In this document: one piece after another, positions 1 to 64,000 of the stretch | Numbering within the stretch: position 1 is the stretch's first letter | Layout of the letters: each line of letters begins with the position of its first letter | Assembly: GCF_900182555.1 (NCBI RefSeq) | Contig: NZ_FXTH01000012.1 | Coordinates: forward strand, 62,001 to 126,000 | Source: Fodinibius sediminis | Lineage (GTDB): Bacteria; Bacteroidota; Rhodothermia; Balneolales; Balneolaceae | DNA length: 64,000 nt | Direction of reading: 5' to 3' | Notes under the pieces: model-generated | What the model saw: only the letters and a program-made list of their open reading frames with translations | What the model was told of the DNA's origin: nothing | Database searches by the model: none | Made by a program: the position numbers and the translations under genes

Positions 1-250
1 CATTGTTGTCTTTAACAATCTGTGAGGCCTGCTCCAGGATATCGGCAAGCGAAGCGGTTGAGGCCCTCAGATCCTGTAATTCCTGCTGCAGGCCGGGAGC
101 ATCTGAAGCCTGGGCCATCAGGTGCAGCCAGCGGGCAAAAGCATCCGAATTCCGGCTGGCCTGTACCGGCTGAATCATATACAATCCAAACCCCATGCCC
201 ACAAGCAGGGTCATCATCAACCGGGTAATATAGGAACGTAGTCGTTTCAT
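1..250 (-). CDS. Partial exported or membrane-anchored protein, unrecognised
   Basis: The reading frame opens with ATG at 250 and runs without a stop off the left edge, giving 83 visible codons. The first residues are basic (MKRLRSYITR), followed by a hydrophobic stretch at about residues 11-27 and then QPVQAS, which could be a signal-peptidase site or the end of a single membrane anchor. The rest (residues 34-83) is rich in Ala, Gln, Leu and Asp and looks like an amphipathic helix. I do not recognise the family, and too little is present to assign a function. The gene is divergent from the dihydrouridine synthase at 493. Confidence 0.6.
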   Translation of the reverse strand, partial: MKRLRSYITRLMMTLLVGMGFGLYMIQPVQASRNSDAFARWLHLMAQASDAPGLQQELQDLRASTASLADILEQASQIVKDNN

Positions 251-492
251 CAGTGGCTGAAAATAGCCAGAAACGGGCAGTGGGACAAACACTTTTTATC
301 CCAAAATAATAAATCCAGCAGATCATAGCGTAACCTGCCACATCCGTGAAACTCAAGGCCATGAGCACTAATGTCGTGCTATCAACTTCTGAAGGGTACT
401 GGTATAAAGATTTTCAGACCTAAAACAATCGAGGTTCTGCCGGAATCTCCTTATATTGGCGGGTTATCAAAAACAAACCAACCCAGCGTACC

Positions 493-1485
493 GTGAAGAT
501 AGGAAACCTTGACTTAGGCCATAAACCGCTTCTTCTCGCCCCCATGGAGGATGTTACCGATTCTCCTTTTCGCACCATTTGTCGCCGCAAAGGGGCTAAT
601 ATTGTGTATACTGAATTCATCAGCTCTGAAGCGATCATCCGCGACTCTGATCAGGCAATGCACAAAATGGACTTCAGCGAGAAAGAACGCCCTTTCGGCG
701 TACAAATTTTCGGGGGACGTGAAGAGGCCATGGACGGCGCTGCCAGGATCGCTGAATCAAATAATCCCGATGTTGTGGATATCAATTTTGGCTGCCCGGT
801 CTACAAGATTGTCAAAAAGGGAGCGGGTTCTGCCTGCCTCAAGGACATGGGACTCATGGAGCGCATGGCCGGCTCCGTGGTAGACGCTGTTGAAAACAAG
901 CCGGTTACCGTCAAAACCCGGCTCGGCTGGGATTACCGTACGATCAAGATTCAGGAGGCGGCCCTTATGCTGCAGGATCTGGGCGTAAAAGCACTGACTG
1001 TTCACGCACGTACCCGCAACCAGAAATACAAGGGAGATGCTCAGTGGCAGTGGCTTAAGAAACTAAAAAATACCCCCGGGCTGGAAATCCCGGTCATCGG
1101 CAATGGCGACGTCACGACCCCGCAGGATGCCAAACGAATGTTTGACGAAACCGGGGTGGATGGCGTGATGATAGGTCGCGGCGCTATCGGGAATCCCTGG
1201 ATCTTTGAGCGGGCCCACCATTACATCGAAACCGGAGAACTGCTTCCCGAACCCACCGTGGATGACCGCATCGAACTCTGTGCCGACCAGCTGCGCCGAT
1301 CCGTCGATCACCATGGCGAGCGATATGGGGTCATTATCATGAAAAAACACTACGGGCAATACCTGAAAGGCGTGCGTAATAGTCGGCAGCTGCGGGCAGC
1401 CATCATGGAAGAAAAAGAGATGCAGCCTATCCTGGACCTTCTTTTCCAGTTCAAAGACCAAAAAATGTATGCTGAGGCCTCTTAA
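493..1485 (+). CDS. dusB: tRNA-dihydrouridine synthase, DusB/NifR3 type
   Basis: This flavoenzyme reduces uridines to dihydrouridine in tRNA D-loops using NADPH. Visible family marks are the N-terminal LLAPMEDVTDSPFR segment of the FMN-binding TIM barrel, the DINFGCPVYKIVKKGAGS segment that includes the catalytic cysteine region, the TVKTRLGW and ALTVHART strands, and the GNGDVTTP and MIGRGAIGNPWIF phosphate-binding loops. The length of 330 residues is normal for the family. The start is GTG at 493, with no clear Shine-Dalgarno sequence. The gene converges with mscS, leaving only 24 bases between them. The assignment to the DusB subgroup rather than another Dus rests on overall similarity. 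Confidence 0.93.
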   Translation: MKIGNLDLGHKPLLLAPMEDVTDSPFRTICRRKGANIVYTEFISSEAIIRDSDQAMHKMDFSEKERPFGVQIFGGREEAMDGAARIAESNNPDVVDINFGCPVYKIVKKGAGSACLKDMGLMERMAGSVVDAVENKPVTVKTRLGWDYRTIKIQEAALMLQDLGVKALTVHARTRNQKYKGDAQWQWLKKLKNTPGLEIPVIGNGDVTTPQDAKRMFDETGVDGVMIGRGAIGNPWIFERAHHYIETGELLPEPTVDDRIELCADQLRRSVDHHGERYGVIIMKKHYGQYLKGVRNSRQLRAAIMEEKEMQPILDLLFQFKDQKMYAEAS

Positions 1486-1499
1486 CCAAAAGCCAAATC

Positions 1500-1527
1500 C
1501 CGCCCACAGCTAATCCGTTGAGGGCGG
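1500..1527. terminator. Weak hairpin between convergent dusB and mscS
   Basis: CCGCCC at 1500-1505 can pair with GGGCGG at 1522-1527. The loop contains the stop codon of mscS. Neither side has a run of T, so this is at best a poor factor-independent terminator serving both convergent genes. Confidence 0.3.
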
Positions 1528-2385
1528 TGAGGCATCGCCGTCTTCAACCATTCGAATCGGCATCGGATCGGTAGCAGCCCCGGCATAAAGGGAAACATGC
1601 GGAAAGGGAATCTCTATACCCTCCCGGTCAAAGGCCTCCTTGACCTCCTCCTGGATGGTATTTTTAAGCAGCACACGATCGTCGACGGTGGCCCATACCA
1701 GGAACAGCAGGTCAATAGACGAGGCACCAAAGGCCTCAAAGATGATAAGCGGCTTGGGTTCCGCCAGTGCATACGCATTTTTTTCGGCGACCTTCATCAA
1801 CACTTCCCGAACCCGTCCAATATCCTCCTTGTAGGCTACGGATATCTTGGCATTGAAGCGTCGGATGGGAAAGCGGGTCACATTGGTCACTTCCGTTTTT
1901 ATGATCGCCTCATTGGGAATACGGACAAACTGGTTGTCAAAGGTCCGCAGTTTTACCGACAACACGTCAATCGACATAACAATACCAGTCGTATTGTTGA
2001 TGGTAATGATGTCGTCAACCTTGAAGGGCTGCTCGGCAATTAAAAACAGGCCGCTTATAATATTCGATACACTGGTCTGGGAAGCAAAACCAAGGGCCAC
2101 TCCCACGATGCCGGCGGCCCCCAGCAGAGGGGTCAGACTAATGCCCAGCTGCCCCATGATGGTTATCACGATAATAATGATGCCGGTATAGAATATCATC
2201 TTACCTGCCAGCATCCCGTAATGAGAAGAGTATTTCCTGGTAAAAAACCTGCGGGCCCAGCCCCGCAGTATCCACAACAGCGGTACAGCAATGGCCAGCA
2301 CCAGGGCCACTTTCAGCATCATTTCCAGGGTTTCCTCCGAAGTCAGGGTATCCAGGTTCAGCAGGGATTCTTGCAAGAGTGCCAT
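1510..2385 (-). CDS. mscS: Small-conductance mechanosensitive channel, MscS family
   Basis: This is a 291-residue inner-membrane channel that opens under membrane tension to release solutes after hypo-osmotic shock. Three hydrophobic segments fill about residues 20-120. The pore helix region contains GAAGIVGVALGFASQTSVSN, the Gly/Ala-rich TM3 signature of MscS. It is followed by the beta-domain FKVDDIITINNTTGIV and then the C-terminal cytosolic vestibule. The length is close to E. coli MscS (286). It is the last gene of a run serS - DUF432 protein - mscS, with only 3 bases between it and the DUF432 gene, so the two are probably co-translated. Confidence 0.93.
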   Translation of the reverse strand: MALLQESLLNLDTLTSEETLEMMLKVALVLAIAVPLLWILRGWARRFFTRKYSSHYGMLAGKMIFYTGIIIIVITIMGQLGISLTPLLGAAGIVGVALGFASQTSVSNIISGLFLIAEQPFKVDDIITINNTTGIVMSIDVLSVKLRTFDNQFVRIPNEAIIKTEVTNVTRFPIRRFNAKISVAYKEDIGRVREVLMKVAEKNAYALAEPKPLIIFEAFGASSIDLLFLVWATVDDRVLLKNTIQEEVKEAFDREGIEIPFPHVSLYAGAATDPMPIRMVEDGDASPPSTD

Positions 2386-2388
2386 AAT

Positions 2389-3171
2389 CTAGCGGTCAAA
2401 AATTAAGGTATCTTCAAACAGGCGTTTAAAGGTTCGGGTTGTAAGGCTTGCCTGAATATGCTTTCGGGGCCGCGCAAGCTGCATCTGCCTGTCAATGCCC
2501 TTGGGCAGCTTCCCGGTCATGATGACATCACTGTGCTGTTCTTTTCCATGGTAGGTAATCTGTGTTTCATCCGCCCACAAGGTACCATTGTACTGGTAAA
2601 TACCCAGTCGTTCGACACGGAAACAGAAACTTTCAAAATCAAGCGCTTCCGAAGACTGGTTGGAAATGGTAATGGGACAGCTGACCAGATGGCGTTCCGG
2701 CTGCAGCTGGGAGAGATCGCGGCGGGCCTTGGTGGTCGTATGGTAGCAGAGCTCCCCCTCAAGCGGGGTACCGAACCAGGTTTTGGACATCTTTGTGACC
2801 GGCAGCTCTATAAGCTGGTAGTTGTCGTTGGCCAGCCTTATGGTAAGCCAAATGGGAATGCGGCTGAATACCTGTATCTTGGTGCGGGGACTTACTTTCA
2901 GAGAATATTCCGAGTGTACAATCAACGGCAGATCAGCAAAGGCCGGCAGAATGCGAACCCGGTCGTGCCCGTTTTTATGGGCCCACCGTACCCATTGAAC
3001 CTCTTCAGGTGGTTCGGCTTCATCCACGGATCCACTTACCTCATCCATGTAGCAATACGCAATACGAATCTCCTCATCCTGGTACTTAAGCCACAGATAC
3101 AGCTCTCCGATATGCACAAAATGATTCGCTTTTTCCTGCAGCGAAATGGTACCCCAAATATCACTTCCCAT
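2389..3171 (-). CDS. DUF432-like protein next to mscS
   Basis: This 260-residue soluble protein has no signal peptide and no membrane helix. The sequence (WGTISLQEKANHFVHIGELYLWLKY near the start, SEYSLKVSPRTKIQVFSRIPIW in the middle) resembles the DUF432 family. I recall that family from archaea and bacteria, often beside mechanosensitive channels, but I cannot confirm it here. It lies 3 bases upstream of mscS and 42 bases downstream of serS on the same strand. The tight coupling suggests a job linked to the channel, but no catalytic motif is visible and no biochemical role should be read into it. Confidence 0.65.
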   Translation of the reverse strand: MGSDIWGTISLQEKANHFVHIGELYLWLKYQDEEIRIAYCYMDEVSGSVDEAEPPEEVQWVRWAHKNGHDRVRILPAFADLPLIVHSEYSLKVSPRTKIQVFSRIPIWLTIRLANDNYQLIELPVTKMSKTWFGTPLEGELCYHTTTKARRDLSQLQPERHLVSCPITISNQSSEALDFESFCFRVERLGIYQYNGTLWADETQITYHGKEQHSDVIMTGKLPKGIDRQMQLARPRKHIQASLTTRTFKRLFEDTLIFDR

Positions 3172-3213
3172 AGGATCTCACCTTTTGTCAGTCACAATAA
3201 TAATATAATAAAA

Positions 3214-4494
3214 TCAGCCGGCCTGTATGGTTTCAGCCCCCATAAATGGCTGCAGCACTTCCGGAACCGCAATACTTCCGTCTTCCTGCTGGTAAATTTC
3301 CAGGATGGCGGCCATCACCCGCGGCAGGGCCAGTCCCGAACCATTGAGGGTATGGACTATTTCGGTATCTCCCTCATCATTTCGATACCGGAGCATCATC
3401 CGCCGGGCCTGGAAGCTCCCGAAGTTGGAACAGGAGCTCACTTCCAGCCATCGCTCCTGAGCCGGGCTCCAAACCTCCAGATCGTATTTCTTCGACTGGG
3501 TAAACCCCATATCGCCCGTGCACATGAGCAGGGTTCGATAGGGAATTCCCAGCTCCTCCAGCAGCGACTCGGCATACTCCCTCAGGCTTTCCAGCTCGTC
3601 ATAGGCGGTGTCGGGGTGCACCATTTTAACCAGCTCCACCTTGTCAAACTGGTGCAGGCGGTTGAGCCCCCGCACATCCTTGCCGTAGGAGCCTGCCTCG
3701 CGCCGCCAGCAGGGGGTATAGGCTGTATAATACAGGGGGAGCTCCTCCAGTTCAATAATTTCATCACGGCGAAAATTGGTCACCGGCACTTCAGCCGTGG
3801 GGATGGCAAAAAATTCATCGCGGGGGATTTCATACATCATATCCTCCTTATCCGGAATTTGCCCTGTTCCCCGGGCCGACTCTTCATTTACGAAGTAGGG
3901 GACCTGCAGTTCCGTATACCCCTCCTGTGCCGCCCTGTTTAGAAAATAATTGATGAGGGCCCGCTGAAGCTTTGCTGCCGGTCCCACATAGAAGGGGAAG
4001 CCAGCGCCGGTTACCTTCGCTCCGCGTTCAAAATCGATCCACCCCTGCTCCTCCACAAGCTCCCAGTGAGGCCGCTGCCATTTCTCGGGCTCCCCGGGGG
4101 TCCCCCAGGTTTTAAAAACCTCGTTTTCCTCCTCCGAGTGTCCTACTGGTACCGATGCATGCGGAACATTCGGGACCCGCAGCAACAGTTCTTCGCGCTG
4201 CTGCTTCAAGGTGTCCAGCTGCTCCTCTTTCTGCTTGATCTCTTCCTTTAGCTTGCTGGTATGCTCGATAATCTCCTGGGCCTCGTCTTTCTTGCCCTGC
4301 CCCATCAGCTGCCCAATTTTCCGGGCCTTCGTATTGCTCTCATTTCTGAGATCGTCGGTCTCTTTAACCAGCGAACGCCACGCTTCGTCAGTCTCCAGGA
4401 GCTTATCGACAAGCTCGGGGGTTTCCACCCCCTTGTTGCGCATTCCCTGTTTTACATCCTCGGCATGGGTACGAATATAGGTGACGTCTAACAT
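3214..4494 (-). CDS. serS: Seryl-tRNA synthetase
   Basis: This is the class II synthetase that charges tRNA-Ser (and tRNA-Sec) in the cytoplasm. The first ~110 residues form the long antiparallel coiled-coil arm (KARKIGQLMGQGKKDEAQEI and KEEIKQKEEQLDTLKQQREE). The catalytic core follows: motif 2 around YTAYTPCWRREAGSYGKD with its ATP-binding arginines, and motif 3 LNGSGLALPRVMAAILE. I start it at ATG 4494, giving 426 residues, because MLDVTYIRTHAEDV matches the normal beginning of SerRS. The same frame stays open for 43 more codons up to 4623, but that part is AT-rich and basic and does not look like SerRS. The gene is divergent from the Lrp-type regulator at 4696. Confidence 0.96.
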   Translation of the reverse strand: MLDVTYIRTHAEDVKQGMRNKGVETPELVDKLLETDEAWRSLVKETDDLRNESNTKARKIGQLMGQGKKDEAQEIIEHTSKLKEEIKQKEEQLDTLKQQREELLLRVPNVPHASVPVGHSEEENEVFKTWGTPGEPEKWQRPHWELVEEQGWIDFERGAKVTGAGFPFYVGPAAKLQRALINYFLNRAAQEGYTELQVPYFVNEESARGTGQIPDKEDMMYEIPRDEFFAIPTAEVPVTNFRRDEIIELEELPLYYTAYTPCWRREAGSYGKDVRGLNRLHQFDKVELVKMVHPDTAYDELESLREYAESLLEELGIPYRTLLMCTGDMGFTQSKKYDLEVWSPAQERWLEVSSCSNFGSFQARRMMLRYRNDEGDTEIVHTLNGSGLALPRVMAAILEIYQQEDGSIAVPEVLQPFMGAETIQAG

Positions 4495-4695
4495 CTGCTG
4501 TATAACATTTGCTTTAGAAAATCGTTTTGCTAAAGATAAAAGAGTTTTAGCAACCTTTGAATCTATTTTTTTCCTAATTACAGGATTGTTCAAACTAAAA
4601 TTGGAAAATAAGATCCCCTTCATTCTGCTTGACCTCCTTATTATTTTAATTTATTTTAAATAAATCATAGAAAATTTAGGAAGTGGAGTGCTATT
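4495..4695. promoter_or_regulatory. AT-rich divergent promoter region serS / lrp
   Basis: These 201 bases separate the serS start from the start of the Lrp-type regulator and are clearly richer in A and T than both genes. No exact TAnnTTTG box is present on either strand. Near matches occur (CAAACTA around 4590, read on the minus strand). GGAAGTGGAG just before 4696 may serve as ribosome binding site for the regulator. Lrp-type proteins often regulate their own divergent region, which is the inference here. Confidence 0.4.
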
Positions 4696-5172
4696 ATGGC
4701 TAAAGGACTTGATGAGATTGACATTAAAATCTTAAATCATCTTCAAAAAGAAGGACGTGCCCAGCGGAATCAGCTCGCTGAGATCGTGCATCTATCTGTG
4801 CCCTCGGTATCGGAACGCATGCGCAAACTTGAAGAAAAGAAGCTTATAAAGGGATACCGTGCCATTTTAGATGGCAAGCTCTTTAAATTTGATATCACCG
4901 CTTTCGTTTTTGTAGAGGTGGATGGTTCGGATAACTACCCCAAGTTCATCGAACGCATCACCAATGAACCGGAAGTGCTGGAATGTCATTCCATAACCGG
5001 TGACGGATCTCATATCCTCAAAATCCGCACAGAAAACACCGACTCATTTGAGAAGCTGCTCTCGCGCATCCAGTCATGGAACGGGGTGAGCAAAAGCCGA
5101 TCCAATGTGGTACTCAGCAGTTTCAAGGAGACAACAGAACTGCCTATCGAAAAAACAATAGATCCCAAGTAA
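4696..5172 (+). CDS. Lrp/AsnC family transcriptional regulator
   Basis: This is a 158-residue DNA-binding regulator. The N-terminal winged helix-turn-helix is clear: DEIDIKILNHLQKEGRAQRN, then QLAEIVHLSVPSVSERMRKL with the recognition helix and LIKGYRAILD. The C-terminal ligand-binding RAM domain contains AFVFVEVDG and the turn VLECHSITGDGSHILKI, typical of Lrp. The effector, usually an amino acid, cannot be read from the sequence. It is followed after 24 bases by the membrane protein at 5197 on the same strand and diverges from serS, so either may be a target. Confidence 0.93.
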   Translation: MAKGLDEIDIKILNHLQKEGRAQRNQLAEIVHLSVPSVSERMRKLEEKKLIKGYRAILDGKLFKFDITAFVFVEVDGSDNYPKFIERITNEPEVLECHSITGDGSHILKIRTENTDSFEKLLSRIQSWNGVSKSRSNVVLSSFKETTELPIEKTIDPK

Positions 5173-5196
5173 TCGTTTTTCATTTCATCAGCCATA

Positions 5197-6705
5197 GTGA
5201 ATAGCCGGCTTCGCCTTGTATTACTGAGCATTTTCCTTCTCATGGCATCTTTTGGCACCGCTCAGGCGCAACGCATTCTGGGGGTCGTATGGGAGATTCC
5301 TTCCGATGAGGCGCAAGCCGTGCAGCAGCTGGAGACCTTCCGGAAGATGGGTATTACCGTTCTTGAAGTGCAAAAGCTGCCGTCCGGACGCCTGTGGGAT
5401 GAGATCAGCCAGCACAATTTCACGGTCTACGGCGATCTGAATATCCGTTTTCCAACCGCCCATACCCTTGCCCGGGCTGACTCCTCCTTTTATTCCGAAA
5501 TCAACCGCAAAGTCGATGCCTTTGTTGGTCATCCGGCTGTTAAAGCACTAAAACTGTTTAGTTACGGTGCAGTACACGATGAGGACTTTAACCGGGCCGC
5601 CGACTCTCTTTTTAGCAGCATTGGTCCGCTGGAAAACACCGAAATGTACTACAGTGGAAGCAGGGCAAGCCCGGATCCGGATCTACCTGTCGACTTTTTC
5701 ATGCTTGATCTTCATGTTTCGCCCCAAAATGTCGATGCACTCCCCATTTCATCTTCCCCTGACCCCAGCGGATACTATTATCATCCCTCCCCGGAACTTG
5801 CTCACCTTCTGACTCCGCTCAAACAGCTTTTCCAGGTCACCTCAACCCATCCCGGGGATATCCTGTTCCTGGACAGCCGCTGGCTGCTAACCATGACCGA
5901 GCACCACCCCCGGTTGCCCGCAACGTTGAAGTCGCAGGCCTCTGGTGAAGATTCCATTTTTCCCACCCCCAATGAGCCCCGGCCGGACCAGCATTCCTCC
6001 CCTCTTCCCATCATTGTTCTACTGCTCGGCTGGGGCATTTTGGCCATCCACTACAACATGAGTCCCATTTACAGAAAATCCCTGTTTCGCTATTTCACCG
6101 GGCACAAGTTTTTTCTCAACGATATCTTTCATCAGCACATCCGGTCGCCTTTTCCGGCGCTTCTCATTACCACTCAAAACGCCCTCTTCGTTGCAGCGGC
6201 CCTGTTCATTCTTTCCCGGAATTTATGGTCTATCACAGGCATTCGGGGACTGCTTCATTATTACCCGAACCTGCTTTTTATCAGCGGCAGCCGCTACGAT
6301 ATTTTCATCATAGCTCTGGGAGGCACCCTTCTGTATTCCCTTGCCTGCACCCTGTGGCTTTATCTCAGCCATCAGTCCCTGCGCTCGATCACGCAGGTTC
6401 TGACACTCTTTGCCTGGCCTCTGCAGCTTAATATTATCCTGGGTACTATTGTCATAGCCCTTTACGTATCAGGCGGAAATGCAACGACAATGGCTTCGCT
6501 GTCTGCGGCCATGCTGACGATATGTCTTCTTAGTTTTATTATAACTGCCCGGGATGCCGCGCATCATCTGATGGGCAAAAGAATGCGCTATCTAGGCCTG
6601 ACAATCGGTCTTTATCTCATTGCCATCTCGGCTCTGGCAATCTGGGTGCTCAAATTTAACGATCCCCTTTGGCAGGTTATCGACCTGAGTCTGCAGCTCA
6701 AATAA
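5197..6705 (+). CDS. Unrecognised membrane protein with large exported N-terminal domain
   Basis: This 502-residue protein starts at GTG 5197; the frame contains the stop of the previous gene at 5170, so no earlier start is possible. Residues 1-24 are a signal peptide (LLMASFGTAQAQ). Residues 25-260 form an extracytoplasmic domain. Its repeated strand-helix pattern (ILGVVWEIPSDEAQ..., MGITVLEVQKLP..., FTVYGDLNI..., VKALKLFSYGAV) is suggestive of a barrel fold, but I do not recognise a family or catalytic motif. Residues ~270-500 contain about six or seven membrane helices. It probably forms a transcription unit with the Lrp-type gene. Its 3' end overlaps the rpoN stop by 8 bases in convergent orientation. 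Confidence 0.75.
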   Translation: MNSRLRLVLLSIFLLMASFGTAQAQRILGVVWEIPSDEAQAVQQLETFRKMGITVLEVQKLPSGRLWDEISQHNFTVYGDLNIRFPTAHTLARADSSFYSEINRKVDAFVGHPAVKALKLFSYGAVHDEDFNRAADSLFSSIGPLENTEMYYSGSRASPDPDLPVDFFMLDLHVSPQNVDALPISSSPDPSGYYYHPSPELAHLLTPLKQLFQVTSTHPGDILFLDSRWLLTMTEHHPRLPATLKSQASGEDSIFPTPNEPRPDQHSSPLPIIVLLLGWGILAIHYNMSPIYRKSLFRYFTGHKFFLNDIFHQHIRSPFPALLITTQNALFVAAALFILSRNLWSITGIRGLLHYYPNLLFISGSRYDIFIIALGGTLLYSLACTLWLYLSHQSLRSITQVLTLFAWPLQLNIILGTIVIALYVSGGNATTMASLSAAMLTICLLSFIITARDAAHHLMGKRMRYLGLTIGLYLIAISALAIWVLKFNDPLWQVIDLSLQLK

Positions 6706-8221
6706 TCTGTTTCCGTAGACGGGCAACAGGTATATTCAGCTTTTCCCGATATTTACTTACCGTCCGGCGAGCCACTTTATAGCCCTCTTCTTTCAGCAAA
6801 TCTGCAATAGCCTGGTCGCTCAATGGCTTTTTCTTGTTCTCGTTATCCACAATCTCCTGAACCGCATTTTTGACCTCCCGGCTGGAGACTTCTTCTCCGC
6901 TTTCGGTTTCAAGCCCTTCACTAAAAAAATACTTCAGTTCAAAAACACCAAAATGCGTCTGCACATATTTGCCGTTAACCACCCGTGAAATCGTGGAGAT
7001 ATCAAGATTCACCCGCTCGGCAATATCTTTCAGAATCATCGGTTTGAGCCCCTCGCCGTGCTTGAAAAAATCTTCCTGCAGCGCTACAATAGTCTTCATG
7101 GTGTTCATGAGGGTATTTTGACGCTGGCGGATGGAATCAATAAACCACTGGGCCGACTCTATCTTGTTCTTGATAAACGATTTCGTTTCTTTTGTCTGCT
7201 TATTTTTATTTTTCTTCTTTTTCAGGTCATCCCACATTTTCTTGTAGCGCGGCGAGATATGCAACGGCGGAACATTGCTGTTATTGAGTGAAATGACAAA
7301 ATCACCAGCGTTCTTTTCTCCGTTATTTTCCTCCTCTTCAACCGGCTGGTAGTAAACCTCAAAATCTGGTTCAATGTAGTTTTGGGTATCATCAACCGCA
7401 TTGCCATTGCCCCCGGGTTTTGGATCCAGTCCCTTGATGCAGTCAAAAGCCGCCTTAAGTTCCTCGTCACCGATATCGAGCTTTTTTTTAAGCTTGCTGA
7501 AATGCTTTTTTTCAAACAAATCCCAGTGATCCCGCAGCATTTTAATTGCATTTTCCCGCCCTTCGGCCTGCGGATCCATCAATTCCAGCTGAATGATCAG
7601 GCAGTCACGGAGGTCTCGCGAGGCGACGCCCGGCGGATCCAGCAGCTGAATCTTCTTTCGAACGGTCTCCACTTCCTCCTTGTTGGTCAGCACGCCTTCA
7701 TTAAAAGCGATATTATCGACCACCGCTTCAATTTCCCGGCGGAAATAGCCGTCTTGGTCCAGCGAACCCAGTATTTGATCGGCAATGAGTTTTTGCTTTT
7801 CAGTCAAATCAAGAAGCCCGACCTGTTGCTCAAGCTCTTCCAAAAACGATTCGTGATAGGGATCGGGCAAATCGCGCCAGTCCTCATTACCCGAATATCC
7901 GGAACCCCCGCTGTAGTTTCCACCATCATACTCGGTATTGTGCATAAATTCATCCCAGTCGACTTCTTCGTTCTGATCCACCGGGTCCAGCTCCTCACTG
8001 CTCTCAGCCTCATCGGTCTCCCACTCCGAAGACTCCAGCTCATTGAGATCATCGGTCGGCTCTCCCTCTTCCAAAACAGGGTTTACCTCAAGCTCCTCTT
8101 TCACACGCTGCTCCAGGGCAATGGTAGGGAGCTGCAGCAACTTGATATACTGGATCTGCTGCGGCGACAGACGCTGCTGCTGCGTCTGTTTCTGATTCAT
8201 CTGTTGGCCTGTCTTAAGCAT
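6698..8221 (-). CDS. rpoN: RNA polymerase sigma-54 factor
   Basis: This alternative sigma factor recognises -24/-12 promoters and needs AAA+ enhancer-binding activators. The N-terminal region I is Gln/Leu-rich as expected (LSPQQIQYIKLLQLPTIALE, then VKEELEVNPVLEE). Region II is strongly acidic (about residues 55-120). The core-binding and helix-turn-helix parts follow (MILKDIAERVNLDISTISRV), and the RpoN box ARRTVSKYRE is near the C-terminus. The length of 507 is normal. No sigma-54 activator gene and no convincing -24/-12 promoter was seen in the window. It lies downstream of dprA after a 166-base gap. Confidence 0.96.
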   Translation of the reverse strand: MLKTGQQMNQKQTQQQRLSPQQIQYIKLLQLPTIALEQRVKEELEVNPVLEEGEPTDDLNELESSEWETDEAESSEELDPVDQNEEVDWDEFMHNTEYDGGNYSGGSGYSGNEDWRDLPDPYHESFLEELEQQVGLLDLTEKQKLIADQILGSLDQDGYFRREIEAVVDNIAFNEGVLTNKEEVETVRKKIQLLDPPGVASRDLRDCLIIQLELMDPQAEGRENAIKMLRDHWDLFEKKHFSKLKKKLDIGDEELKAAFDCIKGLDPKPGGNGNAVDDTQNYIEPDFEVYYQPVEEEENNGEKNAGDFVISLNNSNVPPLHISPRYKKMWDDLKKKKNKNKQTKETKSFIKNKIESAQWFIDSIRQRQNTLMNTMKTIVALQEDFFKHGEGLKPMILKDIAERVNLDISTISRVVNGKYVQTHFGVFELKYFFSEGLETESGEEVSSREVKNAVQEIVDNENKKKPLSDQAIADLLKEEGYKVARRTVSKYREKLNIPVARLRKQII

Positions 8222-8387
8222 ATCTAAGCGCTCCTCTTTCCTCGTTTATTTTCTTTGACCACAGGCTGGAATTGCAGAACAACCTGCAATCCGGCTGCTC
8301 CCGTGATCTCAATCGGTCTTTCAAGATACTATTTCTTGCAACGAATAAAAATGGTCCGCCCGATTCCCTGTCGTTGCCCCTCGATGG

Positions 8388-12695
<4,308 letters not shown>

Positions 12696-12809
12696 AGTAC
12701 CTTGAATCGTTACATAGTGTTCCGCTCTGCCACATTTGAAAAGCTTATACCTTTTAAGAACGAAGAGTACCCGGCAGGCATTGCGAAGTATTTCACGCCA
12801 TATCGCAGT

Positions 12810-13661
12810 TTATTCCTCGTACTTGTGAAGTAAAATTTTAAGCAGCTTTGTAAGCTCTGGCTTCATCTGGTTCCGCGGTGTTATAAAATCCAGGAACCCA
12901 TGTTCAAGCAGATACTCCGACCGCTGGAAGCCATCTGGCAGGTCGCGGCCGATTGTCTGGCGGATTACGCGTGGCCCCGCAAAACCTATCAGTGCCTCGG
13001 GCTCGGCGATGTTGAAATCACCCAGCATTGCAAAACTGGCCGTTACCCCTCCCGTGGTGGGATTCGTCATGACTGAAATGTAGGGGACCCCCTCTTCCTC
13101 CAGCTGGGCCAGCTTGGCCGATGTTTTGGCCATCTGCATCAGGCTCAGCACGCTTTCCATCATCCGTGCCCCGCCCGACTGTGAAATGATGATGAGAGGC
13201 ATCTTGTTTTCGCGGGCATGATCAATAGCCATCGCCAGCCGTTCGCCGACAACCGATCCCATGCTCCCGCCGATGAAATCAAAATCCATGCAGGCAATAA
13301 CTACATCCAGATCGTTCATCTTTCCGATGCCAACACGCACGGCGTCGGAGTGTCCTGTCTTTTCCTGGTATTCCTTTAACCGATCGGAATATTTTTTCCG
13401 ATCTTCAAAATTCAACGGATCGGCAGGCACAATCTCCTGTCCGATCTCGTCAAAAGTGCCGTCATCAAACAGAAATGAAAAATATTCCTCACTGCCGATG
13501 CGAAAATGATAACCGCTGAGTGGATCCACCCAAAGGTTGTCCTCAACCTCCCGGCGGTGCACCGTCTCGCCGGTCGTGGGCACTTTGATCCACACCCCTT
13601 CCGGCATTTCCTTGCGCTGATCAGTCTGTATATTTTTATCCTTTCGCTTAAACCAATCCAT
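12810..13661 (-). CDS. accD: Acetyl-CoA carboxylase carboxyltransferase beta subunit
   Basis: AccD pairs with AccA to transfer the carboxyl group from carboxybiotin to acetyl-CoA, the first step of fatty-acid synthesis. The crotonase-like core is clear: VVIACMDFDFIGGSMGSVVG, IISQSGGARMMES, NPTTGGVTASFAMLGD and GFAGPRVIRQTIG. The N-terminal region that normally forms a four-cysteine zinc ribbon is present in outline (WIKVPTTGETVHRREVEDN then WVDPLSGYHFRIG), but all four cysteines are replaced. From memory, Bacteroidetes AccD proteins share this loss, so it is not a sign of a pseudogene. The gene stands alone, downstream of tsaB. Confidence 0.95.
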   Translation of the reverse strand: MDWFKRKDKNIQTDQRKEMPEGVWIKVPTTGETVHRREVEDNLWVDPLSGYHFRIGSEEYFSFLFDDGTFDEIGQEIVPADPLNFEDRKKYSDRLKEYQEKTGHSDAVRVGIGKMNDLDVVIACMDFDFIGGSMGSVVGERLAMAIDHARENKMPLIIISQSGGARMMESVLSLMQMAKTSAKLAQLEEEGVPYISVMTNPTTGGVTASFAMLGDFNIAEPEALIGFAGPRVIRQTIGRDLPDGFQRSEYLLEHGFLDFITPRNQMKPELTKLLKILLHKYEE

Positions 13662-13969
13662 GAAAAATATTTTTGTTTAAATGGAACCCCAAAATAATGA
13701 TTCTCCGACGAAGCTAAAATCTTTTTATTGGCCGATGACGCCTCCACTCAAGCAGCAATAACAGGGCTTAGAGTGTATATAGTTCTATTTATTTTAATAC
13801 GAAACTATTCATCATCGAGACAAAAAGCCTTATCTGAAAGCATCCTTTGCACGCATTTGGGATATAAGCGCTCAGGAGGCCAACTTGCGGTGTCGTGCCG
13901 CAATGCCCGGCAGGTACCCGGAGCATTTCGCGATGGACATGACAGCCGAAGCTGCCAGCAGCTGCTAAT
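13662..13969. other. 308-base gap between tsaB and accD
   Basis: No credible gene is present. On the minus strand just after tsaB a short stem GGCAGC-TTCG-GCTGTC (13941-13956) could slow transcription, but it has no T run. The middle is GC-rich with several small inverted repeats. The last ~150 bases before accD are AT-rich and presumably hold its promoter, although no exact TAnnTTTG box is visible. Confidence 0.4.
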
Positions 13970-14632
13970 CTACCGGACCTGATTGGACGTATAGTACCGG
14001 GGATCGAAAGACTCGGGAGCAACCTGGCGATAGAAGCAAGTAACACCTTTCTGGTAAAGCCTGATCAACGATTGAGCTGTGATAGCTTCGGACCCATACG
14101 TATGGACCTTTTCCATGGCATCTTCACTGATGCGCCCCAATCCCGTTCCAATCAGCATGTCGCCCCTGCTGATCCTGTCTTCAAACGTTTCTATGGGGAT
14201 CACCTTCACATCATCCTCAGCTTTCAGCTCGGCGCCGGCCAGCTGAAACTGTTGATGATACACATGAACTCGTCGGGCATCGATAATGCAATGGATGGCT
14301 CCCCTCCGCTGATTTTCTTCCGTAACGGCCTTCATCGCAAAAGCGGCAAGGGTATTGACTCCGTAGAGGGGAACCTCGGTCTGAAAGAGCAGTCCTTTAA
14401 CGGCGCTGGCACCGATGCGAAGCCCGGTGTAAGATCCCGGCCCCTCGCTTATCAGCATGGCAGAAAGGTCCTGCAGTCGGAACTGGTGTTCCTCCATCAG
14501 TTCTTCAATAAAAAGAAAGAGCTGCTCAGAATGAGCGCCCCGCTTTTCAATCCTTTTTTCAAATAGTTTGCCCCTCTCATTACAGAAAGCGACCGAACAT
14601 ACGTTTGTTGCCGTTTCAATAGCCAGTAGCAT
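13970..14632 (-). CDS. tsaB: tRNA threonylcarbamoyladenosine biosynthesis protein TsaB
   Basis: TsaB is the inactive kinase-fold partner of TsaD in the complex that makes t6A at position 37 of ANN-decoding tRNAs. The N-terminal MLLAIETATNVCSVAF and the segment MLISEGPGSYTGLRIGASAV are the usual family marks, and residues 96-105 (LYGVNTLAAF) follow as expected. The length of 220 is normal. It sits 28 bases after the DUF3857 gene on the same strand, probably in one transcript. Confidence 0.93.
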   Translation of the reverse strand: MLLAIETATNVCSVAFCNERGKLFEKRIEKRGAHSEQLFLFIEELMEEHQFRLQDLSAMLISEGPGSYTGLRIGASAVKGLLFQTEVPLYGVNTLAAFAMKAVTEENQRRGAIHCIIDARRVHVYHQQFQLAGAELKAEDDVKVIPIETFEDRISRGDMLIGTGLGRISEDAMEKVHTYGSEAITAQSLIRLYQKGVTCFYRQVAPESFDPRYYTSNQVR

Positions 14633-14660
14633 GCAAGAACCGATTAGAAGTTACCATTGG

Positions 14661-16631
14661 TCAGCGTTCAATCATCCAGTAGCTGTTGCTGAGCTCCACC
14701 CAGCGTTCATAAAGCGCATACAGCTGTTCGAACTGGTCCACTGCGAAATTCTGCCGTTCAATATCAATTTTATAATCATAGCTGAGGGTTCCCCGCTCCA
14801 CCGCATAAGATTCTTGGAAATGCGCTCCCGGGAAATTAAGCTCATTACCCTGCGTGGTGTTTTCTGCCTCAAAGCCGCGCGGCAGTTCAATATTATAGTG
14901 TACCTCCAGCTGCTCGGGGGCTGTAAGGGTAATCGGCAGGTCCCGGCTGGTATCCTTGAACGGATTTTCCCGCTGGTATCCTACCACCATGGGACGGAAC
15001 CGGAGCCCATCGGTAAAGCTGGCAGCATAGTTCTCAATTTCAAATTGTCCCCTCACTTCTACCGGACCGGAATAACTCTCAAACTCACGAATCGTCACAT
15101 CATTCAGGCGTATTTGCCCATAACCGTCGAATAAAGTGCGGCGAAGCACCTCGGCATCCGAGCGGCCGTTGGCTTTCTGCTGCCTGATAAGCTGGGCGGG
15201 ATAACCGCGCTGAAAGGACACTACCTCGCCGCGCAAAGTGCCGTCTGCCTGTAACTGTCCATCGACCTGTACCTGGATATCCACCCGGCTGTTTTCGGCC
15301 CGCATTGGTATCCAGGTGAAGGAGTCCTCGCGCAGCAGCAGGCCCTCCCCGTTGTTGATTTCCACCGGGAGCAGGTTGGGCTGACTATACGCAAAGCTAG
15401 CATCCATAAGATACGTCTGGCCTTCTATCTTGCTCTGAACGGCAAGGGCGTTAAACTGGTAAAAAGAAGGGAAATCCCGGTTAATCCTGCCCGACGACCG
15501 CGTAGAAGTCAACAGCGGATGAGCCTCGATCCCAGCCCCGCGAAGCATCGCCAGCAGCGTCTGGTTGATGGCGGCCTGATCCACCGCCTGGCCGGAGAGC
15601 ACTTCCGTATCAGACCGGCTGCTGTAGGGGGCATATGACCCCGAAAACCGGGCCTGGTCATTTACAAAACTAAAAATACGATCCTGAATTTGTTGCGGAG
15701 CCTCCCCGGGATGGGCCGATGCAATGGAATCGCCCAGCGCCCGGGCCCGCCCGTAGTCCCTGATCTCGGTGAGGGGATTCGTGTTGCGACGCAGCTTGGC
15801 CACCACAACCGCCCAGCTGATATCCAGCTGCTGGCGCGGCAGTCCAAAGGCTTTCAGGATAAACTTGATTTTCCCCCGGTAATCATCCAGCGATGATATA
15901 TACGCCTCCTCCTGCACCGGCGGGATATCCCGGGCTACCCACCGCTCGGTGACCACCGGCTCCGGCCGGGGCAGCGTAAAAATCTTGGGCACCGAACTGG
16001 TATCCCGGTAGGCAAACGTATGCTGGAGCGGCCCGTCAAAATTCTCAACCACGCCCTCGTAGCGAAGGTACTGGGGATAGGTTATGCTTACCCTGGCATG
16101 GGCGGTAGGTACCCGCTGGTTGAGGTAGAAGTCCGGCAGCTCCTCAATGTAGCGGCGGCTGATCACATAGCGGTATTCCAGCACCGCCCCGTCGCGGACT
16201 GCCGGCATCTCAAATTCCTTCACCTTGTACCGCCCGTTGATATCGATGGTCTTGATGGTCTCCGGATCAAGGGATACTTCCTTGCCGGAAGGCAGGTGGG
16301 TGAGCCCCCGGAGGCCTGAAATCTGCTCCATATTTTCATCATAATAATAGGGAATAGTTACCATGGAAGCTTCCCGTGCCGAGGCATCAAAGACCTTTAA
16401 CCGCATGTGATGTTCGAGGACGGCGATGATATTGCCATTCGTCTGCCGGAAAGAAACATCCACCTCCTTGTTGGTAATGAGATAAGGAGCCGCTGAATCC
16501 CCCGACGGGGCCGGCATCCGGAACAGCGAATCTGGAATAATACCGAATTGGGTATCCGTTCCGTCCTGGGCACCGGCCATCCCCGTGCCCAGGATGCATA
16601 AGAATGTCAGAAACGTGAAGAAATGACGCAA
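14661..16631 (-). CDS. Exported DUF3857 / transglutaminase-like protein with lost catalytic residues
   Basis: This 656-residue protein has a signal peptide (residues 1-21, LCILGTGMAGAQ). Residues ~50-210 match the DUF3857 beta-domain. A transglutaminase-like core follows at ~300-440. In active relatives that core reads roughly GDCKDKA...FNHV...DAT. Here the corresponding positions read LSGQAVDQAAINQTLLAMLR, YQFNALAV and YLMDASF, so the Cys and His are gone and only the Asp remains. The remaining C-terminus is beta-rich. It is therefore probably a binding or structural protein in the periplasm rather than an enzyme. It is the first gene of a pair with tsaB. Confidence 0.85.
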   Translation of the reverse strand: MRHFFTFLTFLCILGTGMAGAQDGTDTQFGIIPDSLFRMPAPSGDSAAPYLITNKEVDVSFRQTNGNIIAVLEHHMRLKVFDASAREASMVTIPYYYDENMEQISGLRGLTHLPSGKEVSLDPETIKTIDINGRYKVKEFEMPAVRDGAVLEYRYVISRRYIEELPDFYLNQRVPTAHARVSITYPQYLRYEGVVENFDGPLQHTFAYRDTSSVPKIFTLPRPEPVVTERWVARDIPPVQEEAYISSLDDYRGKIKFILKAFGLPRQQLDISWAVVVAKLRRNTNPLTEIRDYGRARALGDSIASAHPGEAPQQIQDRIFSFVNDQARFSGSYAPYSSRSDTEVLSGQAVDQAAINQTLLAMLRGAGIEAHPLLTSTRSSGRINRDFPSFYQFNALAVQSKIEGQTYLMDASFAYSQPNLLPVEINNGEGLLLREDSFTWIPMRAENSRVDIQVQVDGQLQADGTLRGEVVSFQRGYPAQLIRQQKANGRSDAEVLRRTLFDGYGQIRLNDVTIREFESYSGPVEVRGQFEIENYAASFTDGLRFRPMVVGYQRENPFKDTSRDLPITLTAPEQLEVHYNIELPRGFEAENTTQGNELNFPGAHFQESYAVERGTLSYDYKIDIERQNFAVDQFEQLYALYERWVELSNSYWMIER

Positions 16632-16693
16632 AAGCGGAGGCTCAAATTAGAGTTAGATGATCATAACGCTCAAACCGCTTATTCATTCTGTGG

Positions 16694-17989
16694 CTATATC
16701 TCGTTTATAACAAAACGGCTTTTATTATAGATGCCTTCAGCCCTTCCCGTCATTTCCTGTCCGAGGTACGGAGAGTTCGTCGATTTCGAACGAACCTTCT
16801 GCTCGTCAAAGGTCCAGGTTTCATCCGTATTAAAGAGTGTCAGATTGGCTTTTGCCCCCTTCTTGATTTCCGGAATATCCAGGTTCAGAATCCTGCGCGG
16901 GCTTGTCACAAACTTCTCAAGCAACTTCGGCAGCTCCAGGATTCCCGCCGACAGCAGCCGGTGCACGCTCACGCTCCAGGCGGTCTCCAGGCCGATAATT
17001 CCGTTGGGAGCATAGATAAATTCGACCTCCTTCTCTTCGATCGCATGCGGGGCATGGTCGGTACAAATGGCATCTATGGTACCGTCCGCCAATCCCTCGA
17101 TCATCGCGTTCACATCCTCCCGGGAGCGCAGCGGCGGATGCATTTTTACATTGGTGTCAAAATCGCGCTTTTCTATCTCCTCATCCGTCAAATCGAAGTG
17201 GTGGGGACAGACTTCCGTAGTCACATTGATGCCGTCCGCTTTTGCCCGCCGCACCAATTCCACCGCCCGGGCCGTACTGATATGAGCTACATGCACATGT
17301 CCCCCTGTAAACTCCGCCAGCAGGATATCCCGTGCAATCATCGTCTCTTCGGCAATGCCGGGCGTGCCGTCAATCCCCAGCCGTGCCGACACTTTTCCCT
17401 CGTGCATGTGACCCGGACGGGAAAGCTTTAAATCCTCCTCGTGATTGATGATGGGCATCTCCAGCATCGAAGAATATTCCAGGGCCACGCGCATCAGCTG
17501 GGAATTATACACCGGGTCACCGTCGTCGCTGAAGGCCACGGCCCCGCCCTCTTTCATGTCAGCCATCTCCGCGATGGAGATTCCTTTCCGTTCTTTAGAT
17601 ACACAGCCGATAGGATGCACGTCCACCGGAAGATCGCTGGCCCTGTTGCGGATGAACTCCACCACATCGCGCGAATCGATGGCCGGCTGGGTATTAGGCA
17701 TGCAGGCCACCTCTGTAAAACCACCGAAGGCAGCAGCGGCACAGCCCGTCTCAATCGTTTCCTTATGCTCAAAGCCCGGCTCCCGCAGGTGCACATGCAT
17801 ATCCATCCATCCGCCGGAGACATATGCTCCGTCCGCATCGTGGACCGACTCATCCCCGGCGGCTTCCAAATCCGTTCCTATTTCAGCGATATTGCCATCG
17901 GCAATGCGAAGATCCAGCTGCCGGCTGCCGTCGAAATCAGCCCCGACCGGCTTCACGTTCTTAAGTAGTAAATTAGGTGTGTAACTCAT
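16694..17989 (-). CDS. pyrC: Dihydroorotase
   Basis: This amidohydrolase cyclises carbamoyl-aspartate to dihydroorotate in pyrimidine synthesis. The metal-binding strand DMHVHLREPGFEHKE, the loop CMPNTQPAID, the later histidines in INHEEDLKL and VHVAHISTARA, and the aspartate in CTDHAPHAIEEK are all present, so the enzyme should be active. The length of 431 residues fits the class I (PyrC2/AllB-like) type. The gene ends 62 bases before the DUF3857 gene and diverges from xseA. Confidence 0.95.
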   Translation of the reverse strand: MSYTPNLLLKNVKPVGADFDGSRQLDLRIADGNIAEIGTDLEAAGDESVHDADGAYVSGGWMDMHVHLREPGFEHKETIETGCAAAAFGGFTEVACMPNTQPAIDSRDVVEFIRNRASDLPVDVHPIGCVSKERKGISIAEMADMKEGGAVAFSDDGDPVYNSQLMRVALEYSSMLEMPIINHEEDLKLSRPGHMHEGKVSARLGIDGTPGIAEETMIARDILLAEFTGGHVHVAHISTARAVELVRRAKADGINVTTEVCPHHFDLTDEEIEKRDFDTNVKMHPPLRSREDVNAMIEGLADGTIDAICTDHAPHAIEEKEVEFIYAPNGIIGLETAWSVSVHRLLSAGILELPKLLEKFVTSPRRILNLDIPEIKKGAKANLTLFNTDETWTFDEQKVRSKSTNSPYLGQEMTGRAEGIYNKSRFVINEI

Positions 17990-18162
17990 ACAAACTTTCC
18001 GTTATTTTTGATGATGCTTAATATACAAAAACCAGCGGGCTGATGAAGCTGATTTCCCGATTTTGCCCAGCCCCCGCAAACAGTCGGTTCTTACTGCTGT
18101 TTGCGAGCGGGATCAGCCTGCCTGCCAACACTGTCAATGAAAACTGTTAACCAAACCCTGCC

Positions 18163-19362
18163 ATGCCGCAACCGGACCTTTTTGCCTCCTCCACGCTGAC
18201 CGTCTCCGAGCTCACCGAAGATATCAAACTCCTTCTGGAAGGCAACTTCCCGGACGTCAAAGTGGAAGGCGAAGTCAGCAATGCCTCCACCAGCCGAAGC
18301 GGTCATACCTACTTTACCCTCAAAGATGAAGATGCCCAGCTCTCCTGTGTGATCTGGAGCGGCATCAACCGCCGCCTGGATATTGACCTCACTGACGGCC
18401 AGCATATCATAGCCGGCGGAGATATCCAGGTCTATCCACCACACGGCAAATACCAGCTGATCGTCCGTTCCGTGGAGCAGGCCGGGGTGGGAGCCCTCCA
18501 GAAAGCCTTTGAAAAGCTTAAGGCCCGGCTCAAAAAAGAAGGACTTTTCGAAGAACACCACAAGAAACCGCTCCCCCGGTTCCCCTTCAGGATCGGAGTC
18601 GTTACCTCCGCTACCGGAGCCGCCTTTCACGATATACGCGATACCCTGGAGCGCCGCTGGCCGGCGGCTACGGTCTACCTCCACCACGCCAGCGTGCAGG
18701 GGGCCAACGCTGCCCCCGAACTGGTCAGGGCTATTAACTGGTTTTCGTCCCGTCAAGATGTGGACCTGCTGATCGTGGGACGCGGCGGCGGGTCGCTGGA
18801 GGACCTCTGGCCCTTTAATGAAGAAGCCGTGGCCCGGGCCCTCTTCAACTGCCGGGTTCCAACCATCAGCGCTGTAGGGCACGAGGTGGATTTCAGCATC
18901 TCCGATTTTGTGGCTGACGCCCGGGCGGCCACACCCACCCAGGCTGCCATTCTCGCCACGCCGGATATCAACGAAGTGCGCATGTATGCCGATGACCTGT
19001 CCAACCGCCTGCACTCGTCGGTGGAAGACCGCCTGACCAATTACAAAGAGCACGTCCGCCAGCTCGTCCAGTCGCATGCCCTGCAGGTAGTACGGCAGAA
19101 AGTCACCGGGTTTCACGAGCGGGTCAGCGGGCTGCAGCATCGGCTGCAGCATCAGCAACAGGTGATGATCATGCAGAAAAGAGAGGTCCTCAGTGAGCTG
19201 CGTCACCGGCTCGCAATTCGCAATCCCAACGCAGCCCTGGAACAGGGCTACAGCCGCATCCGCCAGGAGGGGAAGTGGATTAAATCCTTCAAGGCCTTCA
19301 ACAAGAAGAAGGCTGCAACCATCGAATGGAAGGACGGGAAAGCAGAACTGAATGACAAATAA
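18163..19362 (+). CDS. xseA: Exodeoxyribonuclease VII large subunit
   Basis: XseA is the catalytic subunit of exonuclease VII, which degrades single-stranded DNA. The N-terminal OB fold (residues ~8-105) includes VEGEVSNASTSRSGHTYFTL and CVIWSGINRRL. The catalytic region contains VVTSATGAAFHDI, GRGGGSLEDLWPFNEEAVAR and SAVGHEVDFSISDFVADARA followed by TPTQAA. A coiled-coil tail and the NPNAALEQGYSRI end are as expected. The length of 399 is slightly short but normal. No xseB small-subunit gene follows; instead the repeat mosaic begins directly after the stop. Confidence 0.95.
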   Translation: MPQPDLFASSTLTVSELTEDIKLLLEGNFPDVKVEGEVSNASTSRSGHTYFTLKDEDAQLSCVIWSGINRRLDIDLTDGQHIIAGGDIQVYPPHGKYQLIVRSVEQAGVGALQKAFEKLKARLKKEGLFEEHHKKPLPRFPFRIGVVTSATGAAFHDIRDTLERRWPAATVYLHHASVQGANAAPELVRAINWFSSRQDVDLLIVGRGGGSLEDLWPFNEEAVARALFNCRVPTISAVGHEVDFSISDFVADARAATPTQAAILATPDINEVRMYADDLSNRLHSSVEDRLTNYKEHVRQLVQSHALQVVRQKVTGFHERVSGLQHRLQHQQQVMIMQKREVLSELRHRLAIRNPNAALEQGYSRIRQEGKWIKSFKAFNKKKAATIEWKDGKAELNDK

Positions 19363-19500
19363 CGATTGCTCCCGGCGTTGCTTTGCACCAGCAGCCGGCT
19401 ACATTCTTCCCTTTTTGGCGAAAAAACGGACGATTTCAGCAAGCTGATAAATTTTCTGTTGCCTTTTCTTCTAATTGAAACTAATCCTTTTTTTATATGG

Positions 19501-19906
19501 CACCTTTTGAATGGTCAAAAGGTGCGTAAAAACCACCGGCTGAACCTGCTTCGGCGTACGGGATCGCTCGCTGCGGAAATAAATGAAGATGTTGGTTTTT
19601 CTGTAGCTCCAACACCCCTTCTGCTCCGGAACACTTACTGCTTTTACCACCGCTTTCCCCATTTATTTCGTTATCGCAGCTCCCGTTCCCTTTTCACGCC
19701 TCACCAGCCAAGGCCGGCTATTTGGGAAGCTTTGATCCATAACCTTTTGATCTTAACACAAAGTGCCCGAATAGTAGAAGATTTCTCACTGCACTGCGTT
19801 TCGTTCGAAATGACGAGGATGCTGGATTGATGCGGGTAGCCTTACAAGGGTGACCATTTTTCACCTGCCCCCCATCGTCATCTCGACCGGCAGGGAGAGA
19901 TCTTCT
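19501..19906 (+). repeat. AB composite repeat, copy 1 (complete)
   Basis: The A part (19501-19726) begins with a 10-bp stem CACCTTTTGA / TCAAAAGGTG around an ATGG loop. It contains a second imperfect inverted pair (CTGCGGAAATAAATG and CATTTATTTCGTTATCGCAG) and ends in GCCGGCT-TTTGGG. A conserved 49-base spacer leads to the B part (19776-19906), whose ends AGAAGATTTCTCAC...GAAATGACG and CGTCATCTCGACCGG...AGATCTTCT are long imperfect inverted arms. Confidence 0.85.
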
Positions 19907-19924
19907 ATTCTCAAGGCTGAGAGC

Positions 19925-20104
19925 CCAAATAACAGGAAATTCCTTGCTAGGGCTTGAAATGAACTATGTTTAAAATCAACCAACCGACACTTTTTTTGGT
20001 CCAGCTTGCTGACCCCGGCTTGTACAGGGTTTGGTGACAAAAATGGACAACTAAAAACGTTTTTCGGTTTCCCTAAACACATACCTAAAACAATTTCTTT
20101 TTTA
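19925..20104 (+). repeat. D repeat, copy 1
   Basis: About 180 bases from CAAATAACAGGAAATTCCTT to CCTAAAACAATTTC. They recur almost unchanged at 22046-22220 and in shortened form at 36620-36735. A piece of it (the CCCCGGCTTGTAC segment and the GACAAAAAATGGAC segment) occurs inverted near 35860-35910. Confidence 0.8.
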
Positions 20105-20111
20105 TATATAA

Positions 20112-20519
20112 CCACTTTTGGATGGCCAAAAGTGGAGCAAAAACCACCGGCTGAACCTGCTTCGGCGCACGGGATCGCTCGCTGTGGAAATAAATGAAGA
20201 TGTTGTTTTTCCTATAGTCCCAACATACTTATTGCTCCGGATCACTCGCTGCCTTTGCCCCTGCTTTCCCCATTTATTTCGTTATCGCAGCTCCCGCTCC
20301 CTTTTCACGCCTCACCAGCCAAGGCCGGCTGTTTGGGAAGCTTTGATCCATAACCTTTTGATCTTAACACAGGGTGCCCGCACAATAGAAGATTTCTCAC
20401 TCCACTGTGTTCCGTTCGAAATGACGAGGATGCTGGATTGATGCGGGTAGCCTTACAAAGAATTACTCTTTCTTTACCTGCCCCTCATCGTCATCTCGAC
20501 CGGCAGGGAGAGATCTTCT
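20112..20519 (+). repeat. AB composite repeat, copy 2 (complete)
   Basis: Same structure as copy 1, but the head hairpin is the other version, CCACTTTTGG / CCAAAAGTGG, in which both arms have changed together. The A part is 20112-20337 and the B part 20387-20519, again with a 49-base spacer. Confidence 0.85.
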
Positions 20520-20631
20520 ATTCTTCAGGCTAAGTGCCCAGATAGTAGAAACTATCTCAGCCGGCAATTTTTTTGGTCCAGCTTGCCTGGTACCGATCCT
20601 TCGGGATTTCTTCGTTGAAAAAAGGAATAAA

Positions 20632-20725
20632 TATTTAACTCCTCGGTGCTGATGACTATTATCAACGCTGATTCAAGCCTCCGCCAGCCCCTCGTCAAAC
20701 AGAAATTCTTCTGGTTGGGTTTTGT
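20632..20725 (+). repeat. F repeat, copy 1
   Basis: A segment containing ATTTAACTCCTCGGTGCTGA and AGCCCCTCGTCAAACAGAAA is repeated at 25968-26062 with few differences. It has no coding appearance. Confidence 0.7.
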
Positions 20726-20781
20726 CACATGCAAAAAAAGAGCACTCTCTAAAAAAATCTAAATTAATTCTTTTTATATAG

Positions 20782-20838
20782 CACCTTTTGAATGGCCAAA
20801 AGGTGCGTAAAAACCACCGGCTGTACCTGCTTCGGCGT
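20782..20838 (+). repeat. AB repeat head, truncated
   Basis: Only the A-part head hairpin (CACCTTTTGA / CCAAAAGGTG) and the following ACCACCGGCTGTACCTGCTT remain. The copy then switches into the G segment at GCTTGCACCATGACC (20848-20935). That segment recurs at 26507-26590. Confidence 0.7.
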
Positions 20839-21068
20839 CCGGAAAAGCTTGCACCATGACCTTCAACATTCAACACATAACCTGCAACAGAACGAACTCC
20901 AGGTGGGGCTTATCACTTTCATTAAAGAATAATAAATACCCCGGCCTGCTTAACTGCAGGCACGACACACGACATGGGATGTTGGGAATGGAGCTTTGAA
21001 CATCTTATGTTATAAGAAGATACAAAACGGACGTCGGCAAGGATCTTCAACCACCTAGGCCCAACTTT

Positions 21069-21548
21069 ATGTTTGACCAATATCGCATACAGATTGATTA
21101 CAAACCCCGCCAGCAGCAATTCCTGAATGCCCTGCTGGCACTGGGCACCGGTGTGCTTACCCTCATCTATCCCAACTTTCTGTATCTCATCGCCGCGGGT
21201 TACCTGGTGGCCCTGGGACTGCTGTTCATGGCTTTTAGACTGCCTTCCGTCCTTTCAGCCATCCCCATCGTCACCGGCGTGATTATCTTCATTTTCCCCG
21301 AACTTATTCCCATCACCTTTGCAGCTTTTCTCGGCCTGTTTGGATTCCTGCTCCTGTTCGGCTTCCAGTTTTCCATCGTCGGTGTGCTCACGCTAATCAT
21401 TGCCGCACTCATTCTTATGAACCCGGATTCAGTAGCCTATCTGATTGCCACTTTCCTCCTCGTCTACGCCGTTTCCAACCTGATCCGCTTCTACCGCAAC
21501 TGGAAAAAAAGCGGCCCCTCCACCGGCGATCAGGTGAGCATTCAGTGA
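21069..21548 (+). CDS. DUF308/HdeD-like membrane protein
   Basis: This 159-residue integral membrane protein has about six short hydrophobic helices arranged as three hairpins (FLNALLALGTGVLTLIYPNF, LIAAGYLVALGLLFMAF, LLLFGFQFSIVGVLTLIIAA). The pattern and the ALGTGVLTLIYP / ALILMNPDSVAYLIATFLLV repeats match the DUF308 family, which includes the acid-resistance protein HdeD. Its molecular role is unknown. It stands alone between two repeat mosaics on the same strand as its neighbours. Confidence 0.8.
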   Translation: MFDQYRIQIDYKPRQQQFLNALLALGTGVLTLIYPNFLYLIAAGYLVALGLLFMAFRLPSVLSAIPIVTGVIIFIFPELIPITFAAFLGLFGFLLLFGFQFSIVGVLTLIIAALILMNPDSVAYLIATFLLVYAVSNLIRFYRNWKKSGPSTGDQVSIQ

Positions 21549-21618
21549 GGGTGCACGGGTAAAACAGTTATCCGGGGCTGTCTTTTCTTCTAATTGAAAT
21601 CTATTCTTTTCATACAGC

Positions 21619-22026
21619 ACCTTTTGGATGGTCAAAAGTGGAGCAAAAACCACCGCCTGAACCTGCTTCGGCGTACGGGATCGCTCGCTGCGGAAATAAA
21701 TGCAGATGTCGTTTTTTCTGTAGCTCCAACGCACCTACTACTCCGGATCACTCACTGCTTTTACCACTGCTTTCCCCATTTATTTCGTTATCGCAACTCC
21801 CGCTCCCTTTTCACGCCTCACCAGCCAAGGCCGGCTGTTTGGGGTAACCTTAATTCACATCATTTTATTTTCAAGGCTGAGTGCCCGCACAGTAAAAGAT
21901 TTCTCACTCCACTGCGTTCCGTTCGAAATGACGGGGGTGCTGGATTGATGCGGGTAGCCTTACCAAGGATTACTCTTTCTTTACCTGCCCCACAGAGTCA
22001 TCTCGACCGGCAGGGAGAGAGCTTCT
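21619..22026 (+). repeat. AB composite repeat, copy 3 (complete)
   Basis: The A part is 21619-21844 and the B part 21896-22026. The head is a mixed form with CACCTTTTGG on the left and TCAAAAGTGG on the right. The stem is thus partly mismatched, as if two versions had recombined. A D repeat and another A part follow, repeating the order seen at 19.5-20.3 kb. Confidence 0.82.
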
Positions 22027-22045
22027 ATTCTCAAGGCTGAGTCCC

Positions 22046-22220
22046 CAAATAGCAGGAAATTCCTTGCAAGGCTTGAAATGAACTGTGTTTAAAATCGACC
22101 AACGGATACTTTATTGGTCCAGCTTGCTGGCCCCGGCTTATACGGAGTTTGGTGACAAAAATGGACAACTAAGAACGTTTTTCGGTTTCCCTAAACACAT
22201 ACCTAAAACAATTTCTTCTT
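22046..22220 (+). repeat. D repeat, copy 2
   Basis: Near-identical to 19925-20104, including GACAAAAATGGACAACTAA and TTTTTCGGTTTCCCTAAACA. It lies in the same position between an AB element and the next A head. Confidence 0.8.
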
Positions 22221-22226
22221 TATATA

Positions 22227-22453
22227 CCACTTTTGGGTGGCCAAAAGTGGAACAAAAACCACCGGCTGAACCTGCTTCGGCGCACGGGATCGTTCGCTGC
22301 GGAAATAAATGCAGATGTTGGTTTTTCTGTAACTTCAACGCACCCCTTGCTCTGAAACACTTACTGCTTTTACCACCGCTTTCCCCATTTATTTCGTTAC
22401 CGCAGCTCCCGTTCCCTTTTCACGCCTCACCAGCCAAGGCCGGCTGTTTGGGG
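22227..22453 (+). repeat. A part of the composite repeat, without B
   Basis: The head hairpin is CCACTTTTGG / CCAAAAGTGG with a GTGG loop. The full 227-base A part is present, ending in GGCTGTTTGGGG. No B part follows; AT-rich unique sequence leads to the Mut7-C gene. Confidence 0.8.
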
Positions 22454-22666
22454 AAATTAATCCACAACTTTCAACCTTTAACTTTTAACATATACCCTGT
22501 AATGGATCAGATACACCAATAAAAAAATCGCGCCCCAGCGATCAGGCTAAACCTGGAAAAAAACTTGCTGCCGGACCGTAAACCCATCAACTGCTTGTTA
22601 ATAATGCCTAACTTATATTATCATATCCACGCAGCCTTGACCAATAATCTTAACCGGCAGCATCAT

Positions 22667-23410
22667 ATGATTTCCCTGACCCTCCGCTTTTACGGGGACC
22701 TGAAGGAACTGCTTCTCATCTCGCACGATGGGATGCCCGTCCATCGGCGGCTCCCTCTGCCGACCTCGGTCAAGGACCTTATCGAAGGCTGCGGCGTGCC
22801 CCACACGGAAGTGGACCTGGTTCTGGTTGACAGGGAACCCGCCTCCTTCAGCCGGCTCGTCGAGGACGGGGAATATATCAGCATCTATCCTCCCTTCAGT
22901 ACTATCGAGCTCCCCTCCGGCCAGCGCCTGCAGCAACCCCTGTCGGGCCCGGCCCGTTTCCTGGCAGATGTCAACCTCGGCAAACTTGCCTGGTATCTCC
23001 GAATGGCCGGCTTCGATACGGCCTACCGTAACAACGCCGAAGACAGGGAGCTGCTCGAGCAGATGGAGGAAGAGAAGCGCATACTGCTGACGCGCGACCG
23101 CAAGCTGCTTATGCATAACGCCGTTGAACACGGCTATCTTCCACGGTCTGATGATCCGGTCGAACAGTTGCAGGAAGTGTTCGGGCGCTTTCATCTCCTT
23201 CGGGAAACAGCCCCCTTCACGCGGTGCCCGCACTGCAACGGCCGGCTCCGGCAGGTGGCCAAGGAAGACATCATTGACCGGCTTGAACCGCTGACCAAAC
23301 GCCACTACCAAACATTCTCCCAGTGTCCCGACTGTGGACAGGTGTACTGGTCGGGCTCGCACCTCCGGCGGCTGGATCCCCGGATCCGGGAGTTACTCAC
23401 TACCGGATGA
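22667..23410 (+). CDS. Mut7-C RNase-domain protein with ubiquitin-like N-terminus
   Basis: I start it at ATG 22667 (247 residues) because MISLTLRFYGDLKELL is the beginning of the domain; the open frame continues 34 codons upstream without similarity. Residues 1-85 resemble the ThiS/ubiquitin-like domain that precedes Mut7-C. Residues ~90-180 form the PIN-like Mut7-C RNase domain (FLADVNLGKLAWYLRMAGFD, ILLTRDRKLL). Residues ~185-235 carry a zinc ribbon (RCPHCNGRL and CPDCGQVYW). Family members are predicted RNases; the target is unknown. Confidence 0.87.
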   Translation: MISLTLRFYGDLKELLLISHDGMPVHRRLPLPTSVKDLIEGCGVPHTEVDLVLVDREPASFSRLVEDGEYISIYPPFSTIELPSGQRLQQPLSGPARFLADVNLGKLAWYLRMAGFDTAYRNNAEDRELLEQMEEEKRILLTRDRKLLMHNAVEHGYLPRSDDPVEQLQEVFGRFHLLRETAPFTRCPHCNGRLRQVAKEDIIDRLEPLTKRHYQTFSQCPDCGQVYWSGSHLRRLDPRIRELLTTG

Positions 23411-23481
23411 CGCCCAGCCCTTCGCAGGCATGCACCACGGGGCGGATATTTCATCGCTATCCGGGTATGACTGCCTGTCTC

Positions 23482-24510
23482 CTACTGCTCCGGGATCCGA
23501 TCTGAATCCTGGCGGTCCACCATCCAGAACGGGTAGCGATCGGCCGTGGCCGAGACTTCATCCAGGGCATCCAGCTCCTCGCTGCTGAGCGTGATATTCA
23601 CCGAACGGATATCCGACTCGAGCTGCTGCATGTTTTTGGCCCCGATGATGGTACTGGTGACGCCCGACTGCAAGCGAACCCACGCCAGCGCCACCTCGGC
23701 AACCGTGGCCCCATGCGTCTCGGCAATCTCCTCCATGACCTCCACAATATCATAGGCCTGTTCCTTGTCGATGGGCGGGAAATCAAAATCATCGCGCCGC
23801 GAACCGTCGCCGGCCCTGGGAGTGTCACGGGTATATTTTCCACTCAGAAACCCTCCGGCCAGCGGACTCCATGGCATGAATCCCAGCTGCTCGGACTGGC
23901 TCATCGGCAGCAGCGCATCTTCCACGTCGCGTCCCGACAGCGAATAAAAATACTGCATCGCCTTGAACGCGTGCCAGCCCTCCCGACGGGCGATGCCCTG
24001 CGCCTTCATCACCATCCAGGCCGGCCAGTTGCAGACACCGATATAGCGGACCTTGCCCGTCTCAACAATGTCGTTGAGGCTTCGCATAATCTCACGGGTG
24101 GAAGTCACCATATCCACCCCGTGCACGTACAGCAGGTCGATGTAGTCGAGCTGCAGCCGCTCAAGACTGTTGTCCACCGAGTTAAAGATATGAAAGCGCG
24201 AGAGTCCCCGGTTGTTGGGATCATCTCCCATGGTTCCCCGTACCTTGGTAGCTATGACCAGTTCCTGTCGGTTGAGTTCCAGGTTTTTGAGGCTGTTGCC
24301 CAGGATAGACTCGGACTGGCCGTACGAATAGATATTGGCCGTATCAATAAAATTAATACCCGCATCCACTGATTTCTTAATCAGTGCATCCGCTTCTTTC
24401 TGTTTCTGCTGGCCGATGGCTTCCCAGTACCCTTCTCCTCCGAAGGTCATCGTCCCAAAACAGAGTTCAGAAACCAGCAGTCCCGTATCGCCTAATAGAT
24501 TGTATTTCAT
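23482..24510 (-). CDS. Aldo/keto reductase
   Basis: This 342-residue NAD(P)H-dependent TIM-barrel oxidoreductase has the catalytic tetrad in FIDTANIYSYGQSE (Asp, Tyr), VIATKVRGT (Lys) and LLYVHGVDMV (His). The cofactor-binding C-terminal part includes GVTSTIIGAKNMQQLE. It resembles the YajO/general stress type of the family, but the substrate cannot be predicted. It converges with the Mut7-C gene and is transcribed away from repeat mosaic 2. Confidence 0.92.
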   Translation of the reverse strand: MKYNLLGDTGLLVSELCFGTMTFGGEGYWEAIGQQKQKEADALIKKSVDAGINFIDTANIYSYGQSESILGNSLKNLELNRQELVIATKVRGTMGDDPNNRGLSRFHIFNSVDNSLERLQLDYIDLLYVHGVDMVTSTREIMRSLNDIVETGKVRYIGVCNWPAWMVMKAQGIARREGWHAFKAMQYFYSLSGRDVEDALLPMSQSEQLGFMPWSPLAGGFLSGKYTRDTPRAGDGSRRDDFDFPPIDKEQAYDIVEVMEEIAETHGATVAEVALAWVRLQSGVTSTIIGAKNMQQLESDIRSVNITLSSEELDALDEVSATADRYPFWMVDRQDSDRIPEQ

Positions 24511-24785
24511 GATGAATAAGTTAATGAGTTAATGTCCGTTGTTGCTTCAATGCAACAGCAGCCCCCGGCACAGCATTCCGCTCCTCAACCTCTCCCCTGG
24601 TAAAACAGCTATTCTTCAAGACGGACCTTGTCCTATTCGTCAGAAAGTGATGACAACCCGCCTCAAGAAACATCCACGGCTGGGGGCATAGAGCCAAACA
24701 AAACCGAAGCGGCCCGCTGGAGATTGAGCCGGGGAGCCCGTAACGGGAGAAGTATACCATGTATAGAAAACAGAGCACGGCATAT

Positions 24786-24866
24786 GGGACATGCCTTTTT
24801 ATGTCCCTATAGGGATCAGCGGCTGTTCCCTCTAAGGATAAGACGTCCATCCCTACAGGGATATGA
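24786..24866. repeat. REP-like cluster of small palindromes
   Basis: GGGACAT at 24786-24792 pairs with ATGTCCC at 24801-24807. It is followed by the palindrome TCCCTATAGGGA and, 40 bases later, ATCCCTACAGGGAT. The layout resembles extragenic palindromic elements. Only this one cluster was seen in the window. Confidence 0.45.
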
Positions 24867-24936
24867 ATAACAGGTGCCCGCGGATAACTATCCTGTTGCC
24901 CTCTCCTTTAATTTAAACCCATCCTTTTTTATTTAA

Positions 24937-25164
24937 CCACTTTTGGATGGCCAAAAGTGGAGCAAAAACCACCGGCTGTTTGGGGTAAAATGACTCACTA
25001 CATTTTTTCCTAAAGAAAGAGTGCCCGAATAGTAGAAGATTTCTCACTTCACTGTGTTCCGTTCGAAATGACGGGGGTGCTGGATTGATGCGGGTAGCCT
25101 TACAAGGGCAACCATTTTTCACCTGCCCCCCATCGTCATCTCGACCGGCAGGGAGAGATCTTCT
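24937..25164 (+). repeat. AB composite repeat, copy 4 (internally deleted)
   Basis: The head hairpin CCACTTTTGG / CCAAAAGTGG is complete. ACCACCGGCTG then joins directly to TTTGGGG, so about 180 bases of the A part are missing, as expected from deletion between the two GGCTG sequences that bound them. The B part (25034-25164) is complete. Confidence 0.78.
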
Positions 25165-25898
25165 ATTCTCAAGGCTAAGTGCCCGAGTTGCAGAAGGCTT
25201 TCTTTCCAAGGCCCGATACGACGTTAATACGGCATGCAGGTAGCCTTATAAAAAAATACATCAGCTGATTCATTATCTGTTGCCCTCTCTTCTGATTAAT
25301 ATCATTTTTTATATAGCACCTTTTGAGTGGTCAAAAGGTGCGGAAAAACCACCGGCTGTACCTGCTTCGGCGCACGGGATCGCTTGCTGCGGAAATAAAT
25401 GAAGATGTTGTTTTTTCTATAACTTCAACGCACTTGTTGCTCTGGCCCGCTGACCGCCTTTACCACCAATTTCCCCATTTATTTCTTTTTCGCAGCTCCC
25501 GCTCCCTTTTCACGCCTCCCCAGCCAAGGCCGGCTGTCTGGGGAAACCCTGATCCATAACTTTTGATCTTAACGCAGGGTGCCCGCACAATAGAAGATTT
25601 CTCACTCCACTGTGTTCCATTCGAAATGACGGGGGTGCTGGATTGATACGAGTAGCCTTACAAGGGCAACCATTTTTTACCTGCCCCCGCATCGTCATCT
25701 CGACCGGCAGGGAGAGATCTTCTATTCGCAAGGCTAAGGGCCCGAGTTGCAGAAGGATTTCTTTCCAAGGCCCGATACGACGTTAATACGGCATGCAGGT
25801 AGCCTTATAAAAAAATACATCAGCTGATTCATTATCTGTTGCCCTCTCTTCTGATCAATATCATTTTTATATAGCACCTTTTGAGTGGTCAAAAGGTG
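25021..25898 (+). repeat. Direct duplication with 558-base period (B-C-A unit)
   Basis: The stretch 25021-25340 (B part, C segment, A head) is repeated at 25579-25898. The B arms (25034 and 25592), the C segments (25181 and 25739) and the A heads (25317 and 25875) are all offset by exactly 558 bases. C (CCCGAGTTGCAGAAGG to TATATAG) is seen only in this pair. Confidence 0.8.
25317..25723 (+). repeat. AB composite repeat, copy 5 (complete)
   Basis: The head is CACCTTTTGA / TCAAAAGGTG with a GTGG loop. The A part runs to 25543 and the B part is 25592-25723. It is part of the 558-base tandem duplication. Confidence 0.82.
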
Positions 25899-25911
25899 CG
25901 GAAAAACCACC
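25875..25911 (+). repeat. AB repeat head, truncated
   Basis: Only the head hairpin and AAAAACCACCGG remain. The sequence then changes to an unrelated segment (CCTTTTGGCTTGACC) that also follows the truncated head at 35701. Confidence 0.7.
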
Positions 25912-25967
25912 GGTGAAGTGGGAGATCCTTTTGGCTTGACCCAAAAGGATCTTAAAAACTCAAGAAG

Positions 25968-26062
25968 AATTTAACTCCTCGGTGCTGATGACTATCAGCA
26001 ACGCTGATAAAGATTGGCCGCCAGCCCCTCGTCAAACAGAAATTCTTCCGGTTGGGCTTGTA
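25968..26062 (+). repeat. F repeat, copy 2
   Basis: Second copy of the 95-base segment at 20632-20725, with the same TCCTCGGTGCTGATGACTAT core. Confidence 0.7.
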
Positions 26063-26229
26063 ACTTTCATTAAAAAACAATCTGGATTTAGTGACAAAGA
26101 TGGAATAACTCTTTCCACGCCTCACCAACTAAGGCCGGCTTTCTGAAGAAACCTTGATTCAAAACTTTCAACCTTTAAGATGCAACGTGCAACTAAACTA
26201 ACTTCAAATGGAGCTTACCCCTTTCATCA

Positions 26230-26590
26230 AAGAGTAACAACCCTCCGGCCTAACGAAAGGTGAGGGGCCCGTTTCGTCGTGGCGAGCGGGAGCGTAAAAA
26301 AATCATTTCCTGTCTGACGACCAGCGGGAGGAGTCAAATGATTTTAGCAACGAGAGCCGCAGCGGGGTGCCGAAGCTTTCTCAGCCGGCGACGTTTTTGG
26401 GTTCCGTTTTTGCGTCGTTCCAAAAATGGAACAAGAACATGCTCATTCAAAAAAGGAACAATGCTTTTCACGCCTCACCAGCCAAGGCCGGCAGTTTGGG
26501 GAAGCTTGCATCATGACCTTCAACATTCAACACATAACCTGCAACAGAACGAACTCCAGATGGGGCGTATCACTTTCATTAAGAAGTAAC
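26230..26590 (+). repeat. E and G repeat segments with an A-part tail
   Basis: It contains CCCTCCGGCCTAACGAAA (also at ~36091), the GACGTTTTTGGGTTCC...CCAAAAATGGAACAAGAACA segment (also at 36235-36335), the tail of the A part (26466-26502, CACGCCTCACCAGCCAAGGC), and a G segment (26507-26590, also at 20848-20935). Confidence 0.65.
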
Positions 26591-26651
26591 CAGGGGGTTT
26601 GGGAAGAAAGCCTTATTTCTAAATAAGGTAACAAACACCTTAACCGCGCCC

Positions 26652-27440
26652 TCACTTTAAGCTTTCGATAACCGTCCGGGTGTTCTTTTCCTCGAAGGTA
26701 CGGATCAGGCGGAGGACACCGGGAAGCAGAACGCCCGGGGGTGCAAGCACCGCCTTTGCGACCCGTTCTATCTGGGCATCCACATCGCGGATGATGTGTT
26801 CTTTCTCCTCTTCACCGGCATGCGCCAGGGTCACGGCCAGGTTCCACGCAAAATCCCGGGCCCTCCGAATGCTGAAGTTGACGACGGACTCATCATTTCG
26901 CTCCCCGATCCAGTCGAGCAGAAAAAGCAGGGGCGAGGACCGCCCTATCCATTCCTGCATCTCATCAATCAGCTCCTCAAGCAGGTCGTTCACAATCATA
27001 AAATCCTTTTTGAGCAGCTGGATCTGTCCGCCCGGGGCCGTCTCGGCCGCAGCCACTCCCAGGTCCAGGTTTATATGGGCATTCATGCCCAGGAGCAGAT
27101 GCTGCAAGATGATCGGCTTTCGCCCATCCGGCCCCTCGGCAGCCCGAAAAGCAATCTTCCATACAAAGGAAACCGGTTTGTCGTGGCGATAGCGCCAGAA
27201 GGCCTGAATATATTTCCGGGCAAAGCCGACGTCGAAACGCTCCATCCGCCGGGGATCCTCAAACACGCCTTCCGTAATTCCATCTGCTATCCTTGCCGTG
27301 GTTCGACGATATACAAAAGCGAAAATCGCCAGCGGACTGTCCTCTTCCACCGTCGTGCTGATGATATTGTCAAGCTCTTCGAGCACCCCGTCAATCGTAC
27401 TGATGTTGGTCATAAGCCCATAGAATATGTGGTATTTCAT
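26652..27440 (-). CDS. DUF5995 family protein
   Basis: This 262-residue all-helical soluble protein contains IILQHLLLGMNAHINLDLGVAAAE, a histidine-rich motif I associate with the DUF5995 family, and an N-terminal IFAFVYRRTTARIADGI segment. The start could be ATG 27440 or ATG 27413 (MTNISTIDGVLEELD); the second fits the domain slightly better. No signal peptide is visible. The function of the family is unknown; the conserved His/Asn residues could bind a metal, which is a guess. It stands alone between repeat mosaic 2 and the defence-like island. Confidence 0.78.
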   Translation of the reverse strand: MKYHIFYGLMTNISTIDGVLEELDNIISTTVEEDSPLAIFAFVYRRTTARIADGITEGVFEDPRRMERFDVGFARKYIQAFWRYRHDKPVSFVWKIAFRAAEGPDGRKPIILQHLLLGMNAHINLDLGVAAAETAPGGQIQLLKKDFMIVNDLLEELIDEMQEWIGRSSPLLFLLDWIGERNDESVVNFSIRRARDFAWNLAVTLAHAGEEEKEHIIRDVDAQIERVAKAVLAPPGVLLPGVLRLIRTFEEKNTRTVIESLK

Positions 27441-27837
27441 CTGTGTGCAAGTTGCAGGTATATACGGGGGAAGAAAGAAAGAGGCAAATAATCAGGGGAA
27501 CCCCGGCAGCAACCGGTAAGGGCTATGCCTTTTCTACTGTATTTAACCGGGGGATCTGTGAGGCCGGAAGTACCAACTGCTCTCTGTTCTTCACCTTACT
27601 ACTTTTGGTTACACAGCGGTACAAGCCAATATAAAAGTCTCCCGCCAGACTGCTGACAAGACAATTCCAGTCTGGGTCTGACTACGAGACGACCACTAAA
27701 CACCCCGTTTATCAATAGTAATGCAGCTATTGATAAGATAATCGCAGAATCAGCTCCTGATTTTTTGCTGAAAGAAAAGTATAATGGATTTTGGCTTCGG
27801 GACTGGACAACATCTACAGTAAAGGGTACAAACAGAC
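27441..27837. other. 397-base gap at left edge of the island, with a possible gene remnant
   Basis: No complete gene is seen. On the plus strand 27562-27681 is open for 40 codons and ends naturally at TGA with ...FGYTAVQANIKVSRQTADK then TIPVWV. It has no start codon and may be the decayed 3' end of a gene; I do not recognise it. A second open stretch without a start runs from about 27658 to 27850 in another frame. No tRNA gene that could mark an integration site was found. Confidence 0.35.
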
Positions 27838-28728
27838 ATGGACACGGATAAACAAATACGGCTAACCACATTCAGTTGGCTAACTGAACAGGTGGAGATG
27901 CATGGGGACGTGCTAAACCGCAACAAGTTAGCAAAGGGATTTTATTTTAAGGGCACAAGAATACCTTTGGTTTCCCCCCAAGGGATTTTTAAACCCAAAC
28001 AGCTGGATCTACCCCTCACTATTACTACCTCTCCCAAGGGACCTTATACCGACAGTTTTGATAAAAATGACTTTTTGCTCTACAAGTACCGGGGAACTGA
28101 CCCAATGCATCGAGATAATGTTGGGCTTCGACAATGTATGCAAAATGAAACACCCCTAATCTATTTCCACGGTATTGTACCCGGCAAGTACCTTGCCGTT
28201 TGGCCGGTCTATGTTATTGGGGACAACCCCGATGCCCTTACGTTTAGAGTTGCAGCAGACAACCAGTATGAAATAGATTCCGAAGGAAAGGCAGCTGAAG
28301 GCAGCCAATACAGGCGTGCCTACATTACTTCCACCGTAAAAAGACGTTTGCACCAACGCGGATTTCGTGAACGGGTAATGGCTGCCTACCAATCGCAATG
28401 TGCGTTTTGCCAGTTAAAGCATGTGGAACTGCTCGACGCTGCCCATATCATACCGGATAAAGATGAAGAATCTATCCCTTCTGTTAATAATGGCTTGGCT
28501 CTCTGCAAAATCCATCATGCCGCTTTCGACCAGCATATCATTGGGGTTTCCCCGGATTACGAGATTAAGGTGAAAGAGGATGTATTGCAAGAGAAGGATG
28601 GCCCGATGTTAAAGCACGGCATTCAAGAGTTGCAGGATCAGAAGTTGATATTGCCAAAATCTAAGAGTGCGTGGCCAAATCAGGAGTTTTTGGATGTCCG
28701 GTACCAGCGATTTAAGGATGTTGGCTGA
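27838..28728 (+). CDS. HNH endonuclease with a PUA/SRA-like N-terminal domain
   Basis: This 296-residue protein has a C-terminal HNH domain at ~190-250: CAFC, then LLDAAHIIPDKDEESIPSVN and NGLALCKIHHAAFD, with the metal-binding histidines intact. The N-terminal ~165 residues contain PYTDSF, YKYRGTDPMHRDNVGLRQ and PLIYFHGIVPGKYLAVWPVY. I recognise this arrangement from HNH proteins believed to be modification-dependent restriction enzymes, in which a PUA/SRA-like domain reads modified bases. That role is an inference. It is followed after 73 bases by an OLD-family nuclease on the same strand, which supports a defence context. Its base composition is closer to the chromosome than that of the next genes. 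Confidence 0.82.
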   Translation: MDTDKQIRLTTFSWLTEQVEMHGDVLNRNKLAKGFYFKGTRIPLVSPQGIFKPKQLDLPLTITTSPKGPYTDSFDKNDFLLYKYRGTDPMHRDNVGLRQCMQNETPLIYFHGIVPGKYLAVWPVYVIGDNPDALTFRVAADNQYEIDSEGKAAEGSQYRRAYITSTVKRRLHQRGFRERVMAAYQSQCAFCQLKHVELLDAAHIIPDKDEESIPSVNNGLALCKIHHAAFDQHIIGVSPDYEIKVKEDVLQEKDGPMLKHGIQELQDQKLILPKSKSAWPNQEFLDVRYQRFKDVG

Positions 28729-28801
28729 TTTGTATTGAGATTATCCCCTATGAATTGGATTCTGGGATGAAAACATTAAAAGCTAATTCTAAAATCACAA
28801 T

Positions 28802-30772
28802 ATGTATTTATCAAGACTCAGATTATGGAATTTTAGGAAGTATAGTATTCAAGAGGGAAATACCATTGAAAATAACAACCCCGGTTTAACGGTTGATTTT
28901 AAAGATGGACTGAATGTTTTAATTGGAGAAAATGATTCAGGCAAATCCACAATTATTGATGCCATCAAGCATGTTTTATTAACTCAAAGTCATGAGTATT
29001 TACGGTTTGATGAAAAAGATTTTCATTCAAATGGAGAAGGTCGCGCAGAGAACCTAAAAATCGAGTGTACTTTTGAGGGGTTTGAAGATAAGGAAGCAGC
29101 AAGTTTCTTAGAGTGGATTGGATTCGATGATGATGGCAATTATAAATTAAAAGTATGGCTGACTGCTAAAAGAAAAGATAATCGAATTATTACTGATGTC
29201 AGGGCTGGCCTTGATGAGGAGGGGGCCCAATTGGATGGTAATGCCAGAAACCTGTTAAGAGTTACGTATCTAAAACCATTGAGGGATGCTGAAGCAGAGT
29301 TGACACCTGGTTACAAGTCACGGTTTGCTCAGATACTTCGAGGTGATGATTTATTTATTAAAGCAAAGAATGCCGATGGAGAACTAGAAGAACATGTCTT
29401 AGAAACTTATGTAAACAAAGCTAATGAGTGGATAACAAATTATTTTGAAGAAAGTGAGATAGATGACCACGATGGTTTAGATATACCGGAGGATACACAA
29501 GGCGCAAGACACATAAAGGATACTATAACTAATTTTCTCAAGATATTTTATGAAGATGGGAAAGATGCTAATCCTTTCGTAGAAATTGCTGGGAGTGATT
29601 TACTAGATATCTTAAAAAAGTTATCACTTAACCTTGAAGAAAATAAATCAGGTCTTGGTTCACTGAATTTATTATTCATAGCTGCTGAATTAGTTCTATT
29701 GCAAAATGAAGAAGAACGAGGATTAAAACTGGCTTTAATTGAGGAGTTAGAAGCTCATTTACATCCTCAAGCACAATTGAGACTGATAAATTATTTGCAA
29801 CAAGAACAAAATGGCCGACAGTTCATAGTAACAACCCATAGTACCACTTTAGGGTCCAAAATTGATCTGAAAAATTTAATCATATGCCAATCTGATGACG
29901 TGTATCCGATGGATAGTCAATATACAGAACTTAATGAAAATGACTACGGGTTCTTGCAACGGTTTTTAGATGCTACAAAGGCCAATTTATTCTTTGCAAA
30001 AGGGGTTATAATCGTTGAGGGGGATGCAGAAAATCTTCTCATACCAACTATTGCTGAAGTAATTGATAGGCCACTTCATAAACACGGAGTCTCCATTGTA
30101 AATGTTGGCAGTAAGGCTTTGTTAAGGTATGCGAAGATCTTTAAAAGATTGGATGATAAAAAAATGAATATCCAGGTTTCAGTTATAACTGACCTTGATA
30201 TAGAACATAAAATTGGTGATGAGTCAAATGAAGTAATACCCAAAGAGGTAGCAAATTTTGATGAAGAGAAAGGATCAAGAGTTGACACACTAAAAGATAC
30301 CTTTAACTCAGAAGATGTAGTTCAGGTATTCCCATCTCCAAAGTGGACAATGGAATTTGATTTAGCTGAAGGGCAATTAGCACCCTATATAAATAGAGCC
30401 ATACATATTGCCCAGCTTGTGAAGAGTCGGGAAGGGTATGATGCACCGTTCAACCCTTTGAGTAAAGAGGATATCCGGCGGAAATGTGAAGACGCTAATA
30501 CCTATTTAGAACAAATCAGAGAGGAACAAGATGATGATTTATATGTTGCTTATAAAATTTATGAGAAATTGAAAAAACACCATGCTTCAAAGGCTGTAAC
30601 TGCTCAATATTTGTCAGACATATTTGTTAATGATCCAGAAAATGAAGAGACAGACGAAGATTATAAAACAGAAATAAAAGAGATCATCAGAGATGACGAA
30701 ACATTTTCATACTTACGAGATGCAATTTGCCATGTGACTAAACCCATGGGGGCTGAAAATGGAAATAACTGA
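28802..30772 (+). CDS. OLD-family ATP-dependent nuclease (GajA-like)
   Basis: This 656-residue protein combines an ABC-type ATPase with a TOPRIM nuclease. Walker A is GENDSGKST at residues 42-50. The signature-like segment KSGLGSLNLLFIAAELVLL and Walker B LALIEELEAHLHPQ lie near 290-325. The TOPRIM domain begins at ~400 with VIIVEGDAENLL and continues to TDLDIEHK near 463, so the acidic metal ligands are present. It overlaps by 14 bases the start of a UvrD-type helicase gene, the usual order of Gabija-like two-gene systems. The DNA is clearly AT-rich compared with flanking genes, which suggests horizontal transfer. Confidence 0.9.
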   Translation: MYLSRLRLWNFRKYSIQEGNTIENNNPGLTVDFKDGLNVLIGENDSGKSTIIDAIKHVLLTQSHEYLRFDEKDFHSNGEGRAENLKIECTFEGFEDKEAASFLEWIGFDDDGNYKLKVWLTAKRKDNRIITDVRAGLDEEGAQLDGNARNLLRVTYLKPLRDAEAELTPGYKSRFAQILRGDDLFIKAKNADGELEEHVLETYVNKANEWITNYFEESEIDDHDGLDIPEDTQGARHIKDTITNFLKIFYEDGKDANPFVEIAGSDLLDILKKLSLNLEENKSGLGSLNLLFIAAELVLLQNEEERGLKLALIEELEAHLHPQAQLRLINYLQQEQNGRQFIVTTHSTTLGSKIDLKNLIICQSDDVYPMDSQYTELNENDYGFLQRFLDATKANLFFAKGVIIVEGDAENLLIPTIAEVIDRPLHKHGVSIVNVGSKALLRYAKIFKRLDDKKMNIQVSVITDLDIEHKIGDESNEVIPKEVANFDEEKGSRVDTLKDTFNSEDVVQVFPSPKWTMEFDLAEGQLAPYINRAIHIAQLVKSREGYDAPFNPLSKEDIRRKCEDANTYLEQIREEQDDDLYVAYKIYEKLKKHHASKAVTAQYLSDIFVNDPENEETDEDYKTEIKEIIRDDETFSYLRDAICHVTKPMGAENGNN

Positions 30773-31635
30773 TGAGGCGATAGATAGAATAGGTGAGCTT
30801 TTATTACCAGAGGGAGCAACATTATAAGTATACAATAAAGACCTACTTTGAGTCATACAACCGAATAGCAAATATTAACAAGCCCACCTTACCTACAGTT
30901 AAATCTCATTTAAAAAAATATGATACCTCCAAGGCAAGTAAGTATTTTGAATCAATGATCAATTGTTTCTTACGAATTTTACAATTAGCTGATGTAAAGC
31001 GAGACACGGGAGACGGTACTCGTTCCTATACTAAGAATACTCTTCAAACCACTCTTAAAGAAGACAATGAGGATTTTTATTTAAATTTTCGAACAAATAT
31101 AACTAAGTGGATATCTGGAATTATTAACTCTACCGATAGTTACTCTGAAGAAGTATTAGAATCAGTAAGAGAATATATAAATGAGGAATTTCTACCATTC
31201 TTTGAAATAGAAGGAGATGATGAAGTACTCAGAGAATTTATAGATAGTAATTTCGTAGATGAAGGTTTTGATGAAGAAGAATTATTCGATAAGAATATAT
31301 TTAACCATTCATCTGATGATTTCTCACATATTGATGTAGAAGTTGGAACCGTACATTCAGTAAAAGGTGAAACTCATACAGCTACATTATACCTAGAGAC
31401 GGATTATTATGGTAGTAGAGAATCTGATAGAATCATGGATCAGCTAGTTGGAAACTTATATGATAATCCTGCTCAAGGTGAAGTTAGGATAAAGGAAACC
31501 TTGAAGATGGCTTATGTTGGTATGTCCAGACCTACTCATTTACTTTGCTTCGCGGGAAAAGAGGAAAACATTATGCCTAATAAAGAGGCCCTGGAAGACA
31601 ACTGTTGGGTAATTATTGAAGATTTAATTAATTGA
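30759..31635 (+). pseudogene. UvrD-like helicase (GajB-like), ATPase half deleted
   Basis: An ATG at 30759, overlapping the OLD gene, opens a normal-looking helicase N-terminus (MEITDEAIDRIGELLLPEGA) but stops at TAA 30825 after 22 codons. From about 30826 the sequence continues in another frame as the C-terminal part of an SF1 helicase: motif V-like VEVGTVHSVKGETHTATLY and motif VI-like KMAYVGMSRPTHLL, ending at 31635. Walker A, Walker B and the rest of domain 1A are absent, roughly 300 codons by comparison with family length. A downstream GTG at 30793 could still allow a 280-residue C-terminal fragment to be made. I read this as an out-of-frame internal deletion. Confidence 0.82.
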
Positions 31636-31668
31636 TCTCGAACTTAAAATAATACGATTCAGAGCGTC

Positions 31669-31905
31669 CGGGTGGTTCAGCCGCAGAGCAACTGAACAGA
31701 GATAAGTGTTTTTTTAAAAAAACGCCTGGTGCCCATGCTCCGCGCTACCCCCATTTACGCTCCACGTACCCTCCCTCTTCCTAATAACTAAAACCATCCC
31801 TACGCCAGGATATTCTCGTTACCCGAATCGGCCACAAAGACGCAGGCCGACTGTGTTTCCTCTACATAAGAACGGAGTTTATCCAGGTCCGGCTCTTCCG
31901 GCAGG
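31669..31905. repeat. Direct repeat flanking the transporter gene, downstream copy
   Basis: It covers the region after the transporter stop and its last ~35 codons. The same arrangement (AGAGCAACTGAACAGAGATA, CCCATGCTC, TTTACGCTCCACGTAC, then the coding end) recurs at 34178-34448 in the same orientation, with about 15-25% differences by eye. Confidence 0.75.
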
Positions 31906-34025
31906 CCAAGCAGATCCACATCCGCTTGCGGGGCATTTCGCATGACCGTTTCAAAGTTGCCAATCTCAACATGCGGAATCACATCGGGCAGCCGCGCAAC
32001 ATCCAGCAGGTTGTTCAGGTACTGATAGGCCTTTTCCACTTCCGGCTCCTCCACCACGGTGATGATGCGCATCCGGGCGTTCCAGTTTACCTTCAGCTTG
32101 TAGGCCGTCAGCATCGCCAGGTCCACGTTCCCGAGCTCCATACTCAGGTCCCACTCGGGACTCTGTTCATGGATCCACACGTTGACCGAAGCACTGCGGC
32201 CCAGCTGGGCAATGGTATCCTCCACATAGAGCTGGATCCCCATGTTGTTGAGCCGCGCCTGACGCATGATCGAAAGAATCTCTTCATCATAATGCTTGTG
32301 GGCGGGAAGCCGCAAAAACAGGATATTGGGCTTAAAAAACGTGCCCTGCAGCGTCTGCAGGGAATTGAGTACGGCATCCTCAAAATTAGTCGAATCAATG
32401 ACACTCCACTGGGCATAGATATTTTCTCGCTGGAATGATATGGCAAAATCCATCAGGGAATCCCGCAGCTCGCTGTCGTCATTCTGTCCCGACATGCCCA
32501 CCAGCTTTACCGATCCCTTGGGATACACCAGGTTCCTGATGAGGCTGAAATTACCGCGCAGTTCGCGCGAACTCCGGACGGGCACCAGCAGGTTGGCCTT
32601 CCAGGCGCGTTCGTTATTCTCCGGGAGGCTCGATATTCGCTTGGCCGCCCACTCGGCCAGCGACACAAAAAGACCGCTGCGCATATCACCGTAGGGCACT
32701 TCAAGTTTCCGGTTGGTCAGGTACAGGTAGGTAATGATCACAAAGCCGAGGGCAATAAGTCCAAAGGTGGAATTGATGATAAACATAGTAAACAGGCAGC
32801 CCACGGTCCCCAGCAGGGGTACGAATTTGGGGATCCGAAAGGTCGGGCGAAAACTGATCATATCCATCCGCTGCTCGATAAACACCACCAGGTTGATCAT
32901 CATGTAGGTAATCAGGAAGAACATGGTGATGAGCGGGGCGATGGTGTTCAGGTCCCGTACCAGCAGGGAAGCCAACACCAGTCCGCCGGTGAGTATAATG
33001 GCATTGCGTGGTTCGCCATTCTCGGCCAACTCCGAAAAGACATCTCCGCCGGGAAAAATTTTATGATCGCCCAGCGCCTGCAGAATTCGGGGCGCCCCCA
33101 CGATAGAAGCCAGCGCCGACGAGAACGTAGCCCCGAGCAGTCCGCCCAGCACGGCCGGCGCCCAGAGCGCATAATCGATCATCACGTTGTAATTGCTCAC
33201 CAGCTCATCCACGGGTGCCACCCGGGCCATCCAGTAGCCGGTAGACATATACACCAGGTAGCTGATGGCGATGGCCGACAGCGTACCTAGCGGAATACTC
33301 CTTTTTGGATTCTTGAGCTCGCCCGACATATTCGCCCCCGCCATAATACCGGTCGCCGCCGGAAAGAGAACAGCAAAGACAACCCAGAAGCTGACGCCCT
33401 GGAAATTATCCCCGGGTGCTCCCGGAAACGCTCCCCACCACTGGATGCTGTGTTCCATTGCCCCGGTAAATACGCTGGCTCCGACTGAAATGAGGGCCCC
33501 GATAATGACTGCCAGTATGATGTACTGGATGCGAAAAGCCAACCGGGCACTTAAATAGGCTACAATGAAGAGGATCCCAAAAACGACGATATCGACGATG
33601 ATGGCGTAATGGCCGGGAAAGATATAGAGCCATCCCTCCCGGAAACCGAAAATATACATGGTGATGGCAAAGGTCTGCGCCAGGTACAGCGGCACACCCA
33701 CGCTGCCGCCGACCTCCAGTCCCAGTGACTGCGATATAATGGAATATGCCCCGCCCGCCTTAATGCGGATATTCGTGGTTATACACGACATGGACAGCGC
33801 CGTAAACGTTACGATTACAAAGGCCAGGGTAATAATCAGCCAGCCGCCCAGGAGCCCGGCGTTCCCGATGACCCAGCCTTGACGCAGGAACAGGATCACC
33901 CCGAGGATGGTCAGCAGTGTCGGCACAAAGACGCCCCCAAAGGTCCCATACTTCTGCTGTATGGTGGAGGCATGATCTTCAACCTGTTCCTGGAGCGTGG
34001 ATTCTTCTGCAGCCTCTTTGTTCAT
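31800..34025 (-). CDS. SLC12-like cation-chloride / amino-acid permease
   Basis: This 741-residue membrane transporter has 12 hydrophobic segments in the first ~450 residues. Typical APC/SLC12 marks are VPTLLTILGVILFLRQGWVI (TM1), TNIRIKAGGAYSIISQSLGL, FPAATGIMAGANMSGELKNP (TM6 region) and ASIVGAPRILQALG. The ~270-residue cytosolic C-terminus with PVRSSRELRGNFSLIRNL and VKLVGMSGQNDDSE resembles SLC12 regulatory tails more than plain amino-acid permeases. The substrate, probably K+/Cl- or an amino acid, cannot be read directly. A decayed copy of the gene's 3' end lies upstream at 34343-34448. Confidence 0.9.
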   Translation of the reverse strand: MNKEAAEESTLQEQVEDHASTIQQKYGTFGGVFVPTLLTILGVILFLRQGWVIGNAGLLGGWLIITLAFVIVTFTALSMSCITTNIRIKAGGAYSIISQSLGLEVGGSVGVPLYLAQTFAITMYIFGFREGWLYIFPGHYAIIVDIVVFGILFIVAYLSARLAFRIQYIILAVIIGALISVGASVFTGAMEHSIQWWGAFPGAPGDNFQGVSFWVVFAVLFPAATGIMAGANMSGELKNPKRSIPLGTLSAIAISYLVYMSTGYWMARVAPVDELVSNYNVMIDYALWAPAVLGGLLGATFSSALASIVGAPRILQALGDHKIFPGGDVFSELAENGEPRNAIILTGGLVLASLLVRDLNTIAPLITMFFLITYMMINLVVFIEQRMDMISFRPTFRIPKFVPLLGTVGCLFTMFIINSTFGLIALGFVIITYLYLTNRKLEVPYGDMRSGLFVSLAEWAAKRISSLPENNERAWKANLLVPVRSSRELRGNFSLIRNLVYPKGSVKLVGMSGQNDDSELRDSLMDFAISFQRENIYAQWSVIDSTNFEDAVLNSLQTLQGTFFKPNILFLRLPAHKHYDEEILSIMRQARLNNMGIQLYVEDTIAQLGRSASVNVWIHEQSPEWDLSMELGNVDLAMLTAYKLKVNWNARMRIITVVEEPEVEKAYQYLNNLLDVARLPDVIPHVEIGNFETVMRNAPQADVDLLGLPEEPDLDKLRSYVEETQSACVFVADSGNENILA

Positions 34026-34520
34026 ATTTCTCCCTTTAGTTAATGACAGCTTGAAATTACCATCACACTATAACCAAACTAAGAAATCCGGTTCAATCAG
34101 CAAATTTGTTTGCTTAGGCGGGAATAGGACTTCGTATGGTTATATCCAGGGATAATATATGAGGATGATCAGGTTAAAAGATCGAGCATCGCTATGCGAA
34201 ACGTAGAGCAATTGAACGGAGATAGGAGTGGTATCTAAGTGAAACTATTACTTGGTACCCATGCTCTGCGTTGGTATCCAATTTACGCTCCACGTACACT
34301 CCCGCCTCCTAATCTACTAAAAACCAATAACTACAACCCTCCCTGCGCCAGGATATTCTCGTTGCCCGAATCAGCCAGAAAGACGCAGGCCGGCTCTGTT
34401 TCCTCTACATAAGAACGGAGCTTATACAAATCCGGTTCTTCCCCCAGTTGTTAAGTGTTTTAAAAACAATTATAATTTATTCTTGTTTTTATATCGTCAA
34501 CCATCACTCATCCCGCAACC
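34026..34520. other. 495-base gap upstream of the transporter
   Basis: The first ~60 bases presumably hold the transporter promoter (CCAAACTAAG near 34074 is one base short of a CAAAnnTA box). 34178-34448 is a direct repeat of the transporter's downstream region. The rest before the GH43 gene is AT-rich and holds TATTCTTG at about 34470, a one-mismatch TAnnTTTG box that may drive that gene. Confidence 0.5.
34343..34448 (-). pseudogene. Remnant of a second transporter gene copy (last ~35 codons)
   Basis: Read on the minus strand it encodes EEPDLYKLRSYVEETEPACV then FLADSGNENILA, against EEPDLDKLRSYVEETQSACV then FVADSGNENILA at the end of the intact gene. The stop codon is lost (TAG changed to CAG). 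Together with the similar non-coding sequence at 34178-34342 this indicates a former tandem duplication of the transporter gene, with almost all of one copy deleted. Confidence 0.8.
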
Positions 34521-35582
34521 ATGCGACTGCTTAACCATCATCTCCGGTTTCTTTTTGTGATCTGCTTCTTTGTCCAGGGCCTTGCCGCATCCGAAATGGC
34601 CCGGGCACAGGCATCCGCCACTCCCTCTTACAGCAACCCCCTCATTTTGCAGCGCGCCGATCCCTGGGTCTACCGGCATACGGACGGCTACTATTATTTT
34701 ACAGCAACTGTACCAGAATACGACCGCCTGGAGATTCGCCGGGCCAGGACTATCGAGGGACTCAGGGAAGCCGAACCGGAGGTCATCTGGCGCAAGCATG
34801 AGAAAGGTCCCATGGGCTCGCATATCTGGGCACCTGAGCTGCACTACATCGACGGCAAATGGTACCTTTATTTTGCCGCCGGGGGCGCAGAGGATGTCTG
34901 GGCTATACGGATGTATGTACTGGAGAATGATTCCGAAAACCCGCTGACAGGCCACTGGGAAGAGAAGGGGCAGACCAGGACCCGGTGGGAAACCTTTTCG
35001 CTGGATGCCACAACCTTCGAACACCGAGACACCCGCTATATGGTATGGGCCCAGCACCCGCCGGAGATGGAGGGCAACACGGCGCTGTACATCGCCGAGA
35101 TGGACACGCCCTGGAGCATCGTCCAGCCGCAGGTAGAGCTAAGCCGACCTGACTACGACTGGGAGAAACAACTCTTTAAGGTTAACGAGGGGGCAGCGGT
35201 GATCAAAAAAGACGGCCGTATCTTCATGACCTATTCGGCCAGCGGTACCAACCATCACTATGCGATGGGTCTACTGAGCGCAGATGCCGATGCCGACCTG
35301 CTGGACCCCGCCAGCTGGAAAAAATCACCGGAGCCGGTATTTTCAAGCTCCGACGAAAACGGTATTTACGGGCCGGGGCACAACAGTTTTACCACTACCC
35401 CGGACGGCGAGACGGACCTGATGTTCTACCACGCCCGCAGCTACAGGGAGATCGAAGGTGATCCCCTCAGCGATCCCAACCGGCATACCCGTGTTCAGGT
35501 CCTGCGCTGGTCGGATGAGGGCGAACCGATCTTCGGCGTCCCCCGTCCGGATAATACTATCGTGGATCCGGGAATGCGTTAA
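34521..35582 (+). CDS. Secreted glycoside hydrolase family 43
   Basis: This 353-residue enzyme has a signal peptide (residues 1-30, VICFFVQGLAASEMARAQA). The five-bladed propeller of GH43 is recognisable: base Asp in LQRADPWVYRHTDGYYYFTA, the APEL loop in GSHIWAPELHYIDGKWYLY, and the acid Glu in KVNEGAAVIKKDGRIFMTYS. These residues are conserved, so it should be active, probably on arabinose- or xylose-containing glycans outside the cytoplasm. No polysaccharide-utilisation genes (SusC/SusD) are near; it is isolated between the transporter remnant and repeat mosaic 3. Confidence 0.92.
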   Translation: MRLLNHHLRFLFVICFFVQGLAASEMARAQASATPSYSNPLILQRADPWVYRHTDGYYYFTATVPEYDRLEIRRARTIEGLREAEPEVIWRKHEKGPMGSHIWAPELHYIDGKWYLYFAAGGAEDVWAIRMYVLENDSENPLTGHWEEKGQTRTRWETFSLDATTFEHRDTRYMVWAQHPPEMEGNTALYIAEMDTPWSIVQPQVELSRPDYDWEKQLFKVNEGAAVIKKDGRIFMTYSASGTNHHYAMGLLSADADADLLDPASWKKSPEPVFSSSDENGIYGPGHNSFTTTPDGETDLMFYHARSYREIEGDPLSDPNRHTRVQVLRWSDEGEPIFGVPRPDNTIVDPGMR

Positions 35583-35700
35583 TATTGAGACCGCAATAGA
35601 AGGTTGGCTGCATTTCTATGTTTTTTTGAAAAAAAATGAACAGGCAGCGAGCCTCTCCTTTGCCCTGATTTCTAATCGAAATCAATTCCTTTTTTACATA

Positions 35701-35738
35701 CCACTTTTGGATGGCCAAAAGTGGAGCAGAAACCACTG
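35701..35738 (+). repeat. AB repeat head, truncated
   Basis: It has the head hairpin CCACTTTTGG / CCAAAAGTGG followed by AGCAGAAACCACTG, then TTTTGGCTTGACCC as after the truncated head at 25875. The same break point in two truncated copies suggests they descend from one deleted copy. Confidence 0.7.
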
Positions 35739-36234
35739 ATGAAGGAACGCCTTTTGGCTTGACCCTTCCGAATGCTCGGAACCAGCAAGCTGGGCTCGTA
35801 AAAGCTCAAGAAGAATTTAACTTTATATTGTTGGTTGTAATTCTAAAAAGGTTTTATAGTCCATTTTTTGTCACCAAACCCCGTACAAGCCGGGGCCAGC
35901 AAGCTGGGACGAAAAAAGTGTTGGGGAAGAGCAAGATGTTGTGATAGTTAAAGCTTTTCGGGCAGTAATTGCTCTTCCACATAAGTACTTATGCTACATA
36001 ATGTTTCCCGGCTCTTCCCCAAACCCCTGGTTACTCCTTATTGAACGTGATAAGTTTCATCTGGAGAAAGTCGTTTCATTTAGGAAGCCCCCCTCCGGCC
36101 TAACGAAAAGTCAGCGCTTTGGGTGGCGGATACGAGGCGGAGGAAAAAGAAATATATATCTGAGGAGCCCTGCGATGAGTTTATATTTTTCGCCGTAGAC
36201 GATGCAGCAGCCAAGCGATGAGTTTTCTCAGCCG

Positions 36235-36335
36235 GCGACGTTTTTGGGTTCCCCAGCTTTGCTGGTCCCGCGCCTGCGGGATGCGTCGTTCCAAAAATGG
36301 AACAAGAACATGTTCATTCAAAAAAGGAACATCCC
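36235..36335 (+). repeat. E repeat, copy 2
   Basis: GGCGACGTTTTTGGGTTCC...CGTCGTTCCAAAAATGG and AACATGTTCATTCAAAAAAG match 26385-26460. This copy has an extra 30 bases (CCAGCTTTGCTGGTCCCGCG...). Confidence 0.65.
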
Positions 36336-36404
36336 TTTGGTGACAAAAAATGGACGAGTGTATAGCATTATTTCTAACTAAGAGACTAAATGCCTTAACT
36401 ACAT

Positions 36405-36602
36405 AGCCGGCTGTTTAGGGGAACCTTTGATTCATTCCCTTTTGCTCTCAAGGCCGAGTGTCCGGACAATAGAAGATTTCTCACTCCACTGCGTTTCGTT
36501 CGAAATGACGAGGGTGCTGAAATGATGCGGATACCCTTTTATTAGATGGCCTCCCTTTACCTACCCCACCCCGTCATCTCGACCGGCAGGGAGAGATCTT
36601 CT
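36405..36602 (+). repeat. AB composite repeat, 3' portion with full B part
   Basis: It starts at the A-part end (AGCCGGCTGTTTAGGGG), then has the conserved spacer and B arms at 36471-36510 and 36572-36602. It is the sixth B part in the window; all six are in the same orientation. Confidence 0.8.
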
Positions 36603-36619
36603 ATTTTAAGGCTGAGTGC

Positions 36620-36735
36620 CCAAATAAGTAGGAAATTTCTTGCCAGGGCTTGAAATGAACTGTGTTTAAAATCAACCAACTGACACTTTTTTCGCCCCGG
36701 CTTGTACGGGGTTTTGCGATAAAAGATGGACAAGA
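36620..36735 (+). repeat. D repeat, copy 3 (shortened)
   Basis: It shares CAAATAAGTAGGAAATTTCT, GGCTTGAAATGAACTGTGTT and CCCCGGCTTGTACGGGGTTT with the other D copies but ends early, near 36735. Confidence 0.7.
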
Positions 36736-36885
36736 GTATGGCATTATTCTGAAATAAGGAAACTAACGTCTTAACCACTGAGGCCGGATGTTTGGGGAAG
36801 CTTGCACCACGACCTTCAATCTTTAACACTCAACCTGCAACAAAGCTTTATCTGTTCAGGGCGCCGGAGCTGCTAAACCACCCGT

Positions 36886-38037
36886 TCAATCCTCCCCGTT
36901 ACCTACCTGGGCGGGATAGGACCCCAATATTTTCAGGGAGCTGGCTTTCTGTTCCAGCTCCTCAAGAGCCAGGCGCGTGTCGGGCTCGGCGATATTGCCT
37001 TCAATATCCAGGTAAAACTGGTATTTCCACGGCTCATTGGGCTTGGGACGCGATTCCAGCTTAGTCATCAGGATATCGTGTTCGTCTATCACATTCAGGC
37101 AGCTGACCAACGCTCCCTTGTCGTGCGAGGTAACCATCAGCAGGGAGGTCTTGCAGGGAATTTGCAGGTCTACCTCCACGGGTTTGGTGCTTACAATGAC
37201 AAAACGGGTAAAATTCTCGGGCTGGTTCGCCAGATCCCGCTTCAGGATCTTCAGGTCATAAATATCGGCGGCATGGGCGCCTGCGATGGCTGCCTGCGAT
37301 AGGTCGCCGTCTTCCAGCACCTTCTTGGCCGACATGGCCGTGTCGATATAGGATTCCACCTTGCAGCGGTGCTGCGTAGCCAGAAAATTGCTGCACTGGG
37401 CAATGGCCTGCGGGTGCGACAGGATACGGCGAATCCGGTCCAGGGGCACTTCTTCGATAGCCAGCAGGCAGTGGATGATGCGCAGCGCTTCTTCTCCGAC
37501 GATATGAAGCTTACCATCACCCAGGATGTCATAGGTATCGCTGATGGAACCGGCCGTGGTATTTTCAATAGGCAGGATGGCATAATCCACTTCCCCTTCC
37601 TCTACGGCCTCGGCCGCCTGTCGAAAAGTGTCGTAGCCGACGGTCTGCACTTCCGTATACCGCTCTTCAAAATGACGGGCCGCTGCCTGGTCACTGTAGG
37701 CGCCTTCCGTCCCCTGGTAGGCTACCCGCACATGTTGGGCGTCGTTTTTGACGTTCTGGTGATCCACCAGGGTATGGGTCTGGAAACGGACCGAATGATC
37801 AATAATATCCTTGAAAAGCTGTTCGGCAAAATAGCGGTCCAGCCCCGCTTCCCGGGCAAGTTTCGTAATCTTGTCGAGCAGTTTCTCCTCGCGCTGGAAA
37901 TCCCGGATCTTTTTCTTCTCATCAATTTTAAAAGAAGAAACCTCACGAACCAGCTGCTGGCGTTTGGCCAGGGCATCAATAATTTCTTTGTCGGTCTCGT
38001 CGAGTAGCTTGCGTATTTGATCTAATTTATCGGCCAT
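36886..38037 (-). CDS. pheA: Bifunctional chorismate mutase / prephenate dehydratase
   Basis: It converts chorismate via prephenate to phenylpyruvate in phenylalanine synthesis. I start it at ATG 38037 (MADKLDQIRKLLDETDKEII, 383 residues); ATG 38055 is six codons upstream. Residues 1-90 are an AroQ-type chorismate mutase. Residues ~105-285 are prephenate dehydratase (AYQGTEGAYSDQAAARHF, PIENTTAGSISDTYDIL, and NFTRFVIVST with the catalytic Thr-Arg-Phe). Residues ~295-370 are an ACT domain that keeps the ESRP motif (MTKLESRPKP), so feedback inhibition by phenylalanine is likely. The gene is preceded by a small palindrome at 38066. Confidence 0.95.
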   Translation of the reverse strand: MADKLDQIRKLLDETDKEIIDALAKRQQLVREVSSFKIDEKKKIRDFQREEKLLDKITKLAREAGLDRYFAEQLFKDIIDHSVRFQTHTLVDHQNVKNDAQHVRVAYQGTEGAYSDQAAARHFEERYTEVQTVGYDTFRQAAEAVEEGEVDYAILPIENTTAGSISDTYDILGDGKLHIVGEEALRIIHCLLAIEEVPLDRIRRILSHPQAIAQCSNFLATQHRCKVESYIDTAMSAKKVLEDGDLSQAAIAGAHAADIYDLKILKRDLANQPENFTRFVIVSTKPVEVDLQIPCKTSLLMVTSHDKGALVSCLNVIDEHDILMTKLESRPKPNEPWKYQFYLDIEGNIAEPDTRLALEELEQKASSLKILGSYPAQVGNGED

Positions 38038-38065
38038 ATTATTGCTTCTGTTCACTTCTGGTACC

Positions 38066-38080
38066 CCGATAGGATATCGG
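38066..38080. promoter_or_regulatory. Palindrome upstream of pheA
   Basis: CCGATA-GGA-TATCGG is a perfect 6-bp inverted repeat 29 bases before the pheA start. It has no T run, so an operator is more likely than a terminator. The regulator is unknown. Confidence 0.35.
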
Positions 38081-38180
38081 AATAATAGCGTTTATAAAAA
38101 TAAAATTATTAATCACCGGAAAAAAGAACGAAAGGCTTCCAGGCGGCTTTTCACCAGCACGGTGGTATGGTCAGGATGCA

Positions 38181-39299
38181 TCAGCCGGTTGATTTGCGAT
38201 ACCGGAAAACAGCCGCCGGCAGGATAACAGCAGCCATCAGGGCAAGGAGGCCCGCCAGGTGCTGGATCTCATTCCAGCCGGCGCCCTTCAGCAGCACCAT
38301 CCGCATGATTTTTATAAAGTGAGCCATAGGATTAAAGAGCGTCAGCTCCCGGGCCCACACCGGCATGCTCTCAATAGGCGTAAAGAGCCCACCCATGAGG
38401 ATAAAGATGACCATCAGGAACCAGGCGATAAACATGGCCTGCTGCTGGGTATGGGTGACGGTTGAAATTAAGAGCCCCAGTCCCTGCACCACCAACATGA
38501 AAATCCCGGCGATGCCAAAAAGCAGCCATACGCTCCCCACAAAGGGGATATCAAAGCCAAAACGGGCGATAAGTAGGCCCAGCGCCAGCTCAAAGAGAGC
38601 AATAATCCAGAAGGGCAGCAGCTTGCCCAACATAAACTGGTAGCGCCTGATAGGCGTCACATTGAGTTGTTCGATGGTGCCTATCTCCCGTTCGCGCACA
38701 ATATTCATCCCTGACAGAAACATACCAATCATCGCCACCAACACCACCAGGATACCCGGCACCATATACTTGATATAGTCCAGGTTGGGGTTGTACCAGC
38801 TGGCCGGAATGATGTCAATCCCTCCCGGGCCGCCCCCCCGGACTTCCTCTACATCCGGCCGGATACCGGCGTCAAAATCCTGGATGATGGAACGCCCGTA
38901 TGCCTGAATAAGACCGGCTGTGGCACCGTCCACGGCATCGATGTTCATCTGAACGGAAGCGGGCCGGCCCGATCGAAGGTCGCGCTCAAAATGAGGAGGT
39001 ATCACGAGTACCAGCTGCACCTTGTTTCTGCGGATATCGGTGATCCCTTCCTCTACATTGGCCGACTGGCTCCTGAGCGTGAAGTAACCGGAAGCCTGCA
39101 TCTTGGTCACCAGCTGCCGGGAAACCCCCGAGCGGTCAAAATCCACCAGGTGCATGTCCACCTCTTTGAGCTCGTAGGTAGCGGCAAAAGAGAGGACAAC
39201 AAGCTGGATGACCGGCATCACAAAGATAATCGGCAACATACTCTTGTTGCGGAATATCTGCAGGAACTCTTTCTGTAACAGAAATTTGATGGTTCTCAT
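38181..39299 (-). CDS. ABC-2 type exporter permease (second)
   Basis: This 372-residue inner-membrane permease has the YbhR/YhhJ layout: one N-terminal helix (residues ~20-42), a large extracytoplasmic domain (~45-170), and five more helices from ~180 (MVPGILVVLVAMIGMFLSGM, then VREREIGTIEQLNVTPIRRY, the ABC-2 cytosolic coupling loop). It is the last gene of the tetR-tolC-hlyD-ABC-ABC-permease-permease operon and pairs with the permease at 39357. Confidence 0.92.
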   Translation of the reverse strand: MRTIKFLLQKEFLQIFRNKSMLPIIFVMPVIQLVVLSFAATYELKEVDMHLVDFDRSGVSRQLVTKMQASGYFTLRSQSANVEEGITDIRRNKVQLVLVIPPHFERDLRSGRPASVQMNIDAVDGATAGLIQAYGRSIIQDFDAGIRPDVEEVRGGGPGGIDIIPASWYNPNLDYIKYMVPGILVVLVAMIGMFLSGMNIVREREIGTIEQLNVTPIRRYQFMLGKLLPFWIIALFELALGLLIARFGFDIPFVGSVWLLFGIAGIFMLVVQGLGLLISTVTHTQQQAMFIAWFLMVIFILMGGLFTPIESMPVWARELTLFNPMAHFIKIMRMVLLKGAGWNEIQHLAGLLALMAAVILPAAVFRYRKSTG

Positions 39300-39356
39300 T
39301 ATTCGCTGGTAGAAGTTAAGTCAAAAAGTGAGCGCTACTCAGATGCTTTTGCAAGG

Positions 39357-40457
39357 TCATTCTAATCGTATTTTGAAGCTTTTAATACCCAGTGCAATAA
39401 AGCCAAGGGTCATCACAACAAGCACCAGGGTCTCTTTCCACAGGAACAGCAGTCCGGAATCCTTAAGCATGATGCTGCGGACAATCACCAGGAACCAGCG
39501 GGCCGGAATAATATGACTCAGCCATTGCAGCGGCTGGGGCATGCTCGAAATGGGGAAAATGAACCCCGACAAGAGCACCGTCGGAAGCAGCAACCCGGCC
39601 AGGGAGACCATCATGGCGGTCTGTTGGTCGCTGGCCTTGGCCGAGATAAATACCCCCAGCGCCAGGGCCGTAAAAATAAAAAGCAGCGACTCGGCCAGAA
39701 AAAGCCCGTAGGATCCCCGGAAGGGCACATCAAACACCCACTGCGCCAGGGCCAGCACCGTCAGCACATTGACAAAGGCCAGCACCAGGTAGGGTAACAC
39801 CTTGCCGATGATAATCTGTCCGGGATGCAGCGGCGATACCAGCAGTATTTCCATATTGCCCATCTCCTTTTCGCGGGTGATGGAGATGGAGGTCATCAGG
39901 GCCGAAACAAGCATCAGAATTACAGCAATAAGTCCTGGTACAAAGAGATTTACGCTTTCCAGCTGAGGATTAAACAGCATGTTGACCCTGGTGGTCAGGC
40001 CCGTCCGCGATTCGGGGGCCCGGCGCTGCTGGTAATCCAGGAGAATAGCCGAAGAATATTGCTGGATGAGCTGGGCCAGGTTGGGATTGGAGGCGTCGGT
40101 GACAACATGTACGGCCGGGCGCTCGCCTCGTTCCAGCCTGCGTGCAAAATCCTCCTCAAAAATGACGACCTCGTCGACATTGCCCTGCTGAAAATAAGAA
40201 TCGATTTCATCATACCGCTGGAGCTGCCCGGTTATGGTAAAGTACCGCGAGGCGTCAATCTTGCCAGTCAGCTGACGGGTTACAGCGTCCCCGGATCTGT
40301 CCAGTACCATCACCCGGGCATTCTCCACCTCGTTACGGATGGCAAAACCAAACAGCAGCATCTGGATAATCGGCATGCCGAACAGCACCAGCAGCGTCCG
40401 CTTGTCGCGGTAGATCTGCTTGAACTCCTTTATAATAAATGCTCTGAAGGATTGCAT
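39357..40457 (-). CDS. ABC-2 type exporter permease (first)
   Basis: This 366-residue protein has the same architecture as the next permease: N-terminal KEFKQIYRDKRTLLVLFGMP, an extracytoplasmic domain, and five C-terminal helices with ITREKEMGNMEILLVSPLHP as the ABC-2 coupling segment. It resembles YbhS of E. coli. With the permease at 38181 it should form a heterodimeric exporter powered by the two ATPases upstream. Confidence 0.92.
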   Translation of the reverse strand: MQSFRAFIIKEFKQIYRDKRTLLVLFGMPIIQMLLFGFAIRNEVENARVMVLDRSGDAVTRQLTGKIDASRYFTITGQLQRYDEIDSYFQQGNVDEVVIFEEDFARRLERGERPAVHVVTDASNPNLAQLIQQYSSAILLDYQQRRAPESRTGLTTRVNMLFNPQLESVNLFVPGLIAVILMLVSALMTSISITREKEMGNMEILLVSPLHPGQIIIGKVLPYLVLAFVNVLTVLALAQWVFDVPFRGSYGLFLAESLLFIFTALALGVFISAKASDQQTAMMVSLAGLLLPTVLLSGFIFPISSMPQPLQWLSHIIPARWFLVIVRSIMLKDSGLLFLWKETLVLVVMTLGFIALGIKSFKIRLE

Positions 40458-40542
40458 ATTCGTTGGTCAGTTTAACAGTAAGCAGTGCACCAGCAATGAA
40501 CATATTTCTGCCTGCAAGTAACGCTTTATGGCTATCTTGAGA

Positions 40543-41286
40543 TCACCCTTCATCGCGATCCGCCCCCCGGGCCAGTTTGATGAAGACCTGTTCGATGTCC
40601 TCCGCTTCAAATTGTTTCTTGAGTTCGGCCGGTGAGCCCAGGGCATCCATCCTGCCGTCGACCATAATCGACACCCGGTCGCAATACTCCGCTTCATCCA
40701 TGTAATGGGTCGTCACGAAAACCGTCGTGCCCTCCTCCGCCACCTTGTAAATCTGCTCCCAGAACTGCCGCCGGGTGATGGGGTCCACCCCGCCGGTGGG
40801 TTCGTCCATAAATACGATTTTCGGCTCATGAATAAGGGCTACTGAAAAGGCCAGCTTCTGCTTCCAGCCCAGCGGAAGAGCCCCCACGCGTTTGTCCCGC
40901 AGGGCTTCCATCTGCAGCATCTCCACCAGCTCGGCAGATTTCTTCCTGATCTCCTCATCCCCAAGCCCGTAGATGCCGCCGTACAGCCGAATGTTTTCAT
41001 ACACGGTCAGATCGCCATAGAGCGAAAATTTCTGGCTCATATAGCCGATCTCCTGTTTGATCTGCTCCGCCTGGGAAGCCACATCATAGCCGGCGACCCG
41101 GGCTTCGCCCGCCGTGGGACTCAACAGTCCCGTCAGCATGCGCATGGCCGTCGTTTTGCCTGCCCCGTTGGCCCCCAGGAATCCAAAAATTTCGCCCCTC
41201 CCGACATCAAAAGTAATATGGTCGACCGCTGTGAAATCCCCGAACTTCCGGGTCAGGTTTTGCGCCTCGATGATAAGCTCATTCAT
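40543..41286 (-). CDS. ABC exporter ATP-binding protein (second)
   Basis: This 247-residue ATPase has Walker A FLGANGAGKTTAMRML, a Q-loop in EIGYMSQKFSLYGDL, Walker B KIVFMDEPTGGVD and an H-loop in TTVFVTTHYMDEAE. The signature is LPLGWKQKL instead of LSGGQ. As I recall, this variant also occurs in the C-terminal half of E. coli YbhF, so this protein and its neighbour together match the two halves of YbhF. Its start overlaps the end of the first ATPase gene by 8 bases. Confidence 0.93.
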   Translation of the reverse strand: MNELIIEAQNLTRKFGDFTAVDHITFDVGRGEIFGFLGANGAGKTTAMRMLTGLLSPTAGEARVAGYDVASQAEQIKQEIGYMSQKFSLYGDLTVYENIRLYGGIYGLGDEEIRKKSAELVEMLQMEALRDKRVGALPLGWKQKLAFSVALIHEPKIVFMDEPTGGVDPITRRQFWEQIYKVAEEGTTVFVTTHYMDEAEYCDRVSIMVDGRMDALGSPAELKKQFEAEDIEQVFIKLARGADRDEG

Positions 41287-42223
41287 AGGTCTCCTCCTGT
41301 TCCATCAGTCGAATAAAAACGTCCTCTATACCCGGGGCGACCTGCTGCACCTGGACTCCCTGGAAACCGTTTCTTTCCAGCATCTGTTTAAAATCGGCGG
41401 GATCAAACCCCGCCCGGTAGTCGATATAATGGATACTTTCCCCGAAGGGCTGCACCGACTCCGCATGCTCGTATCCGCGGAGAAACTGGATAAGCCGGTA
41501 TTTGCTTCCGGCCCTCACCGACCAGACCTGCCTGTCAAATTGACGAGTGACAGCTGACGGGCTTTCGATCGACAGGATACCCCCGTTCTGCATCAGGGCA
41601 ATGCGGTCGCACTGTTTGGCCTCATCCATGTAGGGGGTGGATACCAGGATGGTAATACCCTTCGCTTTCAGCCTGTGGAGCATCTGCCAGAATTCCTTTC
41701 GCGAAACGGCATCCACCCCGGTGGTCGGCTCATCGAGTACCAGCAGCGCCGGCTTATGGATCAGGGCGCAGCTCAGGGCCAGCTTCTGTTTCATACCGCC
41801 CGAGAGGGCACCGGCCAGCCGATTTTCAAACGGTTCAAGCTGACGGTAAATGGGAGCCACCAGTTCATAATTCTGCTCCAGGGTGGTCCCGAAGACCGAG
41901 GCAAAGAAATTCATATTCTCACGAACACTCAAATCCTGGTACAGCGCAAACTGTCCGGGCATATAGCCGATGCTGGATCGGATGGCGTTGTACTCGTCTA
42001 CCACATCCTTTCCCAAAACCGAAGCCTCCCCTGAATCAGGCTTAAGCAGGGTGGTGATAATACGAAACAGCGTCGTCTTGCCGGCCCCGTCGGGACCAAT
42101 TAGGCCAAACAGTTCTCCCTCCTGCACGTCAAAAGTTATTCCCCTGAGAGCCTGAATTCCGCCGTAGGATTTTTGCAGGTTATGGATCCGTACAGGTTGC
42201 ATAAGTTCGTTATTGTTTGTCAT
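41279..42223 (-). CDS. ABC exporter ATP-binding protein (first)
   Basis: I start it at ATG 42223 (MTNNNELMQPVRIHNLQKSY), which overlaps the HlyD-type stop by 14 bases and suggests translational coupling; the open frame continues 14 codons further up. The motifs are Walker A LIGPDGAGKTTLFRI, signature ALSGGMKQKLALS, Walker B LLVLDEPTTGVD and H-loop STPYMDEAKQ, in which the usual His is replaced by Pro or Tyr. It corresponds to the N-terminal half of YbhF. The C-terminal 80 residues are an extra domain of unknown role. Confidence 0.93.
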   Translation of the reverse strand: MTNNNELMQPVRIHNLQKSYGGIQALRGITFDVQEGELFGLIGPDGAGKTTLFRIITTLLKPDSGEASVLGKDVVDEYNAIRSSIGYMPGQFALYQDLSVRENMNFFASVFGTTLEQNYELVAPIYRQLEPFENRLAGALSGGMKQKLALSCALIHKPALLVLDEPTTGVDAVSRKEFWQMLHRLKAKGITILVSTPYMDEAKQCDRIALMQNGGILSIESPSAVTRQFDRQVWSVRAGSKYRLIQFLRGYEHAESVQPFGESIHYIDYRAGFDPADFKQMLERNGFQGVQVQQVAPGIEDVFIRLMEQEETYE

Positions 42224-43160
42224 TCTTGGCTTGTCCCGCCGCCCCCGATTCATCGGCCGCCGCAAAATTCACTTCCCCCGGCATGCCGATTTTCAACAGG
42301 CCATTCGGGTTCGGTACCTTCACTTTCACGGCATAGACCTGGGTAACGCGTTCTTCTTTCGTCTGGATCATCTTGGGCGTAAATTCAGCTTCCGAGGCGA
42401 TCCAGCTTATGGTGCCGCTCAGCTGCTGGTTCTCTTCCGCTGATGCATCCACAAGCACTTCGACCTGCTGGCCGAGCCTAACAGAAGGTAGCTGCGCACC
42501 GCTGATATAGACCTTCAGCTCCAGCGTATCCAGGGCAGCGATCTCATAGAGCGGCTGCCCCTGCTGAACGACCTCAAAAGGCTCTGCAAAGGTAGTGAGT
42601 ACCGTTCCCCTGATAGGGTTAATTACCTGCGCATCCTTCAGCTGCTGGCGGAGCTGATCCAGACGGGCCTGCGTGGCATTGATTTCTGCCCGAACCGATT
42701 GCTTCTGTGTCTGCAGTGCATTGACTTGTTTCTGGAGGGTGTTTACTGTACCCCGGATGTCGTCCATCTTCTGCGGGGTGGCAGCCTGGTCTTTCAACAT
42801 CCGCCGGGTTCTGTCAAGATTATTTCGGGCGGTTTGCAGCTGTTCCTGCTGTACCGCTATCTGGGCATCGATGTTGGCGATCTGTGAGCGGGTGGCCTGT
42901 TGCTGCGCCAGCAGCTCCTGTTCTCTCAGGATGAGCTGGGTCGTGTCCACCTGTCCAACCTGTTCACCGGCCTTCAGGGTTCGGCCCTCCTCGGCAGTAA
43001 AAGAGAGCAGTTCCCCGGAACTCTGGGAGGATATACGTATCTCCGTAGCCTCAAACTGACCATAAGCATCAGAAACTTCATCGCTCGAACAACCGTGAAA
43101 CCCAATAAGCGCCAGTAGCGCGATGCCCATTGGTTTCAATATGTCATGTCTATTCATCAT
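42210..43160 (-). CDS. HlyD-type periplasmic adaptor, probable lipoprotein
   Basis: This 316-residue membrane-fusion protein links the inner-membrane exporter to TolC. Residues 8-25 form a hydrophobic signal ending in LIGFHGC, a plausible lipobox. A biotinyl-lipoyl half-motif (SSGELLSFTAEEGRTLKAGE) is followed by a ~120-residue coiled-coil hairpin (about residues 75-185, many Gln). The second half-motif is INPIRGTVLTTFAEPFEVVQ, with a beta-barrel domain after it. It resembles YbhG of E. coli. It follows tolC by 29 bases. Confidence 0.92.
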   Translation of the reverse strand: MMNRHDILKPMGIALLALIGFHGCSSDEVSDAYGQFEATEIRISSQSSGELLSFTAEEGRTLKAGEQVGQVDTTQLILREQELLAQQQATRSQIANIDAQIAVQQEQLQTARNNLDRTRRMLKDQAATPQKMDDIRGTVNTLQKQVNALQTQKQSVRAEINATQARLDQLRQQLKDAQVINPIRGTVLTTFAEPFEVVQQGQPLYEIAALDTLELKVYISGAQLPSVRLGQQVEVLVDASAEENQQLSGTISWIASEAEFTPKMIQTKEERVTQVYAVKVKVPNPNGLLKIGMPGEVNFAAADESGAAGQAKNDKQ

Positions 43161-43189
43161 TTTTCCAATTTAACTTGATCTGTTGTATT

Positions 43190-44455
43190 TCATTCCTGGA
43201 TGGGAATCCCGAGGGTGGTCAGATAATCATTCTGCGCCTGCGCAAGCCGCACCTTGTTGATAAACAGAGAGAGCCGCGCCCGGTTAGCCTCATTGAGTTC
43301 CGTGACATATTCCGTCGCCGTTATGACACCATTCTTGAGCTGGCTGCCGCTTTCGTCCACTACACGGCTGCGGAGATTGATAATCTCCCGGTCGCGCTTC
43401 ATGTTTTCCTTGATAGCGAAAATTCGTTCCTCCAGCCGATCCAGGGAAGCATTCACCTGCCGCGTAAAGGCCTGCTCTTCCTGTTCAATTTTCTGCTGTT
43501 CGATCTGCAGCGCCTGCTGCTCTCGCCCCATATTAAGCACATCCCGTATATTCCACCTGATCCTGAACCCGGCAATATAGTAGGAGTGAAAATCATCATT
43601 CAAAAAATTATAGCCGGGACGCCCGTAGGCGGCGGTCCCGAATGCGGAAACAGCGGGTACCTTTGCGGTTTTTGCCAGTCTCAGCTGCTGCTCAAGCGTT
43701 TCCTTCCGGCTGCTGAAAAGCGCATATTCTGCCCGCTGCGACTGCAGCGACCGGTAATCAGCGGGTACGGCCGGCAGCACAAGCCCCGTTTCTTCAGGCA
43801 CTTCCTCCCCGATAAGATCACTGAGCACTCGATAACCGGCGGTGATATTGGATCGGTTTTCAACCGAGTCCTGGCGCGCCTTGATCAGTTCTGCCTTCAG
43901 GATATACTGCTGGCTGGGCAGCAGTACGCCGTTATCCACCTGCGAGCGTACCATGGCAAGCTGTTTCTCCAGATTCTGAATCAACAGGCGAATGGTCCTG
44001 GCCTGCTGTTGCGAGAGCAGGATTCCAAAGTAGACCTGATCGATCTGCGAGCGAATCTGATGCAGCTCAATCTTTGTAGCCTCAACCTGCTGCCGGCCCC
44101 GGGCCCGCTGGAGATCTTTACGGATCCCCGTCACTCCCCCGTTAAAAATGGTCTGTGTCACATCCAGGGATGCCTCATACTGATCCTTGCTGACCGAAGC
44201 CCCCCCACCGCCTACCGCTATTTCAGCTACTTCCGACTGGTACGACATTCTTCCGTTTATACTGACATCCGGAAAATAGGCCGTATGTGCTATGGCAACA
44301 TTGAGACGGGTGATCTCTTCCTGGAGCTCAATGTTCCGGGCCGTTGGATAATCCTCATAGGCCCGCTGATAACAATAATTCAGACTGATCGAATCCGTTT
44401 CCGCCGGGCCAGCCACCGGAAACAAAGCAATGAGAAGGACTGCTAAGCTATTCAT
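43190..44455 (-). CDS. TolC-family outer membrane efflux protein
   Basis: This 421-residue protein has a signal peptide (LLIALFPVAGPAET) and two internally similar halves with long amphipathic helices (QLLIQNLEKQLAMVRSQVD, VDQVYFGILLSQQQARTIRL), as in the trimeric TolC tunnel. SYQSEVAEIAVGGGGASVSK and YEASLDVTQTIFNGG form the membrane-strand regions. It is the outer-membrane exit of the operon. Its start overlaps the TetR gene by 8 bases, so the two are translationally linked. Confidence 0.92.
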   Translation of the reverse strand: MNSLAVLLIALFPVAGPAETDSISLNYCYQRAYEDYPTARNIELQEEITRLNVAIAHTAYFPDVSINGRMSYQSEVAEIAVGGGGASVSKDQYEASLDVTQTIFNGGVTGIRKDLQRARGRQQVEATKIELHQIRSQIDQVYFGILLSQQQARTIRLLIQNLEKQLAMVRSQVDNGVLLPSQQYILKAELIKARQDSVENRSNITAGYRVLSDLIGEEVPEETGLVLPAVPADYRSLQSQRAEYALFSSRKETLEQQLRLAKTAKVPAVSAFGTAAYGRPGYNFLNDDFHSYYIAGFRIRWNIRDVLNMGREQQALQIEQQKIEQEEQAFTRQVNASLDRLEERIFAIKENMKRDREIINLRSRVVDESGSQLKNGVITATEYVTELNEANRARLSLFINKVRLAQAQNDYLTTLGIPIQE

Positions 44456-45068
44456 GGCCTTTATAATTTATTCCATTCAAAATAAAATCCACCAAAAAGG
44501 CTTTCCGCTCGTTCAGGAAGTCCAAAAACTGCTCTTCATCCAGATCGAACAACAGCTCAACCATGGTCCGTGCAACAAACGGAAACAGAATCAGTCCAAC
44601 GATACTGATGAGCAGCTGCCGGGGATCCACCTTCTTCATCCTGCCCCGGTCGATCTCCTCGCTGATCTGCCTGGAAAAACGTTCCGGCGGCTGAATGCCT
44701 TTCTCCCGAATGAATTTCCGAAACCGTTCGGGGTGCTGACTCATTTCGTGGATGATAAACTGGGCAATCCGCGGGTTTTCGTCCAGGAAGGCATAATAGG
44801 TATCGATGAGATGTTCCAATTTTTCGTCGAGCGGGCGCTCCGATCCCAGCACTTTAAAAATTACCGGAAAAAATCGGCTTACCTCCCGCTGGTAGACCTT
44901 CTGAAAAAGCTTGTCCTTGCTGCGGTAGTAATAGTGCAGCATCGACTTGTTGATATCCGCCTCGTCTGCAATTTCTTGCATCCGCGCCCCCGCATATCCC
45001 TTGCGCTGGAATACACGGCTTGCCGCTTCAAAAATCTGTTCTTCCGTATCCTGTTTATTTTCTGACAT
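44448..45068 (-). CDS. TetR/AcrR family regulator of the efflux operon
   Basis: This 206-residue repressor-like protein has the TetR helix-turn-helix at residues ~12-58 (IFEAASRVFQRKGYAGARMQ, EIADEADINKSMLHYYYRSK DKLF). Its C-terminal domain is typical of the CecR/YbiH group, which in E. coli lies next to ybhGFSR. It is the first gene of the operon and overlaps tolC, so it should be autoregulated. A candidate operator lies at 45122-45139. The ligand is unknown; by analogy it would be a small lipophilic toxin. Confidence 0.93.
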   Translation of the reverse strand: MSENKQDTEEQIFEAASRVFQRKGYAGARMQEIADEADINKSMLHYYYRSKDKLFQKVYQREVSRFFPVIFKVLGSERPLDEKLEHLIDTYYAFLDENPRIAQFIIHEMSQHPERFRKFIREKGIQPPERFSRQISEEIDRGRMKKVDPRQLLISIVGLILFPFVARTMVELLFDLDEEQFLDFLNERKAFLVDFILNGINYKGHE

Positions 45069-45121
45069 AAGCCGTTCTTTTTTGTTGGTTCAAAAACAAG
45101 CTATCAATATTAACCATAAAA

Positions 45122-45139
45122 TTCAACTGTTTGGTTGAA
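45122..45139. promoter_or_regulatory. Candidate TetR operator
   Basis: TTCAAC-TGTTTG-GTTGAA is an 18-base inverted repeat 54 bases upstream of the TetR start, in AT-rich DNA. Size and symmetry fit a TetR-dimer site. A related half-site (GGTTCAAAAAC) lies at about 45087. Confidence 0.5.
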
Positions 45140-45164
45140 ACAAAAGGTTAATTGTTTACTATTG

Positions 45165-45202
45165 ATAAAAAAAGCCCCTCTGGTTTCATCCAAAGGGGCT
45201 TT
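45165..45202 (-). terminator. Rho-independent terminator after the AAA+ ATPase gene
   Basis: AAAGCCCC at 45171-45178 pairs with GGGGCTTT at 45195-45202, and CTGG/CCAA extends the stem inward. On the minus strand the hairpin is followed by a run of seven T (the A run at 45167-45173). It ends the transcript of the AAA+ gene, which stops at 45225. Confidence 0.85.
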
Positions 45203-45224
45203 CTCAAAGAAAAAGAAACGGTTA

Positions 45225-46937
45225 CTACCCGACTCTCAGCTTTAGTTCTTCAATTTTATTCAGAATTTCTTCCCGGTCCATCTCGCGATAGCGTTCGGGA
45301 AGAAGCTCCCTGGAGGTGCATTCAATAACCGCACTGAGCGTCTGCAGCTCGATCTCCTCCGGGTAGGTGGGCGGCAGGAAATCGCTGAGCGCAGTATCCA
45401 GCACATCCGGACTTACTTCTTCCTTCCCCTGAGCCGCCGCACGAAACTTGGCGCGGGTCAGGGCCGCCTCCATATCGGCACCGGAGAATGATTTTGAACC
45501 CTCTTCGATAACCGGCGGCACGTACGTTTCCGTCATTTTCAGGCCCGTTTTCTTTTTCATCACCTCAAAAAGTTCCAGTCGTTCTTCCCTTGTATGGGGG
45601 GCAAAGAGTGCCAGGTGTTCTTCTGCTCGTCCCTGTCGTTTCAGGTCCACGGGCATTAGATCGGGACGCGCCGTCATCAGAAACCAAAGAATGCGCCCCC
45701 GATGGCGTGTATCGCTCATAAAAGTAGCAATTTGCGAAAAGACCCGGCTGGACACGCCACTGTCGCCCCCCGCATCACGATCGCCCAGGTAAGCGTCCGC
45801 CTCGTCAATCATCACAGCCACCGGCGCCATCGCTTTCAGCAAGCCCAATATTTTCTCCAGGTTGCCTTCGGTCACCCCCTGCCACTGGCTTCGGAAGTTT
45901 TTCAGTTTCACCATCGGGATGCCGATTTCGCTGGCAAAACAGGTCACCAGAAACGTTTTTCCCGTTCCCACGGGTCCGCATACCAGGTAGCCCATCGGCA
46001 TGACATCCTGGCGACCGTTCTTGAGGGCCTGCACGGCAAACCGGAGGTGTTCCTTTACCTTGGCATGGCCGGCCACACTGTCCAAAGAATACTCAGTTTC
46101 GATAAATTCCAGCAGACCATAGGCTTCCGACTCAATCAGTTCTTTTTTGGCCTCAGAGAGCCTGTGATGGGTAATCTTCTCCTTATTTTCACGTGCATTG
46201 AATAAGATACTGCGCAGATTGACGAAGTTGAGCCCGGCGGTCTGCTGGGCAACCACCCTTTTCGGTACGGACGACAGCTCGGCAAACTGCTCGCCCGGCA
46301 GCTCATGGCTGATAAAGGCTTCCCGCTGCTGCTGATCCGGAATATCCATGCGAATATCATCGGTATAGGGATTCTGAACCAGGGTTTTATTCAGGTCGGC
46401 CAGGTTTTCCGTGATCAGTACGGTCGTAAAATCAGCGGCCAGGAACATCGGGTCATGGGCCCAGCGCGATAAATAGACCATCGATGTGCGGTCTTCCGAA
46501 CCGGTTGATCCGGCTTCGTTCATTGGTACAATAGTCTCTGCATAATCGATAATCAGGGCAATGCTCTTCTTGCTGTCGATGCGCACCCTGAAATACTGTT
46601 CCAGCAGTGAAAAAACCCGCACCGGATCTTTGGGAAGCTTGTTGGCATAATCCGTACCCAGCAGGGAGTCGCGGCCGGACAGTGCCTGGTTGAAGTCCTT
46701 GCGGCTCTGTTCATCCCGGAAGTAGATGCCGGAGGACCGGTCGTAGAAGATCACAAAGTCGCGCGCGCCGAAGAACTCCTCCGACAGGAATGACTTCAAA
46801 CGTACAAACTCTGATTTCTTCTTTCTCTTGAGCGGAACCAGGTCGTAGACATTGCCGTGCAGAATAAACTGGTTGATAGTCCGGCTTAAATATTTCTGGG
46901 CAAATTCACGGGCCCACTGTGGGTAATGATCAAACAT
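45225..46937 (-). CDS. AAA+ ATPase, Ycf46/Vps4-like core with unknown N-terminal domain
   Basis: In this 570-residue cytosolic protein, residues 1-290 are an uncharacterised helical/alpha-beta domain (FDHYPQWAREFAQKYLSRTI, IALIIDYAETIVP). Residues ~300-500 are a classical AAA domain: Walker A GPVGTGKTFLV, Walker B VAVMIDEADAYLG, sensor-1-like FLMTARPDLMP and an arginine-finger candidate in DLKRQGRAE. The small helical domain follows with FSGADMEAALTRAK. It may remodel a protein complex. PspA and two coiled-coil genes lie 4-6 kb upstream on the same strand, separated by CorC and enoyl-CoA hydratase genes. Six heptamer repeats directly precede the start codon. Confidence 0.85.
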   Translation of the reverse strand: MFDHYPQWAREFAQKYLSRTINQFILHGNVYDLVPLKRKKKSEFVRLKSFLSEEFFGARDFVIFYDRSSGIYFRDEQSRKDFNQALSGRDSLLGTDYANKLPKDPVRVFSLLEQYFRVRIDSKKSIALIIDYAETIVPMNEAGSTGSEDRTSMVYLSRWAHDPMFLAADFTTVLITENLADLNKTLVQNPYTDDIRMDIPDQQQREAFISHELPGEQFAELSSVPKRVVAQQTAGLNFVNLRSILFNARENKEKITHHRLSEAKKELIESEAYGLLEFIETEYSLDSVAGHAKVKEHLRFAVQALKNGRQDVMPMGYLVCGPVGTGKTFLVTCFASEIGIPMVKLKNFRSQWQGVTEGNLEKILGLLKAMAPVAVMIDEADAYLGDRDAGGDSGVSSRVFSQIATFMSDTRHRGRILWFLMTARPDLMPVDLKRQGRAEEHLALFAPHTREERLELFEVMKKKTGLKMTETYVPPVIEEGSKSFSGADMEAALTRAKFRAAAQGKEEVSPDVLDTALSDFLPPTYPEEIELQTLSAVIECTSRELLPERYREMDREEILNKIEELKLRVG

Positions 46938-46940
46938 CAG

Positions 46941-46982
46941 CAGTTAGCAGTTAGCAGTTAGCAGTTAGCAGTTAGCAGTTAG
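46941..46982. repeat. Tandem heptamer CAGTTAG x6 before the AAA+ start codon
   Basis: Six perfect copies of CAGTTAG lie 3 bases upstream of the ATG of the AAA+ gene (CTAACTG on its coding strand), with a partial copy on each side. They occupy the place of the ribosome binding site. Every forward frame of the coding-strand repeat contains TAA, so no longer protein can start upstream. Confidence 0.9.
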
Positions 46983-47090
46983 CAGAGGCTGGGCATCTCC
47001 CAACTTCCGGTCAAGGTAAAATTTCTGTGGCCTTTACAGCTACGCCCCGGCTGTACCGATCCCCGAATCAGGGTCACAAACAGATCCCGG

Positions 47091-48365
47091 CTAGTCCATT
47101 ATTACCAGCTTTATGGTTTCGATCCTGCTTGAAGTCGCCTTGCTGATGATAATTTTTTTTCCGTCAATAAGCAGTTCTTCATTAACGTTGGGAATGCGTC
47201 CCAGAGTATTAATGATAAATCCGGCAACCGTCTCATATTCGTCAGCTTCCACCGGGAGGTCAATTTCGGGAAATTTTTCGAGCAGATCTTCCACCTCAGT
47301 ACCCCCGCTTAGAATATAGGTTTTGGGCGAAATTTTCTTCATGAAATAATCTTCGGTATCGTACTCGTCCTGTATGTCGCCCACGACCTCCTCCAGCAGG
47401 TCTTCAATGGTCACCATACCGGCTGTTCCGCCATATTCATCAATAACAACCGCCACTGAGAGATTGGACTTTCGGAACTCCGACAACAGATCTTTCGAAC
47501 GGTGTGAGGCCGGTACCAATTTAACGGGACGCATGATATCAATGAGCTTCTCCGGGTTATTAAACAGATCATAAGCAAAAATAACACCTATAATGTCATC
47601 AATGGATCCCTGGTAGACCAGCAGCTTGGAAAAACCGGAAGAGATAAACAGCTTAAGGGTATCCTCTATGCTGGTGTTCTTTTCAACAGCCACAATATCA
47701 GTCCGGGGAATCATGGATTCCTTGACCCGCATGTTGGAAAGCTCCAGAACGTTATGCAGGATTTCCGAGTCCTCGCGGTCAAGATCCTCTCCGCCGGTGT
47801 CGCGTAGTTCTTTGAAAATTAGTTCCACATCCTGGCGGCTGAATATTTGGTCAGAAGTAGCCGAATCGGGCTGTACGATCCTGATAACCATTTTGGAAGC
47901 CGCATTGGCAATCACGATAAACGGCTTAAAGAGGTAATAGCTTATTTTTTGTGGAACCACGATAATTTTCATCCACCAGTCGGCGTGGATGCGAAAAAAA
48001 GCTTTAGGCAGAATTTCTCCGAAAAGCATGATGACACCGGAAGCAATCACCGTTTGGCTGACCAGCAGCAAAACCTCCGACGGGGGCGTACCCGTCCAGC
48101 CCTGGTACATATTGGTTAGGGGCGGAACCAAAAAAATCGTCATCAAGGTCGCATAAACCACGTTGACAATATTGTTACCCACAAGGGTGGTCGTCAAGAA
48201 GGTCTCCGGACTCTGGACAAAGCTGTTGACGGCCTTTCCGGTCCAGGAATCCTTGCGCGACTCAATTTCAAGCTTCAGCCGATTTGCGCTGACAAATGCC
48301 ATTTCAGAGCCGGAAAAGAACCCGCTGAGAATAATTGTTAAAACAATAAGAAGTAGTTCTGTCAT
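47091..48365 (-). CDS. CorC/HlyC-type transporter (CNNM, DUF21-CBS)
   Basis: This 424-residue membrane protein belongs to a family linked to Mg2+/Co2+ transport. The DUF21 domain (residues 1-190) has four hydrophobic helices and the motif SGFFSGSEMAFVSANRLKLE. A CBS pair follows (~210-330; MIPRTDIVAVEKNTSIEDTL, IGVIFAYDLF, VVIDEYGGTAGMVTIEDLLE). The C-terminal CorC_HlyC domain is ~345-420. It probably exports or senses Mg2+. It is separated from the AAA+ gene by 153 bases that hold only the heptamer repeat. Confidence 0.93.
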   Translation of the reverse strand: MTELLLIVLTIILSGFFSGSEMAFVSANRLKLEIESRKDSWTGKAVNSFVQSPETFLTTTLVGNNIVNVVYATLMTIFLVPPLTNMYQGWTGTPPSEVLLLVSQTVIASGVIMLFGEILPKAFFRIHADWWMKIIVVPQKISYYLFKPFIVIANAASKMVIRIVQPDSATSDQIFSRQDVELIFKELRDTGGEDLDREDSEILHNVLELSNMRVKESMIPRTDIVAVEKNTSIEDTLKLFISSGFSKLLVYQGSIDDIIGVIFAYDLFNNPEKLIDIMRPVKLVPASHRSKDLLSEFRKSNLSVAVVIDEYGGTAGMVTIEDLLEEVVGDIQDEYDTEDYFMKKISPKTYILSGGTEVEDLLEKFPEIDLPVEADEYETVAGFIINTLGRIPNVNEELLIDGKKIIISKATSSRIETIKLVIMD

Positions 48366-48474
48366 AGAGCTTCTTGCCCTGTAGATCTATTTAAGAATAT
48401 CGTGCATTAGCTGTATAGCAAGCCGTTTTTTGCAACACCACACGATGCACAAAGTTCCAGCCGGAACCATCCTG

Positions 48475-49254
48475 CTACTTTCCTTTAAAATCGGCTGGCC
48501 GTTTTTCCAGGAAGGCGGAGGTTCCCTCTGCAAAATCTTCGGTTTCACACAGTTTCCCAAAAAGGTCGGCCTCCACCTGATAGCCCTCCCCGGTTCCGGA
48601 CTGGTAAACTGCTTCAATGGCATGCCGGATGGCAAGCGGACCATTTTCAAGAATGGTCATAAGCAGGGACCGTGCAGCCTCAACCGGGTTGTCTTCCGCG
48701 ATTCGATTCACCAGTCCCATTTCCAGGGCTTCTGCGGCCTTCAGTTGTTTGGCCGAAAGTATCATCTCCAGTGCCCGGGCTCGTCCGACGATCAGCGGCA
48801 ATCGCTGGGTCCCGCCGTAGCCGGGGATAAGCCCCAGACCGACCTCGGGCAGACCGAAAACGGCATTGTCGCCCGCTACCCTGAGGTGACAGGCCATCGC
48901 AAGCTCAGCCCCGCCCCCCAGGGCATAACCGTTGACCGCAGCCACCACCGGCTTGCGGCTGTCCTCGACAAGCTGCATGACCTGCTGTCCCTTGCGCGAT
49001 GTTGCCTGTCCTGCAGAGCCATCCAAATCGCGGAGTTCCCTGATGTCAGCTCCGGCGACAAAAGCTTTATCTCCTGTCCCCGTTAATATGGCTGCCATTA
49101 TCTGTTGATCTTTCCGAATAGCCTTCACAGCCTCTTCCAGCTCTTCCAGCACCTCGGCATTCAGAGCATTGAGCTTTGCAGGGCGGTTAATGGTTATGGT
49201 AGCAATCCCATTATCATCCCTGTCCAGGATGAGGGTATCAAACGATAGACTCAT
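48475..49254 (-). CDS. Enoyl-CoA hydratase/isomerase (crotonase) family
   Basis: This 259-residue hydratase probably acts in fatty-acid beta-oxidation. The oxyanion-hole segment AAILTGTGDKAFVAGADIRE and the two catalytic glutamates in YALGGGAELAMACHLRVAG and VFGLPEVGLGLIPGYGGTQR are present, so it should hydrate enoyl-CoA esters. It starts 6 bases after the stop of the coiled-coil membrane protein gene, which makes it part of that transcript even though no functional link is obvious. Confidence 0.93.
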   Translation of the reverse strand: MSLSFDTLILDRDDNGIATITINRPAKLNALNAEVLEELEEAVKAIRKDQQIMAAILTGTGDKAFVAGADIRELRDLDGSAGQATSRKGQQVMQLVEDSRKPVVAAVNGYALGGGAELAMACHLRVAGDNAVFGLPEVGLGLIPGYGGTQRLPLIVGRARALEMILSAKQLKAAEALEMGLVNRIAEDNPVEAARSLLMTILENGPLAIRHAIEAVYQSGTGEGYQVEADLFGKLCETEDFAEGTSAFLEKRPADFKGK

Positions 49255-49260
49255 AAATCA

Positions 49261-50151
49261 TTATTCTTTTAGGCGGTTTGAAGAATTGGTATCTGATTCC
49301 TGCTTTGCTTCCTGTTCTTCTTCCATTTTTAGAAATTCGGCATCCAGATCAAAATCATCAATATCGGAGTGGTAGGGCATAATCTCCCGATCCATATCAT
49401 CGAGCAGCTGGGAGGTTTCTTCCACCTCCTCCAGCAGATTATCCAGCTGAAAACCAATTTCATCCGGATCGCTCATAGTCATCGACTGTTCGTAGATATA
49501 CTGAATAGCATCTTCGATCGTCTCAAGATGGGTCTCGCAGACCAGGTACTTCTCTTTGGCAATTTCAAACTTTTTGAGTCGCTTTTTTAGGATGCGCACC
49601 CGCCGATGGGTCGTTTGCTTAAGACGGTCCGACGTCATGCTTTCCATTTCCTGCTCTTCTTTTTGGACTTCATTCTTCAAGCTCTCTTCCACCGAAGTAT
49701 TCATGTAGAGCTGGTAACGCTTGTGAAGGTCCAGCAGCGTCAAGTAATTGGAAGTCAGATCCTGAATTTTATTGCGAATATTTTCCAACAGTCCCTGTGA
49801 GCTGTAGGGCAGGCGATCAAAATTTTCCTTAATCAATTTTGTCAGCCGTTTCAGGGTCAGAAATCGTTTTTTGCTCCTGCGGTCGAGTTCCTGGAAAATG
49901 GCCTTCTCCTCATCCGCCGGATCACGATCATGCATCTTTTTCAGTTTCACCATCTGCTGGAACTGCGGCAGGCGGGGCACAATGCCCAGATAGATCAGCT
50001 CGGTGCTGAAAGCCATGCCCAGAATAAGGTTGGGGATCATGCCCATGTCATTGACAACAAAAGCCGAAATCGTGGCAATCAACAATACCCCCAGGTTAAC
50101 CGGGTGGAGAAATGCTTCTCGCGTAAAATTAATAGCTTCCTGGTCGCTCAT
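49261..50151 (-). CDS. Two-helix membrane protein with long cytosolic coiled coil
   Basis: I do not recognise this 296-residue protein. Residues ~17-58 form two membrane helices (VNLGVLLIATISAFVVND and LILGMAFSTELIYLGIVP). The remainder is highly charged and helical (RRVRILKKRLKKFEIAKEKY, EEVEETSQLLDDMDREI), with an acidic, low-complexity tail. It is 3 bases from the preceding coiled-coil gene and 2.1-2.4 kb from the AAA+ ATPase. Position and shape suggest a membrane anchor or receptor for PspA-type assemblies, as an inference only. Confidence 0.72.
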   Translation of the reverse strand: MSDQEAINFTREAFLHPVNLGVLLIATISAFVVNDMGMIPNLILGMAFSTELIYLGIVPRLPQFQQMVKLKKMHDRDPADEEKAIFQELDRRSKKRFLTLKRLTKLIKENFDRLPYSSQGLLENIRNKIQDLTSNYLTLLDLHKRYQLYMNTSVEESLKNEVQKEEQEMESMTSDRLKQTTHRRVRILKKRLKKFEIAKEKYLVCETHLETIEDAIQYIYEQSMTMSDPDEIGFQLDNLLEEVEETSQLLDDMDREIMPYHSDIDDFDLDAEFLKMEEEQEAKQESDTNSSNRLKE

Positions 50152-50154
50152 GAC

Positions 50155-50631
50155 TTACCGTTCCTCTTTAGTTCGCTCAGAACGAGTTGGAGATGCCGGC
50201 TTATCCGGGCTGCTCTCCTCTTCTCCTGATCCTATTGTCTTTTCTACATGGATGGAACCGGCCTGCTGTTCAATTTCCTGGTAAAGAAGCCCCATCTCCG
50301 TTTTTACCTGCCTGAGTGTCTCCCTGGCCTTGGTCTGTTTCATTTCCTCGTCAAGCTGCTGTTCTGATGTTCCCTGACCCTCCATATCAGCCAGGTTATT
50401 CATCGCTATGTCCAGCCGCGCTTCCACCGAGGCCAGTTTATGCTTTACCGAGTAGAGGAAATTGTCAAATGAGTCAAGCAGCTCACTTTTATCCATATTT
50501 TTGAGGGCCTGAACGATATTCTGTTTCTTCCTGGTCTGCTCCAAACGCTCCTTTGTAGCCCGCATTTTCCGGTAATGTGCCTTGTACTCTTCTTTCAACC
50601 GTTCCCGTTCACTGCGATTATCAGAGCTCAT
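50155..50631 (-). CDS. Small coiled-coil protein in the pspA cluster
   Basis: This 158-residue, very charged helical protein (ERERLKEEYKAHYRKMRATK, EQQLDEEMKQTKARETLRQV) has an unstructured Ser/Glu/Lys-rich end. It has no signal peptide and no catalytic motif. It lies 127 bases after pspA and 3 bases before the two-helix membrane protein gene. I do not recognise a family; the resemblance to PspA is one of composition (long helices), not a clear homology. Confidence 0.7.
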   Translation of the reverse strand: MSSDNRSERERLKEEYKAHYRKMRATKERLEQTRKKQNIVQALKNMDKSELLDSFDNFLYSVKHKLASVEARLDIAMNNLADMEGQGTSEQQLDEEMKQTKARETLRQVKTEMGLLYQEIEQQAGSIHVEKTIGSGEEESSPDKPASPTRSERTKEER

Positions 50632-50683
50632 GGATGGATTAGCCGTTATTGGTTATTAGTTATTGGAGGTTCTCAATGTAACA

Positions 50684-50691
50684 GGGGGGGG
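50684..50691. repeat. G8 homopolymer between pspA and the small coiled-coil gene
   Basis: Eight consecutive G on the plus strand (C8 in the transcript) lie 53 bases upstream of the coiled-coil gene start. They lie in a GC-rich stretch of the 127-base gap that could also form a weak stem. Confidence 0.7.
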
Positions 50692-50758
50692 CTGGATGGT
50701 CCTCCCCCGCCTTCCTGCCCAGCCGTTGTATCAACCGGAGGGGCTGCAGGCCGGCAGG

Positions 50759-51544
50759 TCAGGATTTGGACCGCTCCTTGCTTCCAATCGTTTTACCCTG
50801 CTCCTTCTCGGCCGACTCCTCCTCAATTTCTATGTCACCGTCGCCGGACGTCCCCACGCTCTTCTCGCCCTCCGAGACATCAGCCTTGCCCATCTCCGCT
50901 TTAAACTGCTTGACCAGCTCACTGGCCCGCAGCTTTTCGGCGTTGGCCTCAATCTCCATCGCTTCGGTGTCGACACTGTCAAGGGCCAGTTCCATGCGGG
51001 CTTCATTTTTAGCAGTTTCCTCATTAAGGCGGCTAACCATCTCATCATGGGTCTGATCCAGCCCGCCGGCCTCAAACTGTTCCAGCGCATCGGCCACCCG
51101 TCCCTGCCATTCGGCCCGCTCGTTGGCACGCAAAGCTTCCTTGGCTTCCTCAATCTTGCGATCCTTCTCACGGATAAACGCTTTTTTAACTTTCAATGCT
51201 TTTTCATAAGCCTGTTCAGCAAACTTCAGCTGCTCTTTTGAAGACCGCAAATTTTCCTTGGCATTTTCCAGCTGCAAAGCATACCCCTCGGCAATATCAT
51301 CCCGGTCGGCATTGATAGCCGACTTTATTTTTGCCGTAAGGCTTTCAATACGTTTTTCGTATTTCTTTACTTCTTTCTGAAGCATGATCATATTCGCTTT
51401 GACTGTAGCAATATTCTCATTCATCTGGGGAATCTGATCATTAAGATCCCTGATATTTTGCTCCAGGATAAGTTTCGGATCCTCCATTGAACTTACAAAT
51501 CCGCCGAACAGTGACTTGATTGCCCGAATAAATCGTTTAAACAT
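50759..51544 (-). CDS. pspA: PspA/IM30 family protein
   Basis: This 261-residue peripheral membrane protein is structurally related to ESCRT-III and maintains the inner membrane under stress. The N-terminal amphipathic helix and start (MFKRFIRAIKSLFGGFVSSM) and the helical segment EDPKLILEQNIRDLNDQIPQ are typical. The long helical hairpin (~30-200) continues with MEANAEKLRASE-like sequence (MEIEANAEKLRASELVKQFK). An acidic tail rich in Glu/Ser (from ~225) is extra. It appears to lead the cluster of two coiled-coil genes and the crotonase, with a palindrome 43 bases upstream. Confidence 0.92.
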   Translation of the reverse strand: MFKRFIRAIKSLFGGFVSSMEDPKLILEQNIRDLNDQIPQMNENIATVKANMIMLQKEVKKYEKRIESLTAKIKSAINADRDDIAEGYALQLENAKENLRSSKEQLKFAEQAYEKALKVKKAFIREKDRKIEEAKEALRANERAEWQGRVADALEQFEAGGLDQTHDEMVSRLNEETAKNEARMELALDSVDTEAMEIEANAEKLRASELVKQFKAEMGKADVSEGEKSVGTSGDGDIEIEEESAEKEQGKTIGSKERSKS

Positions 51545-51586
51545 AGTATTTTTGGTTTGTTAGCTTTTGCCCTTGCCCTATTGACT

Positions 51587-51603
51587 AATTACAGCAGTGC
51601 TGT
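51587..51603. promoter_or_regulatory. Palindromic operator candidate upstream of pspA
   Basis: TTACAGCAGTGCTGTAA is a perfect 8-bp inverted repeat around a central G, 43 bases upstream of the pspA start. It is long enough to bind a dimeric regulator. The regulator is unknown. Confidence 0.45.
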
Positions 51604-51948
51604 AACCAACATAACAATAAGTTAGGTTATTTTTTGAAGATTCAACATCCATCTCCCACTTTCGTTTCAGGGTTCTTCAACCTCCTGATTAACAGTACGA
51701 CATCAGCAAGCAGATGCTGCAGAACCGGTCTTTCCTATAAATATAGTTCAAATATCTGTTATTACCATCTTACGGAAAGCATTTGATAATGTTATACCAA
51801 TTTTAAATTACCTCCGGTCTGCATAAAAACCGAAGGCATCAGGCAGACTTCCAAAACTGCCAAAGCGAACGTCTGTGGGTCTATGAGGGGCCGGTCACCG
51901 GCAGTAAATCCATTACGTTATATGATTTACTCTCCTCTGCTAAATCCT

Positions 51949-51956
51949 TATCTTTG
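51949..51956 (+). promoter_or_regulatory. TAnnTTTG promoter box (TATCTTTG) for the Nramp-like gene
   Basis: An exact match to the -7 box of the primary sigma factor of Bacteroidetes-like bacteria, 186 bases before the start codon. No clear TTG element is seen 19-22 bases upstream, so it is a moderate candidate. If used, the transcript has a leader of about 180 bases. Confidence 0.45.
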
Positions 51957-51983
51957 GCCGGCTGTATGCGTTTAAAGAAATAA

Positions 51984-52019
51984 CCAAAGTCTCGTTAAAA
52001 CGATATCACAGGACTTTGG
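51984..52019 (+). other. Leader hairpin upstream of the Nramp-like gene
   Basis: CCAAAGTC at 51984-51991 pairs perfectly with GACTTTGG at 52012-52019. A small inner stem TCGT-TAAA-ACGA follows the left arm. It could be part of a regulatory leader, but it does not match any metal riboswitch I know. Confidence 0.4.
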
Positions 52020-52141
52020 CAGACACAACTACCCGACCTGTGGTCTTCTTTCGCTTGTGCTTTTCCCATTGTTGGCATTTTGGGTTCAACGTCACTACAG
52101 CATCATTCTGCACCTAATCACAACATACATTATCTCTGTAC

Positions 52142-53389
52142 ATGAAAGAATTGTTAGCAAACTTCTTTGATAGATATGGTCTGTCATTTATTATGGTCGC
52201 CAGCTATTTTGGCTCCGGGTCCATCTTCATCGCCAGCCAGGCGGGCGTGGAATATGGCTATGTACTCATCTGGGCTGTCATCGGGGCGGTATTGCTGGGG
52301 TTTATGGCCCAGGATATGAGCGCCCGCCTTGGAATTTTTGGTGATACCCTGATGACGTTCATCCGGGAAAAACTGGGAAAAAAGGGAGCCCTCGTACTGG
52401 CCCTCTTTTTATCCATAGGCTGTATTGCATGGACCCTGGCCCTGACGGCCGCAGTAGGCAAGAGCGTGGAACTGCTGACAGCCGGTAGCCTTCCCTGGCA
52501 ACCCATCGCTGTGGTCACCGGTGTATGCGCCATCCTGGTAGGCATCATGAACTATGACCACGTGGAGAAGGTGATGACAGGCATGATGTTTCTGCTGCTA
52601 ATCCTCTACCTCGTGGTCGCTGGGGCCAGCCAGCCCTCCGTGAGCAGCGTTATCACCGGTTTTATCCCTTCTCTGCCCAACACAGGGGCGATGCTCCTGG
52701 GGGCCGCCATACTTGGAACAACCGCCCTCTGGCCGAACTTTTTCCTGGAATCCATCCTGGTAAAACAGAAGGGCTGGAATAAACCCAAACATGTGAAAAT
52801 GATGCGCTCAGACCTGGCAATGGGCTACAGCGTAGGCGGATTGATCACCCTGGCCATAATTATCGTTGCAGCGGCCGTGCTTCGACCGGCGGGCTATACC
52901 GAGCTCTCTTCATTCATGGCTCCCGGAGAAGCACTGGAAATCGTACTGGGACAATGGGCTATGATTGTCTTTTTGCTGGGGGTCATCGCCGCCGCCTTCA
53001 ACAGTATTGTGCCCATCATGTGGACCATCCCATTCATGATCCTCGAAGCCCTCGATATCGACCATAAAGAGGGAAGCAGCAGCACATTCAAGCTGATCTT
53101 TGCCGGCAGTATTCTTCTGGGAATGTTCTCCCCCCTGGTAGCCCACATAACCGGGTTGAGTGTTGTAGAAATGGTAACCCTCTTTCCGGCCTACAACGGC
53201 GTTTTTGGCCTGCCCATCACAGCAGCCCTGCTTTTCTGGGCCGTCAATGATCGGAAGCTGATGGGCATTAACACCAATTCCTGGAAGCTGAATGTTGTCA
53301 ATATCGTTTTAGTACTCTTTTCAATATATATTGCCATCAATTCAGGACGCGGTGTCCTGGAAGCAATTTTTGGAGGACTTCTTACCTAA
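52142..53389 (+). CDS. Nramp-like divalent-cation transporter lacking the DPGN motif
   Basis: This 415-residue transporter has about 11 membrane helices. The layout is Nramp-like: TM1 region MVASYFGSGSIFIASQAG followed by VEYGYVLIWAVIGA, and the TM6 region LGTTALWPNFFLESILVKQK. In canonical Mn2+/Fe2+ transporters TM1 carries DPGN and TM6 carries MPH. Here the aligned residues are GSGS and LWPN. The metal-binding Asp and Met are therefore missing, and the substrate is probably not the usual one; Mg2+, Al3+ or another ion is possible, as in divergent Nramp relatives. It has a long structured leader and is followed after 14 bases by a TSUP transporter gene. Confidence 0.82.
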   Translation: MKELLANFFDRYGLSFIMVASYFGSGSIFIASQAGVEYGYVLIWAVIGAVLLGFMAQDMSARLGIFGDTLMTFIREKLGKKGALVLALFLSIGCIAWTLALTAAVGKSVELLTAGSLPWQPIAVVTGVCAILVGIMNYDHVEKVMTGMMFLLLILYLVVAGASQPSVSSVITGFIPSLPNTGAMLLGAAILGTTALWPNFFLESILVKQKGWNKPKHVKMMRSDLAMGYSVGGLITLAIIIVAAAVLRPAGYTELSSFMAPGEALEIVLGQWAMIVFLLGVIAAAFNSIVPIMWTIPFMILEALDIDHKEGSSSTFKLIFAGSILLGMFSPLVAHITGLSVVEMVTLFPAYNGVFGLPITAALLFWAVNDRKLMGINTNSWKLNVVNIVLVLFSIYIAINSGRGVLEAIFGGLLT

Positions 53390-53403
53390 CCAACCCTTAA
53401 CCC

Positions 53404-54231
53404 ATGATTGTACCCATTTTGCTACTATTGTTCGGAAGCTCGTCGCTAAGCCTGGGGGTTGCCCTGTTGCTGCTGTTCATCGCCCTCATCGGCGGAGCCT
53501 GCATCACCACCATAGGTCCCGGCGGCATCTTTGTTACCATCGCACTGTTTGTATTACTCCCGCTCGATCCCGGAACGGTGGCAGGTACGGCAAGCGCTAC
53601 GTTCATTGCCACCGGCATCGTGGGGAGCCTGGGGTATCTCCGTTCAGGGCAGCTAAGAGGCAAAAGTGCTTTAAAAGCGGCCATGGCACTTAGTTTTGCC
53701 TCTATAGCCGGGGCCTATGCGGGTGCCGAAATCAATACATTACTGGATGCTTCTGCTTTTGCCGTCGTACTCGGCCTTTTTGTCCTCCTTACGGGGCTCA
53801 TCATCCTCTACCGGCAGTATAACAAACTTGCTCCTGACAAACGACTGGATATCAACAGCTTAAGCGGACTGGCATGGATGGGCGCCGTCGGTGTGGCCGT
53901 GGGGCTGCCAGGGGGGCTTCTGGGGGTAGGCGGTCCGGTCCTTGCCGTTCCCCTGCTGGTCGTCCTCGGGGCCCCGATGCTGCTGTCGGTAGCGCTGGCC
54001 CAGGTGCAATCTATTTTCATCTCCGGGATGGCTACCTTTGGCTATGCCCTGCAGGGAGCCGTAGACTGGGGGCTGGCGGCCTTTCTGACCGTTCCCCTTC
54101 TGATCGGGACCGTAGCCGGCTGGTATTTCGCACAACGTATCCAAGTCAAACGCCTGAAAGTTGCTCTCGCCCTGGTACTGGTAGCCCTTGGCATCTATCT
54201 GATGGGCGGTGGCGCAACACCCGGCGGCTAA
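53404..54231 (+). CDS. TauE/SafE (TSUP) family membrane exporter
   Basis: This 275-residue membrane protein has about eight hydrophobic helices in two similar halves. Each half carries the Gly/Pro-rich TSUP loop: ALIGGACITTIGPGGIFVTI in the first and GLPGGLLGVGGPVLAVPLLV in the second. The family moves sulfite, sulfoacetate or related anions; which one cannot be said. It follows the Nramp-like gene by 14 bases, so the two are probably co-transcribed. It converges with deoA. Confidence 0.9.
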   Translation: MIVPILLLLFGSSSLSLGVALLLLFIALIGGACITTIGPGGIFVTIALFVLLPLDPGTVAGTASATFIATGIVGSLGYLRSGQLRGKSALKAAMALSFASIAGAYAGAEINTLLDASAFAVVLGLFVLLTGLIILYRQYNKLAPDKRLDINSLSGLAWMGAVGVAVGLPGGLLGVGGPVLAVPLLVVLGAPMLLSVALAQVQSIFISGMATFGYALQGAVDWGLAAFLTVPLLIGTVAGWYFAQRIQVKRLKVALALVLVALGIYLMGGGATPGG

Positions 54232-54236
54232 CCGAA

Positions 54237-55583
54237 CTATTCTTTGATGGCATGCACCCCCTCCCGGTCAATACGATGCGTTACCAGGGGATCCTGTCCG
54301 GGTTGTTCCTCACTGATTTTGAATGCTTTGCCCAGGTGATCACGGGCTGCTTCGAGCAATCCCCGATCACTGGTAAATCCCGTAGCCAGGAGATCACCCT
54401 TCTGCAGGCGGGCACCCACTTTATGGTGCAGCTTGATGCCCGCCCGCGGGTCAACAGCATCCTCCTTGGTCTTGCGCCCGGCTCCCAGCTCCAGCGAGGC
54501 CATGCCAATGCGATAAGCATCCATTTCTGACAGGTAACCGGATTCTTCGGCTTCAAACGCAAGACGGTGTTTGGCCTGCCGGTACTTTGAAAAATCCTTC
54601 AGCACACTGGTATCCCCGCCCTGTTCCCGGCTGAGCTCCAGCCATTTTTCAAACGCCTGCCCGTTGTTCACCGCTTCGCAACTCATTGCCATTCCCTCTT
54701 CAATACTGTTTGCCCTGCCGCCGAGGGCGATCATGGTTCCGGCCAGCGTATGCGTCACCTCCATTACATCGGCCGGACCGTTGCCCTGCAGCGCTTCCAT
54801 TGCCTCTTCCACCTCCAACCAGTTCCCGATCTTGTAGCCCAGTGGCTGGTTCATGTCTGTAAGATAAGCCACGGTCTCCTTGCCAAAGTCCTCGCCAATG
54901 CCCACCAGGGTTTCCGCCAGCCGTTGAGCCTCCTCCCGGCTTTTCATGAAGGCTCCGGAGCCAAATTTTACATCCAGCACCAGTGCATCAATCCCTTCAG
55001 CCAGCTTTTTACTCATAATACTCCCGGCAATCAGAGGGATGGATTCAACTGTAGCTGTTACATCCCGAAGGGCATAAATCCGCTTGTCGGCCGGGGCGAT
55101 CTCCTCAGTCTGGCCGGCCATCACCACATGACAGGCAGACAAAACTGAGCGATAGCGTTCCAGGGACAGATCCACGGTAAATCCGGGAATGGACTCCAGC
55201 TTGTCGAGGGTGCCCCCCGTATGCCCCAGCCCCCGCCCGGATATCATCGGCACGGGTATTCCATAGCTGGCAACCACAGGGGCCAGTATCAGGGAAAGCT
55301 TGTCGCCCACGCCGCCCGTGGAATGCTTATCCACCTTGGTGCCCGGAAGGTCACTCAAATCCAACACCCTCCCGGAGTGCAGCATGGCTTTGGTCAGGGC
55401 GGAGGCCTCGCTGTCATCCATGCCTTTCAGAAAAGCTGCCATCAAAAAAGCACTCATCTGATAGTCCGGCAGCCGGTCGGCCGAATACTCCCGGATCATA
55501 TAGGTTATTTCTTCATGGTCAAGGGCCTCCCCGTCGCGCTTTCTTCTGATGAGTGATACCGGGTTGTACAATTTTGTAGCCAT
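54237..55583 (-). CDS. deoA: Thymidine / pyrimidine-nucleoside phosphorylase
   Basis: This 448-residue enzyme cleaves thymidine (or uridine) with phosphate in nucleoside salvage. Marks are DKHSTGGVGDKLSLILAPVV (phosphate-binding signature), PMISGRGLGHTGGTLDKLES, and VLDVKFGSGAFMKSREEAQR with the active-site Lys. The small helical domain and C-terminal AGIKLHHKVGARLQKGDLLA are as expected. Whether it prefers thymidine or both pyrimidine nucleosides cannot be settled by eye. It is divergent from pdxB with a palindrome between them. Confidence 0.93.
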   Translation of the reverse strand: MATKLYNPVSLIRRKRDGEALDHEEITYMIREYSADRLPDYQMSAFLMAAFLKGMDDSEASALTKAMLHSGRVLDLSDLPGTKVDKHSTGGVGDKLSLILAPVVASYGIPVPMISGRGLGHTGGTLDKLESIPGFTVDLSLERYRSVLSACHVVMAGQTEEIAPADKRIYALRDVTATVESIPLIAGSIMSKKLAEGIDALVLDVKFGSGAFMKSREEAQRLAETLVGIGEDFGKETVAYLTDMNQPLGYKIGNWLEVEEAMEALQGNGPADVMEVTHTLAGTMIALGGRANSIEEGMAMSCEAVNNGQAFEKWLELSREQGGDTSVLKDFSKYRQAKHRLAFEAEESGYLSEMDAYRIGMASLELGAGRKTKEDAVDPRAGIKLHHKVGARLQKGDLLATGFTSDRGLLEAARDHLGKAFKISEEQPGQDPLVTHRIDREGVHAIKE

Positions 55584-55597
55584 AGCTAAAAGGAGTT

Positions 55598-55614
55598 ACA
55601 TTCTAATGGAATGT
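55598..55614. promoter_or_regulatory. Palindrome between deoA and pdxB
   Basis: ACATTC-TAATG-GAATGT is a 6-bp inverted repeat, 15 bases before the deoA start and 32 before pdxB. Its position would allow one regulator to act on both divergent genes. Confidence 0.35.
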
Positions 55615-55645
55615 GCAATAACGCAGTTTTCCCCAAAAATTAATA

Positions 55646-56779
55646 ATGAAAACCATGATCACCGTATTCGCCGACCAGTATCTCTATAACATTGCCTCCT
55701 ACCTGCCGGATTCGGTGGATCTGGTGCTCTACGACCCTGCGGAAGGCCTGCCCAAAGGGCTGGATCACGCCCAAGCCCTCCTCGTTCGCACGGTCAATCC
55801 CATCACCCCCCAAACACTGCCCGATATCCCCGCCGGCCTTTCGTTCATCGGGACGGGATCGTCGGGAACCGATCATGTCGACCAGGCCTACCTCAAGGCC
55901 AGCGGCATCACCTTTGCTGACGCCGCTGGATGCAATGCACGCTCCGTTGCGGAATACCTAGCAACCAGCCTGCTTATCTGGGAGGCCCGAGCACAATATA
56001 AGCTGCAGGATCTCTGTGCAGGCATAATCGGAGTTGGTCATGTGGGACGCCAGGTAGACCGGCTACTGCAAAAAATGGATATCGCCACCTGCTGTTACGA
56101 TCCGCCGCGTGCCCAGCGCGATCCCGGCTTCAGTTCAAGCACGCTCGAGGAGGTGCTGGCAGCCGACATCCTCACCTTTCATACGCCCCTGACTCGCAGC
56201 GGACCGCACCCGACCCACCACTGGCTGGATGCCGCGAAATTGTCGACCCACCAGTATGAGCTGGTCATTAACAGCGCGCGCGGGGGCATCCTGGATGAAG
56301 GGGCCCTGTGCAAAGCGCAAGATGAGGGGACTGTCCGCCATTTTATCCTCGATGTATGGGAAAACGAACCGGATATCAATCTTGATGTGGCCGCCCGTGC
56401 CTTTTTAAAGACCCCCCATATTGCAGGATATTCGGTACAGGCCAAGCAGAATGCATCCAGGTTTATAGCCGATGCACTGATCCAGCACTTCCGGTTACCT
56501 CCACAGAATGAGTCTCAGGATACGGCGCCCCTTCAGATCAGCGAGCCGGCCGATCTTTTTAAGAGTCTTCCGGCCGTGATGGATCACCTGCATCCCATTC
56601 GCGAGTACGAATCGGAATTGAAACAGATCCTGCAAAAACAAAATCCGCGCCGGAGCGTACTGTTCAACAGGCTGCGGGCTGAATTTCCACTGCGGCAGGA
56701 ATTCAGTCATATCCAATTGCCCGCCACCTATTTTGAACGGTTTCCCGTTCTGAAAAAGATGGGCTTTCATTTACTCTGA
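55646..56779 (+). CDS. pdxB: 4-phosphoerythronate dehydrogenase
   Basis: PdxB oxidises 4-phosphoerythronate in the DXP-dependent pyridoxal-phosphate pathway. The 377-residue protein shows FIGTGSSGTDHVDQAYLKAS, the NAD-binding GIIGVGHVGRQVDRLLQKMD, the catalytic Arg in NSARGGILDEGAL, the Glu in DVWENEPDIN, and the His in KTPHIAGYSVQAK. The last ~90 residues are the PdxB dimerisation domain, which separates it from other 2-hydroxyacid dehydrogenases. Its end overlaps the tatD end by 9 bases in convergent orientation. Confidence 0.93.
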   Translation: MKTMITVFADQYLYNIASYLPDSVDLVLYDPAEGLPKGLDHAQALLVRTVNPITPQTLPDIPAGLSFIGTGSSGTDHVDQAYLKASGITFADAAGCNARSVAEYLATSLLIWEARAQYKLQDLCAGIIGVGHVGRQVDRLLQKMDIATCCYDPPRAQRDPGFSSSTLEEVLAADILTFHTPLTRSGPHPTHHWLDAAKLSTHQYELVINSARGGILDEGALCKAQDEGTVRHFILDVWENEPDINLDVAARAFLKTPHIAGYSVQAKQNASRFIADALIQHFRLPPQNESQDTAPLQISEPADLFKSLPAVMDHLHPIREYESELKQILQKQNPRRSVLFNRLRAEFPLRQEFSHIQLPATYFERFPVLKKMGFHLL

Positions 56780-57535
56780 CACGCTGAACAGCTGAAGGGC
56801 TGTCTGCGTGGTACTTTCAACAATTGCTTCAAGCGGCTGATTCTTTACTTCAGCCAGACGGCGGGCCGTAAACCTCACAAAGGCGGGTTCGTTGCGCTGC
56901 CCCCGTTTGGGCGCGGGCGCCAGGTACGGGGCGTCTGTCTCCAGCACCATCCTGTCCAGCGGAAGCTTCGCCACCGTTGTATCAACCCCTGCATTTTTAA
57001 AGGTGAAGATCCCCCCTATTCCCAAGTGAAGCCCCAGATCCAGGGCCCGGGTTCCCTCCTCCACAGAGCCGTTAAAACAGTGCCAGATACCCGATAGGCT
57101 TCCATCCTGCTGCTCTTCAATAATATCCAGCAGGTCAGCGGTGCTGTTCCTGTTGTGCAGGATAACAGGCTTCCCCACCTCCCTGGCTACCCGGCAGTGC
57201 ACACGCAGGCTTTGCTGCTGTTCCTTTTTATGATCATCGCTCCAATAGTAATCCAGCCCTGTTTCACCGACTCCCACAATATCCTCACGGCGGCACCAGT
57301 CGAGGAGCTTCTCCTCGGTAGTCCGGATCCCTTCGTTGACGGATGTGGGGTGGATACCAGCCATTTTGTAGAGTAAGATCTCTGAGGAGGGCAGCTGTTC
57401 CATCCTGTCCAGTGAATCCAGGTCAATGGCGGGCATAAAAATGTGGGTGACGCCCGCATTGTGAGCGCGATGCAGCACCTCCTGCAGGTCATCGTCAAAC
57501 TGGTCGGAATAGAGATGGCAATGGGTGTCAATCAC
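56771..57535 (-). CDS. tatD: TatD-family metal-dependent hydrolase
   Basis: This 254-residue TIM-barrel hydrolase belongs to a family with 3'-5' DNase/RNase activity. Metal ligands are visible in MIDTHCHLYSD, GVGETGLDYYW, KPVILHNRNS, GIWHCFNG and LETDAPYLAP. The usual RNEP loop is present as QRNEPAFV. It lies 5 bases downstream of the nagK-like gene on the same strand. Confidence 0.94.
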   Translation of the reverse strand: MIDTHCHLYSDQFDDDLQEVLHRAHNAGVTHIFMPAIDLDSLDRMEQLPSSEILLYKMAGIHPTSVNEGIRTTEEKLLDWCRREDIVGVGETGLDYYWSDDHKKEQQQSLRVHCRVAREVGKPVILHNRNSTADLLDIIEEQQDGSLSGIWHCFNGSVEEGTRALDLGLHLGIGGIFTFKNAGVDTTVAKLPLDRMVLETDAPYLAPAPKRGQRNEPAFVRFTARRLAEVKNQPLEAIVESTTQTALQLFSVSE

Positions 57536-57540
57536 AGCAC

Positions 57541-58389
57541 TTAATGCACTTCAACCGAATGGTATTCAATGAGACGCTTCATCGGCTTGCTGATATACCG
57601 GCCGGGATTCATCCCGTTTTGGGTCAAAATCTCATTGATCATATCCTGGTGGGCATGGGCAACGGATCCTATAAAGCGGACATCATAGTCTTTGGCATTG
57701 GTATATTTCAACACAATCCGGGTGATAAAATTTTCAAATCCTTCATACAGTATCTCGCGAACCCACGGATGGTCCTCGTGCTCGCCGAGGAAAGCGGCAT
57801 AGGAGGCGATAAACCTGCTCTTCTGGGCTCCATCGTACAATCCTTCGTTGATATAATCGAGATCCATGTTGTAATTCTTCTCGAGATCTTCACGGAGATC
57901 ATCGGGCACTTCAAACCGGTAGTACTTATTGATCAGTTTCTTGCCAAAATATCCAGCACTGCCCTCATCTCCCAGAATAAAAGCGAGCGAAGGAATATGT
58001 TCGATCACCTTTTCCCCGTCATACAGGCAGGAGTTGGAGCCGGTGCCCAGAATACAGGCAATCCCCGGTTCGTCGAAAAAACAGGCCCGGGCCGCCCCCA
58101 GTAAATCATGGTAAAGATGGATATTGACTTTGGGGAAAGCATTTCCAAGAGCGGTACGCACCAAGTCCTTTTTTTCCTCGCTGTCGCATCCGGCCCCGTA
58201 GAAATAGATATCACTGATCTCGACATCCCCTATCTTGGAAGACAGGTCGTGCTCAACCACACGCTGGATGCTTTCAACCGTATGATAATAAGGGTTAAGT
58301 CCTTCTGTTTTGTAAATCTTACTTTCGTCCGCCGACTTTACACACCATTCTGTCTTGGTTGCACCGCTGTCGGCAATTAAAATACTCAT
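57541..58389 (-). CDS. N-acetylglucosamine-kinase-like BadF/BadG ATPase
   Basis: This 282-residue sugar-kinase/actin-fold protein contains ILIADSGATKTEWCVKSADE (phosphate 1), FYGAGCDSEEKKDL, and ACILGTGSNSCLYDGEKVIE with FILGDEGSAGYFGKKLINKY. These match the N-acetylglucosamine kinase group of this superfamily in Bacteroidetes. The likely role is recycling of cell-wall amino sugars. A good promoter lies just upstream (58417-58449). It is followed by tatD. Confidence 0.88.
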   Translation of the reverse strand: MSILIADSGATKTEWCVKSADESKIYKTEGLNPYYHTVESIQRVVEHDLSSKIGDVEISDIYFYGAGCDSEEKKDLVRTALGNAFPKVNIHLYHDLLGAARACFFDEPGIACILGTGSNSCLYDGEKVIEHIPSLAFILGDEGSAGYFGKKLINKYYRFEVPDDLREDLEKNYNMDLDYINEGLYDGAQKSRFIASYAAFLGEHEDHPWVREILYEGFENFITRIVLKYTNAKDYDVRFIGSVAHAHQDMINEILTQNGMNPGRYISKPMKRLIEYHSVEVH

Positions 58390-58416
58390 AGATATATTTC
58401 ATTTATTTGTTGTTGC

Positions 58417-58449
58417 CAAATCTAAGCAATTTTTTTTATATCCTGCAAA
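58417..58449 (-). promoter_or_regulatory. Promoter of the nagK-like gene (TTTG-N21-TAGATTTG)
   Basis: On the minus strand TTTG (58446-58449) is followed after 21 bases by TAGATTTG (58417-58424), matching the -33/-7 consensus of Bacteroidetes-type primary sigma. It lies 28 bases upstream of the start codon. Confidence 0.7.
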
Positions 58450-58528
58450 ACTCCATCCGGAAATAGAGACTGGCATAAATTCTACCTATCATTTGCTATA
58501 TAATAACCATTGAAAATAAATAAAGCTG

Positions 58529-59311
58529 ATGAAATTAACGTATAATAATTATCTCAAAATTGATGAGTTGCTGGCTCTTCAGCAGCTGCAGTCCGAGCCG
58601 GAGGAGCATGACGAGATGTTATTCATTGTCATCCATCAGACCTATGAGCTTTGGTTTAAGCAGGTTCTGCATGAATTTGGCCGGTTCCGGAGTATCCTGA
58701 AAGAAGGACAAACCTGGGGTGCCTCCAAAACGATGAAGCGTATTCTGACCATCCTCAAAACCATGGTTGCCCAAATTGACATCCTTGAAACAATGACCCC
58801 TCTGGAGTTCGAAAGTTTCCGGGGATTTCTGGATGAGGCCAGCGGTTTCCAATCGGTACAATTCCGTGAAATTGAAATTCTGTGCGGACAACGATCCGAT
58901 AAGATGATCAAAGCACACGAGAATAACCCGGATTATGTGCGCCGATTAAAAGGGCGGATGAATGAACCTACGCTGTGGGAGTGTTTCTGTGAATACCTTC
59001 AGGCAGACGGTTACGACATCCGTATGCCCGAGCGTAGAAATGATCATGGACTGGTGTACGATCCCTCTCCGCACAACCAGCAGATTTTACTGGATATCAT
59101 GAAGAATGACCCCGAGAAAGCCCTTCTTTGTGAACTGCTTGTGGATTTTGATGAAGGAATGCAGGAATGGCGCTATCGCCATGTAAAAATGGTGGAGCGC
59201 ACCATCGGAGACAAGAGGGGAACCGGAGGTTCAAGCGGCGTGTCGTACCTGCGGAGAACCCTGCACCGGCGTATCTTCCCCGACCTGTGGGAAATCAGGT
59301 CCGAAATCTGA
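58529..59311 (+). CDS. kynA: Tryptophan 2,3-dioxygenase
   Basis: This haem enzyme opens the indole ring of tryptophan to N-formylkynurenine. The 260-residue protein has LTYNNYLKIDELLALQQLQS at the start, the helix FIVIHQTYELWFKQVLHEF with substrate-pocket residues, FRGFLDEASGFQSVQFREIE, and the C-terminal WRYRHVKMVERTIGDKRGTG whose His is the likely haem ligand, followed by the GTGGSSG loop. It is followed after 45 bases by a kynureninase-like gene on the same strand. No formamidase gene is adjacent. Confidence 0.94.
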   Translation: MKLTYNNYLKIDELLALQQLQSEPEEHDEMLFIVIHQTYELWFKQVLHEFGRFRSILKEGQTWGASKTMKRILTILKTMVAQIDILETMTPLEFESFRGFLDEASGFQSVQFREIEILCGQRSDKMIKAHENNPDYVRRLKGRMNEPTLWECFCEYLQADGYDIRMPERRNDHGLVYDPSPHNQQILLDIMKNDPEKALLCELLVDFDEGMQEWRYRHVKMVERTIGDKRGTGGSSGVSYLRRTLHRRIFPDLWEIRSEI

Positions 59312-59356
59312 CGATTTCACCAGCCCCCTATATCAACAGCAACCAACATCAGCCCC

Positions 59357-60544
59357 ATGAACACTATTGATCCGCTGGCAAACCGGCTCCAACCCCATTA
59401 CACACATTTCAAGGTAGCCAACCGGCTCCTTTTTACCGGTCATTCCCACCAGGCCTGGCCGGATGTCGCTCTCAAAGGCCTGCAGGAAGCCTACTATTCG
59501 GCTGCTGACCGTGTGGATGACAAATGGGAAAAAGCTTTTGAAAAGACGGAGGTGCTGCGCAGCTACCTGCGGCGGTACTATGATGATCCCAACGGCCGAT
59601 ACTGCCTTGGACAAAACACGCATCAACTGCTTGTATCCTGGCTCTCCAGCTTCGACCTGAAGAACAAGCCCAGGATTATCACTACCGACAGTGAGTTTCA
59701 TTCCATGGGACGCCAGCTTCGCCGCCTGCAGGAAGAGGGGCTTGATGTTCGCTATGCGCAGGGACATTCCGGGCAGCTGGGCAGCCAGATCAAAAAGTTG
59801 ATGGATGGAAAAACCGCGGCCATCATGCTTTCCCGTGTCTTCTTCGAAAGCGGACTGGTCAACCGGCAGCTTTCAACCATTGCCGCCATGGCCCGCAGGC
59901 GCGGGGTTCCGCTGCTGATTGATGATTATCACGGCACCAATGTTGTCCCGCTTTCCCTGCGGGAAGAGCAGCTCGAAGATTGCTATATGCTGACCGGAGG
60001 CTATAAATACCTGCAGTGGGGAGAAGGCAATTGTTTCCTCCGCTTTCCGGAGGAATGTTCACTGCGTCCCGCCATAACGGGCTGGTTTGCCTCTTTCAGC
60101 ACACTTCAGACGGCCTCCACAGACGACCCCGTCCGTTATGACCGCGGGGAGCGACGATTCGCAACCGGAACCTATGATCCCGCTTCCCAGTTCCGGGCAG
60201 CCAACGTGGTGGCATTTTTTGAAGAACAGAATCTGACGCCCGACATCCTACGACAACAGTATACCAACCAGGTCGGGATGCTCAGGAAAGAGTTTACCGA
60301 ACAGAACCTGGACCCGGATCTCATTGCCCTGCGTCATCATCGCCCCCTCGAAGAAACCGGGGGTTTTTTGGCCTTGCGCTCCCCCTTTGCACGGGCCATC
60401 TGTGCAAAACTCCGGGAAAAATCGGTCCATACAGATGCACGCGGCGACATTCTCAGGCTGGGACCGGCCCCTTACACTACGAGCCGGCAGATCAAAAAAG
60501 CCATTGAGCTGTTGGCTGAGACGGTACGGCAGCTGACGCCATGA
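59357..60544 (+). CDS. Kynureninase-like PLP enzyme
   Basis: This 395-residue fold-type I PLP enzyme has an N-terminal LLFTGHSHQAWPDVALKGLQ like the GHSLG segment of kynureninase. DDYHGTNVVPL carries the PLP-contacting Asp, and MLTGGYKYLQWGEGNCFLRF carries the Schiff-base lysine and resembles KYLNGGPG of kynureninases. With tryptophan dioxygenase directly upstream, kynurenine cleavage to anthranilate and alanine is the likely reaction. The length (395) is a little short of typical kynureninase, so another class-V aminotransferase activity remains possible. Confidence 0.8.
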   Translation: MNTIDPLANRLQPHYTHFKVANRLLFTGHSHQAWPDVALKGLQEAYYSAADRVDDKWEKAFEKTEVLRSYLRRYYDDPNGRYCLGQNTHQLLVSWLSSFDLKNKPRIITTDSEFHSMGRQLRRLQEEGLDVRYAQGHSGQLGSQIKKLMDGKTAAIMLSRVFFESGLVNRQLSTIAAMARRRGVPLLIDDYHGTNVVPLSLREEQLEDCYMLTGGYKYLQWGEGNCFLRFPEECSLRPAITGWFASFSTLQTASTDDPVRYDRGERRFATGTYDPASQFRAANVVAFFEEQNLTPDILRQQYTNQVGMLRKEFTEQNLDPDLIALRHHRPLEETGGFLALRSPFARAICAKLREKSVHTDARGDILRLGPAPYTTSRQIKKAIELLAETVRQLTP

Positions 60545-60809
60545 AAATTATTTTGTAAGGATCAGGCTGTAGTTCTCTCTTACTAGTAGCGGCTGTCCGC
60601 TCAGTCCCGGAACCATTTATGGAAAAGCCGGGCGGGATGGCCGGCATACTTGCTGCTATTGTCAAAACCCGGGACAGCAACAATGTCGGCCTCAGTCTTA
60701 TGAGCTGTTTTTTAATCATGTAGTATTTACACCGGAGTGACACTATGTTGTCACTTTTATTTAATATATTATTCGGTGAAAAATAAAACCCAATCACAGA
60801 ACCTATTTT
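60545..60809. other. Intergenic region upstream of recA
   Basis: These 265 bases contain no credible gene. The first half is GC-rich with short dyads (GCTGCTATTGTC, GACAGCAACAATG). The second half is AT-rich and holds the palindrome at 60737-60754 and the presumed recA promoter. No exact TAnnTTTG box was seen. Confidence 0.45.
60737..60754. promoter_or_regulatory. Palindromic operator candidate upstream of recA
   Basis: GTGACA-CTATGT-TGTCAC is a perfect 6-bp inverted repeat 55 bases upstream of the recA start, followed by AT-rich promoter-like DNA. It could be the site of an SOS-type repressor. It does not match the E. coli or Bacillus LexA boxes. Confidence 0.45.
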
Positions 60810-61865
60810 ATGTCTGATAATAAAGATCGCGACAAGGCACTGGAAATGGCCATTGGCCAAATTGAAAAACAACACGGCAAGGGAACAATCATGCGGCTCG
60901 GGGATGAAGCGGCCCAGAATGTTCCCAGTATCTCTACCGGCTCACTCATGGTCGACCAGGCCCTGGGTGTGGGCGGCGTCCCACGCGGACGAATCACCGA
61001 GATCTACGGTCCGGAAGGAAGCGGTAAGACGACGCTGGCCATGCATGTGGTCGCAGAGGCTCAGAAAGCGGGCGGATATGCGGCCTTCGTGGATGCCGAA
61101 CATGCTTTTGATCCCCGCTATGCCAAGAACCTGGGCATCAATACGGACGAGCTTTTGGTTTCGCAACCCGACAGCGGCGAACAGGCCCTTGAAATCACCG
61201 AAACCCTTATTCGCTCTGCAGCCCTCGATGTCATCGTAGTCGACTCCGTGGCGGCCCTCGTACCCCGCGCCGAGCTGGAAGGTGAGATGGGAGATTCCCA
61301 TGTGGGGCTGCAGGCCCGGCTGATGTCGCAGGCCATGCGCAAGATTACTGGGATTATCAACAAGACGAGAACCTCGGTTATCTTCATCAACCAGATCCGG
61401 GAAAAAATCGGGGTCATGTTTGGAAATCCCGAGACAACCTCCGGTGGACGCGCCCTTAAATTCTACTCCTCCGTCCGTATGGACATCCGCCGTATCGGAT
61501 CCCTCAAAAAGGGGGATGAGGTCGTGGGAAATCGTACCAAGGTAAAAGTGGTCAAAAACAAGGTAGCTCCTCCCTTCAAGGTGGTGGAATTTAATATCAT
61601 GTACGGCACCGGCATTTCCCGCATGGCCGAAATCCTGGACCTCGCTGTGGAATTTGATATCATTGAAAAGCGTGGCAGCTGGTATCGCTACGATGGAGAA
61701 CCCATCGGACAGGGCACCGACAATGCCATCGAGTTTCTGGAATCGGATCCTGAACTGACCGATCGCATCGAGGAGATGGTGCGTAATGAGATGAACCCCG
61801 AGCTCAAGGAACAGGACGAAGATGGGGAAGGTACGGAGAAAAAAGAAGACAAGGATGACTCCTGA
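60810..61865 (+). CDS. recA: Recombinase RecA
   Basis: This 351-residue ATP-dependent strand-exchange protein is central to homologous recombination and SOS induction. Visible are Walker [37 protein letters not shown], Walker [21 protein letters not shown], loop L1 [20 protein letters not shown], loop L2 [20 protein letters not shown], and an acidic C-terminal tail ([17 protein letters not shown]). Its stop overlaps the recX start by one base (TGATG), the classic recA-recX coupling. Confidence 0.98.
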
Positions 61866-62533
61866 TGAGTGATGACGCAGAGCATAACCTGCCGGGACTC
61901 ATTTCTTCCATTGCGGTTCAAAAACGAAACAAAGAGCGGTATTCCATCTTTGTGAACGAGGAGTTTCTGATGGGCGTCAGCGAACAGACGCTCATCAGCC
62001 TCAATTTACGCAAGGGCATTGAAGTCACACCCACGCTTTACAGAAAAATGCAAGGTGAAGAGGGACGCTTTGAAGTGAAGGCGTACATTATCAAACTACT
62101 CGGCCGCCGCGATCACGCACGCAGGGAGCTGCAGACCAAGGCCCTTAAAAAAGAATATCCCCGGGAGGTCATCCACGAGGTCCTGGATGAGCTGGAAGCC
62201 CAGGGCTATATCGACGATACCGCCTTCGCAAAAAAATATGCGGTTGACAAGTTCCGTCTCAACAGCTGGGGACCAGCCAAGATAAAGGCCCACCTCTACA
62301 AAAAGGGAATACAGCGGTCCGTTGCCCGCAAAAGCGTCAATGCCGTATTTAATGATGAAGATTTAGAGGAAACTTTCATACATTTAATCTCAAAACGGAA
62401 AAGCCATTTTTTACGCGAAGAGCATCTGCTCAAACGGAAGAAAAAAGTTGTAGATTACCTGGCACGCAAAGGATTTCGTTCCTCCAGTATCTATCGCAGT
62501 ATTGACAAGCTCATGAAGATTATCGAAAAATGA
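61865..62533 (+). CDS. recX: RecA regulator RecX
   Basis: RecX binds and disassembles RecA filaments. This 222-residue protein has three-helix RecX repeats, seen in YIIKLLGRRDHARRELQTKA, VIHEVLDELEAQGYIDDTAF, AKKYAVDKFRLNSWGPAKIK and the C-terminal repeat DYLARKGFRSSSIYRSIDKL. An additional N-terminal segment of ~65 residues (RYSIFVNEEFLMGVSEQTLI) is as in RecX proteins of related phyla. It starts within the recA stop codon and overlaps the next gene by 4 bases. Confidence 0.94.
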   Translation: MSDDAEHNLPGLISSIAVQKRNKERYSIFVNEEFLMGVSEQTLISLNLRKGIEVTPTLYRKMQGEEGRFEVKAYIIKLLGRRDHARRELQTKALKKEYPREVIHEVLDELEAQGYIDDTAFAKKYAVDKFRLNSWGPAKIKAHLYKKGIQRSVARKSVNAVFNDEDLEETFIHLISKRKSHFLREEHLLKRKKKVVDYLARKGFRSSSIYRSIDKLMKIIEK

Positions 62534-63606
62534 ACAGCTTCACCCTCGAACGGTTTATAAAGCTGGCGTTGGGCCTGGCCGGGCTGGCCCTGTTTTTCTA
62601 CCTGCTGTATTATTTCGGCACGCTGGTCGGATATGCCATCATCGCCATCCTCATCACCTATCTTCTGGATCCCGTGGTAAACCGCATACAGACCACGGGC
62701 ATCAATCGCATATGGGCTATCGTACTGACTCTCAGCACGCTCATCCTGTTTCTGGTGTGGATATCAACCAATATCTTTCCGGTCATTGCGAACCAGATGG
62801 TAGAGCTGGCCGGCCAGCTGAATGTACAGACGATTCAGGATATCACCCAGCAGGTAGAAGATCGACTAACCAGAAACTTCACCTTTCTGCCCGAGCATTT
62901 TCTGAGTACCAACATTACCCGCATGCTGCAGGATCTGTTTGATGTCGGGCAGCTGCCTACAGCCCTGAGTAACCTTATCGGCCTGTTTACCAACATCTTC
63001 TGGGCGGCTCTTGTCATTCCCTTCGCCACCTTTTTTTTCCTGAAAGACGGGACTAAAATTCGGCGCGACATCCTGCAGCTTGTTCCCAACAAATACTTTG
63101 AGACAACGCTCAGTCTCATCGACAAAATCGAGACCCGGCTGGGTCATTACTTCCGAAGTGTGATGCTGCAGAGTTTCATTGTGGCCCTTACGTCCTGGCT
63201 TCTGCTGTCAATTGTGGGTCTAAACAACGCACTGTCGGTGGGCATTGCCGTAGGCCTTGCCAATACGATCCCCTATTTTGGCCCGGCCATCGGCTATCTT
63301 CTTTCCATCACGGTATCGATCATTGAGATAGGCAATTTTTCGCTCGTCCTGCCCTGTATCATTGCTATCTTCCTGGTACAGCTGCTCGACAACCTGGTAC
63401 TGCAGCCGGTCATATTCTCGCGCTCGGCGGAAATTCATCCGGTTGCGATTCTCTTCATCATCATGATAGGTGCTGAAATCGCCGGCATTCTGGGAATGCT
63501 TTTGGCTGTCCCCATAGCGACGACCACTAAAATAACCATCAATCAGATCCGCTGGAGCATCAACAATTACTATGTATTCCGTTCCGGGCAAAAGCCCGAG
63601 GCCTGA
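62530..63606 (+). CDS. AI-2E family transporter
   Basis: This 358-residue membrane protein has about eight helices in the AI-2E layout: an N-terminal hairpin (LALGLAGLALFFYLLYYFGT), a cytosolic/periplasmic middle part (~70-150), and the C-terminal bundle with SVGIAVGLANTIPYFGPAIG and LVLQPVIFSRSAEIHPVAI, the family signature. Members export small molecules or work as ion antiporters; the AI-2 role of TqsA should not be assumed. It overlaps recX by 4 bases (ATGA), so it belongs to the recA transcript. Confidence 0.92.
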   Translation: MNSFTLERFIKLALGLAGLALFFYLLYYFGTLVGYAIIAILITYLLDPVVNRIQTTGINRIWAIVLTLSTLILFLVWISTNIFPVIANQMVELAGQLNVQTIQDITQQVEDRLTRNFTFLPEHFLSTNITRMLQDLFDVGQLPTALSNLIGLFTNIFWAALVIPFATFFFLKDGTKIRRDILQLVPNKYFETTLSLIDKIETRLGHYFRSVMLQSFIVALTSWLLLSIVGLNNALSVGIAVGLANTIPYFGPAIGYLLSITVSIIEIGNFSLVLPCIIAIFLVQLLDNLVLQPVIFSRSAEIHPVAILFIIMIGAEIAGILGMLLAVPIATTTKITINQIRWSINNYYVFRSGQKPEA

Positions 63607-63657
63607 TGAGGAGATGGATTTTTCGCATATAGCCCTTAATATCTGATCTTTTTTACT

Positions 63658-63665
63658 TATCTTTG
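63658..63665 (+). promoter_or_regulatory. TAnnTTTG promoter box (TATCTTTG) upstream of purN
   Basis: An exact Bacteroidetes-type -7 box 37 bases upstream of the purN start, preceded by a T-rich stretch. The leader would be about 30 bases. Confidence 0.6.
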
Positions 63666-63702
63666 CGATCAAACTGACAGGAACTTATACCGTCATCATC
63701 CA

Positions 63703-64000
63703 TTGATTAATATTGTTGTATTTGCCTCCGGGTCCGGAACCAACTTTCAGTCGATTATTGATGCTGCGAGGGAGGGGCAAATTAATGGACGCATCCAGGG
63801 TCTGATAACCAATAAAAACAACATTAAGGCTATTGAGCGGGCCCGGAAGCACGGGATCTCTCACATTACGCTCAACCCGGCTGATTTTGCCACACGAACA
63901 GCTTATGTAAACACCCTTTTAGATCAGCTGGCGCAATGGCAAACCGATCTCATTGTGCTGGCCGGATACATGATCAAAATACCGCCTGAACTTATTGAGG
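63703..64000 (+). CDS. purN: Phosphoribosylglycinamide formyltransferase, partial (N-terminal part)
   Basis: PurN adds the first formyl group in purine synthesis using 10-formyl-tetrahydrofolate. The frame runs off the right edge. The first residues, read from a TTG start, are INIVVFASGSGTNFQSIID (phosphate-binding loop of GAR transformylase), followed by GLITNKNNIKAIERARKHGI and LIVLAGYMIKIPPELIE, the conserved LAGYM segment. ATG is not available in frame nearby; TTG 63703 fits the alignment and the promoter at 63658. Confidence 0.9.
   Translation, partial: MINIVVFASGSGTNFQSIIDAAREGQINGRIQGLITNKNNIKAIERARKHGISHITLNPADFATRTAYVNTLLDQLAQWQTDLIVLAGYMIKIPPELIE

Follow-up and report, generated by a model that had tools for sequence, protein, structure and literature searches.

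The closest described counterparts of the locus considered here are the Gabija systems, two-gene anti-phage modules of common occurrence, in which GajA, a protein with an ABC ATPase and a TOPRIM domain, is encoded beside GajB, a UvrD-like protein with Walker A and DExQD motifs. In Bacillus cereus, both genes are essential in vivo and GajA alone cleaves DNA in vitro; the main GajA-GajB contacts lie in the 1B domain of GajB, with 1A placed beside the GajA ATPase domain, and mutating the interface breaks up the complex, with a marked drop in defence (PMC10781630). A second study, again as far as its accessible sections go, divides GajB into the domains 1A (residues 1-72 and 157-223), 1B (73-156), 2A (224-305 and 417-494) and 2B (306-416), and finds GajA to be bound by GajB 1-223 and not by a C-terminal region printed as 224-416 (PMC10822852). 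For Pseudomonas aeruginosa, a preprint available in part describes a need for both genes and for the ATPase/DExx sites of GajB (PMC12407980). Accounts of how GajB affects the nuclease differ, with GajA cleavage unaffected by GajB in the consulted portion of one study (PMC10681800) and, in another, a GajAB complex that is choosier about its substrate and more sensitive to nucleotide than GajA alone (PMC10822852). OLD proteins also occur without such a partner: class 1 OLD genes are solitary, single-gene systems (PMC10568477, excerpted text), and Escherichia coli YbjD, a single-gene OLD, is credited in the available text with anti-phage phenotypes on induced expression, for which its ATPase domain is essential and its TOPRIM domain dispensable (PMC13261556).

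We analysed a 64,000-nt stretch of the Fodinibius sediminis genome (GCF_900182555.1, contig NZ_FXTH01000012.1, positions 62,001-126,000), hereinafter the window, in whose coordinates all features are given. It contains an apparently intact gajA gene (28802..30772, + strand) coding for a class 2 OLD nuclease of 656 aa, which matches the PADLOC GajA profile over nearly its whole length (PDLC00080; protein 1-647, profile 1-620 of 622, E=2e-218) and carries the Pfam domains AAA_15 (ABC ATPase; 1-348) and OLD-like_TOPRIM (397-466). An AF2 model (pLDDT 87.0, pTM 0.83) recovered B. cereus GajA as the top solved structure (8x5i_D; Z 21.4, rmsd 4.4, 445 aligned residues, 20% identity) and the Thermus scotoductus OLD protein as another fold match (6p74; Z 19.6). 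The profile, domain and fold matches together make it a GajA with both expected domains, as full-length as that of B. cereus VD045 (8sm3, 8jqb, 8x5i); the two are distant, the solved GajA chains being only 18-21% identical to the window's protein, and the closest of the GajAs found reaches 51% identity. Four residues, K48, E406, D464 and D466, are invariant across the 32 sequences of the GajA alignment; judged by motif, K48 would be the Walker A lysine, and E406, D464 and D466 would correspond to E379, D432 and D434 of B. cereus GajA as given in the available text (PMC10781630). The GajA structure alignment (A4) took in 31 of the 43 listed GajAs, and the alignment of the GajB C-terminus (A3) 31 of the 45 listed. 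Like the class 1 OLD protein of T. scotoductus, the window's GajA combines ATPase and TOPRIM in one protein and has no functioning helicase to pair with; unlike it, it best matches GajA profiles and directly precedes a broken gajB, whereas class 1 genes have no UvrD/Rep-like helicase gene alongside.

The gene order is that of Gabija, with gajB directly 3' of gajA. Its ATG (30759) lies inside gajA, and the 14-base overlap (30759-30772), like the intact 656-residue ATPase-TOPRIM gene, had been called to the base in the original prediction, as both the ORF and the PADLOC results bear out. The same holds for the break that follows. The gajB frame yields a 5' stub (30759..30827, + strand) of 22 codons that can be aligned to the start of full-length GajB proteins, closes at a TAA (30825-30827) and runs into many stops beyond it, and the coding sequence resumes in the +1 frame as a 3' remnant (30826..31635, + strand) whose 269 codons cover the end of the first part of 2A, 2B, the second part of 2A and motifs V/VI. 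Formally, the remnant ORF is open from a GTG at 30793, 20 bases past the gajA stop (30793-31635, 280 aa); its next in-frame start, ATG 30955, would give 226 aa. The 280-aa fragment matches only positions 403-662 of the 663 in the PADLOC GajB profile (PDLC00146; E=1.9e-59) and positions 381-636 of the 641 in a custom GajB profile built from 25 relatives. A scan against Pfam returned no helicase family at E<=1, and a PDB sequence search nothing at E<=0.1. The remnant frame has no stops, whereas the two alternative forward frames contain 41 and 22, and when the 807 bases of the remnant were shuffled singly 2000 times, no forward frame stayed open in any of the shuffles; the shuffle test and the decisive profile matches rule out a chance ORF.

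Alignment to full-length helicases, which had been suggested as the way to map the deletion, did so: the match falls into two pieces, and between the stub and residue 12 of the fragment 350-395 residues are absent relative to the nine closest full GajBs, whose gajB frames are 634-708 long from stop to stop. The stub ends just upstream of a conserved FD, and the fragment starts downstream of motif IV, which places the deletion junction, with its +1 frame shift, at approximately 30822..30829 (+ strand). In the usual motif nomenclature, this alignment shows motifs I, Ia, II, III and IV lost and V and VI kept. The claim that the helicase had lost its ATPase half therefore stands as regards motifs I-IV but understates the loss: roughly 1.05-1.2 kb are gone, a stretch that encoded the ATPase motifs, the whole of 1A and 1B and the beginning of domain 2A. 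Compared with the B. cereus system, the window's GajB is thus a frame-shifted C-terminus that possesses neither the Walker A and DExQD motifs of a Gabija partner nor the full series of motifs I-VI of a GajB/SF1A helicase. A structural model of the fragment (pLDDT 87.8, pTM 0.70) aligned to residues 288-494 of GajB (8iud) at a weak score (Z 3.5, rmsd 4.0, 93 aligned residues; VIA-align) and as weakly to 8sm3_B (Z 3.3), and corresponded to about residues 353-652 of UvrD/PcrA; a Foldseek search with it gave no match at E<=0.001. The placement of the fragment on B. cereus GajB 288-494 is accordingly a tentative one, which agrees with the order of the motifs and also leans on it.

If the short helicase were a form conserved in one frame across many genomes, the reading of this locus as a broken system would fail. 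We looked for such a form in 92 genomes of the family, 392 of the phylum and 86 GajA-anchored loci, and it was absent. GajA (E<=1e-30) and the GajB C-terminus (E<=0.001) were each detected in 3 of the 92 family genomes, and GajA (E<=1e-60) and the GajB C-terminus (E<=1e-8) each in 7 of the 392 phylum genomes, these counts including the window's own genome; all six other phylum matches of the fragment belong to open gajB frames of 660-767 codons. A GajA-anchored contig scan with a single protein query found no relative, and a profile search with a GajA alignment (A1) had no match at 1e-20 and was rerun at 0.001. The 86 loci comprise the best 80 of at least 483 relatives from the scan with A1 and six loci from the phylum genomes, a set biased towards the GajAs nearest to that of the window, in which rarer forms could be missed. 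Counting gajB as full when a single ORF starts at profile position 30 or before and ends at 560 or beyond, we obtained one full ORF in 78 of these 86 loci, with G-x-G-K-[TS] and DExQD present in all 78. The gene is interrupted in five (L023, L085, L088, L090 and L093), among which the ORFs of L085, L088 and L093 stop 104-230 bases short of the contig end, which leaves the remainder of the gene unreadable; in two (L061, L074) the locus boundary truncates it, and L098 has just 273 bases beyond a partial GajA match and stops before gajB. The deletion seen in the window occurs in none of the 86, which speaks against a short helicase conserved as such.

Two of the interrupted loci resemble the window in having gajB broken 3' of gajA. 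In a Thalassospira MAG (L090, 2638-4705), gajB is spread over two frames, the protein continuing in the second after a gap of about 40 profile positions, and in L023 the contig ends ahead of the C-terminus, whereas in the window more than half of the protein is deleted. Two loci were left out of the GajA list on account of an in-frame stop within the match: in a Saprospiraceae MAG (L038, 6001-7551) gajA has a stop at residue 199 of 517 and gajB is one full ORF, which may be either the converse case, with the nuclease broken and the helicase intact, or a sequence error; in L027 the gajA stop comes only close to the end (627 of 636). We recognised no gajB with a truncation like that of the window in the portions of the literature searched, and the available parts of PMC13304284, PMC13335696, PMC12322248 and PMC11514479 hold nothing on such an allele. 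Broken defence genes as such are already known, since systems with a pseudogene are omitted from homologue counts in the accessible text of PMC12322248.

The age of the lesion was approached through a relative-rate test on loci with a GajB of more than 600 aa and a GajA match of more than 490 aa (75 taxa, the window included; L017 was not added). Identity between the remnant and other GajBs is not below that predicted from GajA: the mean residual is +0.021, the 69th of 75 when counted upwards from the lowest, a result that may be flattered by the window's fragment having joined a finished alignment. Taken together, the open 269-codon frame, the intact motifs V/VI and the normal divergence indicate either that the deletion is recent or that the remnant is still constrained, since a piece long free of constraint should have diverged faster; the published binding data favour the former, and the gajB deletion is probably recent.

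We hold it to be very probable that the locus is a recently inactivated Gabija system whose nuclease is intact yet has lost its partner, and that it occupies a variable restriction/defence site. On this account, a GajA-GajB operon would have been acquired as a low-GC module between a DUF5995 and a permease gene, and a later deletion of the size given above, probably a recent one, would have taken most of gajB, leaving the intact GajA frame and the frame-shifted 2A/2B remnant. GajA would probably still be tetrameric and could cut DNA. The GajAB complex should not form without the 1A and 1B domains of GajB, because the published GajA interface lies in these deleted domains, and without the complex the system would most likely provide no phage defence and would be drifting. 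The original prediction had offered a dead system as one of its possibilities, and this is now well supported: the GajA-binding and ATPase parts are gone, a second gajB was not found in the assembly, and both genes were needed for defence in the two published studies (PMC10781630, PMC12407980). The further suggestion made there, that a selective loss might disarm toxicity or regulation, would be a conjecture on which the present evidence is neutral. We infer that the homologue behaves like published Gabija, that a single, recent deletion event was involved and that the operon is non-working; the interface and the two-gene requirement of the B. cereus and P. aeruginosa systems would be carried over to the window by analogy. 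Several observations pull the other way: with a frame still open and a divergence in the normal range, the remnant might yet be translated and used, the match of the fragment to GajB is weak, and the literature concerns distant homologues.

An alternative is a derived Gabija whose GajA functions independently of the ATPase half of GajB, either alone or regulated by a re-initiated 2A/2B fragment. Such a derivative, to which we give a small chance, would be a natural allele with the nuclease activity uncoupled from the helicase partner. Its first version, in which GajA is a working stand-alone nuclease after the manner of class 1 OLD proteins and the loss of gajB was tolerated or favoured, we regard as unlikely. 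The intact gajA would fit selection for a solo nuclease, as would its invariant ATPase and TOPRIM residues and its confident GajA-like model, and the cleavage of DNA in vitro by B. cereus GajA alone (PMC10781630), the existence of single-gene OLDs (PMC10568477) and the reported anti-phage phenotypes of YbjD (PMC13261556) speak for it as well. A recent deletion would, however, likewise leave the gajA ORF intact, the nearest GajA found is too distant for dN/dS, and the published in vivo defence, in the parts of the reports at hand, needed both genes (PMC10781630, PMC12407980). The earlier suggestion that the nuclease might work alone finds precedent in DNA cutting by GajA alone in vitro and in the phenotypes reported for a single-gene OLD, but runs against the published defence tests of Gabija.

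The second version, whose pairing of the nuclease with the 280-residue fragment was also raised in the original prediction, is a pared-down Gabija: GajA would be regulated by the 2A/2B half, present as the 280- or 226-residue remnant. We consider this very improbable. The short distance from the gajA stop to GTG 30793 would permit re-initiation, motifs V/VI are intact, the divergence of the remnant is not raised, and the fragment is modelled at pLDDT 87.8 and pTM 0.70. The construct found not to bind GajA was printed as 224-416, so that GajB 417-494 is not clearly covered by it in the available text (PMC10822852). Against this, the GajA interface falls in the deleted 1A/1B domains (PMC10781630), the fragment corresponds approximately to residues 288-494, and no binding to GajA was seen for the tested C-terminal region (PMC10822852), to which the greater part of the fragment belongs; moreover, the combination recurs in none of the 86 loci, drawn as described from the best 80 of at least 483 relatives and six phylum genomes.

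That the true genome carries a full gajB whose missing ~1.1 kb was collapsed in assembly is possible in principle, the allele resting on a single assembly of 50 contigs, but it is extremely improbable given that the missing half is on no contig when a full relative GajB is the query, that completeness is 97.92 and contamination 0.64, that the junction sits within a contig of 173,878 bases, and that a repeat search of 24000-37500 listed none of at least 20 bases at this point. In the same assembly, the C-terminal fragment as query matched only itself, and the full relative GajB matched the fragment and, marginally, a 69-residue segment (E=0.002) of a 756-aa frame elsewhere. A single-base sequencing error that created the TAA, the other way in which the locus might have been misread, cannot explain an allele from which more than 1 kb is missing.

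The operon is most likely a non-working, broken copy and not a novel type of defence: an unusual snapshot of an ordinary mechanism, it illustrates the decay of a two-gene system with the partner broken and the nuclease frame open. That the nuclease frame stays open beside a broken partner suggests that this host suffers no strong toxicity from an orphan GajA. GajA-only hits in genome surveys may count dead systems. Were the orphan GajA to protect, it would bear on whether OLD proteins alone can drive broad anti-phage defence, a matter touched on in the available part of PMC10568477.

The operon differs in composition from its surroundings, its GC content being 0.356 for gajA and 0.327 for the remnant, whereas the two genes on either side have 0.55 and the value is 0.459 for an HNH endonuclease gene (27838..28728, + strand) that lies 73 bp upstream of gajA and is a neighbour rather than a part of Gabija. 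Homologues of this HNH gene at about 75% DNA identity occur in two relatives in the genus (G018 and G017), the copy in G018 beside DUF5995 without Gabija. Of the flanking genes, the permease (E<=1e-100) is present in 12 of 12 genus genomes and DUF5995 (E<=1e-30) in 6 of 12, the window's own included, and the two lie near each other on one contig in four other genomes. What stands between them varies. In G015 (L128) their ORFs are 924 bp apart, with no ORF above 97 aa in between; the gap in G018 (L129) is occupied by the HNH homologue, which is 75% identical at the DNA level along 864 bases, together with three further ORFs of at least 100 aa, and that genome gave no GajA match at E<=1e-30. In G019 (L130) the gap contains AAA_5, McrBC-family, HNH and Fic proteins, among others, the first two of which would make up an McrBC pair. 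G012 (L131) has a longer insert, in which the two genes scanned, a PD40/peptidase-like and an ABC-ATPase gene, are not clear defence genes. With its contents differing among these four genomes, the interval from DUF5995 to the permease (27441-31799 in the window) looks, from gene content, like a variable site able to hold restriction genes. Searches of mobile elements gave no match at E<=1e-30 in annotated phages, five weak matches in viral contigs, and ten plasmid records at E<=1e-50, all below 60% identity.

The neighbourhood also contains repeats. An interspersed intergenic repeat family is found at 24896-26600 and 35660-36842 of the window, in pieces of 24-195 bp that are 61-100% alike; one piece of 195 bp has 12 matches in the genome, six of them on the window's contig. 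Separately, a stretch made up of the 3' end of the permease gene and the flank downstream of it has a second copy (88-89%) upstream of that gene (31750-31904 and 34278-34447), and G017 carries a similar piece of 141 bases (77%) about 0.9 kb past the end of its permease gene.
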